From: an uncultured Candidatus Saccharibacteria bacterium
GTDB lineage: Bacteria; Patescibacteriota; Saccharimonadia; Saccharimonadales; Saccharimonadaceae
Reading direction: 5' to 3'
Length of the DNA stretch: 41,884 nt
Assembly: GCA_946415265.1 (NCBI GenBank)
Contig: CAMKRV010000005.1
Span: forward strand, 1-41,884
The position numbers and the translations under genes are program-made. Under the pieces are notes generated by a model. It was given only the letters and a program-made list of their open reading frames with translations, searched no databases and was not told the origin of the DNA. This document shows positions 1-41,884 of the stretch, one piece after another (the first letter of the stretch is position 1; each line of letters opens with the position of its first letter).

Positions 1-1
1 T

Positions 2-553
2 AGTAGTGCCACTACTATAAACTTCCAGAATAATGGACCCATTTCTGGTTGGCAGGATAGCACTACTGCGCCATACACTGCTAGTAAGATAGATAGTACA
101 GAAACAGGCCATAATTCACTAGGTAATTACTATAACTGGACTACAGCTATAGCTTCTAATAACTCTTCTTCATTAACACAAGATACATTAAGCAATATAT
201 CTAAGAATCCTCAGAACTCTATCTGTCCTAAAGGATGGAGATTACCTACTATATCTAGTGAGTCCGAAACAATAGCTGGTTCTACTAATGAGTTTGGGAG
301 GTTAAACTTTTTATATAACAATGGTTCGACCGGCTCTGGTACTAAATTAACAGAATCCCCTTTATGGTTTATGCAGTCCGGCGTGGTAGATGGATCTTTA
401 TTAAACTACTTAGCCACTGCCGGGTATTACTGGTCTAGCACCATTAAAGATCGTAACGTATCGTATAATATGGACTTTAGTCAAAGCTACTTTAGTCAGG
501 CCCAAACTAGGTGGCGAAACACCGGCAGGTCTCTTCGCTGCGTCGCTCGCTAG
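2..553 (+). CDS. FISUMP-domain surface protein, 3' part (partial at window edge)
   Basis: The open frame enters from the left edge and ends at TAG 551-553; the ORF track shows only its last 60 codons because the first in-frame ATG is internal. The visible ~183 residues are the C-terminal part of a FISUMP (TIGR02145, fib_succ_major) domain: GNYYNWTTAIAS, NSICPKGWRLPT, YYWSST and a terminal LRCVAR. The same blocks occur in the genes at 11576, 22205, 27102 and 41307. By analogy with those genes the missing N-terminus should hold an export anchor and a beta-rich domain. The last ~200 nt (from about 330) use more C-ending codons than the AT-rich upstream part. The first ~50 nt are almost identical, inverted, to the right end of the window. 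The role is probably adhesive or ligand-binding at the surface; the ligand is unknown. Confidence 0.85.
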   Translation, partial: SSATTINFQNNGPISGWQDSTTAPYTASKIDSTETGHNSLGNYYNWTTAIASNNSSSLTQDTLSNISKNPQNSICPKGWRLPTISSESETIAGSTNEFGRLNFLYNNGSTGSGTKLTESPLWFMQSGVVDGSLLNYLATAGYYWSSTIKDRNVSYNMDFSQSYFSQAQTRWRNTGRSLRCVAR

Positions 554-581
554 CCTTCTTCCCTAATCCCCCAAAAAATGA

Positions 582-587
582 TATAAT
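582..587 (+). promoter_or_regulatory. Extended -10 promoter of aspS, leaderless
   Basis: TATAAT preceded by TGA (extended -10). The ATG at 595 lies 7 nt after the box, so the predicted transcript starts at or just before the AUG. No Shine-Dalgarno sequence is present. This fixes the aspS start at 595 rather than at the ORF-track start 511, which lies inside the preceding FISUMP gene. Confidence 0.7.
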
Positions 588-594
588 ATATCCT

Positions 595-2394
595 ATGAGA
601 ATTTTAGTAGATGCATTAAAAGATTTCCTAGGTAAAACTGTAACTGTAGAAGGTTGGGTCAATTCCCGCCGCGACCACGGTGGCCTCATTTTCATAGATT
701 TGCGCGATCACACCGGTATTATTCAGTTAGTTATTACTCCAGAAACCAAAGATGCATTTGCTCTTGCCGAAACCATCCGTGACGAATTTGTCTTAAAAGC
801 TACTGGTACCATGCGCGAGCGCGAGCCAGATTTGATAAACCCCAACATCCCTACCGGCAAAATTGAGTTAGTAGTAGAAGATTTGGAATTATTAAACAAA
901 TCTGAGCCTTTGCCAGTCAACACTCACGACGACGGCGAAAAATCTTCCGAAGAAATGCGCCTCAAATACCGCTATCTAGACCTTCGTCGCCCAAGTATGC
1001 AAAATCTCTTAAAGCGTCGCTCCGAATATTACCGTTTCTTACGTAATTATATGTACGACCACGATTTTACCGAAATCACCACACCAATCCTTGCCAACTC
1101 TTCTCCCGAAGGCGCGCGTGATTTCCTCGTGCCTTCTCGCTTGCACCCTGGTAAGTTCTACGCTTTACCACAAGCCCCACAGCAATTCAAACAATTATTA
1201 ATGGTAGGCGGCGTAGACAAATACTTCCAAATCGCCCCATGCTTCCGCGATGAAGACCCTCGTGCCGATAGATTATACGGCGACTTCTACCAGCTAGATA
1301 TGGAAATGGCCTTTGTGGAAGATGGCGAAACTGTCCGCAGGGAAATAGAGCCGCTCTATATTTCCCTTGCTACCGATTTTGCTAATAAAAAACTTGTCAT
1401 AAATTCCGAACCCGCCAAAGCCTACATTCCAGAAGGTAGCGGAGTACCACGCTTGCCTTACGAATTCGCTATGGAAACTTATGGCGTAGACAAGCCAGAC
1501 CTCCGCTACGGTATGGAACTAGTAGATTTAACCGATGTGTTCAAAAACACTGAATTTAAAGTTTTCAAAACCGAATGTGTGAAAGCTATTTGTGTAAAAA
1601 ATGGTGCTTCACTCACTCGCCGCGAAATAGACGAATTTACCGACCAGGCTCGTAAGCTCGGTGCCGGTGGCTTAGCCTATATATTATATGTAGACGGCGA
1701 AGCCAAATCCCCTATTGCCAAATTCTTAACTGTCGAAGAGCTAAATGCCATTAAAGAAAAAACCGGCGCACAAGAAGGCGATGCCGTGTTCTTCGGTGCA
1801 GACGACAGAAAGAAAGTCAACAAAATCCTTGGTCAACTTCGCATCTCTTTTGCCGACCATTTCAAACTTAAAAATCCAGATGAAATCGCTTACTGCTGGG
1901 TGATGGATTTTCCATTTTACGAGTGGGACGAGACTAACAAAAAATTAGACTTTGGCCACAACCCATTTTCCATGCCAAAAGGCGGCTTAAAAGCTTTAGA
2001 AACTGCCAAGACCGATACCGAAAAGCTAGCCATCAAGGCAGACCAATACGATATGGTGATGAACGGCTATGAAGTTTGTTCTGGCGCCGTACGTAATTAC
2101 AACCCAGAAATCATGTACAAAGTTTTCAATATTCTCGGCTACAACAACGAATATGTCGAAGCTCGTTTTGGCGGTATGCTAAATGCCTTCAAATTTGGCG
2201 CCCCGCCACACGCTGGCTGCGCACCTGGCCTAGACCGTATCTTTATGGTACTAGAAGGCGTAGAAAATATTCGTGATATCGTAGCTTTTCCAAAGAACGG
2301 CTCCGGCGTAGATCTCATGATGAACTCCCCATCCCCAGTAGACCAAATCCAACTAGACGAAGCTCACCTCGCCATCATCCCCGAAGAAGATTAA
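595..2394 (+). CDS. aspS: Aspartyl-tRNA synthetase
   Basis: Class II aminoacyl-tRNA synthetase that charges tRNA-Asp in the cytoplasm. The start is set at MRILVDAL because the extended -10 ends 7 nt upstream and the longer ORF overlaps the previous gene. The 599 residues match the usual bacterial AspRS length. The N-terminal OB-fold anticodon-binding domain (about 1-105, TVEGWVNSRRDHGGLIFIDLRD) is followed by the catalytic core with motif 2 (CFRDEDPRADR) and motif 3 (APGLDRIFMVL), and the bacterial GAD-type insertion lies between (about 290-400). HNPFSMPK is the usual late block. Whether it is discriminating, or also charges tRNA-Asn for transamidation, cannot be settled here. The TetR gene begins 1 nt after the stop and is probably co-transcribed. 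Confidence 0.97.
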   Translation: MRILVDALKDFLGKTVTVEGWVNSRRDHGGLIFIDLRDHTGIIQLVITPETKDAFALAETIRDEFVLKATGTMREREPDLINPNIPTGKIELVVEDLELLNKSEPLPVNTHDDGEKSSEEMRLKYRYLDLRRPSMQNLLKRRSEYYRFLRNYMYDHDFTEITTPILANSSPEGARDFLVPSRLHPGKFYALPQAPQQFKQLLMVGGVDKYFQIAPCFRDEDPRADRLYGDFYQLDMEMAFVEDGETVRREIEPLYISLATDFANKKLVINSEPAKAYIPEGSGVPRLPYEFAMETYGVDKPDLRYGMELVDLTDVFKNTEFKVFKTECVKAICVKNGASLTRREIDEFTDQARKLGAGGLAYILYVDGEAKSPIAKFLTVEELNAIKEKTGAQEGDAVFFGADDRKKVNKILGQLRISFADHFKLKNPDEIAYCWVMDFPFYEWDETNKKLDFGHNPFSMPKGGLKALETAKTDTEKLAIKADQYDMVMNGYEVCSGAVRNYNPEIMYKVFNILGYNNEYVEARFGGMLNAFKFGAPPHAGCAPGLDRIFMVLEGVENIRDIVAFPKNGSGVDLMMNSPSPVDQIQLDEAHLAIIPEED

Positions 2395-2395
2395 A

Positions 2396-2962
2396 ATGCC
2401 TCAGACCGACACCAAATCCAACCAAACCAAAGAAAAAATCGCTTCAACCTTTCTCCTACTTCTAAATACCTATCCACTCAACGAAATTTCTATCAAACAT
2501 ATCACCAAAACTTGCGGTATTAATCGCAATACTTTCTATTATCATTTCAACAATATCGCCGACCTCATCGAATATGTTATTAAAAATATCGTTGACGATA
2601 TCATAGAAAAACATCCACCCAAAATTAATTCCCTAGAAGATTGTTTTGTGGCAGCGGTAACTTTTGCCCGCGAAAACAAACAAGCCATTAATCATATTTA
2701 TCACTCCACCAATCGCGCTATTTTCGAACGTCATCTTTGGCATATTTGCGAATACTCCGTCAACGCATATCTTAATTCTGTTCCCCCAGAATTATTCCCT
2801 GTGCAATCTCCCGCAGAACGCGAAATCATTAAAGATTTTCTCAAATTTGAATGTTTTGGGTTTGCCATAGATTGGATTAACCACGATATGCCAGATGATG
2901 TAACCTCCAAAATCACCATTTTGGCATCTTTATTCAAGTCCAACGAGCTCAAACAGCCCTAA
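2396..2962 (+). CDS. TetR/AcrR-family transcriptional regulator
   Basis: 188 residues. The N-terminal helix-turn-helix of the TetR family is clear at about residues 10-58: KEKIASTFLLLLNTYPLNEISIKHITK followed by CGINRNTFYYHFNNIADLIEYV, where the TFYYHF recognition-helix signature is diagnostic. The C-terminal part is helical and looks like the TetR_C_7-type dimerisation domain, with no obvious ligand motif. It starts 1 nt after aspS and ends 101 nt before an MMPL exporter gene. A perfect 26-nt palindrome in that gap is a good candidate operator, so the simplest model is a local repressor of the exporter pair downstream. The inducing ligand is unknown. Confidence 0.9.
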   Translation: MPQTDTKSNQTKEKIASTFLLLLNTYPLNEISIKHITKTCGINRNTFYYHFNNIADLIEYVIKNIVDDIIEKHPPKINSLEDCFVAAVTFARENKQAINHIYHSTNRAIFERHLWHICEYSVNAYLNSVPPELFPVQSPAEREIIKDFLKFECFGFAIDWINHDMPDDVTSKITILASLFKSNELKQP

Positions 2963-2979
2963 AAACACACTAAATTCTT

Positions 2980-3005
2980 CATTTTTAGGCACGTGCCTAA
3001 AAATG
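2980..3005. promoter_or_regulatory. Perfect 26-nt palindrome, candidate TetR operator
   Basis: The half-site CATTTTTAGGCAC is followed directly by its exact reverse complement. It sits 17 nt after the tetR stop and 4 nt before the -35 box of the MMPL gene. No U tract follows it on either strand beyond the palindrome itself, so it is a poor terminator. Its dyad symmetry, size and location suit a TetR-family operator. Direct binding is inferred. Confidence 0.6.
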
Positions 3006-3009
3006 TCTA

Positions 3010-3038
3010 TTGATTTCTCTCTGTTTAACAGATACAAT
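3010..3038 (+). promoter_or_regulatory. Sigma70-type promoter of the MMPL gene
   Basis: TTGATT, a 17-nt spacer and TACAAT. Predicted transcription start near 3045, giving a leader of about 19 nt without a clear ribosome-binding site. A second TATAAT (3046-3051) lies just downstream and may also be used. The palindrome at 2980-3005 abuts this promoter. Confidence 0.55.
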
Positions 3039-3063
3039 CACCATATATAATATATAGGTTTTT

Positions 3064-5142
3064 ATGGGAAAATTCGTTGTAAAATACCGCAAATTCATTT
3101 TGCTACTCGCCGTAATTTTAATTATTCCGGCGCTAATTGGCATGTTTAGCACCAAAGTCAATTACGATATGCTTAATTATCTTCCGGACAGTATGGAAAC
3201 CGTCATCGGCCAAGAAAAACTCATGGAAGAATTTCACAAAGGCGCCTTCTCCATGATTATCACGGAAGGTTTATCTAGCGATGCCGAAGCAAATCTAGAA
3301 ACTGAACTCAAAAAAGTAGAACATGTCGATACCGTTCTCGGCCTTGGCACTATCGAAAACGCTGGTCTACCTGCCGAATTTTTGCCAGACAACATTTATA
3401 ATACTTTCTACAAAGGCGACGAATCACTAATTGCTGTATTTTTCGACACCTCTTCTTCTGCCGAAGAAACTATCAATGCTATCAAAGAAATACGCCGTGT
3501 AGTAGACGGTAAAGCCTATGTTTCCGGTATGTCGGCTTTCACTACCGACCTTCGCGAACTATCCGGCAACGAAGAGCTATTCTATATCATAATTGCTGTA
3601 GCCTTAGCCCTCATCGTAATGTTACTTTTGCTAGACAACTGGCTCGCACCAATCCTGTTTTTAGTAAGTATTGGCGTAATGATTCTTTATAACCTCGGTA
3701 CCAATATTTTCCTTGGCGAGATATCCTACATTACCAAAGCTTTATCAGCCATTTTGCAACTTGCCGTTACTATGGATTATTCTATTTTCCTTTGGCACTC
3801 ATACCGCGAACATCTCGCCACCAACAATAACCCAGACCATGCCATGGAGCACGCCATCAAAGCCACACTCAGCTCTGTATTTGGCTCATCTGCCACTACC
3901 GTTGCCGGCTTCATCGCGCTATGTTTTATGACCTTTACGCTCGGCATAGATTTAGGTATAGTTATGGCTAAAGGCGTTATCCTCGGCGTTATCGGCAGCG
4001 TTACAATTTTACCAGCACTCATTTTAGCCTTCGATAAACCACTTCGTAAATTAGACCACAAATCTATCCTGCCAGATTTTACCAAACTCAGCAGCAAAAT
4101 CGTTAAAATTTTCCCCGTATTTGTTGTCATATTTGTCGCCATCATTCCGCCATTCCTTTATGGTTATCAAAAAACCAACGACAATGTTTACTATACCATC
4201 AGCGATAGTTTACCTAGCGATATGCCTTTTGCTATAGCCAACCAAAAACTCAGCGAAAACTTTGGTTTACAAAATGTCCACATGATTTTATCAGACTCTA
4301 ATCTAAGCACCGATTCCGCTCTCAATATGACAAATGATCTCAAAAATATCGCCGGCGTAAAATCTGTTCTCAACTTAGAAAGCGTCATTGGCGACCAAAT
4401 TCCCGCCGAAATCTTACCAACCGAAATTCTCGATATTCTAAAAAGTGAGAATTACGAACTAACCCTCGTTATTTCCGAATACAAAACCGCAACGCCAGAA
4501 ATCGCCGAACAAATCAACAGCATCAATCAAGTCATCAAAAAACACGATGCCTCAGCCCTCTTAGTTGGCGAATCCAGCCTAACCCAAGACATGATTAATC
4601 TCACTTCCGTAGATTTTCAAGTAGTAAATACTATTTCTATCGTTGCCATCTTTATCATTATCGCCATTGTTACAAAAAGCATTTCCCTGCCATTTATTCT
4701 CATTGCTGTTATAGAGTCCGCAATTTTCATCAACCTCGGCCTATGCCATTTTACCGGCACGCAGCTTTCTTTCATCACACCAATTTGTATTAGCACCATC
4801 CAGCTAGGCGCCACAGTAGATTACGCCATTCTTATGACTACCCGCTACAATCGCGAACGTATATCCGGCCTAAGTAAGCGTGATGCCGCCAAAATCTCTA
4901 TCAAAACTTCCCTACCCTCTATTATTGTTTCCGGCGCCGTCCTCTTTGCCGCCACCATTGGCGTAGCTATTTATTCACAAGCCGATATGATTTCCTCAAT
5001 GTGTATGCTTATGGCTCGTGGTGCCATCATCAGTATCTTTGTTGTCCCAACCTTCCTACCATCATTACTTATTCTCGCCGATCCATTCATTATTCGCACT
5101 ACCCTAGGTATGAAAAAATTAACGAAAGGGACCAATTCATGA
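3064..5142 (+). CDS. MMPL-family RND transporter
   Basis: 692 residues with the duplicated RND/MMPL plan. Each half has one membrane helix, an extracytoplasmic domain (about 35-175 and 365-510) and five clustered helices. The two helix-4 signatures with a buried aspartate are visible: QLAVTMDYSIFLWHSYRE (about 238) and QLGATVDYAILMTTRYNRER (about 580). These match the proton-relay positions of MMPL/YdfJ exporters that move lipids or hydrophobic compounds. It is translationally coupled to the next gene by an ATGA overlap. The TetR gene and palindrome upstream suggest repressor control. The substrate is unknown. Confidence 0.92.
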   Translation: MGKFVVKYRKFILLLAVILIIPALIGMFSTKVNYDMLNYLPDSMETVIGQEKLMEEFHKGAFSMIITEGLSSDAEANLETELKKVEHVDTVLGLGTIENAGLPAEFLPDNIYNTFYKGDESLIAVFFDTSSSAEETINAIKEIRRVVDGKAYVSGMSAFTTDLRELSGNEELFYIIIAVALALIVMLLLLDNWLAPILFLVSIGVMILYNLGTNIFLGEISYITKALSAILQLAVTMDYSIFLWHSYREHLATNNNPDHAMEHAIKATLSSVFGSSATTVAGFIALCFMTFTLGIDLGIVMAKGVILGVIGSVTILPALILAFDKPLRKLDHKSILPDFTKLSSKIVKIFPVFVVIFVAIIPPFLYGYQKTNDNVYYTISDSLPSDMPFAIANQKLSENFGLQNVHMILSDSNLSTDSALNMTNDLKNIAGVKSVLNLESVIGDQIPAEILPTEILDILKSENYELTLVISEYKTATPEIAEQINSINQVIKKHDASALLVGESSLTQDMINLTSVDFQVVNTISIVAIFIIIAIVTKSISLPFILIAVIESAIFINLGLCHFTGTQLSFITPICISTIQLGATVDYAILMTTRYNRERISGLSKRDAAKISIKTSLPSIIVSGAVLFAATIGVAIYSQADMISSMCMLMARGAIISIFVVPTFLPSLLILADPFIIRTTLGMKKLTKGTNS

Positions 5143-6479
5143 AAAAACCTTTAATCTTCGCATCAACTTTAATCGCTACTTTATTCTTAAGCAGCGCTGC
5201 TACTTTGGCAATTAATAATACTACACCAAATAATACAAACAACACACCCCAAAATCTTGTTGCCATAAATTCCAATCTCACCACCGATAATATTAATAAA
5301 TTATCCACTAAAGATGCCAACATTTATGCCATTACAGACACTACCGGCACCGTTAACAAAACTTTTATCGGCAACACTATCGCAAATGAAGAAACTTTAC
5401 CAGTAGAAATGCAAATTCGGTATTATTTAGACGGTACAGAAATTTCCGCTTCAGAACTAGCCGGCAAATCTGGCCACATTAAAATCACATATAATTTTTC
5501 CGCTACTTCCACTTATCAAAACAAGCTCGTACCATTTCTTACGGTCACTGGCCTAAATCTTGATAGCACTAAATTTAGTAATATCAAAATAGACAACGGC
5601 AAAATCATTTCCGAAAGTGACAGCATCACTCTAGTTGGCTACACTTTTGCCGGTCTTAGCCAAGATTTAAATGCTGATTTCTTGCCTTCTAGCTTCACCA
5701 TAGAAGCTGATACTACCAATTTCGAACTCGGCACAGTTTACAGTTTTGCCACTAACGAATTATTCGCCGAGTTAGATACTTCCAAACTCACTTCCGTAGA
5801 TGGCATCATCAATTCTATCAATGACCTTTCTAATGGCCTAGATCAAATCATTGCTGGCTCCAACGATCTAACAAATGGTATAGACACCCTCGCCGCCGGC
5901 ATTTCCAAACTCCAACTTGGTGCTAACAATTTAGAATCTGGCGCCAACAATTTAGCCACCGGTATCACCAGACTTTCTAATGGTCTTAATTCTGTCGTAG
6001 CTTTTGATAACGAAATACTCGCCAAAGCTTACGGCGTAGTAGATCAAGTTACCGCCACCACCGAAAACTTAATTGCAAAGTACGACCTAGATCCAGCTTT
6101 AGTCGCCGAGATCACAGCGCCCATCGTAGAATATTACAACAAAATCAATACCGCCGTCACCACTTACGCTGGCAATATCGAAGCTCTCGCTAATGGCGCT
6201 AGTGAATTATCTGTCGGCGCTAATAACTTGGCGGCTGGTACCACCGAACTTAAAAACGGCATTAACTCGCTTTCCGCCGGGGCCGCCCAACTTTCCGCCG
6301 GTAGCCACACTTTAAATCAAGGCTTAAATACTTTCAAAACTTCCGGTATAGATAAATTGGTAAACTTTGCTAATCAAGATGCCGCAAACTTCGTCTATAA
6401 TTTCCGTCAAACAGTCAGCGCCGCCAAAAGCTACACCGCCCACACCAAGTTCATTTTCAAAACTCCAAGTATCAAATAA
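5139..6479 (+). CDS. Exported repeat protein paired with the MMPL exporter (YhgE/Pip-like repeats)
   Basis: The start is MKKPLIFAS at 5139. It overlaps the MMPL stop as ATGA and follows AACGAAAGGG as a ribosome-binding site; the ORF-track start at 5001 lies inside the MMPL gene. The 446-residue product has a Sec signal peptide (FASTLIATLFLSSAATLA). After it come a beta-rich region (about 30-205) and a long stretch of short glycine repeats such as DLTNGIDTLAAGISKLQLGANNLESGANNL (about 225-420 overall), typical of YhgE/Pip-type helical repeats. Such proteins are commonly encoded beside MMPL transporters in Gram-positives, where they probably form a periplasmic or wall-spanning adaptor. The stop adjoins the convergent ABC permease gene with no spacer. 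Confidence 0.75.
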   Translation: MKKPLIFASTLIATLFLSSAATLAINNTTPNNTNNTPQNLVAINSNLTTDNINKLSTKDANIYAITDTTGTVNKTFIGNTIANEETLPVEMQIRYYLDGTEISASELAGKSGHIKITYNFSATSTYQNKLVPFLTVTGLNLDSTKFSNIKIDNGKIISESDSITLVGYTFAGLSQDLNADFLPSSFTIEADTTNFELGTVYSFATNELFAELDTSKLTSVDGIINSINDLSNGLDQIIAGSNDLTNGIDTLAAGISKLQLGANNLESGANNLATGITRLSNGLNSVVAFDNEILAKAYGVVDQVTATTENLIAKYDLDPALVAEITAPIVEYYNKINTAVTTYAGNIEALANGASELSVGANNLAAGTTELKNGINSLSAGAAQLSAGSHTLNQGLNTFKTSGIDKLVNFANQDAANFVYNFRQTVSAAKSYTAHTKFIFKTPSIK

Positions 6480-7667
6480 TTATTTCTTCCAAAACTTTGG
6501 TTTTACTATCGAAAAGTTAATCGCATTCTTTTGAAATGACGTCACTGCTAATCTAATCACAATCGCAGCCGATACCGCCACCACCAAAATCCCCACACAG
6601 AGTTCCGCAACAGATATCGTACCAAATCCACTTCTCAACATCAACGCGATCGGTGCCGAAAACGGGAAATAAGTCATAATCTGCACTGCCATATTTGGCT
6701 CCGCCACCATAAACATTTGCATGAAATACAAGGGAAACACCATCGCAATGATCGCCGGTCCAATAAAAGACGATGCATCCTTCGCCGTAGATACTAGCGA
6801 CCCCACAAACGTACAAGTCCCTGCATAAAATATTACCGACACCATAAATAGCAGTAAACTCAGTATTATTGTCACTGGGTCAAATTCTATCGTAGACATC
6901 ATCATGCCAATCATTGGGTTGTCACGATTAATAAAGGCCAAAATCAGCACCGGCACCACTAGCGCCAAAATCTGTACCACACCTAGCACTAAAAGTGCAA
7001 TAATTTTCCCTACAATTAAATGTTTAGAAGACACCGAAGTCAAAATTAGTTCACTAATTCTATTTTCCTTTTCCTCTACCACATTTAACAAAAATCTATT
7101 GCCACATAGTGCTATAAACATAAAGAATACTATACCGAACGCAAACGGAATTATCGCTTTACCCAATGGATTTGCCGCCTCACCATTTTTATCCATTTTG
7201 TTATCTACGATTTCATAGCCACCAGTTAATGCCAATCCATCTAGCACACTTACTCGCTCCGTCGCATTCTGTAGCAATATCCCCTTCAAAATATTTCCAT
7301 CATTATTAAAAATATCTAGCCCTTCAGAAATATGATAAAACTCCGCCTTCTTGCTCTCCGCAAAATCCGCAGGGATATAAAAATACAAATCTACTTCCCC
7401 ATTTTTTACCATTTCTTTGCCTGTTTCTTTATCGCCGTCTATCACATATGGCGCATCGCTTGGCAAAATTCCCGCCGCGTCCGTAATCGCTATTTTAGTA
7501 TTTTCGTCTATCGTAGGATTTTGTTCTACACTTTGCGAAGAAATAAAACTAATCAAATATATTCCGCCAATCAACAAGGGAATTAAAAGCGTCGCCGCCC
7601 AAAAAGCCGGCTTTTTTAATTGCCGCATTATTTCAAATCTTGCTACTTTTAATGTCGCACTACGCAT
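6480..7667 (-). CDS. ABC-2 type exporter permease (NatB/YhaP-like)
   Basis: 395 residues from MRSATLKVARFEIMRQLKKPAFW. The start at 7667 is preferred to the ORF-track ATG at 7682 because GGGGAG sits 7 nt upstream of it; the chosen ATG overlaps the ATPase stop by 8 nt. Topology: one helix near 25-45, a large external loop with WD-rich beta segments (about 46-165), then about five helices to the C-terminus, as in the ABC2_membrane_3 family. GNRFLLNVVEEKENRISELILTS is the usual cytoplasmic linker that contacts the ATPase. Together with the ATPase it should form a NatAB-like exporter; sodium, antibiotic or peptide export are all possible. Confidence 0.88.
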   Translation of the reverse strand: MRSATLKVARFEIMRQLKKPAFWAATLLIPLLIGGIYLISFISSQSVEQNPTIDENTKIAITDAAGILPSDAPYVIDGDKETGKEMVKNGEVDLYFYIPADFAESKKAEFYHISEGLDIFNNDGNILKGILLQNATERVSVLDGLALTGGYEIVDNKMDKNGEAANPLGKAIIPFAFGIVFFMFIALCGNRFLLNVVEEKENRISELILTSVSSKHLIVGKIIALLVLGVVQILALVVPVLILAFINRDNPMIGMMMSTIEFDPVTIILSLLLFMVSVIFYAGTCTFVGSLVSTAKDASSFIGPAIIAMVFPLYFMQMFMVAEPNMAVQIMTYFPFSAPIALMLRSGFGTISVAELCVGILVVAVSAAIVIRLAVTSFQKNAINFSIVKPKFWKK

Positions 7668-8385
7668 TTTCGTTCTCCCCATAGATATCTATAAAAATTT
7701 GATCCAAAGATTTATTCTTAAATTCTTTTTTAATTTTACTAATCTCCCCATATGCTCTCGCCGCGCCATCTTTTAGTAAAAGCGCCCTATCGCAAAGTTT
7801 TTCCACCTCATCCATATAATGCGTAATCATAATTATCGCACAACCTTTTTTATGTTGCTCATCAATAATTTCCATTAAGAGTCGCCGGTTCATTGGATCG
7901 AACCCCTTAGTCGGCTCGTCCAAAATCAAAAGCTTCGGATTATTCATAATGGTAATCCCTAGCTGGATTTTCTGCTGCTGCCCACCGGATAATTTTTCTA
8001 CTCGCTCTTTGGCCTTATCTTCCAACCCTACTCGCTTCAAGTACTTCATACTCCACTCATACGGATTTTCTACGCCTTTTAACTCACCAAAATACACCAT
8101 TGTATCTATCACATTTTCTTTGCGATATAGCCCCCTTTCTTCCGGCAAATATCCCACTATCACTTCCGCATCTTCTGGGTCATATTTTTTACCATCGATC
8201 AAAAGCTCGCCGCTCGTAGGAGTATATAATCCTAAAAGCGCCCTAATGGTAGTAGTTTTCCCCGAACCATTTGCCCCCAGTAGGCCAAATATTTCACCCT
8301 TCCTTACTTCAAAACTTAGATCTTTAACAATAGTTTTATCGCCAAACATCATCTTGAAGTTTTTTACTTCAACAATATTCTTCAT
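7660..8385 (-). CDS. ABC exporter ATP-binding protein (NatA-like)
   Basis: 241 residues starting at MKNIVEVKNFKM. The extended -10 ends 6 nt before this ATG, so the longer ORF start at 8403 would lie upstream of the RNA 5' end. All ATPase motifs are present: Walker A GANGSGKTT, Q-loop GYLPEERGLY, signature LSGGQQQK, Walker B LLILDEPTKGFDP and switch histidine ITHYMDE. The C-terminal tail KIKKEFKNKSLDQIFIDIYG resembles other drug/sodium exporter ATPases. The gene is followed, with an 8-nt overlap, by its permease. Confidence 0.93.
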   Translation of the reverse strand: MKNIVEVKNFKMMFGDKTIVKDLSFEVRKGEIFGLLGANGSGKTTTIRALLGLYTPTSGELLIDGKKYDPEDAEVIVGYLPEERGLYRKENVIDTMVYFGELKGVENPYEWSMKYLKRVGLEDKAKERVEKLSGGQQQKIQLGITIMNNPKLLILDEPTKGFDPMNRRLLMEIIDEQHKKGCAIIMITHYMDEVEKLCDRALLLKDGAARAYGEISKIKKEFKNKSLDQIFIDIYGENENA

Positions 8386-8391
8386 ATTTTC

Positions 8392-8397
8392 ATTATA
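8392..8397 (-). promoter_or_regulatory. -10 box of the ABC exporter operon, leaderless
   Basis: TATAAT on the minus strand, 6 nt before the ATG at 8385 and preceded by TTG. It predicts a leaderless mRNA and fixes the start codon. Confidence 0.65.
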
Positions 8398-8407
8398 CAA
8401 CAAAAAA

Positions 8408-8482
8408 TGGCGAGGCCGGCTGGAATCGAACCAGCATTGTATCCTTAGAGGGGATATGTCCTATCCGTTGAACGACGGCCCC
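8408..8482 (-). tRNA. tRNA-Arg (anticodon UCU), CCA encoded
   Basis: Cloverleaf of 75 nt. The acceptor GGGGCCG pairs with CGGCCTC, followed by G and an encoded CCA. The D stem is GTTC/GGAC, the T arm is GCTGG-TTCGATT-CCAGC, and the anticodon stem is TATCC/GGATA. The anticodon loop reads CCTCTAA, so the anticodon is UCU (Arg, AGA/AGG). Position 33 is C instead of the nearly universal U. A 31-nt AT-rich hairpin stands 8 nt upstream of the 5' end. Confidence 0.88.
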
Positions 8483-8490
8483 AAATGAGA

Positions 8491-8521
8491 AAATATACCA
8501 AAACTTGTTTTGAGTATATTT
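8491..8521. repeat. AT-rich hairpin upstream of tRNA-Arg
   Basis: AAATATAC-CAAAAC, a TT loop, then GTTTTG-A-GTATATTT. This gives 14 pairs with one bulged A. It lies between the methyltransferase gene end and the tRNA. It may be a terminator for the former or a 5' processing element for the latter. Further out (8553-8562) a 10-nt copy of the tRNA 5' end (GGGGCCGTCG on the minus strand) is present. Confidence 0.5.
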
Positions 8522-8583
8522 CCGAATGCCGGGAGTCAACGACTTTTAGTCGACGGCCCCGTCAATTCTCTATATATTATACC

Positions 8584-9333
8584 TTATTCTTCTGGTTTTC
8601 TCAACTTATAATAGATAGATGGTGCGAATCTCACACCAGCCAAAAGTTGCTGTGCCGAATCTTCCATTTTTACCAAATTCTTAGTACCAAAAACTTTCTT
8701 CAAACCTTTACTGCGGAAGTTGGATACAGATAATACTTTCTCGCGTTTAAATCCAACTTTATCAAAAATCTCTTCTACATACTTTGGATGATAATTATAA
8801 AATCCGTCTTTAGAAATTTCTTTATAGTTTGCTACTTTCTTATCAAATGGATTCACTCTGCTTCGTCCAGTCACATACCGTGCCATTTTTGGCAAAGTCC
8901 GCTTGTTGGCTACTTCTATCACCGCTACGCCACCTGGCTTCAATACGCGATATAATTCAGAGATCGCTTTATCCATATTTTTCAAATGGTGAGTTACTCG
9001 CACCATCAACAATCCATCTAATTCGTTATCTTTAAATGGCAGTTCATAAATATCACCGGCTTTGGTTTCTATTTTGTCACCATAAATTTCTTTTGCTTGC
9101 GCAAGTTCTGTTTTAGAATAATCAAAAATATAAACTTTACGTGCCCGCTTCAAATATTCATTTGCCAGCCTACCATAACCCCCGCCAATATCAGCAAATT
9201 TCTCCATCCGCTTCGGCAGTAATTTCCGTATCGCCATACGGTCTGCTTGGTCTTCGTACTCGCGGTCCGCATCTTCCCAAAAGATTTTTTTATAGTCATA
9301 ACCATTATAGTCAGAAATAACTTTTTCACTCAT
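8584..9333 (-). CDS. Class I SAM-dependent methyltransferase
   Basis: 249 residues. The start is MSEKVISDY at 9333. The first ATG of the ORF (9342) lies inside the TATAAT box, so it cannot be on the transcript from this promoter. The Methyltransf_11 fold is clear: motif I FADIGGGYGRLAN (about 46), the acidic end of strand 2 VYIFDYSK, motif II DGLLMVRVTHHLKN and post-motif ELYRVLKPGGVAVIEV. The substrate cannot be told; the family includes quinone, lipid and small-molecule methylases. It is a single-gene unit, with hairpins on its upstream side separating it from pilB. Confidence 0.85.
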   Translation of the reverse strand: MSEKVISDYNGYDYKKIFWEDADREYEDQADRMAIRKLLPKRMEKFADIGGGYGRLANEYLKRARKVYIFDYSKTELAQAKEIYGDKIETKAGDIYELPFKDNELDGLLMVRVTHHLKNMDKAISELYRVLKPGGVAVIEVANKRTLPKMARYVTGRSRVNPFDKKVANYKEISKDGFYNYHPKYVEEIFDKVGFKREKVLSVSNFRSKGLKKVFGTKNLVKMEDSAQQLLAGVRFAPSIYYKLRKPEE

Positions 9334-9340
9334 ACGTTCC

Positions 9341-9346
9341 ATTATA
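9341..9346 (-). promoter_or_regulatory. Extended -10 promoter of the methyltransferase, leaderless
   Basis: TGG-TATAAT on the minus strand, 7 nt before the ATG at 9333. It shows that the longer ORF-track start at 9342 is not usable. Confidence 0.65.
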
Positions 9347-9364
9347 CCATACCATTACCATCTA

Positions 9365-9391
9365 CTATTTAATTCCAACGGAATTAAATAG
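9365..9391. repeat. Inverted repeat 1 of a three-hairpin cluster
   Basis: Perfect 12-bp arms CTATTTAATTCC and GGAATTAAATAG around AAC, in the gap between pilB and the methyltransferase gene. Confidence 0.7.
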
Positions 9392-9400
9392 ACATCATCA

Positions 9401-9435
9401 AAATTTGAAATGGAATTGACTTCCATTTCAAATTT
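9401..9435. repeat. Inverted repeat 2 of a three-hairpin cluster
   Basis: Perfect 15-bp arms AAATTTGAAATGGAA and TTCCATTTCAAATTT around TTGAC. It is too AT-rich for a classical terminator stem but fully palindromic. Confidence 0.7.
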
Positions 9436-9453
9436 CTTGCTAGCCTCTTTTGC

Positions 9454-9483
9454 TGGCCTTTTCTACCTCCGGAGAAAAGGCCA
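9454..9483 (-). terminator. Hairpin 3, probable pilB terminator
   Basis: TGGCCTTTTCT and AGAAAAGGCCA form an 11-bp stem directly after the pilB stop (minus strand), with an inner CTCC/GGAG. The U tract is poor, so termination is likely but not certain. Confidence 0.5.
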
Positions 9484-9488
9484 AAGAC

Positions 9489-11111
9489 TTATATCACACG
9501 CGAAACCTCTTCTAAAGTAGTTTCGCCACGAAGTACCGCCAACACACCCTTCTGCTCCAAAGTCAACATTCCGTTCCTGCGTGCCGTTTCTTCTATCGCT
9601 TTCGTATTAATATCCGTTACATCTCCCCGAATAAACGCTTGGATATCATCGTTCACCACCAGCTGCTCCATTATTACCGTACGGCCTTTGTACCCAAACG
9701 GATCCTCTTCCGTAGTTACCGGATCATAAAGTAACGGATTTTCCATATCAAAATCGGATAATATATCCGCGCTCACGCCTTTCATCACTTCGCGAATATA
9801 ATCACGTTCCGCTTCCGTTGCCGGCCGTGCTTTCTTTGCATCAGAAAGCTTCCTTACCAGCCTCTGTGCCACAATCAGCCGTATAGAACTTGCAAATATC
9901 GGGTTCACACCAATCAAATCTATCATCCTAGAAAATGCCGCACTCGTAGAGTTTGCGTGGAAAGACGAAAGCACCAAATGCCCCGTAATAGATGCTTGTA
10001 TTGCCGTCTTTGCCGTATCCGCATCGCGAATTTCCCCCACCATCACTACATCCGGATCCAAACGTAGCACCGAGCGTAATCCCTCTGCAAACGATCCACC
10101 CGCATTAGTATTAATCGGAATCTGCGAAATTCCCGTAATCCCATATTCGATCGGATCCTCCAAAGTAATAATTTTCTTATCCGAAGTATTCAAAGCGTTC
10201 AACATAGAATATAACGTAGTAGATTTACCAGAACCAGTCGGACCTACCATCAGCACTAGCCCGCGCGGATGCGAAATCACTTCATCTATCTCCGCCCGTT
10301 CTTCACGCGATAGTCCCAACAAATCCAAATTAAGCAGCGATTCATCAAAATTAAACAACCTTAGCACCGCATCTTGCCCATACATTGTCGGAATAGTTTC
10401 CACGCGAATATTAAGTAAATGCGTCGCCCCATCACGATGGATTTCTTTCTGCATATGCCCAGATTGTGGCTTATTGGCCGCCGTAGATATATTAGATCTA
10501 GACGAAAGCTCACCCATAAATATCCGATATCTATCCCTATCGATATTCGCCACCGGATGCAAAAGCCCATCTACACGCATACGAATACGAATTTCGTCAC
10601 GCATATTTTCAATATGAATATCTGACGCCCCCAACTTATCTGCTTGATCTAGCAAAAAGTCAAATACCTTTTCCGTAGATACAGTACTTAGCGTTTTAGA
10701 TACGCTAGCAATTGTTTCGCTATCACCCTCACCCGCAATTTTAATATCATCATATTGTATTACCTTTGGCGGGTCATAGCGCAACATAAATACCTTATAT
10801 GCGGAATTAGAAATCAAGAAAAAATCTACCCGCTCGCCTTCATTGGTGTATTCGTTACGCATTTTTTCTATCAATGTTCGTGGCGTCTGACTAGTCACCA
10901 TAAATTGATAATGCTCTTCACCACCACCTCGCTGCAGTGGAATAATAAAATCTTTGTGCATTTCTTGCACATCCAAAAGATCTAGCACTAGTGGTATTTC
11001 ATTTTCAAATTCTCTAGTATCTAAATATGGCAAACCCAATATTCTAGCACGTCCGGCAGTCGCTTGCTCTTCATTTTCCCGTCGTTTCAGCTGAATATCA
11101 TTTTCATCCAT
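9489..11111 (-). CDS. pilB: Type IV pilus assembly / type II secretion ATPase (PilB/GspE family)
   Basis: 540 residues. The cytoplasmic hexameric ATPase powers pilus extension. The N-terminal ~170 residues are divergent, followed by the N2 domain (DKLGASDIHIENMRDEIRIRMRVDG) and the RecA-like core: Walker A GPTGSGKSTT (about 289), Asp box ITLEDPIEY, Walker B LRLDPDVVMVGEIRD (about 350) and His box TGHLVLSSFHANS. The zinc-binding tetracysteine of many GspE/PilB proteins is absent. Its extended -10 ends 6 nt before the ATG. A type IV pilin gene lies at 24143 and comEC at 18833, so pili, twitching or DNA uptake are plausible roles. Confidence 0.92.
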   Translation of the reverse strand: MDENDIQLKRRENEEQATAGRARILGLPYLDTREFENEIPLVLDLLDVQEMHKDFIIPLQRGGGEEHYQFMVTSQTPRTLIEKMRNEYTNEGERVDFFLISNSAYKVFMLRYDPPKVIQYDDIKIAGEGDSETIASVSKTLSTVSTEKVFDFLLDQADKLGASDIHIENMRDEIRIRMRVDGLLHPVANIDRDRYRIFMGELSSRSNISTAANKPQSGHMQKEIHRDGATHLLNIRVETIPTMYGQDAVLRLFNFDESLLNLDLLGLSREERAEIDEVISHPRGLVLMVGPTGSGKSTTLYSMLNALNTSDKKIITLEDPIEYGITGISQIPINTNAGGSFAEGLRSVLRLDPDVVMVGEIRDADTAKTAIQASITGHLVLSSFHANSTSAAFSRMIDLIGVNPIFASSIRLIVAQRLVRKLSDAKKARPATEAERDYIREVMKGVSADILSDFDMENPLLYDPVTTEEDPFGYKGRTVIMEQLVVNDDIQAFIRGDVTDINTKAIEETARRNGMLTLEQKGVLAVLRGETTLEEVSRVI

Positions 11112-11117
11112 ATTATT

Positions 11118-11123
11118 ATTATA
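11118..11123 (-). promoter_or_regulatory. Extended -10 promoter of pilB, leaderless
   Basis: TGG-TATAAT on the minus strand, 6 nt before the ATG at 11111; no ribosome-binding site is possible on this transcript. Confidence 0.65.
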
Positions 11124-11148
11124 CCATAAACATTTTCAAGCCAACAAA

Positions 11149-11175
11149 AAAGAGCCTAAGTAAAATAGGCTCTTT
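11149..11175 (-). terminator. Intrinsic terminator after the 34-residue gene
   Basis: 10-bp stem AAAGAGCCTA / TAGGCTCTTT with a 7-nt loop and a T6 tract on the minus strand. It overlaps the last bases of the stop codon of the small gene and insulates the pilB promoter. Confidence 0.85.
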
Positions 11176-11278
11176 AGCGACCATTTTTCAAGCGTGGGTG
11201 CTTGCGTTTATCGCTATGTTTGTGATTGTTGTTACGATTTTGTTTAGAAACAACTTTCATTTTAAATTTTCTTGCCAT
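11174..11278 (-). CDS. Small basic protein, 34 residues, unrecognised
   Basis: MARKFKMKVV then a stretch rich in Lys, Arg, His and Asn ending HPRLKNGR. The ORF-track start at 11356 is too far upstream: an extended -10 (TGT-TATAAT) ends 6 nt before the ATG at 11278, and an intrinsic terminator follows directly. The gene therefore has a complete promoter-ORF-terminator unit of its own. Its size and strong basic charge resemble small ribosomal or ribosome-associated proteins (the bL34/bL36/COX24-like size class), but I cannot align it to any of them. A nucleic-acid-binding role is an inference from composition. Confidence 0.7.
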   Translation of the reverse strand: MARKFKMKVVSKQNRNNNHKHSDKRKHPRLKNGR

Positions 11279-11284
11279 ATTTAC

Positions 11285-11290
11285 ATTATA
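11285..11290 (-). promoter_or_regulatory. Extended -10 promoter of the 34-residue gene, leaderless
   Basis: TGT-TATAAT on the minus strand, 6 nt before the ATG at 11278. Confidence 0.65.
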
Positions 11291-11315
11291 ACACATTTTC
11301 TTCAAATTACGAATA

Positions 11316-11343
11316 TTCACAAATAGTTTTAGCATGATATAAT
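11316..11343 (+). promoter_or_regulatory. Promoter of leader RNA A / FISUMP gene A
   Basis: TTCACA, 16-nt spacer, TATAAT with an extended TGA. The first paired base of the leader RNA (11349) falls 5 nt after the -10, so the RNA 5' end should itself be in the closing stem P1. Confidence 0.65.
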
Positions 11344-11348
11344 TAAAA

Positions 11349-11575
11349 TGCAACATTCTAATTTAAAAGAACCAGAGGTTTTTATTAGCCTATGGGATAT
11401 ATGCACAATATAATTGGCATCGTAAGGTTTCCAATTTGCGCATACTATGGGTTATATAACTTTGGTTCACAAATTAGGATGTTGCACCCCTTGCGGTGCC
11501 ATTTTTGTTAATCCCCATTAATATAGTGGCACCACATGGGGGAGTAGTAGTAATCATATATAAGTGAGGTAAAAG
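11349..11575 (+). ncRNA. Structured leader RNA, copy A (novel cis-regulatory RNA candidate)
   Basis: Closing stem P1 pairs TGCAACATTCTAATTT (11349-11364) with AAATTAGGATGTTGCA (11471-11486), 16 bp with one G-U. Inside it P2 (AATTGG 11412-11417 / CCAATT 11431-11436) presents the loop CATCGTAAGGTTT. GGCATCGTAAGG (11416-11427) can pair over 12 bp with CCTTGCGGTGCC (11489-11500) just 3' of P1, followed by ATTTTTGT. A third option pairs GGTGCCA (11495-11501) with TGGCACC (11527-11533). GTGGC (11526-11530) can pair with GCCAC just after the start codon. AAGTGAGG serves as ribosome-binding site. Copies B and C keep this plan with different stem sequences. Confidence 0.75.
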
Positions 11576-13096
11576 ATGGGCCACAAAGTAAAACAATCAT
11601 TAATGAGTAGTAGAATAGATTTCTTCTACTATGCTTTCCGTAATGTATTGTTAGTTTCTGTTCCTCTTCTCGTTATCTCTACCTTTATCCTTGGCTTCAG
11701 TGTTTCTCATAGCTCTGCTACAAACTCTGGTTCTGGCTCAGACAATCTCACTATTACTATCTCTTCTGCTTGTACATTAAGTAGTGTGGTAGATAGTGAA
11801 CATAGTACTAATACTAATGTGGGTACTTATACCAGTGATATAGGTAAAACTACCATTACCACACTATGTAATGATGGTAATGGGTATAGTGTATATGCAA
11901 TAGGATATAGTAATAATGAAGAAGGTAATAATAAATTAATCAATTCTGAAAGACCTGAGTATAGTATAGATACAGGATTGAATGCTAGTGGTCTTACATC
12001 TGCTTGGGCCATGAAACTGAATAATATACCAGACGATCCTTCTCCTACTCCACCTACTATAGAAAGTGATTACAATAATATTTATGGTATAGTACCACCA
12101 TATTGGACTAAGGTAGCTAGTAGAGCTTCTGGTACTACAGATATGGCACAAGGGTCTAGTTTTACTACTACTTATGCAGTATATGCTAGTTCTTCCCAGT
12201 ATGCAGGTACTTATCAGGGGCAGGTGAAGTATTTGCTGACGCACCCTAGTTCAGATGTAAAACATTTCTTTATGCAGGATATTGCTAACTGGGCTAATGA
12301 ACAAATACCCAACATAGGAGATACTATACGGGCCGTAGATCAAAGAGATTATAAAGGCTATTATGTTACCAGGCTAGCAGACGGGCATATCTGGATGACA
12401 CAAAACTTAGATTTTGACATAGCAGCCAATACTGTGTTTAACTCCCAAACTACAGACTTAAATGTAGCTTATGATTCTAGTACTGGACAATATGCAGAAT
12501 ATAGTGATGGATATACTGAAAATAATGGTACCATTTACTGGGAGCCAGCTAGCACAGCTACTACTATAGACTTTACTGGCACTACTGTTACTGATTGGCA
12601 GAATAGTAATACTGCACCATATACTGCTAATAAGACAGACGATACTGGTACAGGACATAATTCACTAGGTAATTACTATAACTGGAGTGCAGCCATAGCT
12701 TCTAATGACTCTTCTTCATTAACACAAAATACAGTAAGTGATATATCTAAGAATCCTAAGAACTCTATTTGTCCTAAAGGTTGGAGGTTGCCTACTACAT
12801 CTAATCAATCCGGAGCATTATCTGGCTCTACTAATGAATTTGCGAGGTTGAATTATTTGTACAATAACAATAAGACTACCACAGATGCAGGGATAATCGC
12901 ATCCCCATTGTACTTTAATAATTCGGGGATCGTCCTCAATAGTACCCTTGCTATGGGCGAGGGCGTATACTGGTCAAGTACAAATAATTCTTCAGGAAGC
13001 GCATATTTCTTCGCACATAAACCAGATCAGGTTAAACCAAAAGACGACTGGCATAGATATATCGGTATTTCCATTCGTTGCGTGACTAGAGAGTAA
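11576..13096 (+). CDS. FISUMP-domain surface protein A
   Basis: 506 residues. An N-terminal cytoplasmic stretch (MGHKVKQSLMSSRIDFFYYAFRN) precedes a hydrophobic export segment (about 24-46). Next comes a beta-rich domain with SACTLSS, CNDGNGYSVYAIG and a closing AGTYQGQVKYLLTHPS (about 55-225); the same domain is in genes B and 38382. The C-terminal FISUMP domain (about 230-506) has YVTRLADGHIWMTQNLDFDI, GNYYNWSAAIAS, NSICPKGWRLPT, VYWSST and a terminal SIRCVTRE. FISUMP domains are related to the C-type lectin-like fold and are found on secreted proteins. No LPXTG motif is seen. The first ~110 nt are almost identical to gene B, while the last ~200 nt are unlike the AT-rich body in codon use. 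Confidence 0.88.
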   Translation: MGHKVKQSLMSSRIDFFYYAFRNVLLVSVPLLVISTFILGFSVSHSSATNSGSGSDNLTITISSACTLSSVVDSEHSTNTNVGTYTSDIGKTTITTLCNDGNGYSVYAIGYSNNEEGNNKLINSERPEYSIDTGLNASGLTSAWAMKLNNIPDDPSPTPPTIESDYNNIYGIVPPYWTKVASRASGTTDMAQGSSFTTTYAVYASSSQYAGTYQGQVKYLLTHPSSDVKHFFMQDIANWANEQIPNIGDTIRAVDQRDYKGYYVTRLADGHIWMTQNLDFDIAANTVFNSQTTDLNVAYDSSTGQYAEYSDGYTENNGTIYWEPASTATTIDFTGTTVTDWQNSNTAPYTANKTDDTGTGHNSLGNYYNWSAAIASNDSSSLTQNTVSDISKNPKNSICPKGWRLPTTSNQSGALSGSTNEFARLNYLYNNNKTTTDAGIIASPLYFNNSGIVLNSTLAMGEGVYWSSTNNSSGSAYFFAHKPDQVKPKDDWHRYIGISIRCVTRE

Positions 13097-13149
13097 ATAA
13101 CGAACAATCAAACCCTAGGTTTCCCAAATCTCAAAACCACTATAAAAAT

Positions 13150-13177
13150 TTGACATTTTCTTCATTTTTGCCATAAT
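13150..13177 (+). promoter_or_regulatory. Promoter of small RNA candidate 1
   Basis: Consensus TTGACA, 16-nt spacer, CATAAT. No ORF follows before the terminator at 13225-13259, so it should drive a short RNA. Confidence 0.5.
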
Positions 13178-13183
13178 TAAAGT

Positions 13184-13259
13184 ATAAAAAAGAAACTCCT
13201 TAGGAAAGTTTCTTTGAAGGGTTTTCTAGTTTGGATTATTTATCCGAACTAGATTTTTT
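13184..13259 (+). ncRNA. Small RNA candidate 1 (~75 nt)
   Basis: Starts about 7 nt after the -10. The first hairpin has arms AAAGAAACT (13189-13197) and AGTTTCTTT (13207-13215) with CTCCTTAGG at its tip, which includes a CUCCUU able to mimic an anti-Shine-Dalgarno sequence. The second hairpin is a strong 12-bp terminator stem followed by T6. There is no start codon with a ribosome-binding site in between. Predicted from promoter, hairpin and terminator only. Confidence 0.45.
13225..13259 (+). terminator. Strong intrinsic terminator
   Basis: TCTAGTTTGGAT and ATCCGAACTAGA form 12 bp (one G-U) around TATTT, followed by TTTTTT. It ends small RNA candidate 1 and any read-through from FISUMP gene A. 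Confidence 0.85.
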
Positions 13260-13376
13260 CTTTGGTTTGTCGTCTTTTTTCCCAAAGTTGAAGATAACTA
13301 ATGCTATTTGCATAGCTCTCCTCTCTGAGACAACTTTAACTACCCTAGAAAAACCGTTTAGTAAGCCTCTCTCCGC

Positions 13377-13406
13377 CCACGAACCGAGAGCAGTTCGTGG
13401 ATTTTT
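13377..13406 (+). terminator. Hairpin terminator
   Basis: CCACGAAC / GTTCGTGG, 8 bp with an 8-nt loop, followed by ATTTTT. Confidence 0.6.
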
Positions 13407-13508
13407 GCTCACTAAATCCCAAAGAACAACCCAATTCTATTATTTCATATCTGTTATATTTTTTACAACCCCTGTTATAGCATCATCCACAATCTATAAA
13501 TCTTATGT

Positions 13509-13514
13509 TATAAT
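13509..13514 (+). promoter_or_regulatory. Extended -10 promoter of the membrane Clp-like operon, leaderless
   Basis: TGT-TATAAT, 6 nt before the ATG at 13521. It confirms this ATG as the start of the two-gene operon. Confidence 0.65.
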
Positions 13515-13520
13515 ATCCTT

Positions 13521-13901
13521 ATGGCTATTACCGAAATGTTTTTCTGGTGGTATTCTCGCGGGTGGCAAGTATTTATTTCCAAAGCTCGTACTTCCCTCAC
13601 CAGCATTACAGATTTCTTTTCGATGTCTTCACTTGTTCGCACTCTTTTCAAGCCTTACCGCCAAATCTCCGCCGAAACCGCTTCTAGCTCCGCATCATTA
13701 GATCTCAAATTCCACATGTTTTTAGATCGCCTAGTTTCACGTTTTATCGGTTTCTTATCCAGACTCATTTTACTTTTAGCTGGCACACTTATCATCATCG
13801 TTGGCGGTATTGCCAGTTTAATTCTTATCATCCTCTGGCCAATCATCCCCATGCTGCCAATCATCGGTATTATTCTAAGCATTGTGGGGCTAGCCATATG
13901 A
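13521..13901 (+). CDS. Small membrane protein coupled to the Clp-like ATPase
   Basis: 126 residues of unknown family. The N-terminal ~75 residues are amphipathic and hydroxyl-rich (FFWWYSRGWQVFISK, SAETASSSASLDLKFHMFLDRL). They are followed by one long or two short membrane helices (about 80-126) made of Ile, Leu and Gly, ending at the C-terminus. The start is set by a leaderless extended -10. The stop overlaps the next ATG (ATGA), so it is translationally coupled to the membrane-anchored AAA+ protein and is probably a partner of it. No known domain is recognised. Confidence 0.75.
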   Translation: MAITEMFFWWYSRGWQVFISKARTSLTSITDFFSMSSLVRTLFKPYRQISAETASSSASLDLKFHMFLDRLVSRFIGFLSRLILLLAGTLIIIVGGIASLILIILWPIIPMLPIIGIILSIVGLAI

Positions 13902-16282
13902 ATAGTTCTTTTGACCCCAAAAATCCTCGCGTAAAAAAAGCGTATCAAAAACGCTCGCTAAATAATCCTCCAGTCTTGGCACTCACGCTCGTTATCTTCA
14001 TCGCTTTGCTTTTTGGCGGTATCGCCCTGCTATATTTCCAAATCGCACTAGGTTGGACATTAATTGGTTTTTCTGCTTTACCAGCCATGCTAGTTTTTTG
14101 GATCAAAAACGATTTAAACGAAATCCCCATCGGCAAATCAAGTAGTTTTACCAATCTACTTTCCGAAGATTTGCTTCTACTTTTGTCCCCCAATACCACT
14201 CCTGCAGATTTAATCAAAATCCTCCCCAAAACTCGCGGCGGGTCCTTCATCATGGCCAGATTTGGTTTACCAATCTCTTTCTTTCAGCAGGCCCAAGAGT
14301 TTCTCCCAGCCACTACCGATCCCATCTATGCCACCGCGCAAGACATTCTAAACTCTACCAATTCCGAAGAAATCACCGGCGCCATCTTGGCCGTAGCACT
14401 TGTGCAAAATCTTCCTAATGCCGAGCTCGTTCTCAACCAAATCAAACTCACCACAGCCGATCTTCACCAAGGCATCATTTGGTTCAATTATCTCACCGGT
14501 CTAGTAAAAGACGCCAAAAAGCCTGTGCGCTCTGGTGGTATTGGCCGCGATTTTGCTTTTGGCTACACGCCCACACTGCAGCGTTTTGCCATCAATCTTT
14601 CCGAACGCTATGCAAATTCTCACATCCAGCTTCAAATGGCCGACCACACTAAAATTATCGGCCAAATCGTAGAAACTTTCACTCATGGCGGTCGCCAAAA
14701 TGTTGCTCTTGTCGGGGCTTATGGCTCTGGTCGTTCCACTATCGTTAATTCCCTCGCCGAAACCCTCATGGATGCCAACAGCAAGATCCCCAATTCCCTA
14801 AAATATCGCCAAATTTTTGCTCTAGATGCACCTAGCCTTATTTCTGCCGCCAAAGACAATAGCGAGCTAGAATACTTAATGATCAACATTTTCAATGAAA
14901 TCTATTCCGCCAAAAACATTATCCTCTGCCTAGATAACGCCCACCTCTTTTTCGAAGAAGGCCCTGGTTCTGTAGATATTGCCAATTTACTTGTGCCAAT
15001 TCTAGAAGCTGGCCGCATCCGCATGATCCTCATTATGGACGACCAAAAATTCCTCGAAATTTCCGCCAAAAATCCCGCCTTGGCCAATTCTCTAAATAAA
15101 ATTGTAGTTACCCCAAGCGGCCGCGAAGAAACCCTCAAAATCCTAATGGACCAAGTCCCATTTTTCGAATATCAAAAAAATGTTATCTACACCTACCAAT
15201 CTTTATCCGAAGCTTACCGCCTCAGTGAACAATACATTCACGATGTAGAAATGCCCGGCAAAGCCAAACTACTCTTAGAAAGTGCTGCCGTTTATGCAGA
15301 AAACGGCCTAGTCACCGCAGAATCCGTTGCCACTGCCGTAGAAAAATCTTATGGCGTCAAGGTCAAAGTTGCCTCCGACACCAAAGACCGCGAAAAATTA
15401 CTAAACCTAGAACAACTTATCCACGAACGCATGATAGACCAAACGGAAGCCGTCTCTGCTGTTGCCAATGCCTTGCGTCGCGCCGGTGCCGGCGTCAAGC
15501 ACTCTGGCCGCCCTATTGGTACTTTCCTTTTCCTTGGCCCCACCGGTGTAGGTAAAACCGAACTCGCCAAAACCCTATCCGAAGTCTACTTCAACGGCGA
15601 AGACAACATCATCCGCCTAGATATGAACGAATTCGTTTCCGCCAGCGATGTTTCTCGCCTTATCAAAGACGGCGCCGAAGACGGCCTTAGTCTTACTGCC
15701 CAAGTTTCCAAGCAGCCATTCTCAGTTATTCTGTTAGACGAAATCGAAAAAGCCCACCCGTCTGTGCTCACCACTCTGCTTCAGGTACTAGACGAAGGCA
15801 TCCTTCGCGACGAAAAAAACCGCGAAATTAGCTTCCGCGACAGCATTATCATCGCCACCTCCAACGCTGGAGCCAATGAAATTCGCGAAAAAATCACCTC
15901 TGGCGCAAAAATCGACGATTTCAAAGAAGAGCTCATTGAAAACCTCATTTCTAGCGGTGAATTCAAACCAGAATTTCTCAACCGTTTTGATGAAATCTGC
16001 CTCTTTAAACCTCTATCTAAAGAAGACTTAGTCGGTGTATTAGACTTAATTATCGCTTCCACCAACAAAACTCTCGAACCTCAAAAAATCTCCGTAGTAG
16101 TAGATCCCGCTGCTAAACAAATCTTAATAGATAAAGGTTACGATCCCAAAATGGGCGCCCGCCCCATGCGCCGTATTGTCCAAAAAACCGTGGAAAATAT
16201 CGTCGCCGCCGCCATATTATCCGGCCACGCCACTCCCGGATCCACCCTTCACATCACCCCTAGCGAAATTGAGATAAGTTAA
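13898..16282 (+). CDS. Membrane-anchored, degenerate ClpB/ClpC-like AAA+ protein
   Basis: 794 residues. Two membrane helices near 26-48 and 51-70 replace the usual Clp N-domain and are followed by a ~170-residue region with Clp-like helices. AAA+ domain 1 is degraded: Walker A reads GAYGSGRST (Arg for Lys, ~272), Walker B reads ILCLDNAH (Asn for Glu, ~340), and the usual KYRG pore loop is replaced by AAKDNSE. AAA+ domain 2 is intact for ATP use: Walker A GPTGVGKTE (~547), Walker B VILLDEIEKAH (~610), sensor 1 ATSNAG, Arg finger EFLNRFDE (~692) and sensor 2 GARPMRR. Its GYVG-type pore loop is shortened to KDGAEDG. No IGF/IGL loop for ClpP docking is seen. A canonical threading unfoldase is unlikely; the function is unknown. 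Confidence 0.85.
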   Translation: MNSSFDPKNPRVKKAYQKRSLNNPPVLALTLVIFIALLFGGIALLYFQIALGWTLIGFSALPAMLVFWIKNDLNEIPIGKSSSFTNLLSEDLLLLLSPNTTPADLIKILPKTRGGSFIMARFGLPISFFQQAQEFLPATTDPIYATAQDILNSTNSEEITGAILAVALVQNLPNAELVLNQIKLTTADLHQGIIWFNYLTGLVKDAKKPVRSGGIGRDFAFGYTPTLQRFAINLSERYANSHIQLQMADHTKIIGQIVETFTHGGRQNVALVGAYGSGRSTIVNSLAETLMDANSKIPNSLKYRQIFALDAPSLISAAKDNSELEYLMINIFNEIYSAKNIILCLDNAHLFFEEGPGSVDIANLLVPILEAGRIRMILIMDDQKFLEISAKNPALANSLNKIVVTPSGREETLKILMDQVPFFEYQKNVIYTYQSLSEAYRLSEQYIHDVEMPGKAKLLLESAAVYAENGLVTAESVATAVEKSYGVKVKVASDTKDREKLLNLEQLIHERMIDQTEAVSAVANALRRAGAGVKHSGRPIGTFLFLGPTGVGKTELAKTLSEVYFNGEDNIIRLDMNEFVSASDVSRLIKDGAEDGLSLTAQVSKQPFSVILLDEIEKAHPSVLTTLLQVLDEGILRDEKNREISFRDSIIIATSNAGANEIREKITSGAKIDDFKEELIENLISSGEFKPEFLNRFDEICLFKPLSKEDLVGVLDLIIASTNKTLEPQKISVVVDPAAKQILIDKGYDPKMGARPMRRIVQKTVENIVAAAILSGHATPGSTLHITPSEIEIS

Positions 16283-16285
16283 GTT

Positions 16286-16314
16286 AGAAAAAGCGCCGTC
16301 CTAAGACGACGCTT
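16286..16314 (-). terminator. Terminator of the 110-residue gene (possibly bidirectional)
   Basis: AAGCG-C-CGTC / GACG-A-CGCTT with loop CTAA and one mismatch. On the minus strand it is followed by a T5 tract, 8 nt after the stop at 16322. On the plus strand it lies 8 nt after the Clp-like gene but lacks a clear U tract. Confidence 0.65.
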
Positions 16315-16321
16315 ACATGAA

Positions 16322-16654
16322 TTAATCCGACACAGAAAACAACCAATAGGCATCAAAGCCCATCTCGCCATAACTAGGCGTGCAAAACTTCACTGACCAG
16401 CCTTGAGCTTCATATACCGACTCGATATCAAGCCAATGATTTGTAAAAAAGTCCTCTTGCGGAACACTCGTCCCGTCCGACTGCATCTTCTCAAGAGCCT
16501 TAGCGATAACTTCTTTCTGAGTGATTTTTATGGATGCGCCGTATCGCTTAGCGAGTAAATCATCAATCACCTCGTAGATTTCGTCAGGAACAAACTCTGC
16601 AAGGTGACGCCGTTTGGCTTCTTCCGGTGTGATAGGTTTATGTGCCACACTCAT
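16322..16654 (-). CDS. Hypothetical protein, 110 residues
   Basis: The start ATG at 16654 follows AAAGGTGGTGAGAAT, a strong ribosome-binding site, which is unusual in this window. The N-terminal half is helical and charged (TPEEAKRRHLAEFVPDEIYEVIDDLLAKRY, then KITQKEVIAKAL). The C-terminal half has aromatic and acidic residues (YGEMGFDAYWLFS). No family recognised. A consensus TTGACA-N17-TATGAT promoter with an inverted repeat across its -10 region suggests regulated, strong expression, and a terminator follows. Richer codon use and a good ribosome-binding site set it apart from its leaderless neighbours, which could mean recent acquisition. Confidence 0.75.
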   Translation of the reverse strand: MSVAHKPITPEEAKRRHLAEFVPDEIYEVIDDLLAKRYGASIKITQKEVIAKALEKMQSDGTSVPQEDFFTNHWLDIESVYEAQGWSVKFCTPSYGEMGFDAYWLFSVSD

Positions 16655-16684
16655 ATTCTCACCACCTTTCGTTTTATTCTAGAT

Positions 16685-16702
16685 TATGAGCGTCAACTCA
16701 TA
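16685..16702. promoter_or_regulatory. Inverted repeat at the -10/+1 region, candidate operator
   Basis: TATGAG, 6-nt spacer, CTCATA. It overlaps the first base of the -10 box and the start point of the promoter of the 110-residue gene. Confidence 0.45.
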
Positions 16703-16730
16703 TCATATATTATTCTACTGGTTTTGTCAA
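16702..16730 (-). promoter_or_regulatory. Consensus promoter of the 110-residue gene
   Basis: On the minus strand TTGACA (16725-16730), 17-nt spacer, TATGAT (16702-16707). The predicted start near 16695 gives a ~40-nt leader with a strong ribosome-binding site. Confidence 0.65.
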
Positions 16731-16758
16731 GGACCTTGGCTCGAATCTATTATTGAAT

Positions 16759-16864
16759 CCGCCGGAGTTAAAATCGTCAAGATTGGTGTTTTCTTCTTGC
16801 GAAGTGCTACTATTGGTAGAGCGAGCAAGAAAAAACGCCGAGATTGGCGATTTTAACTTGGCGG
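16759..16864. repeat. 106-nt imperfect inverted repeat overlapping the tRNA-Ser 3' end
   Basis: CCGCC / GGCGG at the ends, then TTAAAATCG / CGATTTTAA, then GTTTTCTTCTTGC / GCAAGAAAAAAC with a bulge, around a 24-nt loop with GCTAC / GTAG. The right end contains the encoded CCA of tRNA-Ser. It looks like an inverted duplication of the tRNA terminator region and could fold as one long hairpin. Confidence 0.6.
16830..16849 (-). terminator. Terminator of tRNA-Ser
   Basis: On the minus strand CGCC-AATCTC-GGCG followed by TTTTTT, 10 nt after the tRNA CCA end. Short stem but good U tract. Confidence 0.6.
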
Positions 16865-16944
16865 AAAGGACAGGATTCGAACCTGCGGACGTTTCCGTCT
16901 CTGGTTTTCAAGACCAGTGCCTTCAACCACTCGGCCACCTTTCC
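16859..16944 (-). tRNA. tRNA-Ser (anticodon UGA), CCA encoded
   Basis: 86 nt. Acceptor GGAAAGG/CCTTTCC, discriminator G and encoded CCA. D arm GCC...GGC, anticodon stem CTGGT/ACCAG with loop CTTGAAA (anticodon UGA), a long class II variable arm (GACG-GAAA-CGTC) and T arm GCAGG-TTCGAAT-CCTGT. Confidence 0.95.
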
Positions 16945-16951
16945 ACCCACT

Positions 16952-16957
16952 ATTATA
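16952..16957 (-). promoter_or_regulatory. Extended -10 promoter of tRNA-Ser
   Basis: TGT-TATAAT on the minus strand, 7 nt before the mature tRNA 5' end, so the precursor has almost no 5' leader. Confidence 0.6.
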
Positions 16958-16993
16958 ACATATTAAGCCACTCAAAATCAATCCCCTACTCTC

Positions 16994-17022
16994 ATTATAT
17001 CACACTTATGCTAAAATGTCAA
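16994..17022 (-). promoter_or_regulatory. Consensus promoter overlapping the CDF gene stop
   Basis: TTGACA (17017-17022), 17-nt spacer, TATAAT (16994-16999) on the minus strand. TTGACA includes the TGA stop of the CDF gene. The spacer contains TTTAGCATAAGT, also found in the promoter at 21867-21895. It should add transcription to tRNA-Ser. Confidence 0.6.
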
Positions 17023-18113
17023 ATATCTGTATCCAGCACGGTATATACTTTATACCCAGGATACAATTTCTTAATTTTCCTTTGAATTTCTCGCATCTTC
17101 GCTACTGCATCTTTTTCTTCAAATGAAAACACCAAATCCAGAGATATCACTTTTTCTTCCTCGTCCACATAAAATCCATGCACTTGCACCACTGTAGAAT
17201 AATCTTTTACTATAGCTTCTATCTCTTGCTTCATTTTCTTATATTTACCACTTTCGTTCGCTGCATATACACCCAAAGTCAAAATAATGCCGTATTTTTC
17301 ATAAACCTGCACTTCTATCTGTCGTGAAAGCCGATGAATCTCCCTAGTATGTAGTTCGTCACCCACTTGTATATGCGCACTTGCGATAATCTTATTCGGC
17401 CCATAATTATGTAGAGCTAGGTCATACACCCCTTGCACTTCGTCAAACTTCTCAATCGTTTTCTTTACTCTAGCAATTATCTCGTCATCCACTCGCGCAC
17501 CAATCAAATCATTCACCGCATCGCGCATAATTTCTACCGCCGTCTTAATAATCATCACCGCAATCAATATGCCAATATAACCCTCCAAACTAATATGCCA
17601 AATAAAACTAATTATCGCACCCACCAGCACAGATAGCGAAAGTGCCGCATCCGATATCGCATCCACTCCACTCGCCACCAGACTTCCAGAGTTCAGCGAC
17701 TTTCCTTTATTCTTCACAAACCGCCCAAAGAAAAACTTTACCAGCACCGCCACCGCAATTATCACAAGCGACGCCACCGAGTAATCTGCTTCTTCTGGCG
17801 TAATAATCTTTTCAATAGATTCTTTAAATGCCATCACGCCTGCCGCTAGCACAATCACTGCTACCACCGCCGCCGAAAAATACTCTACCCTACCATAGCC
17901 AAACGGATGTTTGCGGTCTGGCCTTTTGGTTGCCAGTCTTAGCCCTACTATCGTCACCACGGATGACAATACATCTGTCAAGTTATTTACCGCGTCCAAG
18001 ATGATAGAAATAGAATTTGCAATCAGCCCCACCACAGCCTTAAAGCCCACCAAAACTAAATTGACCAAAATCCCGTAAATGCTAATTTTGACAATTTCTT
18101 TATTGCGTAGCAT
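17019..18113 (-). CDS. Cation diffusion facilitator (CDF) metal exporter
   Basis: 364 residues, six membrane helices in the first ~210 residues, then a cytoplasmic ferredoxin-like domain (about 215-290) and an additional C-terminal ~70 residues. The metal-site helices read NNLTD (N43/D47) and DAISD in place of the H/D-x3-D pairs of zinc members. This N-D/D-D pattern resembles those proposed for manganese-type CDFs, so Mn is a reasonable guess. HPFGYGRVEY after helix 2 is a strong CDF signature. ATG 18113 lies 2 nt after the yebC stop, so it is the last gene of the comEC-yebC-CDF operon. Confidence 0.9.
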   Translation of the reverse strand: MLRNKEIVKISIYGILVNLVLVGFKAVVGLIANSISIILDAVNNLTDVLSSVVTIVGLRLATKRPDRKHPFGYGRVEYFSAAVVAVIVLAAGVMAFKESIEKIITPEEADYSVASLVIIAVAVLVKFFFGRFVKNKGKSLNSGSLVASGVDAISDAALSLSVLVGAIISFIWHISLEGYIGILIAVMIIKTAVEIMRDAVNDLIGARVDDEIIARVKKTIEKFDEVQGVYDLALHNYGPNKIIASAHIQVGDELHTREIHRLSRQIEVQVYEKYGIILTLGVYAANESGKYKKMKQEIEAIVKDYSTVVQVHGFYVDEEEKVISLDLVFSFEEKDAVAKMREIQRKIKKLYPGYKVYTVLDTDI

Positions 18114-18115
18114 TT

Positions 18116-18817
18116 TTACTCTGCGTTCGTGTAAACATTTGTCACGTCGTCGAGATCATCTATCGCACCCAGTAGTTTCTCTAGTTTTTCGGCCGCTTCA
18201 CCTTCTACTGGCACATAATTATTTGGTACATATTGTAATTCTGCCGAAGTAATCGTTAGTCCTGCATCCGCAAGAGCCGCTCGCACTTTCATTAAGTCCG
18301 AAGCCGCCGTATAAATTACGCTGCCTTCATCTTCTTCCGTTACGTCCTCCGCGCCAGCTTCTAGTGCTACCATCATTGCGTCTTCGCCCTTCTCAGAAAT
18401 TTCAATTACACCCTTCCTGGTAAACTGGAACATCACCGAACCTGGATCCGCCATCCGGCCACCAGATTTATCTAAAGTATGACGCACTTCTGGCATCGTA
18501 CGGTTTTTGTTGTCCGTAGCTACCTCTATAACTATGCCTACCCCACCTGGGCCATATGCCTCATAAACTTCTTCAATTAGCGCCGCCGCTGATTTATCTG
18601 CCGCGCGTGCTATCGCCCGCTCTATATTGGCTTTCGGCATATTTGCGTGCCGCGCCTTTTCTAACACCATCGCGAGTGATGGATTCATTGCCGGGTCAGT
18701 ACCCTGCCTTGCCGCAATCGCAATCTGATTTCCAATTTTCGTAAAAAGCGCCCCACGCTTGGCATCCACCACCGCTTTTTGTCGCTTCGTTGTCGCCCAC
18801 TTACTATGTCCAGACAT
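18116..18817 (-). CDS. yebC: YebC/PmpR-family protein
   Basis: 233 residues with the family hallmark at the start: MSGHSKWATTKRQKAVVDAKRGALFTKIG. Later blocks are conserved too: ARQGTDPAMNPSLAMVLEKARHANMPK, YEAYGPGGVGIVIEVATDNKNRT and LQYVPNNYVPV. The length is slightly below the typical ~245. Members were named as DNA-binding regulators; recent work on the family implicates some in translation of difficult motifs at the ribosome. A GGAG ribosome-binding site precedes the ATG, and the gene sits 15 nt after comEC. Confidence 0.95.
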   Translation of the reverse strand: MSGHSKWATTKRQKAVVDAKRGALFTKIGNQIAIAARQGTDPAMNPSLAMVLEKARHANMPKANIERAIARAADKSAAALIEEVYEAYGPGGVGIVIEVATDNKNRTMPEVRHTLDKSGGRMADPGSVMFQFTRKGVIEISEKGEDAMMVALEAGAEDVTEEDEGSVIYTAASDLMKVRAALADAGLTITSAELQYVPNNYVPVEGEAAEKLEKLLGAIDDLDDVTNVYTNAE

Positions 18818-18832
18818 ATTTTCTCCAAATCG

Positions 18833-20290
18833 TTAAAATAATTGATAATTCTCTTCCCTTAATTTTACCATTTTTCGCCTAATAAGTCCAATCACGAGCG
18901 GCGCAAATATCACAAGATAAATCCCAAACACCCACTTCTGATACGGCTCTATTTCTATCAAAAAACTTTTCATCCCGCCAAAAAATTCCACCACCATAAT
19001 ATGAAAGTCTAATAATTTTGTCGCCATAAACCCCGCCACTGTCTCCACCAAAGGTACACCCGCCACCACACCAGTCAAAAACACTAGCCCCATCGCATAT
19101 GGCAAAGTCGGTAAAATTAATAAATTCGCAACTACCGAAATTAAAGACACCATACCGTAATAATACAAAATTATCGGCAACGTCATTAGTGTCGCCGCTA
19201 GCGTAGTAATTACCACCTCCGCCACAAACCCCGGCTTTTTCTCACCATAAAAAAATTTTGTCAGTCGTGGCCCCAATATCATAATCCCCGCAAAACTCGC
19301 AAAAGATAATAGCCACCCCAAATTAATAATAAACATCGGGTTCACTAACAATGTCCCCGCTGCCACTATCAAGATTATCCGCCACGGTGCAAATTTCCGC
19401 CCCACATACCAGGCAAATAGCGTTAATATCGTCATCACCCCAGCCCGCATAATAGACGGTGTCCACCCTACCATCGCCATAAAAAACACCACGAATATCA
19501 CAGAAAATAGTAACCCCGCAAACCGCGATAACTTTCCAAAAATCTTTCTCGCAATCTCTATCAAAATTGATAAATGCGCTCCGCTCGCCACTACTATATG
19601 TACCAGCCCTACCGTCCGCAAGTTTTCATCTAAATCATCCGGTAGCCCCGCTTTCATGCCTAGTAGATACGATAGCCCCAATTTTACTTGCGGCTCTGGT
19701 ACCAGCCTTGCCACTCGCTCCGCAAACCAATTCCTTATGCCCAGTACCCAGTCACCCGGATCTGGTTTTATAATCTTTTCTATGCTTGGCTTATACATAT
19801 ACCCCGCGTACGTACCAAATCCCTCTGTCAGCTTGCCCTTTAGTACCACATTGTCGCCCCGCGCCAAATCCTCATTTCTATATTCCGATACATACAAATT
19901 CCCACTCACCGCCACACCCTCCTCGCCAAATTTCAAATCTGTCAATTTTATTTTTGTACCACCTTCATCCGTTTCCGGATCCCCATCTATCCTTCCACTC
20001 ACCATCATTGTTTGATTATGAAACTGCCGAATATAATCTTCCCCATTTAATTCTTGTGAGCTTCGGTAAAACGCCAAAATCATCCCCGCCACCACCGCCG
20101 CTATTAACCAAAAAGTCTTCGGCCAAAAATATCCTATCACCATTATCCCCACTGCCACCCATATCCAAAGTTGCACCACAAAAAAGCTAATCCTAAACAC
20201 CAGCGCTAGTACCGTACCCATCACCACACCCACGCACATCGCCACCACCAGCCACGATTGGTGTATGTTCTTCGTGCAAAATCTTAGCAT
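18833..20290 (-). CDS. comEC: ComEC/Rec2-family DNA uptake channel
   Basis: 485 residues. The N-terminal helices (about 14-70) precede an OB-like DUF4131 domain (about 85-170, VSGRIDGDPETDEGG...VVLKGKL). The Competence domain follows with LLGMKAGLPDDLDENLRTVGLVHIVVASGAHLS, then a cluster of membrane helices to ~475. The metallo-beta-lactamase nuclease domain of longer ComEC proteins is absent, as in many reduced genomes. It would carry single-stranded DNA into the cytoplasm. With PilB (9489) and a pilin (24143) elsewhere in the window it fits a natural-transformation or DNA-scavenging route. Confidence 0.92.
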   Translation of the reverse strand: MLRFCTKNIHQSWLVVAMCVGVVMGTVLALVFRISFFVVQLWIWVAVGIMVIGYFWPKTFWLIAAVVAGMILAFYRSSQELNGEDYIRQFHNQTMMVSGRIDGDPETDEGGTKIKLTDLKFGEEGVAVSGNLYVSEYRNEDLARGDNVVLKGKLTEGFGTYAGYMYKPSIEKIIKPDPGDWVLGIRNWFAERVARLVPEPQVKLGLSYLLGMKAGLPDDLDENLRTVGLVHIVVASGAHLSILIEIARKIFGKLSRFAGLLFSVIFVVFFMAMVGWTPSIMRAGVMTILTLFAWYVGRKFAPWRIILIVAAGTLLVNPMFIINLGWLLSFASFAGIMILGPRLTKFFYGEKKPGFVAEVVITTLAATLMTLPIILYYYGMVSLISVVANLLILPTLPYAMGLVFLTGVVAGVPLVETVAGFMATKLLDFHIMVVEFFGGMKSFLIEIEPYQKWVFGIYLVIFAPLVIGLIRRKMVKLREENYQLF

Positions 20291-20390
20291 ACGCTTTACC
20301 TACCACACCCCTAGTGTAATTTCAACCCCCACCCACACGCTTACGCTTAACCTCACGCCGCCTACGCTTTTTTGGTATCTTAAATTATGG

Positions 20391-20396
20391 TATAAT
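20391..20396 (+). promoter_or_regulatory. Extended -10 promoter of tRNA-Arg(CCG)
   Basis: TGG-TATAAT, 8 nt before the tRNA 5' end. Confidence 0.6.
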
Positions 20397-20404
20397 TTAT
20401 TCAC

Positions 20405-20481
<77 letters not shown>

Positions 20482-20565
20482 AAAACCAAAAATATAACTT
20501 GTTGTATTTTTAAGTTTTGGATACCGCCCGACTAGAGCCCTCATCGTACCGGGTATGCCACACAA

Positions 20566-20642
20566 GCACTCGTAGCTCAGCTGGATAGAGCGTTTGGCTT
20601 CGAACCAAAAGGTCGCACGTTCGAATCGTGTCGAGTGTACCA
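20566..20642 (+). tRNA. tRNA-Arg (anticodon UCG), CCA encoded
   Basis: 77 nt. Acceptor GCACTCG/CGAGTGT with A and CCA, D arm GCTC...GAGC identical to the previous tRNA, anticodon stem TTTGG/CCAAA with loop CTTCGAA (anticodon UCG), T arm GCACG-TTCGAAT-CGTGT. It is a likely tandem duplicate of the CCG isoacceptor with a changed anticodon arm. Confidence 0.95.
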
Positions 20643-20709
20643 AATATCACATTCGTTGGTTCGCACCGAGCGCAGCGAGGTTCTTCATCCCTCCAAGTGT
20701 ACCAAATAT
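20634..20709 (+). repeat. 14-nt direct repeat of the tRNA-Arg(UCG) 3' end
   Basis: AGTGTACCAAATAT occurs at 20634-20647 (covering the CCA end) and again at 20696-20709. It may be a tRNA remnant or footprint of a past integration or deletion event; nothing recognisable lies between. Confidence 0.5.
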
Positions 20710-20746
20710 TTCGTAAACTCATTATATTCCTTTGCCTTTCATATAC

Positions 20747-20752
20747 TATAAT
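20747..20752 (+). promoter_or_regulatory. -10 box of the DUF308-like gene
   Basis: TATAAT, 16 nt before the ATG at 20769; the expected leader is about 10 nt with no clear ribosome-binding site. Confidence 0.45.
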
Positions 20753-20768
20753 AAAAAAGTTTTAGCAA

Positions 20769-21593
20769 ATGAAGAAAAAACATACCAAAAAGCTAGATTA
20801 CGACAAAACCATCAAAAAAGTAGAAAGCATCTCAAACAAAGTTGACGTAATCATGCGCAATAGATTAATCATCGCTTTCTTTCTTATAGTAGATGGCATT
20901 ACCTTCATGCTAAATCCAGAAACCACCCTGCCAGAAATGGCCAGAAATATCATCTTAATTATCCTCTTGGCTGCCGCCTCAATACTCATCACAAATCTTG
21001 CCGCCAAAACCAAAGACAAGAAAACAATCGCCATATCCCTAGCCATCATCGCGGCAGGCATATTTTTCTACTTCTATCCAGATCTTATCGCCGCCTACAT
21101 GCAACTCCTATTATCCCTGTTCATCATATACGACGGCATCACCAACATAGCAAACATTCTCCATCTAAACGACAAATTATCAAAATACACCAAGGCCATC
21201 TCAAGAAAATACAATAATCTCATCCACCGCAAAGTAAAAGACGAGAAAAAGAAACAACAACAACAAGAAAAATTCAAAGACATCGACAACAATATCAACG
21301 AGAATCTGGAACAACAAAAAGAAAAGCTCATCACCCCACTCCAGAATATGGTAAATAAAGCCAACAAATCTTCAGCTCTATACATCATTGCAAACATAAC
21401 ATCCATTACTTTCGGGATAATACTCCTTGTCTACCCAGATGTTTCCATGATGATATGGGGCCTCATATTCTTATATACAGGCCTATCCAACTTCTTTATT
21501 GCCGCCAAAACAATAGATCTCGTAACAAAAATCAAGCAAAAGAAATTCAAAGAAATCCTATTTAATACCGATAGCAAACAAGATCACAAATAA
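20769..21593 (+). CDS. DUF308/HdeD-like membrane protein with a central coiled coil
   Basis: 274 residues. Two sets of membrane helices (about 32-125 and 210-255) carry the DUF308 signatures LIIAFFLIVDGITFML, LLLSLFIIYDGITNI and LIFLYTGLSNF. They are separated by a charged Lys/Gln/Glu-rich segment (about 145-205, including KKKQQQQEKFKDI) that should form a cytoplasmic coiled coil. HdeD in enterics is linked to acid resistance, but DUF308 proteins of small genomes have no defined role. The gene stands between tRNA genes with its own -10. The interruption of the two halves by a coiled coil is unusual for the family. Confidence 0.75.
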   Translation: MKKKHTKKLDYDKTIKKVESISNKVDVIMRNRLIIAFFLIVDGITFMLNPETTLPEMARNIILIILLAAASILITNLAAKTKDKKTIAISLAIIAAGIFFYFYPDLIAAYMQLLLSLFIIYDGITNIANILHLNDKLSKYTKAISRKYNNLIHRKVKDEKKKQQQQEKFKDIDNNINENLEQQKEKLITPLQNMVNKANKSSALYIIANITSITFGIILLVYPDVSMMIWGLIFLYTGLSNFFIAAKTIDLVTKIKQKKFKEILFNTDSKQDHK

Positions 21594-21667
21594 ATCAAAT
21601 GACATTACGCACCGGTTTTCCCGCCACGCCTCCCCTCTTCGGGGTATACCAAATTACAAATCTATGA

Positions 21668-21673
21668 TATAAT
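21668..21673 (+). promoter_or_regulatory. Extended -10 promoter of tRNA-Met
   Basis: TGA-TATAAT, 10 nt before the tRNA 5' end. Confidence 0.6.
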
Positions 21674-21683
21674 ATGTACAAGT

Positions 21684-21760
21684 GGTACCGTAGCTCAGCT
21701 GGTTAGAGCGTGGGACTCATAAGCCCAAGGTCACTGGTTCAAGCCCAGTCGGTACTACCA
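21684..21760 (+). tRNA. tRNA-Met (CAU), elongator-type or Ile2
   Basis: 77 nt. Acceptor GGTACCG/CGGTACT (G1-U72 pair) with encoded ACCA. Anticodon loop CTCATAA. The anticodon stem TGGGA/GCCCA has a mismatch next to the loop. The C1-A72 mismatch and uninterrupted GGG/CCC of initiator tRNAs are absent, so it is elongator Met or lysidine-modified Ile2. Confidence 0.88.
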
Positions 21761-21770
21761 GATTACGAAT

Positions 21771-21799
21771 AAAAAGAATAAGCTTACTTATTCTTTTTT
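21771..21799 (+). terminator. Intrinsic terminator of tRNA-Met
   Basis: Perfect 12-bp stem AAAAAGAATAAG / CTTATTCTTTTT around CTTA, ending in a T run, 11 nt after the tRNA. Confidence 0.8.
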
Positions 21800-21866
21800 G
21801 AATAATCGCAGTAGCACCAAGCTTTAAACGCATAACGCTCAAAACTCTACTACCACAACCATAACC

Positions 21867-21895
21867 TTGACAATTTAGCATAAGTATGATACAAT
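21867..21895 (+). promoter_or_regulatory. Consensus promoter of small RNA candidate 2
   Basis: TTGACA, 17-nt spacer, TACAAT. The spacer shares TTTAGCATAAGT with the promoter at 16994-17022; the two 29-nt promoters differ at only three positions. Confidence 0.65.
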
Positions 21896-21901
21896 ACAAT
21901 T

Positions 21902-21947
21902 ACTGGTAAACTCCCGCTTGGTTTCTGGTGGCTCTTGCCACTTTTTT
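21902..21947 (+). ncRNA. Small RNA candidate 2 (~45 nt)
   Basis: Delimited by a consensus promoter and by the terminator at 21928-21947. It has no ORF. It ends 37 nt before leader RNA copy B, so it could also act as an upstream attenuated transcript. Evidence is only the promoter-terminator arrangement. Confidence 0.4.
21928..21947 (+). terminator. Intrinsic terminator
   Basis: GTGGC-TCTT-GCCAC followed by TTTTTT. Confidence 0.75.
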
Positions 21948-21972
21948 GTTGCTTATAAAATGGCATTTATGG

Positions 21973-21978
21973 TACAAT
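21973..21978 (+). promoter_or_regulatory. Extended -10 promoter of leader RNA B
   Basis: TGG-TACAAT. The first P1 base of the leader (21984) is 5 nt downstream, as in copy A. Confidence 0.6.
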
Positions 21979-21983
21979 AAAAA

Positions 21984-22204
21984 TGCAACAATTAAATTTA
22001 TTTATCGCAATGCGCCAATATTTTTATATTGAGTATGTCAACAAAACGATAAACGGCACCGTAAGGAAATCCGACGTTTTGTTGGCCTATGCTAATAAAT
22101 AAGTTTGATTGTTGCACCCTTGCGGTGCCATTTTTGTTAATCCCCATTAATATAGTGGCACCACATGGGGGAGTTAGTAAAGCTAATTATAAGTGAGGTA
22201 AAAG
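21984..22204 (+). ncRNA. Structured leader RNA, copy B
   Basis: P1 is 21 bp: 21984-22004 with 22096-22116, including two G-U pairs. P1 position 8 is A-U here and U-A in copy A, a compensatory change. P2 pairs AACAAAACG (22040-22048) with CGTTTTGTT (22075-22083) and shows loop GG-CACCGTAAGGAAAT-CC. GGCACCGTAAGG (22055-22066) can form 12 bp with CCTTGCGGTGCC (22118-22129), followed by ATTTTTGT. Downstream GGTGCCA / TGGCACC and CCCCAT / ATGGGG options match copy A, and AAGTGAGG precedes the ATG at 22205. The P2 stem sequence differs completely from copies A and C while the loop is kept. Confidence 0.75.
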
Positions 22205-23764
22205 ATGGGCCACAAAGTAAAACAATCCTTAATGAGTAGTAGAATAGATTTCTTCTACTATGCTTTCCGTAATATATTGTTAGTTTCTGTTCCTCTTCTT
22301 GTGGTTTGTACTCTTATTCTTGGCCTTAGTGTTTCTCGCTCATCTGCGCGTATATCATCTAGTGATAATTTAGCTATTTCTGTTCCTAGTTCTTGTACTT
22401 TATCTAGTTCTGTAGATGAAGTTCATAGTGCTAGTATTATCAATGGTACTTATAGATCTAATATAGGAACCACTACACTATCTACCTTTTGTAATGATAA
22501 GAATGGTTATAGTGTTTATGCTATTGGTGATAGTTTTAATAGTGAAGGTAATAATACATTAGTTGGTAGTAATGGCAGTAATATAAGTAGTGGCACAGCT
22601 ACTTCAGGTGATACTTCTAACTGGGCTATGAAACTAGCTTTAAAAGCAGGTGATACTTCTACTACTCCACCTACTATCATTTCTCCATTCACTAATTATT
22701 CTACAGTACCTACTACTTGGACTAAAGTAGCTACTATACCATCTGGTACTACAGACATGGAAAAAGGATCATCCTTTACTACTACTTATACTACATATAT
22801 CTCTCCTACTCAAGCTGCAGGTACATACTTAGGGCAAGTCAAGTATCTACTTACTCATCCTTCAGCAGCAACTCCTACCAGTGCCTATATTATGCAGGAA
22901 GTAGCAAATTGGGAAGATGATTTATCTAGTCCTGGTGACAGTGTACAAGCTATAGATATTAGAGACGGCAAAGCATATTGGGTTACCAGGTTGGCAGATG
23001 GGCATATTTGGATGACACAGAACTTGGATTTTGATATAGACACCGCCAAAACTTATACTCATAACGATACGGACCTAGGCTGGGATCCAAATAGTTTTGA
23101 TAGTAATGCTACATGGAAACCAGATACCACTAATGGTAAATATAACCTACCAGTAAACGGTACTTCTGTTCCTGATTGGTCTAATCAAAATAACTATCCA
23201 TATTCTGCAGATCCAGGTGATGTATATTACTATACGTCTAATTCTGAAGCAAATGATATAAAATACAATTCACTATCTGAGTGTATAGCAGCAAATCATA
23301 CAGAAAAAGATTGTAAACGTTATCATGCTGGTAATTACTATAACTGGACTGCTGCTATAGCATCTAATAATTCTAGTAGTCTTACTACGCAGTACACTAA
23401 TGCTCCTAACTCTATCTGCCCAGCTGGCTGGCGATTGCCTATAGCTACTAATGCTGACCAATCCATTTATGAGTTTGGAGAAATGCTATATAGGCAAGGA
23501 ATAATAGGGAGTTCAGTGGATTATAAGTATACTACTAATGGGTTTAATAATATTCGTAAGGCTCCTTTATACTTAACTCGAGGGGGTTTTATAGATGGTA
23601 GTTCAATTATAAATAGTGGTTCCTATGGATCTTTACATGCAAGAACGACATATAATAATTCTGATTCTTATGGACTTATTTATGTCAAAACCGTCATCAG
23701 CATGCATAATTCATGGGATTTCTCTAAATCTTATGGAAAATTTATTCGCTGCCTGGCACAGTAA
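22205..23764 (+). CDS. FISUMP-domain surface protein B
   Basis: 519 residues with the same layout as A: N-terminal stretch and export segment (1-47, nearly identical), beta-rich domain (about 55-222, SSCTLSSSVDEVHS, CNDKNGYSVYAIG, AGTYLGQVKYLLTHPS), and FISUMP domain (about 228-519, YWVTRLADGHIWMTQNLDFDI, GNYYNWTAAIAS, NSICPAGWRLPI, terminal FIRCLAQ). A cysteine-containing insert before GNYYNW (SLSECIAANHTEKDCKRYH) is shared with protein C but not with A. The YWSST block is lost (HARTTYNNS at this place), so the C-terminal part has diverged more than in its paralogues. Preceded by leader RNA B with AAGTGAGG as ribosome-binding site. Confidence 0.88.
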   Translation: MGHKVKQSLMSSRIDFFYYAFRNILLVSVPLLVVCTLILGLSVSRSSARISSSDNLAISVPSSCTLSSSVDEVHSASIINGTYRSNIGTTTLSTFCNDKNGYSVYAIGDSFNSEGNNTLVGSNGSNISSGTATSGDTSNWAMKLALKAGDTSTTPPTIISPFTNYSTVPTTWTKVATIPSGTTDMEKGSSFTTTYTTYISPTQAAGTYLGQVKYLLTHPSAATPTSAYIMQEVANWEDDLSSPGDSVQAIDIRDGKAYWVTRLADGHIWMTQNLDFDIDTAKTYTHNDTDLGWDPNSFDSNATWKPDTTNGKYNLPVNGTSVPDWSNQNNYPYSADPGDVYYYTSNSEANDIKYNSLSECIAANHTEKDCKRYHAGNYYNWTAAIASNNSSSLTTQYTNAPNSICPAGWRLPIATNADQSIYEFGEMLYRQGIIGSSVDYKYTTNGFNNIRKAPLYLTRGGFIDGSSIINSGSYGSLHARTTYNNSDSYGLIYVKTVISMHNSWDFSKSYGKFIRCLAQ

Positions 23765-23797
23765 CGTCCACCTGACAACCGAAACCTAAGTTCCCTA

Positions 23798-23976
23798 AAT
23801 CTCAAAACCAACTTTTTGTTTGCATAAAGCAAGCCCGAGAAAATTTTTCTAAATTTTAGAAAAATCGACGAGCGAACCCTCATCCGGCGTGAGACGAGCG
23901 ATTTTTCGTTAAAAAATTTAGAAAAATTCTTCCCGGCGCGCAGTGTAGGCGCAAACAAGAAGTTGGTTTTGAGATT
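23798..23976. repeat. 179-nt element with 26-bp terminal inverted repeats and nested stems
   Basis: The terminal arms (23798-23823, beginning AATCTCAAAACCAAC, and 23951-23976) are complementary over 26 nt with one G-U. Nested inside are a perfect 16-bp pair AATTTTTCTAAATTTT (23842-23857) / 23913-23928, an 8-bp pair AAAAATCG / CGATTTTT, and a GC-rich tip with two copies of GACGAGCGA-type sequence. It could be a MITE-like insertion or a long structured RNA. It lies directly after FISUMP gene B. Confidence 0.6.
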
Positions 23977-24130
23977 ACCGGATTTTTGTATGCAACGAAA
24001 CCGCTATAAAATATAGTTTAGAAGCTTATTGTAAAAACAAGCTCTGAAAGGGTTAGATTTGAGTTTACCCATTTACAGCGTAGACACAAATAAAACTCAG
24101 TTTTGAAATTAAAATACTTCCGAAAAATGG

Positions 24131-24136
24131 TATAAT
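24131..24136 (+). promoter_or_regulatory. Extended -10 promoter of the pilin gene, leaderless
   Basis: TGG-TATAAT, 6 nt before the ATG at 24143. Confidence 0.65.
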
Positions 24137-24142
24137 ACCTTT

Positions 24143-24532
24143 ATGGACACAAAAAAAGGCTTTACCGTATTAGAAATCATCATCGTGGCCATATTCGCTA
24201 CGCTAGCACTCGTCCTTTTCTTCGTGCAAAAATCCAACATCGATGCCATGCAACGCGACGAAGACCGCAAGACCGCCATCAATGCTATGTATTACGCCCT
24301 AGAAGAAAGCTTTTACAAAGACCACGGCTATTACCCAGAATTCATTTCCGAGGAGAACATCAAAGTAATAGACCCAGCCCTCTGGACCGATCCACTCGGC
24401 TTCAACCTCGGTGATTCCCTCAGCTCTTATTCTTACACGCCAGCCAATTGTAATGAAGGCAAATGTAAAGAATACATCCTCAAAGCCGACCTAGAAAAAG
24501 AAGACGATTACATCAAATCCAACCGCAACTAA
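24143..24532 (+). CDS. Type IV pilin-like protein
   Basis: 129 residues. The class III signal is textbook: a short basic leader MDTKKG, then FTVLEIIIVAIFATLALVLFF, with cleavage expected after Gly6, Glu at position 5 of the mature chain and a hydrophobic helix that packs into the pilus core. The globular part is small, with a C-terminal cysteine pair (NCNEGKC) that may form the disulfide loop of many pilins. It is encoded alone with a leaderless promoter. It should be assembled by the PilB-like ATPase encoded at 9489; the prepilin peptidase and platform protein are not in the window. Confidence 0.9.
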   Translation: MDTKKGFTVLEIIIVAIFATLALVLFFVQKSNIDAMQRDEDRKTAINAMYYALEESFYKDHGYYPEFISEENIKVIDPALWTDPLGFNLGDSLSSYSYTPANCNEGKCKEYILKADLEKEDDYIKSNRN

Positions 24533-24536
24533 TTAA

Positions 24537-25124
24537 TTATTCTTCTGTCTCTTTCTTTTTGCGACCACGCTTTTTAGCGTTAGAAATTAGATCTGTTACT
24601 TCTTTTAACTGTTCACCCGTAATATCCGAATACTTAAAAGTATAAGTTGTTTCATCGCCCACCGTAGACAATCGCAGCGTTCCGTAATGGAACAAACTTT
24701 GCAACAAATTCTCTTGCCTAAAGCTCGCGTCCTCCACCGAACTCAAATCAATAATATTTACCGAATTCACCACCGGCGAAGTCATCACCATCTGAATCAC
24801 CCGCCTATTCGTGATAAATAGCTTATTTCCTCGATGCACCGTCAGCGATATTAAACCAATAATTATCGCCGCCGCAAGTAGCGCCGCCAAAATAATAAAC
24901 AAGAAATTTCGCCCCATTTCATCTATCATGGATTGCCCCATTAACACCAATAAAAACGCCAGTAATACCACAGCTAGTCCAAGACCTACTCCACCGAATA
25001 TCAGAAAAAGACAAATCTTCGCTCGTTTAAAAGCAAATTCTACATACTCATCATCTTCTAGGCGAAGGCCCGGAAAATCTTTTTTACTCCGCTCGTGGCG
25101 AATTTTAGCTAGACTTTCGTCCAT
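24537..25124 (-). CDS. Membrane protein with bacterial PH (bPH2) domain
   Basis: 195 residues. A cytoplasmic N-terminus (about 1-32, LRLEDDEYVEFAFKR) is followed by two membrane helices (about 36-62 and 72-97). The bPH2 domain follows (about 100-180): NKLFITNRRVIQ, NIIDLSSVEDASFRQ and LFHYGTLRLSTVGDETTYTFKY, matching the YdbS/DUF304 pattern. The C-terminus is strongly basic (KKRGRKKKE). The function of such proteins is not established. A ribosome-binding site AAAGGAG precedes the ATG, and the promoter -10 lies over the ruvB stop codon. Convergent with the pilin gene, 4 nt apart. Confidence 0.85.
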   Translation of the reverse strand: MDESLAKIRHERSKKDFPGLRLEDDEYVEFAFKRAKICLFLIFGGVGLGLAVVLLAFLLVLMGQSMIDEMGRNFLFIILAALLAAAIIIGLISLTVHRGNKLFITNRRVIQMVMTSPVVNSVNIIDLSSVEDASFRQENLLQSLFHYGTLRLSTVGDETTYTFKYSDITGEQLKEVTDLISNAKKRGRKKKETEE

Positions 25125-25168
25125 AATAGATTACTCCTTTTTAGGGTATCAAAAACCCACTTACTTAC

Positions 25169-25174
25169 ATTATA
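25169..25174 (-). promoter_or_regulatory. Extended -10 promoter of the bPH2 gene
   Basis: TGC-TATAAT on the minus strand. The ruvB TAA stop lies inside the box. The leader of about 38 nt carries AAAGGAG. Confidence 0.55.
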
Positions 25175-26189
25175 GCACATTTTTCTCATTTTGTAAATGC
25201 CTCTTCCCCTTCTCTGTCACCATCCTCCCCCGTGGCGTACGCGCCAGCAAGCCTAATTGCAAAAGATACGGTTCGTAATAATCCTCTATCGTAGCTGCCT
25301 CATCACCGGTGAGCGCCGCAATAGTAGTAAGCCCCACTGGTTTGTCACCATAATTTTCATACATCAGCTTTAACATATTTCTATCCGCCGGATCTAGACC
25401 TAGATAATCTATTTCCATTAATTTAAGTGCATCCGTAGCTATCGCTGTATCTATAATTCCATCACCATTTACGTCCGCATAGTCCCGCACCCGCTTAAAA
25501 ATCCGGTTCGCAATGCGCGGCGTCAAGCGTGAACGTGTAGCCAAAAGCTCCGTAGCCTCCGGGGCTATCTTCGTTTTTAGTATCCCTGCCGTACGGTTAA
25601 TAATCTGCTCTATTTCTGGCTCTTTATAATACTCCAGCCGATGAATTATGCCAAACCTATCTCTCAGCGGCCCCGCAAGCGACCCCGTACGCGTGGTAGC
25701 GCCTATCACCGTAAAATGTGGCAAATCTAGCCGTACGCTCCGCGCCGCCGGCCCCTTGCCTATCACAATGTCCAGCTTATAATCTTCCATCGCAGAATAT
25801 AGCACCTCCTCCACCGCCCGCCGCAAACGATGGATTTCATCTATAAAAAGCACGTCACCATCTTTTAGATTGGTAAGAATAGATGCAAGGTCCCCCGCTC
25901 GCTCTATCGCCGGACCGCTCGTTACGCGTAGTGACGCGCCTAGTTCGTGCGCTATTACACCGGCCATTGTAGTCTTTCCTAGCCCCGGTGGACCATACAA
26001 AAGCACGTGGTCCAAAGTAGAACCATCACTCCGCTTCTTCACCGCCTCTATTGCTAGCTTAATATTATTCTTTAAATGCTCCTGCCCAATATATTCCTTA
26101 AAACTTGTAGGGCGAAGTGAAATCTCAATCTTTTCTTCTTCTGAATTACTTTCCGCCAGCGTCGGCTCCACTAACCTCTCTATTGCCAT
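25170..26189 (-). CDS. ruvB: Holliday junction branch migration ATPase RuvB
   Basis: 339 residues, the normal size. Hexameric AAA+ motor that drives branch migration with RuvA. N-terminal motif [18 protein letters not shown], Walker [10 protein letters not shown] (about 66), Walker [10 protein letters not shown], sensor 1 VIGATTRTG, Arg finger GPLRDRFG, and the C-terminal winged helix ([36 protein letters not shown]). The extended -10 ends 6 nt before the ATG. ruvA and ruvC are not in the window. The stop codon is inside the next gene's promoter. Confidence 0.97.
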
Positions 26190-26195
26190 ACCCCC

Positions 26196-26201
26196 ATTAT
26201 A
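26196..26201 (-). promoter_or_regulatory. Extended -10 promoter of ruvB, leaderless
   Basis: TGG-TATAAT on the minus strand, 6 nt before the ATG at 26189. Confidence 0.65.
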
Positions 26202-26218
26202 CCAGATAACTTCCCTTG

Positions 26219-26246
26219 TTGCATTTTTTCCAGATTTTGCTATAAT
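26219..26246 (+). promoter_or_regulatory. Promoter of small RNA candidate 3
   Basis: TTGCAT, 16-nt spacer, TATAAT with extended TGC. It is divergent from ruvB; no ORF follows on this strand. Confidence 0.5.
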
Positions 26247-26251
26247 TAAAT

Positions 26252-26317
26252 TGTACCAACTAGGTACATTTTCGGGGATACCCGCCCGTCCTAATGTAAA
26301 TTAGGACTTATTTTTTG
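26252..26317 (+). ncRNA. Small RNA candidate 3 (~66 nt, three hairpins)
   Basis: Three consecutive perfect hairpins: TGTACC-AACTA-GGTACA (26252-26268), CGGG-GATA-CCCG (26273-26284) and the terminator GTCCTAAT-GTAA-ATTAGGAC followed by a T-rich run. The predicted 5' end coincides with the first hairpin. It ends antisense to the 3' end of the PemK/MazF-like gene (last ~17 nt). Confidence 0.5.
26288..26317 (+). terminator. Intrinsic terminator of small RNA candidate 3
   Basis: 8-bp perfect stem GTCCTAAT / ATTAGGAC with loop GTAA, then CTTATTTTTT-type U tract on the plus strand. It overlaps the minus-strand gene end at 26301. Confidence 0.75.
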
Positions 26318-26714
26318 ACTTAAAAAGGTTACGAAGTCCTGCCAATACCTTTTCCAAATCAGATTCCGGCACTTCACCCATTTTATAGTGCAACCTATAT
26401 ACACTTATATTTTCTACCTGTGCTACCACTGCATATTCATTTTTCTTTCTAAACATAAACTTTACATACCAATTTCCAATATGTTTTTTAGATGTTAGTG
26501 GTACACCCACAAAATTAAATCTACTAAGTTTATTCACTATTAACACAGGCCTTAGAAAATCTTCACCTTTACCGCAAATCTCACTACCCACATTCTCGCC
26601 AATTTTGCACCACCATATCTCACCCTCCTTAATAGTTCTTAGAGATTTTTGAAAATGAATTTTCTCCTTTATTTCCATCCACCCTTTAAAGTTTTTCTTA
26701 CTGTTTTTATTCAT
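26301..26714 (-). CDS. PemK/MazF-family (toxin-like) protein without visible antitoxin
   Basis: 137 residues. The MazF/PemK barrel is recognised by EGEIWWCKIGENVGSEICGKGEDFLRPVLIVNKL, then FVGVPLTSKK and the later VVAQVENISVYRL. Family members cleave mRNA as toxins. The N-terminal ~28 residues are a basic extension. A ribosome-binding site AAGGAG stands 4 nt before the ATG. No antitoxin gene precedes or follows on this strand: upstream is the leader RNA C promoter on the other strand. Many reduced genomes carry such solitary homologues, so toxicity should not be assumed. Confidence 0.8.
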   Translation of the reverse strand: MNKNSKKNFKGWMEIKEKIHFQKSLRTIKEGEIWWCKIGENVGSEICGKGEDFLRPVLIVNKLSRFNFVGVPLTSKKHIGNWYVKFMFRKKNEYAVVAQVENISVYRLHYKMGEVPESDLEKVLAGLRNLFKSKNKS

Positions 26715-26732
26715 AAAACTCCTTTAAATTAG

Positions 26733-26755
26733 AATTCGCCCACCGGTAGCGAATT
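26733..26755. promoter_or_regulatory. Inverted repeat over the PemK/MazF-like promoter, candidate operator
   Basis: AATTCGC, 9-nt spacer, GCGAATT. It overlaps the -10 box (26753-26758) of the minus-strand gene. Confidence 0.45.
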
Positions 26756-26758
26756 ATA
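26753..26758 (-). promoter_or_regulatory. -10 box of the PemK/MazF-like gene
   Basis: TATAAT on the minus strand, with a ~33-nt leader that carries AAGGAG. Confidence 0.5.
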
Positions 26759-26878
26759 GGCATAGAGTGATAAAAATTTCAACCCCTGAGGTACACTTAC
26801 GCTTTTGCGGGAATGCGTTTGCGCTTTTTTCAAAAATGCTTGCGGCAAAAATCTTCCGCACAAACCCGAATAATATGG

Positions 26879-26884
26879 TATGAT
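26879..26884 (+). promoter_or_regulatory. Extended -10 promoter of leader RNA C
   Basis: TGG-TATGAT. P1 of the leader begins 4 nt later, as in the other copies. Upstream 26759-26878 holds no gene. Confidence 0.55.
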
Positions 26885-26888
26885 TAAA

Positions 26889-27101
26889 GTGCAAACATTC
26901 AGTAATATTAAAAAATGCGTCAAACATTTTTTAGGTAAATTATCCAACCGCAGAATTGGCATCGTAAGGTGTCCACGGTTGGGTATTTGACGCAATTGCT
27001 GGATGTTTGCACCCTTGCGGTGCCATTTTTGTATACGCCTTTTCATATACTACAAAGATGGCACCGCATCCTAAGTGAAAACTTTAAGTGAGGTATATAG
27101 G
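26889..27101 (+). ncRNA. Structured leader RNA, copy C, with start-codon pairing option
   Basis: P1: 18 bp, 26889-26906 with 26995-27012 (two G-U). P2: TATCCAACCG (26941-26950) with CGGTTGGGTA (26976-26985), loop GG-CATCGTAAGGTGT-CC. GGCATCGTAAGG (26958-26969) can pair with CCTTGCGGTGCC (27013-27024). Downstream, GCGGTGCCAT (27017-27026) can pair perfectly with ATGGCACCGC (27058-27067). CCGCATCCTA (27064-27073), which shares CCGC with that stem, can pair perfectly over 10 bp with TAGGATGCGG (27098-27107), which contains the start codon and encloses the ribosome-binding site AAGTGAGG. The two downstream stems are mutually exclusive. Confidence 0.78.
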
Positions 27102-28574
27102 ATGCGGAAAATATACATATTATATATAGCAACAATTAGTATATTAAGTTTAGTATATATTAACAATACTTCTGCCTTAGACTATTCTAGTAATGTAGGA
27201 GTAGGGTTTACCTTTAATCCTGCATTATCTATTAGTCTTAGTTCTAATGACTTAGTTATTCCTAATCTAGTTCCTGGTAGCATGGAAGATAGTAATAGTA
27301 TTAATGTAAGTGTTGCTACTAATGCAGCGTATGGGTATACATTGTCTGCTAATGTTAATGATGAGAATTTAGTACATAGTAATAATATAGATACATTCAG
27401 TAGTATAGCTACTAATGCAGGTCTAGCTAGTTTAGATGATAGTGAAGATAGTAATATATGGGGATACTCTACTTCATTAGACAGTGGTGCTACTTGGTCT
27501 AATTATAATGGCTTATCTAGCAGTAATAGTACTACGCTATTAGACGCTAATAGTAATGTTTCTAGTAACCTAGACTTTAAGATAGCTGCTAGAGCATCTA
27601 GTACTCAGGCTAGTGGAACATATACTGGAGTGATTAACTTCATTGCAGTATCCAATGTAGCACCAATGAGTTTATTAGATTCCTTTATAGCTTCAGGAGC
27701 AGAACAATTAAATGGATACTTCAAAATGCAGGATATGACACATGATATATGTAATAACGTAGATGTAGAAGAATCAGAGCTACAACTTATAGACGTAAGA
27801 GACAACAAGATTTATTGGGTAGCCAAACTCAAAGATGGCAATTGTTGGATGACACAGAATCTTGATCTAGATTTATCGCATGAGGTGGCTTTGACGTCAG
27901 AGAACACTAACCTCAAAACCTATGCTCAAACTGGACCATATTCGCCAGAAGGGGGCTACTACCAAGATGACACAAACACTATCTACTGGGCGCCAATTAG
28001 GAGCACTACTTCCTCGCTCAATAGAAATAATTTCCCAGCAACTGTCGATGCTAACAATACCCCATATTCATATGACCCAAGCTCATTATACTACTACTAT
28101 GGGCCACCTTCTAATCCTGCAAACCACACCTTTTACTCATTAAGTACCTGCCAAAACGAAAACTATCCCAATTGTGAACGTTATCCAGCCGGCAATTATT
28201 ACAACTGGTCCGCCGCAGTAGCTAGTGATAATACCATTGGTTTTACAGAAACTAACACCTATGCCGATAATTCCATTTGTCCTAATAATTGGAAATTGCC
28301 AACATCCAACAACTTTAATACTTTAACTAAAACTTATGATATAAACAATAAGAATTCTTTAGACCTACAACTTAGCCCTCTCTGGTTTGTTCGATCTGGG
28401 TATATTCAAAATGGAGGCTCATCACCCTCTGGCACCTATGGTTGCTATTGGACCAATATATCAAGCAGCGATGGCTCTTCGGCCCAAAACTTATCATTCT
28501 TCAACGGTTTTATTAGCTCAACCAATACATACCAACGGAATCTTGGCCTTACAGTGCGCTGCATAACTGAGTAA
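27102..28574 (+). CDS. FISUMP-domain surface protein C
   Basis: 490 residues. The start is the ATG at 27102 (MRKIYILYI), behind AAGTGAGG; the ORF-track start is an upstream GTG inside the leader. A normal signal peptide (about 1-26, ending NNTSA) replaces the longer anchor of A and B. The beta-rich N-terminal domain (about 30-190) is a different family member, with FTFNPALSISLSSNDLVI, AAYGYTLSANV and a closing ASGTYTGVINFIAV. The FISUMP domain follows (about 200-490: IYWVAKLKDGNCWMTQNLDLDL, GNYYNWSAAVAS, NSICPNNWKLPT, CYWTNI, terminal LTVRCITE). Codon use changes near 27880 from AT-rich AGT/AAT/GTA to C-ending codons, which suggests a mosaic gene. Confidence 0.88.
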   Translation: MRKIYILYIATISILSLVYINNTSALDYSSNVGVGFTFNPALSISLSSNDLVIPNLVPGSMEDSNSINVSVATNAAYGYTLSANVNDENLVHSNNIDTFSSIATNAGLASLDDSEDSNIWGYSTSLDSGATWSNYNGLSSSNSTTLLDANSNVSSNLDFKIAARASSTQASGTYTGVINFIAVSNVAPMSLLDSFIASGAEQLNGYFKMQDMTHDICNNVDVEESELQLIDVRDNKIYWVAKLKDGNCWMTQNLDLDLSHEVALTSENTNLKTYAQTGPYSPEGGYYQDDTNTIYWAPIRSTTSSLNRNNFPATVDANNTPYSYDPSSLYYYYGPPSNPANHTFYSLSTCQNENYPNCERYPAGNYYNWSAAVASDNTIGFTETNTYADNSICPNNWKLPTSNNFNTLTKTYDINNKNSLDLQLSPLWFVRSGYIQNGGSSPSGTYGCYWTNISSSDGSSAQNLSFFNGFISSTNTYQRNLGLTVRCITE

Positions 28575-28657
28575 TAATAGTAGCCGTATATCAAATAATT
28601 CTCTGAGCTTTAAAACCCTATTTTTGAAGTTTTTATAAAAATATTCGAAAAAGATTA

Positions 28658-28684
28658 TTAGCACACTTGACAACCGAGTGCCAA
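28658..28684. promoter_or_regulatory. CIRCE operator 1 (imperfect), overlapping the dnaK promoter
   Basis: TTAGCACAC-N9-GAGTGCCAA. The consensus is TTAGCACTC-N9-GAGTGCTAA. The 9-nt spacer begins with the -35 box TTGACA, so HrcA bound here would cover the promoter. Confidence 0.7.
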
Positions 28685-28695
28685 TGCGCTACAAT
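28667..28695 (+). promoter_or_regulatory. Consensus sigma70 promoter of dnaK
   Basis: TTGACA, 17-nt spacer, TACAAT. It lies between and within the two CIRCE elements. Start expected near 28702. Confidence 0.8.
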
Positions 28696-28704
28696 AGAGG
28701 AAGA

Positions 28705-28731
28705 TTAGCACTCGCCACGCACGAGTGCCAG
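28705..28731. promoter_or_regulatory. CIRCE operator 2
   Basis: TTAGCACTC-N9-GAGTGCCAG: the left half is a perfect match, the right half differs at two positions. It covers the start point and early leader. HrcA is the expected repressor; its gene is not in the window. Confidence 0.88.
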
Positions 28732-28779
28732 AAAAATCATTAAAATCGCAATAAAATAAACTCAAAAAGGAGGATCATA

Positions 28780-30669
28780 ATGAGCAAAATTATCGGTATC
28801 GACCTCGGCACCACCAACTCGGCATTTGCTTACATGGTGGCCGGCAAACCAGAAGTTATTACCAATAGTGAGGGTGATCGCACTACTCCATCTGTAGTAG
28901 CTGTCACCAAAAAAGGCGAGCGTTTGGTGGGTAAAGTTGCTCAACGCCAGCGCGTTACCAACCCAAAGAATACCATTTATGGCATCAAGCGTTTAATCGG
29001 CCGCAAATTCACCGACAAAGAAGTAGAGCGCGATAAGGAAATCAGCCCTTACAAAATCGTGAAAAAGGGCAACGGCGTAGCTGTAGAAATGGACGGCAAA
29101 GAATACACACCAGAAGAAATCAGCGCTATGATTCTTAGCAAAATCAAAGCTGATGCCGAAGCTTTCCTTGGCGAAAAGGTCACCGAAGCCATCATCACTG
29201 TGCCAGCCTATTTCGACGATTCTCAACGCCAAGCTACCAAAGACGCTGGCAAAATCGCTGGCCTCGAAGTCAAGCGTATTATCAACGAACCTACCGCAGC
29301 CGCTCTAGCCTATGGTCTAGAAGGCAAAAAAGACGAGAAAATCGCCGTCTTCGATCTTGGTGGCGGTACCTTCGATGTAAGCATCATGGATATCGGCGAC
29401 GGTGTGTTTGAAGTACTTTCCACCAACGGCGATACTCACCTAGGTGGTGAAGATTTTGACAACATTATCGTTAACTTCCTAGTAGATGAATTCAAGAAAG
29501 AATCCGGCATTGATATCAAGGGTGACGCTGCCGCTATGCAACGCGTCAAAGACGAAGCTGAAAAGGCTAAAAAAGAGCTATCTTCAAGCACTTCTACCGA
29601 TATCAATCTTCCCTTCCTTTCTGCCGATGCCGATGGACCAAAACATTTTGAATATACGCTCACTCGTGCCAAACTCGAAGAATTGGTTGCACCACTTCTA
29701 GATCGCCTAGCCGAGCCAGTAGAAAAGGCTCTAAAAGACGCCAAGCTCAAAACTTCTGATATCGACGAAATCGTGATGGTCGGCGGCATGACTCGTATGC
29801 CAGCCGTAGTAGAAAAAGTTAAAGCCATCTTCGGCAAAGACCCAATGCAGGGCGTCAACCCAGACGAAGTTGTAGCCGTAGGTGCAGCTATCCAGGGCGG
29901 CGTACTTCAAGGCGATGTCAAGGATGTATTGCTCCTAGACGTTACTCCACTTACTCTTGGTATCGAAACCATGGGCGGCGTTCGCACTCCATTGATTGAG
30001 CGTAACACTACTATCCCTACATCTAAGTCCGAAGTGTTCTCTACCGCCAGCGATAATCAGCCTCAGGTAGAAATTCACGTCCTCCAAGGCGAACGCGAAT
30101 TCGCTAAAGACAACAAATCCCTCGGCCGCTTTATCCTAGACGGTATCGCACCAGCTCCACGCGGCGTGCCACAGATTGAAGTTACCTTCAATCTAGACGC
30201 TAACGGCATCTTAAACGTTACTGCCAAAGACAAAGGTACCGGCAAAGAGCAATCTATCACCATCCAAAACTCCGGCAACATGAGCAAAGAAGATATCGAA
30301 AAAGCTCAAAAAGAAGCCGAACTTCACGCTGAAGAGGATAAAAAGAAAAAGGAAGGCATCGACGCTAAAAACCACCTAGAAAACACCATTTATCAAGCCG
30401 AAAAAATGCCCGATGAATACAAGGATAAAATTAGCGACGAAGATAAAGAGACTATCAAAAAAGCTGTGGAAGAGGCCCGCAAGGTACTAAACGACACCGA
30501 CGCCGACAAAGAAAAGTACGAAGAAGCCATCAAAGAGCTCTCCGATAAAATCATGCCTATCGGCGCAAAAATGTATCAAGCTTCTGCCGACGATGCTAAA
30601 TCAGAAGACAAAAAAGACGACAAGTCTTCCGACGACGAACCCGTCGAAGGCGAAGTAGTAGATAAATAA
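28780..30669 (+). CDS. dnaK: Chaperone DnaK (Hsp70)
   Basis: 629 residues. ATP-dependent chaperone acting with DnaJ and GrpE. ATPase domain (about 1-380): [71 protein letters not shown]. Substrate domain (about 390-500): [16 protein letters not shown], then a helical lid and an acidic tail ending EGEVVDK. AAAGGAGG 6 nt before the ATG is one of the best ribosome-binding sites here. Controlled by two CIRCE operators. Encoded alone: grpE, dnaJ and hrcA are not adjacent, and a strong terminator follows. Confidence 0.98.
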
Positions 30670-30685
30670 TCTATTCCACTCTTCC

Positions 30686-30714
30686 AAAATAGCCCCACCT
30701 CCTGGGGCTATTTT
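30686..30714 (+). terminator. Intrinsic terminator of dnaK
   Basis: Perfect 12-bp stem AAAATAGCCCCA / TGGGGCTATTTT with loop CCTCC, ending in TTTT. Confidence 0.9.
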
Positions 30715-30720
30715 GTGTGC

Positions 30721-30726
30721 TATAAT
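30721..30726 (+). promoter_or_regulatory. Extended -10 promoter of the pta-like gene, leaderless
   Basis: TGC-TATAAT, 6 nt before the ATG at 30733. It follows the dnaK terminator by 6 nt. Confidence 0.65.
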
Positions 30727-30732
30727 TTATCT

Positions 30733-31482
30733 ATGAAAATCCTCATACCAGAATTAGAAAACCCTATCATCCAAAAAGCCATCCAGGGTTTTCCAGAAAT
30801 AGAGTTCATCAACACTGAAAACCTCAACGATGCCAACGAAATATTAGCTCAAGGTCAAGCCGATTCCATGATCTCCGGTCTAGATTATTCTTCGCGCGAT
30901 GTCCTTATAGCATACAAAAACCACTTACCATTAAAATCTGATTATTTCTCTAGTTGTTTTATCTGTGAAAAAGAAGGCCAGCATTTCGCTCTCGCCGATG
31001 GCGGAGTCAACAAAATCCCCACCAAGGAACAACTGTATACTATAGTTGAAGATACTGCCAAAACTTATCAAACTTATTATAATGAACAGCCCAAAATCGC
31101 CATGCTTTCCTATTCCACCAATGGCAGTGGCGGCAAAAATCCCGATCTTGAAAAAATCCATTTCGTAATTGAAAAAATCCGCACCAGCCATCCAGATTGG
31201 CTAATTGACGGCGAAATGCAGCTAGATGCCGCGGTGAGTCCCACAATTTCCACCAAAAAGTTTCCCACTTCACAAATCAAAGGTGAAGCCAACATCCTTA
31301 TTACCCCAGATCTTAATTCTGGTAACATCTTCTACAAATCGCTCGAACAATTCGGCGGCTTCACTATCGCTGGGCCAATTATTCAAGGCTTCACCATCCC
31401 ACTCGCAGATTTATCCCGCGGCAGCACAGTCAATGATATTATACTCACTATTAATGTTTTAAGGAGCTTAATCAATGAATAA
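30733..31482 (+). CDS. Phosphate acetyltransferase-like protein (PTA_PTB family), short form
   Basis: 249 residues. The second half has the PTA_PTB signatures in order: KIAMLSYSTNGSGG, DWLIDGEMQLDAAVSP, KGEANILITPDLNSGNIFYKSL and AGPIIQGFTIPLADLSRGSTVNDII. These line the acetyl-CoA/phosphate site of phosphotransacetylase, which interconverts acetyl-CoA and acetyl phosphate. The canonical enzyme is about 325 residues; about 70 residues of the N-terminal domain are missing. The start is fixed by a leaderless extended -10, so this is not an annotation artefact. No ackA is in the window. It could be a minimal Pta or a related acyltransferase. Confidence 0.8.
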   Translation: MKILIPELENPIIQKAIQGFPEIEFINTENLNDANEILAQGQADSMISGLDYSSRDVLIAYKNHLPLKSDYFSSCFICEKEGQHFALADGGVNKIPTKEQLYTIVEDTAKTYQTYYNEQPKIAMLSYSTNGSGGKNPDLEKIHFVIEKIRTSHPDWLIDGEMQLDAAVSPTISTKKFPTSQIKGEANILITPDLNSGNIFYKSLEQFGGFTIAGPIIQGFTIPLADLSRGSTVNDIILTINVLRSLINE

Positions 31483-31624
31483 CCGAATAATATCTTTAGA
31501 GACCGCACGCGACAACGGGAGCGGAATGAGCGAGGAGCCCCGTAACGACCGCCCCTTGGGACGCGGACGACCTATGGTCGACGGGCGCGACGAAGTGAGT
31601 CGAGAAAGATATTATCGGTTATTC
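31477..31624. repeat. 148-nt element with ~20-bp terminal inverted repeats and GC-rich core
   Basis: The left arm begins GAATAACCGA (31477-31497) and the right arm ends CGGTTATTC (31605-31624); they are complementary over 20 bp with one bulged A. The core is strikingly GC-rich for the region, contains a CGACC-TAT-GGTCG hairpin and several GCGAG/CGACGAAGTGAG-type words, and codes for nothing. The left arm covers the pta-like stop codon. A MITE-like or REP-like insertion is the best guess. Confidence 0.6.
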
Positions 31625-31644
31625 TTAAAGAAAGGAATATTACT

Positions 31645-32964
31645 ATGAAATACTTTGGCACCGACGGTATCCGTCAAAAAGCCGATCAATTCACCCCAGA
31701 TTTTCTTACCAACATCATCAAAGGTCTCATCGATTATACCGGCGACAATGTCAAAGTCCTCATCGGCGGCGACACTCGTGAATCCACCGAATGGATCCTA
31801 GCCGATCTAGAAACCGCCCTTGAAACTTTCGGCATAGAATATGGCAATGTTGGTGTTTTGCCTACTCCGGCTATCAATTATTGTTTCACCAAGATGGGCT
31901 TCGATATCGCCATAGATGTCACTGCCTCCCACAATCCATACACAGATAACGGCATCAAAATCTTTGAACGCGGCCCTCACGACACCGGCATCAAACTATC
32001 CGAAAAAGGCCGCCAAACCATTGAAAATGCGCTAGATAATCCCCAAACTTATTCTACTATTTCTCCTAGTATTCGTGAAAGTTTGCATGAAGACGCCTTA
32101 GATATATACAAAGACCATCTACGCGAGCATCTCAAAGGTATCGATTTTTCCAACCTCCACATTGGCATGGATTGCGCCAACGGTGCCACTAGCACCATCA
32201 ATAAAACCGTATTTGAAGAATTCGGAGCCAAGGTAGAACTCATCAATGCCGACGATTCTTATAGCACCAAAATCAACCATAATTGTGGCAGTACTCACTT
32301 AGAGCAACTTCAAAATCTCGTCAAAAACCAAAAGCTAGATTATGGCGTTGCTTTTGATGGCGATGGAGATCGTGTCCTCATGATAGATGAAAATGGCGAA
32401 ATCGTAGATGGCGACCAAATTATTGCTATTCTTGCAGACTATCTGCATTTAGATTCCATTGCCGTTACTGTTATGGCCAACCAAGGCATCCTAAATTGGG
32501 CCAAAAATCATAAAATTAAGTTAGAAATTACCCCAGTCGGTGATTCCAATGTAGCCGCCGCCATGCGCGAAAAACATATCGCTATCGGCGGGGAGCAATC
32601 TGGACACGTCATTCTTCCTGGCGAAGCCACCGGCGACGGCATGCTCACTGCCCTCATTGTTACTAAAGCCATCGCCACTACCGGCAAAAGCCTTAGCAAA
32701 CTCGCTAGCATCATCACCAAATACCCCCAAGTTAATCTCACACTAGACGCCACGCCAGCACAAAAATCCAGCCTAGCGACGTCTAACGTCGTTAAAGATA
32801 TACTAGCACAATTTGAAGAAAAAGTCAAGTCTACAAATGGTCGCCTGCTTGTCCGCCCCTCTGGCACCGAAGATCTTATCCGTATTACCATGTGGGGAGA
32901 CGACAAAGCAAAAACCACCACCCTCGCCGAAGAACTCAAAACTAAATTAGGAGAAATCTTATGA
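31645..32964 (+). CDS. glmM: Phosphoglucosamine mutase
   Basis: 439 residues, normal length. Converts glucosamine-6-phosphate to glucosamine-1-phosphate on the way to UDP-GlcNAc. Four alpha-D-phosphohexomutase domains: N-terminal YFGTDGIRQ, phosphoserine loop DVTASHNPYTDNGIK (Ser about 95), metal loop FDGDGDRVLMID (about 235), sugar loop GEQSGHVI and phosphate loop RPSGTEDLIRITM near the C-terminus. AAAGGA precedes the start. The stop overlaps the GNAT start as ATGA. It works with GlmS encoded at 39432; glmU is not seen. Confidence 0.95.
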   Translation: MKYFGTDGIRQKADQFTPDFLTNIIKGLIDYTGDNVKVLIGGDTRESTEWILADLETALETFGIEYGNVGVLPTPAINYCFTKMGFDIAIDVTASHNPYTDNGIKIFERGPHDTGIKLSEKGRQTIENALDNPQTYSTISPSIRESLHEDALDIYKDHLREHLKGIDFSNLHIGMDCANGATSTINKTVFEEFGAKVELINADDSYSTKINHNCGSTHLEQLQNLVKNQKLDYGVAFDGDGDRVLMIDENGEIVDGDQIIAILADYLHLDSIAVTVMANQGILNWAKNHKIKLEITPVGDSNVAAAMREKHIAIGGEQSGHVILPGEATGDGMLTALIVTKAIATTGKSLSKLASIITKYPQVNLTLDATPAQKSSLATSNVVKDILAQFEEKVKSTNGRLLVRPSGTEDLIRITMWGDDKAKTTTLAEELKTKLGEIL

Positions 32965-33401
32965 AAATTACCAAACTAGAAAAATACACCCCCGAAACCG
33001 CCGATCAAATCCGTAAACTCCTCATCCAACTATCTCGCAGTGGCAAAGACCGCGGTGAAATCCCTAAAGAATGGTTTGAAGAACTTATCGCTTCCCCTTA
33101 TCACGATATGTTGGTTGCCATAGACGACAACAATCAAATCATCGGCATTGCTACACTATCTATTCATATGGGGCCCATCATCCGCAAAAATGCCTATCTT
33201 GAAGATTTTGTCACCGACCAAACTGTCCGCGGCAAAGGTATCGGTTCCGCCCTCTGGGATGCTATGCTAGCCTGGGCTAAAGACAAAGGTTGTAACAACC
33301 TAGAATTTACTTGTGGCAACGGCCGCGAAGCATCTCAACAATTCTATAAAAATCACGGCGCCACTATTTACGATACAAACTTTTTCCGTCGCCAAGTATA
33401 A
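32961..33401 (+). CDS. GNAT-family N-acetyltransferase
   Basis: 146 residues forming one Acetyltransf_1 domain. Strand 4 (AYLEDFVTDQTVRGKGIGSALWDAML) carries the acetyl-CoA pyrophosphate loop (R-G-K-G-I-G), and the C-terminal half has LEFTCGNGREASQQFYKNHGA. The substrate is unknown. Tight translational coupling to glmM makes an amino-sugar substrate worth testing, because a GlmU acetyltransferase is not in sight; this is speculation. The last 38 nt overlap the convergent polysaccharide gene. Confidence 0.88.
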   Translation: MKITKLEKYTPETADQIRKLLIQLSRSGKDRGEIPKEWFEELIASPYHDMLVAIDDNNQIIGIATLSIHMGPIIRKNAYLEDFVTDQTVRGKGIGSALWDAMLAWAKDKGCNNLEFTCGNGREASQQFYKNHGATIYDTNFFRRQV

Positions 33402-34761
33402 CCATCAAAATCGCCGGCAACAAATATATGTGCAACGCGTTCGGTAATCCCGCAAAAAAGCATACCGTTATTCCGTACGCCAATATCAACGTCCAAATTA
33501 CTTCCCTAGCTGGATTTTTGTACACCGCCCGAACAATCAAAACCAGAGTCATTACCATTAACACCACGCCCACCAACCCAGTTTCTAGCAACAAACTCGC
33601 GTATTGATTTTGCACAATCTCCTTTGGTGCTGGCGATAGTTCATTTACATACAACGCTTGCCCAGCCCCACCTAACCCCACACCAAACATTATAGTATTA
33701 AAATCTTTTCGCCACACCGTTAGCGCCGCATCAGTTAACCGCACTCGCGTATCTGTAGATTCCTCCACATAACCATCGAACACCGCCTTATCTTCTTTAG
33801 CTTCTTCATCTACCGTTTCTAAAGTAGATGCATTCGCTTCCTCCGGTAAAATCTCACTTTTGTTCTCACGAATATCAATAACTCCTAACGACAATTGATT
33901 TATTACTTTTGCCACTCCATCCACATAAGTATCGTTAGTTGGACTAGCCTGTGCCATCACACCTTGCAAATTCAGCGTGAACAAAAACGCTGCGGCAATA
34001 ATCAAAAAAGCTTTACAAACCCTCCAATCTTTTTGTCGCACCCACTCAAATACTGTCATAAAAATCATTGCTACCACAAACGCATAAATCGCCCCTCGCG
34101 AAAATGTTAAAAATATTGTCACTGCAAAAATAAAAAACAACCAAAAATATTGTTTATTTTTCTTTAAACCAAACCACGCACTCACTGTCGCCGGCGCAAG
34201 CAGCAAATTCCCCATAAATTGTGGCTCTATTGCAAATCCATTCGGATGCGGAAACCCAAACATTTTATACGTACATCCTGCACACATCAAACTCCCCTCG
34301 CGTGGCAACCCTGCCAAATCCAAAACGCATTGCACCAAACACCACCCACACACCGCCAGTGCCGAACCAAAAAACATTTTCCAGAATATTTCTTTAACAC
34401 CCGCCTCCTTCAAAATACTCCGTAAAGAAAAAAACGCATATCCCGCAAAATATATAAACCATAATATTCCCACGGTTAATAATCCTCGCAAACTATTTAG
34501 CGACCACAACACCGACAATGTCACAAAAATAGGAAACAGCATCCATACCCACATTTTCCTGCAATCCCTAAATAGCATCTTTTTCTTTATCATTATTCCA
34601 AACGCCACCACATCAAAAACCACCAGCCAAATTAACGGCAAGGAAAGTTCAAAATTCATTGATTCACTCGCGCCCAATTTAATCACCGGATAATAAGAAA
34701 AAAACAACACCGCTGGCAATATATAAATCAATCCTCTATAAATCTTATTTATCTTTTGCAT
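33364..34761 (-). CDS. O-antigen ligase/polymerase-like membrane protein (Wzy_C family)
   Basis: 465 residues with about 11 membrane helices. The Wzy_C signature region is at about 160-245: FPHPNGFAIEPQFMGNLLLAPA followed by helices and FLTFSRGAIYAFVVAM. A large external loop (about 265-375) contains a charged stretch (DEEAKEDKAVFDG) and GVGLGGAGQALYVNE. Such proteins polymerise or transfer lipid-linked glycans at the outer face of the membrane. The start overlaps the GT4 gene by 17 nt. The 3' end overlaps the GNAT gene tail-to-tail by 38 nt. Confidence 0.85.
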   Translation of the reverse strand: MQKINKIYRGLIYILPAVLFFSYYPVIKLGASESMNFELSLPLIWLVVFDVVAFGIMIKKKMLFRDCRKMWVWMLFPIFVTLSVLWSLNSLRGLLTVGILWFIYFAGYAFFSLRSILKEAGVKEIFWKMFFGSALAVCGWCLVQCVLDLAGLPREGSLMCAGCTYKMFGFPHPNGFAIEPQFMGNLLLAPATVSAWFGLKKNKQYFWLFFIFAVTIFLTFSRGAIYAFVVAMIFMTVFEWVRQKDWRVCKAFLIIAAAFLFTLNLQGVMAQASPTNDTYVDGVAKVINQLSLGVIDIRENKSEILPEEANASTLETVDEEAKEDKAVFDGYVEESTDTRVRLTDAALTVWRKDFNTIMFGVGLGGAGQALYVNELSPAPKEIVQNQYASLLLETGLVGVVLMVMTLVLIVRAVYKNPAREVIWTLILAYGITVCFFAGLPNALHIYLLPAILMVILGDGKSLYRK

Positions 34762-35974
34762 TTTTCTTACCCGTCTTTTCCTTCACAAAATTCACAATTT
34801 CATTATCAAACCTCGCCACGCCAAAACCATCCACAGTTTTAGAAATCTTTTCACGATCAAATTTCATTTTTTCAAACTTCAAAATTGCTTCCGCCAAAGA
34901 TTTAGCCGTTTGTTCCTTAAACAAAATTCCATTTTTGCCATCTTTAATATAATCACGCGACCCGCCCTCAGCAAAGCCTATCACCGGGCACCCTGCCGCC
35001 AATGCTTCTACCGGTGCTATGCCAAATGGCTCCAAACTAGGGAATAAATATCCCTTCGCCTGCGCTAAATACACAGCCAATTCTTCTTTCTTCATCAACG
35101 GCAAAAATTTTATTAAATCCGAACCTTCTGCCATTTTTACCAGTTTTCTATGCTCGGGCCCCTCGCCTATTACCACTAGACGCCGTTGAGCCATCAAGCA
35201 GGCTTTCACCGCAAGGTCTAATCTTTTCCAGTTCACTTGACGCGCAGTAGTAATATATGTTTTAGCTAGGTCCAAGTTTTCCACAACCTGTGCAGAACCC
35301 ACCCCTTGTTTTTTCGTAGTTTTATTTCCCTGCTTCGTTTGCTTTTTGCTAGACTTTATTTTGAAATCGTCAATCTCCACTGGCGGGTGTATCACTACAG
35401 CTTCTCGCCCATAATACTTTTTTATCGCATCTTTCGCGTACTCAGAAATCGTCACATAATAATCCGGATTTTGCGCCGCCTTTAAATCTGCTTTCCGCAA
35501 AGGCCGCACCATCAGTTTAAAGAAAAACCTCACAAACGGATTCAGCACTCCAAACCCCGGGTTTTTCACGTAATCATCGTACATTTGCCAATAATATTGC
35601 GTCGGCACATGACAATAAGAGATGTGAAGTCCATTCGGGCACTTCACATCTTTCTTCCCCGCCTCGTGAAGGCACTTTCCAGACTTCACGGCTTTAGCTT
35701 CCGCCCCAGTTACCGATATAATCAAATCATAATCCGATAAATCCAAATGCGAAAAATACCATTGCCTAAAAGGCCCCAACACCCGCCGCATCTTGCTCGG
35801 GAACTTTTGCAACCACCCCGTCCGCACATCTGCATCCTTAAACCAATCAATCCCTTTCGGATCATATTTAGAAGTATAAATCGGCGCCACTGGATATAAT
35901 TCGTGAATCCTAAGGAGCACCTTCTCTGCTCCACCCACATTTGTCAGCCAATCACAAACCAGCGCAACTTTCAT
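34745..35974 (-). CDS. Glycosyltransferase family 4 (GT-B)
   Basis: 409 residues. Donor-side motif EPFGIAPVEALAAGCPVIGFAEGGSRDYI (about 325) with the E-x7-E of GT4, and N-terminal ALVCDWLTNVGGAEKVLLRI with the glycine-rich acceptor loop. ISYCHVPTQYYWQMYDDY is a block typical of mannosyl/rhamnosyl-type GT4 enzymes. A Lys/Gln-rich insert (KKQTKQGNKTTKKQG, about 210) at the domain hinge is unusual. It probably adds a sugar to a lipid-linked glycan begun by the upstream sugar transferase. The start overlaps that gene's stop by 1 nt (TAATG). Confidence 0.9.
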   Translation of the reverse strand: MKVALVCDWLTNVGGAEKVLLRIHELYPVAPIYTSKYDPKGIDWFKDADVRTGWLQKFPSKMRRVLGPFRQWYFSHLDLSDYDLIISVTGAEAKAVKSGKCLHEAGKKDVKCPNGLHISYCHVPTQYYWQMYDDYVKNPGFGVLNPFVRFFFKLMVRPLRKADLKAAQNPDYYVTISEYAKDAIKKYYGREAVVIHPPVEIDDFKIKSSKKQTKQGNKTTKKQGVGSAQVVENLDLAKTYITTARQVNWKRLDLAVKACLMAQRRLVVIGEGPEHRKLVKMAEGSDLIKFLPLMKKEELAVYLAQAKGYLFPSLEPFGIAPVEALAAGCPVIGFAEGGSRDYIKDGKNGILFKEQTAKSLAEAILKFEKMKFDREKISKTVDGFGVARFDNEIVNFVKEKTGKKNAKDK

Positions 35975-37398
35975 TATTTAGCACCTTCACCCTTAAAAAC
36001 CGCTGCAATCGTCTTAAAGAAAATAGAAAGATCTAGCATCAGTGACCAATTCCGTACATAATAAATATCTAGTGCCCGCCGCTCTTCAAATGATATATCG
36101 CGCCTACCACTCACCTGCGCAAACCCAGTTAATCCAGACTTCACAGTAAGCAGTAAAGATCTGTCACCATAATCGCGTAACTCTCCTGGCAGTAACGCCC
36201 TCGGCCCAATCAACGAGATATCCCCCTTCAATATATTAAACAATTGCGGTAATTCGTCCAAAGATGTCTTCCGAATAAACTTCCCTATCTTGGTAATTCG
36301 CGGATCATTTTTCATATAATCGCCATCCCGCCGGTATTTTTTAATTAATTCTGGCTTCCCCATTTTGATGAACGCTTCTTCCGCCGTCAGCCCAGAATAT
36401 TCAGATTTCATAGATCTAAACTTATAGCATTTAAATTTCCGGTTGTATTGTGTTAGCCTATCATCTGCATACATCGGCGAATGTTTAAAATCGGAAAACT
36501 TAATTATCAGCCAAATTATCGCCATCGGTATCAACGTAATTATTATCGCCACAATACTAAATACAATATCAAACGTGCGTTTTACTACCGCATACCCGCC
36601 AGTTAGCGGCGTTGCCATTACTAGCACTGCTGGAGTATTCCCCACTAACTCCAATTCACCAAAATGCGAAGAAAGCGCCGTCTCGCTCGGCACAAAATAA
36701 TACAAAAGATGTCGCGCAATAGCCTGTTTATATACATATTCTGTACTTTTTTCATCCGTCTGAAAAATCACGTCTGCCCGCGCCTTTTTCAAAGCATCTT
36801 TGAGCGATGAATATTGGTGTGTTTTCAAATCTCGCGGAATATATTTGCGGTTCGCTACAATCCCCGCCAATCTATAACCACATTCCGGTGTAGCGGTGAT
36901 ATAATCCGCTAAATATTCTGTATTTTTATGATTTCCAATTATCACCACCCGTTTCGTACCATAATCATTTCTAAAAATCCGTCGCACAATAAATCTTACC
37001 AGTATCCGCTCCATCAACAAAAACACAAAACATAACGCCATTGCCGTCACAGCCATCACTCGCACTGGAAACAAATTCTCTCCCACAAAGAAATCATATA
37101 CAATTAATGCCGCTACAGACAACACCGCTGCTAGCACCAGGCGCATTCTTTCTGGAAATCTAGACCGCCCCAAAAAAATAGATTTTTTATATAATCCTAG
37201 CGCCGCCAATATCACCAGCATTATTGGCACCAAAAACACTATCGTCCAAGTAAACTCCAAAAGTTGCGACTCAAATGCATACGGCCGCGGATCTACATGC
37301 ACCCGGACAAAATAAGCCATCGCAAAAGACAATATCAGTGCCAATGCGTCCCCCACAATTAAACAGAATCTTAAAATAAAATCGGACTTTTTCCGCAT
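35974..37398 (-). CDS. Polyprenyl-phosphate sugar-1-phosphate transferase (WbaP/WcaJ-like)
   Basis: 474 residues. Four N-terminal helices (about 8-130), a CoA-binding-like domain (about 145-260: KRVVIIGNHKNTEYLADYI), a fifth helix (about 280-305), then the catalytic bacterial sugar transferase domain: KFKCYKFRSMKSE, DPRITKIGKFIRKTSLDELPQLFNILKGDISLIGPRALLP and GLTGFAQVSGRRDISFEERRALDIYYVRNWSLMLDL. It starts glycan synthesis by moving a sugar phosphate onto undecaprenyl phosphate. It is the first gene of the three-gene polysaccharide operon with a leaderless extended promoter. Confidence 0.95.
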   Translation of the reverse strand: MRKKSDFILRFCLIVGDALALILSFAMAYFVRVHVDPRPYAFESQLLEFTWTIVFLVPIMLVILAALGLYKKSIFLGRSRFPERMRLVLAAVLSVAALIVYDFFVGENLFPVRVMAVTAMALCFVFLLMERILVRFIVRRIFRNDYGTKRVVIIGNHKNTEYLADYITATPECGYRLAGIVANRKYIPRDLKTHQYSSLKDALKKARADVIFQTDEKSTEYVYKQAIARHLLYYFVPSETALSSHFGELELVGNTPAVLVMATPLTGGYAVVKRTFDIVFSIVAIIITLIPMAIIWLIIKFSDFKHSPMYADDRLTQYNRKFKCYKFRSMKSEYSGLTAEEAFIKMGKPELIKKYRRDGDYMKNDPRITKIGKFIRKTSLDELPQLFNILKGDISLIGPRALLPGELRDYGDRSLLLTVKSGLTGFAQVSGRRDISFEERRALDIYYVRNWSLMLDLSIFFKTIAAVFKGEGAK

Positions 37399-37404
37399 AT
37401 CTTA

Positions 37405-37410
37405 ATTATA
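37405..37410 (-). promoter_or_regulatory. -10 promoter of the polysaccharide operon, leaderless
   Basis: TATAAT on the minus strand, 6 nt before the ATG at 37398. Confidence 0.65.
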
Positions 37411-37430
37411 CAATAAACACCTATTTTCTT

Positions 37431-38285
37431 CTACTGTGCTGCTTTCTTTTTCTTGTGGCTGTGGATTGTTTTTACGATTTTTGCCACAATAGCCATCACC
37501 AACAATACAACCAACATCAAGAACCAAATCGGGCAAATCAACACATTTTTCTCTGTCGTAGACACTTCGCCATTATAATAAATATCTTGTCTCACATTTA
37601 CAATCCCTAGAAGTGGCAGTTCATCTATTTTCTTACTTACAAATTTCTGAGAATCCGGCATGATTAACTCTGCATAAGCACCATTGTCAAGTTCTGCAGA
37701 AGCAATCGTTTCGCCAGTAAACACATTCGTAGCTTTGATTACAATTTCTGCTATTTCATGAACATTCCCAGTATTTGTAATTAATGAACTTACCGTTATA
37801 GGATTTTCCACCAAAAACCCTGGCACATTATTTTCTACGACTCTACCCTCGTGAATAGTTTCACCATTTACTTTAGCATAAAGCACGCTCGCAATCTCTA
37901 ATATATTATTAACTGTCGTTTTCTCATACGTATCTTTATCGTTATCTTTACTTATAATAATAGCAACATATTGTCCACCACCAGGCGCATCTTCCGGCAC
38001 CGTTATGGTGTATTCAATTTCTTTAGTTTCATTTGGCGCCAACGTCCCGTTAGGCTCATGTATAGTGATCCAGTCCGTCATACGAGTATGATCCGTTTTT
38101 GTAGTGACGTCCGCATCGTATTCTGCATTCGCCACACTATATGGCGCCGCATAAGCCTTATAATCAAAATTCTTAACCGAATTAGCCGGATTTGACACGG
38201 TCACAGAAAAATTATAAGTTTCACCAGGATTCAATTCTATCATTCGGTTCATTGGCGTCACTGAAAACTCATTACTACTCTGCAT
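37431..38285 (-). CDS. Extracellular beta-sandwich protein with C-terminal anchor (DUF916-like), no signal peptide seen
   Basis: 284 residues. Two beta-sandwich regions (about 5-120: MIELNPGETYNFSVTVSNPAN, TKEIEYTITVPEDAPGGGQYVAIIIS; about 125-235: ILEIASVLYAKVNGE, NPITVSSLITNTGNVHEIAE) match the DUF916/WxL-binding style of wall proteins. They are followed by one membrane helix (about 250-272) and a basic tail. GGAG 4 nt before ATG 38285 supports this start, and an in-frame TAA lies 24 nt upstream, so no longer form exists. The lack of an N-terminal signal peptide is odd for such a protein. It may bind the secreted surface proteins nearby. Confidence 0.75.
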   Translation of the reverse strand: MQSSNEFSVTPMNRMIELNPGETYNFSVTVSNPANSVKNFDYKAYAAPYSVANAEYDADVTTKTDHTRMTDWITIHEPNGTLAPNETKEIEYTITVPEDAPGGGQYVAIIISKDNDKDTYEKTTVNNILEIASVLYAKVNGETIHEGRVVENNVPGFLVENPITVSSLITNTGNVHEIAEIVIKATNVFTGETIASAELDNGAYAELIMPDSQKFVSKKIDELPLLGIVNVRQDIYYNGEVSTTEKNVLICPIWFLMLVVLLVMAIVAKIVKTIHSHKKKKAAQ

Positions 38286-38381
38286 AATTCTCCACTTTTT
38301 TTACCTATACCTATTATATCTTTTTTAGCTGTTTTTAAAAAGTCAAAAACAAAATCCAACCTCTCCCTTACGAAATATTAA

Positions 38382-39353
38382 TTAATTCTTCTTCCAATAA
38401 GCATAAAGCGTAAATATTTCACCACTTGTAGCAGATGCATCGGGGTTAGCCGGCAAGGTTGCTTGATTAGCATAACTCACACCCTTACAAGTAGTTTGTG
38501 GATTTTGGGTAGTGGCACTAGTATCCTGGACTGTACACCATCCAGCAAAAGTATATCCACTAAGCTTATAAGTATTAGCTTTCAATGTGTGAGTTTCGTA
38601 ATTTTTAATCCCAGTTTCATTAGACATACTCACACTACTGGCGCCATTTCCATTATACACCAGCGTATATGTTCCCGGTACCAAAGTAGCTGGATGCACC
38701 AAAAGATATTTCACTTGTCCCACATAAGTATCTGCCGCCTGCGAAGCAGATGCCGACGCCGCATAAGTCGTTTGTAATTTAGACCCTAAAGTCCGATCTG
38801 TAGTAGAAGGACCACTGGCTGCCTTATAAGATGCCACCTTAGTATAATCTCTCGGCACCACGTTATAATCATCATATTCATTTTCAATAGACAAATTTTC
38901 CGGGTTATACACAATAGGATCACCAGAAGTTGGGTTCGTTACTTTAATAAGCTTCATCGCCCAGTTACTTACGCTGCCTGTATCATCAGTACCGGTAGGA
39001 ATAGTCTGGCTAGACGTTTGTCCTACCAAATTAGTGTTTCCATCCATATTGTTAGAAGCGCCTATCGCGTAAACAGCAAATCCGGCAAAATCATTACAAA
39101 AAACCTGAACGTCAGTAGTGCCAATATCAGCCTTGTATTCGCCCGGCATTAGTGTCTCAGTATGCTCATGACCCTGACTAATCGTACCAGACATCGAACA
39201 CGCCGCCGGGATCATCACGGTTATTTCATCCACCACCGTAGTATCATCAGCTTTCACTCCTGCAGAAGCCAAAACACCACCAGATATCAACGTCACAAAA
39301 ACCAATAATCCTATAATTACATTATCAGTCTTTAATTTAAATACATTTTTCAT
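38382..39353 (-). CDS. Secreted surface protein with Listeria-Bacteroides (InlB B) repeat
   Basis: 323 residues. Signal peptide or anchor at about 13-35 (NVIIGLLVFVTLISGGVLASAGVKA). The beta-rich domain (about 40-225: AACSMSGTISQGHEHTETLMPGEYKADIG, VFCNDFAGFAVYAIGASNN, WAMKLIKV, ADTYVGQVKYLLVHPA) is the same family as in FISUMP proteins A and B. In place of FISUMP the C-terminus has one Flg_new/InlB-B type repeat (YNGNGASSVSM...LSGYTFAGWCTV...FTLYAYWKKN). It shows that the N-terminal domain is a module combined with different C-terminal domains. No conserved leader RNA stands in front of it. Confidence 0.85.
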   Translation of the reverse strand: MKNVFKLKTDNVIIGLLVFVTLISGGVLASAGVKADDTTVVDEITVMIPAACSMSGTISQGHEHTETLMPGEYKADIGTTDVQVFCNDFAGFAVYAIGASNNMDGNTNLVGQTSSQTIPTGTDDTGSVSNWAMKLIKVTNPTSGDPIVYNPENLSIENEYDDYNVVPRDYTKVASYKAASGPSTTDRTLGSKLQTTYAASASASQAADTYVGQVKYLLVHPATLVPGTYTLVYNGNGASSVSMSNETGIKNYETHTLKANTYKLSGYTFAGWCTVQDTSATTQNPQTTCKGVSYANQATLPANPDASATSGEIFTLYAYWKKN

Positions 39354-39388
39354 GTTTATCCAAAATACCGCTAATTATCCTATCTACA

Positions 39389-39417
39389 ATTATACATAAG
39401 TATAATCAAAATATCAA
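39389..39417 (-). promoter_or_regulatory. Promoter of the InlB-repeat surface protein
   Basis: TTGATA (39412-39417), 17-nt spacer, TATAAT (39389-39394) on the minus strand. Leader of about 28 nt. Confidence 0.6.
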
Positions 39418-39431
39418 ACAATATTTTTACG

Positions 39432-41258
39432 TTATTCTACCGTCACGGATTTCGCAAGGTTACGCGGTTGGTCTACGTTATAGCCCTTCGCTATCGTCAT
39501 GTAGTAAGCAAACAGTTGCGACACCAAATTCATCAAGATTGGCGCAAATACTTCTATAGATGTTGTAATTTTAACAACATCCTCTACCGGCAAATCAAAA
39601 TCATCGGCATTGGTAACCACTATCACATGTCCACCTCGCGCCATAACTTCTTCTATATTAGAAATCGCTTTATCGTACAATACCCCCTTCGGCAAAAGTG
39701 CGAATTCAAAGAATCTATCATCCACTAGTGCCAACGGCCCGTGCTTCAATTCTCCAAATGCATACGCATTAGCATCTACATATGAAATTTCTTTGAGCTT
39801 CAACGCACCTTCCATCGCCGTAGGATAAGCTGTGTCTCGCCCCAAATATATCGCATGATCGTATTCAGCATATTTCTTCGCAATCTTTTCCACTTCCGGC
39901 CGTGCCACTTCTAGCACTTTGCCAATTTCTGCCGGCAGCTTAGCAATTTCTTCTACATAGCTTCGCAAAACTCCTGGTTTTACCCCCTTCGCTTGCGCAA
40001 TAGTCAGCCCAAACATTACCATCGCAATCGCTTGCGAAGTAAATGCTTTAGTAGACGCCACCGATATCTCTGGCCCCACATGTACATATGTACCGCCATC
40101 TACCTCACGCGCAATGGTTGAACCAATCGCATTTACTATGCCAATCGTTTTAATTCCCTGTTTCTTAATTTCACGAAGGCACGCCAAAGTATCGGCCGTT
40201 TCCCCACTCTGCGATACAATCAGCGCCACCGAATCTTTCGGAATATAAGCAGACCTATAACGATATTCGCTAGCTATTACCGTCTCTATCGTAACCTCCG
40301 GCGTAAATTGCTCTATATAGTAGCCAGCCAAAAGTCCCGCGTGATACGCCGTACCACACCCCACTATTATCAAATGTTTAATTTTACGAAGTTCCGCTTC
40401 ACTTAGCCCTGGCCCACCTAAATGCACCGTACCATCTTTTAGATTCACCCGCCCACGCAAAGTTTCCTTTAAGGAACTCGGTTGTTCCATTATTTCCTTC
40501 AGCAAGAAATGCTCATACCCACCTTTTTGTATCGCCGCCAAGTTTGTTTCAATCTCTTCCACTTTTGCCGATACTGGCTCCGCATTCAGAGTTTTTACTT
40601 CAATACTATTTTTGGTAATCCGCGCCACCTCACCATCATTTAAATAAATCGCCCGCTTAGTGTGTCCCACCAACGCCGAAGCGTCACTAGCGATCAAAGT
40701 TTCGTCATTTCCTATACCTATCACTAGTGGCGAGCCACTACGAGCCACTACTATCTCATCCGGATTTTTTCGCGACACCACCGCAATGCCATATGTACCT
40801 TGCACCAATTTTAATGCCTGCACCACCGCATTTACCAGCGGATATTTACCATCTTTATAGAATGAATTAATCAGTGCCGCCAAAACTTCCGAATCCGTCT
40901 CCGATTTAAAATCGTGTTCCGTTAGAGTCTTCTTTAGTTCTTTATAATTTTCAATAATACCGTTATGTACCACAAATATATCACCAGCCTGGTGTGGATG
41001 TGCATTTTCTTCGCTTGGCTCGCCATGTGTAGCCCACCTCGTATGTCCAATGCCAATTTTATCATCGCGTTTGTTTTTTGCCAATTTCTCTTCCAAATTT
41101 ACAATTTTACCTTTTGCGCGGATTAGCGTTGCCTCGCCATCCTCCGCCAAAGTTACCATCCCCGCTGAGTCGTAGCCACGATACTCCAACCGTTTCAGCC
41201 CAGACAGCAAAAACCCTTGGGCCTCATTTTTTCCCACATACCCCACAATTCCACACAT
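39432..41258 (-). CDS. glmS: Glutamine--fructose-6-phosphate aminotransferase (isomerizing)
   Basis: 608 residues. The start is the ATG at 41258, because the mature enzyme needs Cys2 as the N-terminal nucleophile (MCGIVGYVG); the ORF-track start is a GTG that is part of the ribosome-binding region GGAGGTGA. Glutaminase domain about 1-220 (GHTRWATHGEPSEENAHPH, VHNGIIENY). Two SIS domains follow (GCGTAYHAGLLAGYYIE, SQSGETADTLACLREIK, KAFTSQ) and a C-terminal AKSVTVE. Makes glucosamine-6-phosphate, the substrate of GlmM. The leader of about 20 nt carries a strong ribosome-binding site. Confidence 0.97.
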   Translation of the reverse strand: MCGIVGYVGKNEAQGFLLSGLKRLEYRGYDSAGMVTLAEDGEATLIRAKGKIVNLEEKLAKNKRDDKIGIGHTRWATHGEPSEENAHPHQAGDIFVVHNGIIENYKELKKTLTEHDFKSETDSEVLAALINSFYKDGKYPLVNAVVQALKLVQGTYGIAVVSRKNPDEIVVARSGSPLVIGIGNDETLIASDASALVGHTKRAIYLNDGEVARITKNSIEVKTLNAEPVSAKVEEIETNLAAIQKGGYEHFLLKEIMEQPSSLKETLRGRVNLKDGTVHLGGPGLSEAELRKIKHLIIVGCGTAYHAGLLAGYYIEQFTPEVTIETVIASEYRYRSAYIPKDSVALIVSQSGETADTLACLREIKKQGIKTIGIVNAIGSTIAREVDGGTYVHVGPEISVASTKAFTSQAIAMVMFGLTIAQAKGVKPGVLRSYVEEIAKLPAEIGKVLEVARPEVEKIAKKYAEYDHAIYLGRDTAYPTAMEGALKLKEISYVDANAYAFGELKHGPLALVDDRFFEFALLPKGVLYDKAISNIEEVMARGGHVIVVTNADDFDLPVEDVVKITTSIEVFAPILMNLVSQLFAYYMTIAKGYNVDQPRNLAKSVTVE

Positions 41259-41284
41259 ATTCACCTCCACTTAAATATAGCTAC

Positions 41285-41290
41285 ATTATA
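41285..41290 (-). promoter_or_regulatory. Extended -10 promoter of glmS
   Basis: TGC-TATAAT on the minus strand; the leader is about 20 nt with GGAGGTGA, so this one is not leaderless. Confidence 0.6.
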
Positions 41291-41306
41291 GCACAAATTT
41301 TACGCT

Positions 41307-41884
41307 CTACCTCGCCACACATCGTACAGACATTCCATAATATCTACCCTCATATCCGATTGTAATTGGGTTTACCCTCCCATTACCAAAACCCAGCATA
41401 TATGCGCTTGGTGTGGTATTATTAAACAGTCCCGCCGTGCTTGACCAGTAATAACCCTTTCCAGAACATGACTCATTACCGGACTCAACGCAACCGCTTT
41501 TTGTAAGCCATAAAGGACCTATTATTAAACCATCGTCTGCGGTTATAGAATTATTGTTATATAAATAATTCAACCTCGCAAATTCATTAGTAGAACCAGT
41601 TATTGTTTCAGACTGGTTAGATATAGTAGACAATCTCCACCCTTTAGGACATATAGAGTTCTTAGGATTCTTGGATATATCATTTATAGTATCTTGTGTT
41701 AATGAAGAAGAGTTATTAGATGCTATAGCTGCAGTCCAGTTATAGTAATTACCCAGTGAAACATGTCCTGTTTCTGTATCGTCTGTTTTATTAGCAGTAT
41801 ATGGTGTAGTATTACTATTTCGCCAACCGGAAATGGGTCCATTATTCTGGAAGTTTATAGTAGTGGCACTACTAGCTGGCTTCC
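41307..41884 (-). CDS. FISUMP-domain surface protein, 3' part (partial at window edge)
   Basis: The open frame enters from the right edge (first full codon at 41882) and ends at TAG 41307-41309. The visible ~191 residues are the FISUMP domain end: GNYYNWTAAIAS, NSICPKGWRLST, LWLTKSGCV, YYWSST and a terminal SVRCVAR. The ORF track shows only the part after an internal ATG. The outermost ~50 nt match the left edge of the window in inverted orientation almost perfectly. Two extra cysteines (GCVESGNESC) in the variable part may form a local disulfide. The 3' end is 48 nt from the glmS start, divided by the glmS promoter. Confidence 0.85.
   Translation of the reverse strand, partial: KPASSATTINFQNNGPISGWRNSNTTPYTANKTDDTETGHVSLGNYYNWTAAIASNNSSSLTQDTINDISKNPKNSICPKGWRLSTISNQSETITGSTNEFARLNYLYNNNSITADDGLIIGPLWLTKSGCVESGNESCSGKGYYWSSTAGLFNNTTPSAYMLGFGNGRVNPITIGYEGRYYGMSVRCVAR

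Follow-up and report, generated by a model that had tools for sequence, protein, structure and literature searches.

The leader of gene C is one member of a family of folded 5' leaders, about 37 of which are present in a 0.77-Mb Saccharibacteria genome. We propose, with a probability of about one half, that these leaders are attenuators of surface-protein genes, in which pairing of an apical loop (L2) with a strand just 3' of the hairpin (T) would lead to termination, in competition with the hairpin of L2 itself and with a downstream hairpin (P4), and to which sequestration of the start codon would be added in a type-dependent way. Leader C and two further copies, A and B (Table 1), lie in the window, that is, the whole analysed stretch of 41,884 nucleotides from an uncultured Candidatus Saccharibacteria bacterium. 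A preliminary description of leader C had included neither termination nor a family of this size; the U-tract directly after T in all leaders suggests termination, and the copies number about 37 per genome.

Table 1. Positions of the leader features in the window
Feature	Position	Strand	Basis
-10 box TATGAT, leader C	26879-26884	+	sequence
P1 5' strand, partner 26995-27012	26889-26906	+	fold of 26880-27120; arm-swap control across leaders
Upper hairpin (helices above P1) bearing loop L2	26916-26994	+	fold of 26880-27120
L2 GGCAUCGUAAGG, conserved apical loop, usually GNRA-type; partner of T	26958-26969	+	pairing counts; covariation
P1 3' strand	26995-27012	+	fold of 26880-27120
T strand CCUUGCGGUGCC; partner upstream L2, downstream P4 3' strand	27013-27024	+	37 exact genome copies
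U-tract (AUUUUUGU) immediately 3' of T, terminator-like	27026-27030	+	AUUUUU near-universal in distinct leaders
P4 hairpin, 27016-27026 with 27058-27068; predicted form 27019-27033 with 27051-27065	27016-27068	+	
Start-codon stem, 27064-27073 with 27098-27107	27064-27107	+	full length not conserved in type-2 homologues
Shine-Dalgarno GAGG within AAGUGAGGU	27090-27093	+	sequence
Gene C, secreted FISUMP-domain protein, 490 aa	27102-28574	+	TIGR02145, 56.2 bits, E 6.7e-15
Leader A (L2 11416-11427, T 11489-11500), before FISUMP gene 11576-13096	11339-11575	+	
Leader B (L2 22055-22066, T 22118-22129), before FISUMP gene 22205-23764	21970-22204	+	

Common anatomy of the leaders

The leaders share a -10 box, a long hairpin with a sequence specific to each locus, L2 (GGCRYCGYRAGG), T (CCUUGCGGUGCC) and then AUUUUUGU; hairpin, L2, T and U-tract are present in every leader. 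In 120 of 141 distinct leaders, a -10 hexamer, mostly TATAAT or TACAAT, ends 3 to 6 nt 5' of P1, which places the probable start of the RNA at the stem base; the transcript of leader C probably begins at the first base of P1 or adjacent to it. The arms of the hairpin comprise about 40 bp on average, with the unpaired bases chiefly on the 5' strand (24.5 versus 4.6). When arms were exchanged between leaders, folding weakened from -52.0 kcal/mol for a leader's own arms to -30.3 kcal/mol, and pairing of the right arm to the left fell from 79% to 23%. For leader C (26880-27120) the predicted fold has an energy of -90.2 kcal/mol and a z-score of -8.7. L2 usually contains a GNRA-type tetraloop, and A-rich bases 5' of it lengthen the L2:T helix into the U-tract. 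The fifth U of this tract and the G/U that follows are near-universal among distinct leaders; TTTT belonged to the pattern used to search for leaders, but the fifth U and the next G/U did not.

A run of four to six U residues is found on the 5' strand of the hairpin in 133 of 140 leaders, where chance would give about half. It mostly lies 27 to 38 nt from the RNA start, as a U-rich bulge at about +34 (26927-26932 in leader C), and is perhaps a pause or cleavage site. Among five leaders that depart from the usual layout (L048, L104; L056, L097, L003), some have no ORF near P4 and others carry an insert (GTACTTTTGC..TAATTCATTATG) between P4 and the gene.

The long hairpin could also be mainly a stability or processing element at the 5' end of the mRNA, with L2:T as a tertiary contact of the fold and with constitutive expression. 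The stable double-stranded arms in every leader, the RNA 5' end at the stem base and the U-rich bulge would all fit such an element, but neither the near-universal U-tract after T nor the competing downstream complement of T in P4 is explained by it, and we regard it as unlikely.

Pairing of L2 with T

T of leader C is complementary to its L2 at 12 of 12 positions. The same is true for 127 of 145 distinct leaders, whereas the best pairing with a shuffled T was 10. Over 32 distinct L2+T rows, 96.2% of the cells are paired, compared to 32 to 53% when one strand is slid along the other. Five pairs have changed on both sides (1.8 in shuffles, with 1 of 500 shuffles reaching 5). These compensatory changes were found between species; examples are A-U replaced by G-C or by U-A at one position, and G-C replaced by A-U at each of two more. 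Judged from the aligned sequences, L2:T is a real pairing that is both conserved and covarying.

In the 773-kb genome (G000), T occurs 37 times as an exact copy and the strict L2 plus T pattern is found at 18 + 18 places. Every T copy inspected sits in a leader, in which L2 precedes it by about 60 nt. No free-standing partner RNA with the L2/T sequence was found in this genome: matches to L2 were located upstream of T or were the antisense of T itself, and the inspected copies of T were all in leaders. It has also been considered that the leaders act in trans, in that short RNAs ending at the U-tract would carry L2, capture T of other leaders and so couple the multigene family. L2 and T are nearly constant over about 37 loci, although pairing in cis alone would permit drift, the arms are locus-specific while L2 and T are constant, and the geometry in cis is awkward. 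The constancy may, however, stem from gene conversion in the downstream part or from binding by one protein, and we consider action in trans very improbable.

P4 and the start codon

P4, in which T pairs with a downstream strand, is a real pairing as well, with a mean z-score of -4.6 over 64 distinct downstream regions, far stronger than in shuffles. L2:T and P4 have similar mean strengths (-24.2 and -21.2 kcal/mol, respectively), which fits the need of a switch; in leader C, P4 is the stronger of the two (-31.2 versus -22.2 kcal/mol). In the type-5 leaders (G014 and G041), the downstream strand, inspected by eye, appears to be paired to the P1 3' strand and not to T.

The preliminary description had claimed that 27017-27026 pairs with 27058-27067 and that 27064-27073 pairs with 27098-27107, with the AUG inside the second stem. 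Both pairings are present: the first, which is P4, extends to 11 bp (27016-27026 with 27058-27068), and the second has the full 10 bp. A single perfect inverted repeat of this kind appeared in 13 of 2000 dinucleotide shuffles of 26999-27125, and two together appeared in none. The weaker GUGGC/GCCAC pairing described for copies A and B was also found. Calling the two stems mutually exclusive goes too far, as their overlap is limited to four or five bases (27064-27068), and both fit into the minimum-free-energy fold, each slightly shortened. Because so few bases are competed for, the AUG of gene C at 27102, which lies inside the start-codon stem, is predicted to be buried either way (unpaired 0.09 when T is free, 0.00 when it is captured). 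Of the four-strand relay, the bistable layout of L2, T, the P4 3' strand and the start region is supported; the opening of the start in leader C is not.

The homologues of type 2, to which leader C belongs, give a mixed picture. Conservation does not extend over all 10 bp of the start stem, as 11 of 18 type-2 leaders have CCGCAACC in place of CCGCAUCC, facing GGAUGCGG-like starts, with a mismatch at the A of AUG. Its core, CCGCA/UGCGG, is kept in 17 of the 18 and, being invariant, provides no evidence from covariation. All 18 type-2 genes have CGG as codon 2, a codon that makes up 16% of the arginine codons in the window, and this is suggestive only as support for the start stem. Pairing of the start region recurs in some other leader types (for example, AUGGCCU/AGGUCAU, AUGACC/GGUCAU and CGUGAGG/CCUCGCG) and is absent from the commonest. 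Upon capture of T, the predicted unpaired value of the AUG changes from 0.42 to 0.26 in type 2, from 0.54 to 0.49 in type 3 and from 0.42 to 0.30 in type 4, and in type 1, the commonest, from 0.55 to 0.61, so there is no closing.

These data bear directly on a purely translational relay, in which L2 would take T, P4 would open and its 3' strand would pair with the start region and block the ribosome. Start-region pairing beats shuffles in unrelated types (z-scores of -3.5 for C, -4.8 for L078, -3.3 for L013, -2.9 for L181 and L202, and -2.5 for L012 and L140), but the mean z-score over 64 leaders is only -0.9. Blocking T lowers the mean accessibility from Shine-Dalgarno to AUG from 0.52 to 0.48 over 64 leaders (P = 0.0016, an optimistic value because the leaders are related), with the strongest closing in type 3 (11 of 12 leaders). 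The constant CGG of the type-2 genes would fit such a relay, whereas leader C, closed in both states, and type 1, which does not close, argue against it, and the constant U-tract after T would have no explanation. We regard a switch at the level of translation alone as rather unlikely. Burial of the start codon in leader C, the step on which the preliminary description had laid stress, seems to be the least secure part of the proposed switch.

Proposed mechanism

As every leader has the hairpin, L2, T and the U-tract, transcription attenuation via L2:T is the most economical function. An intrinsic terminator is a GC-rich helix that ends at a U-tract, and L2:T, with 12 conserved and covarying base pairs followed by AUUUUUGU, has this form. 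Termination, the direction of control and its trigger are what we infer from this arrangement. Transcription would begin at the base of the long hairpin, and L2 would then either form its own GNRA-type mini-hairpin or pair over 12 to 15 bp with T, which lies just 3' of the hairpin and just 5' of the tract of five U residues. L2:T together with the U-tract would act as an intrinsic terminator and turn the gene off. If L2 were occupied, for example because an RNA-binding protein sits on the apical hairpin, the polymerase would read through, P4 would subsequently take up T and the gene would be expressed. In some leader types, the P4 3' strand, once freed, might also pair with the start region, resulting in a second, translational lock in the off state.

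Several points count against attenuation. P4 can form only once the U-tract has been transcribed, and hence could not by itself block termination; it is also stronger than L2:T in leader C, and in the type-5 leaders the downstream strand appears to pair elsewhere than with T. No NusG paralogue and no antiterminator of the LicT/BglG type was found in the genomes searched. Moreover, L2 would be out of reach of T in cis if P1/P2 form a straight rod of about 40 bp; either the hairpin must bend at the bulges on its 5' side, or L2:T must form before P1 closes, or the pairing must take place in trans. The folding values refer to secondary structure only and ignore the kinetics of transcription and the energies of pseudoknots.

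Comparison with known systems

The leaders resemble known transcription-attenuator leaders with a terminator and an antiterminator in that one strand has alternative pairings, a GC-rich helix runs up to a U-tract and the element lies between promoter and gene. They differ in that the 5' strand of the putative terminator lies some 50 nt upstream, within the apical loop that caps a long hairpin; in addition, neither a leader peptide nor a ligand domain was recognised, and there are tens of copies per genome. In antitermination of the RAT/LicT-BglG-SacY type, a conserved small RNA hairpin likewise shares bases with the 5' strand of the potential terminator, but the RNA-binding domain of LicT/BglG proteins (CAT_RBD, PF03123) was not found in any of the 10 genomes of the genus that were searched, and this type of control was rejected. 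Control by LoaP was rejected as well, as all ten genomes tested (among them G000, 83% complete, and G056, 98%) have one NusG each and no LoaP/RfaH-type paralogue. In pseudoknot-platform riboswitches, a loop also pairs with a 3' tail that overlaps the expression platform; unlike these, the leaders have no conserved core for a ligand pocket, as the arms vary freely and conservation is confined to L2 and T.

Searches with the Rfam 15 families, which include the T-box and riboswitches, gave only tRNAs above the gathering threshold in the window and nothing in eight related loci, and the matches below that threshold were at chance level (miRNA, snoRNA and sRNA). A known riboswitch was rejected on this basis. 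By eye, UGGCACCGC is similar to a portion of the T-box sequence, but it receives no score from the covariance models, and the gene is not an amino acid gene. The leader family is absent from Rfam, and the titles and abstracts of the literature searched yielded no description of it.

Apparent gene exchange behind the hairpins

Nine pairs of loci have hairpins that are 80% or more identical next to T. In six of these, the hairpin is 95 to 100% identical over about 125 nt and the flanks 90 to 100%, and in five of the six the downstream 400 nt are only 66 to 84% identical or can barely be aligned. Pairs from different species with nearly identical hairpins and different FISUMP genes are L003/L086, L006/L082, L054/L167, L087/L204 and L091/L159. 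The reverse is also seen: a close homologue of gene C in G056 (L177) shares the type-2 downstream part of the leader but is preceded by an unrelated hairpin, and two other gene pairs, 91 to 94% identical, have unlike hairpins. A hypervariable hairpin is ruled out, as orthologous hairpins are 95 to 100% identical between species. From these comparisons of sequence, the hairpin differences between paralogues are old and the downstream part has been homogenised. The hairpin loci appear to stay fixed while the genes behind them are exchanged, possibly through recombination inside the conserved leader, and for some pairs fast divergence of the gene alone may be the alternative. One could go further and regard the roughly 37 leaders with a single L2/T code as a genome-wide RNA circuit, in which the leaders or one dedicated factor would choose the surface proteins and genes would be swapped behind fixed leader loci, but we think this improbable.

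Distribution and meaning

Related species have 36 copies (G056 and G318) or fewer (G308 and G005), and elsewhere there are single copies or none. The strict motif was found in 1 of 143 sampled genera of the order and in 1 of 61 of the family. The named records that bear the leader are nearly all Candidatus Saccharibacteria from the gut of cattle, goat and sheep, together with metagenome-assembled genomes without a host in the title. Contigs from rabbit gut titled Clostridia or Oscillospiraceae (L136, L140, L158, L184 and L188) carry the same leader, which may be due to mislabelling, mis-binning or transfer. A match in Phytobacter (L166) is a chance terminator without L2. Five FISUMP genes with a callable start in species of the genus that lack the leader (G003, G006 and G007) did not have the same leader with other sequences, in a check in which a start could be called for half of the loci. 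One such species (G003) has a FISUMP-type gene with a degenerate T/P4-like remnant (CCTCTTGCGGTGCCATTCTTT ... GGTGGCATCGCAG; L267). Nearly all of the genomes are metagenome assemblies, and many contigs end in leader repeats. The leader types, the thresholds for redundancy and the choice of regions for comparison were fixed after the sequences had been seen, and the z-scores and P values given here are descriptive rather than confirmatory.

In the window, two repeats (TTAGCAC...GAGTGCCA) at 28657-28730 lie upstream of a 629-aa ORF at 28780; the repeats resemble CIRCE (HrcA) operators, and the first residues of the ORF, MSKIIGI, resemble those of DnaK.

Most of the downstream proteins tested carry a FISUMP domain (TIGR02145 or its Pfam counterpart). 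The protein at L158:929-2335 has a weak match, below the cut-off (E = 1.2e-4), to the NCBIfam family "Pam pilus system pilin subunit", hinting that some of the proteins under putative control of the leaders may be pilus-related. If the proposed attenuation holds, one undescribed RNA motif would control tens of secreted FISUMP genes within a genome of 0.77 Mb. The Saccharibacteria are minute bacteria with strongly reduced genomes, and very little of their regulation is known. The code of L2 and T is open to cell-free transcription tests without the need to culture the organism, and the leader family offers a tangible starting point for asking how these bacteria might select the proteins that they display.
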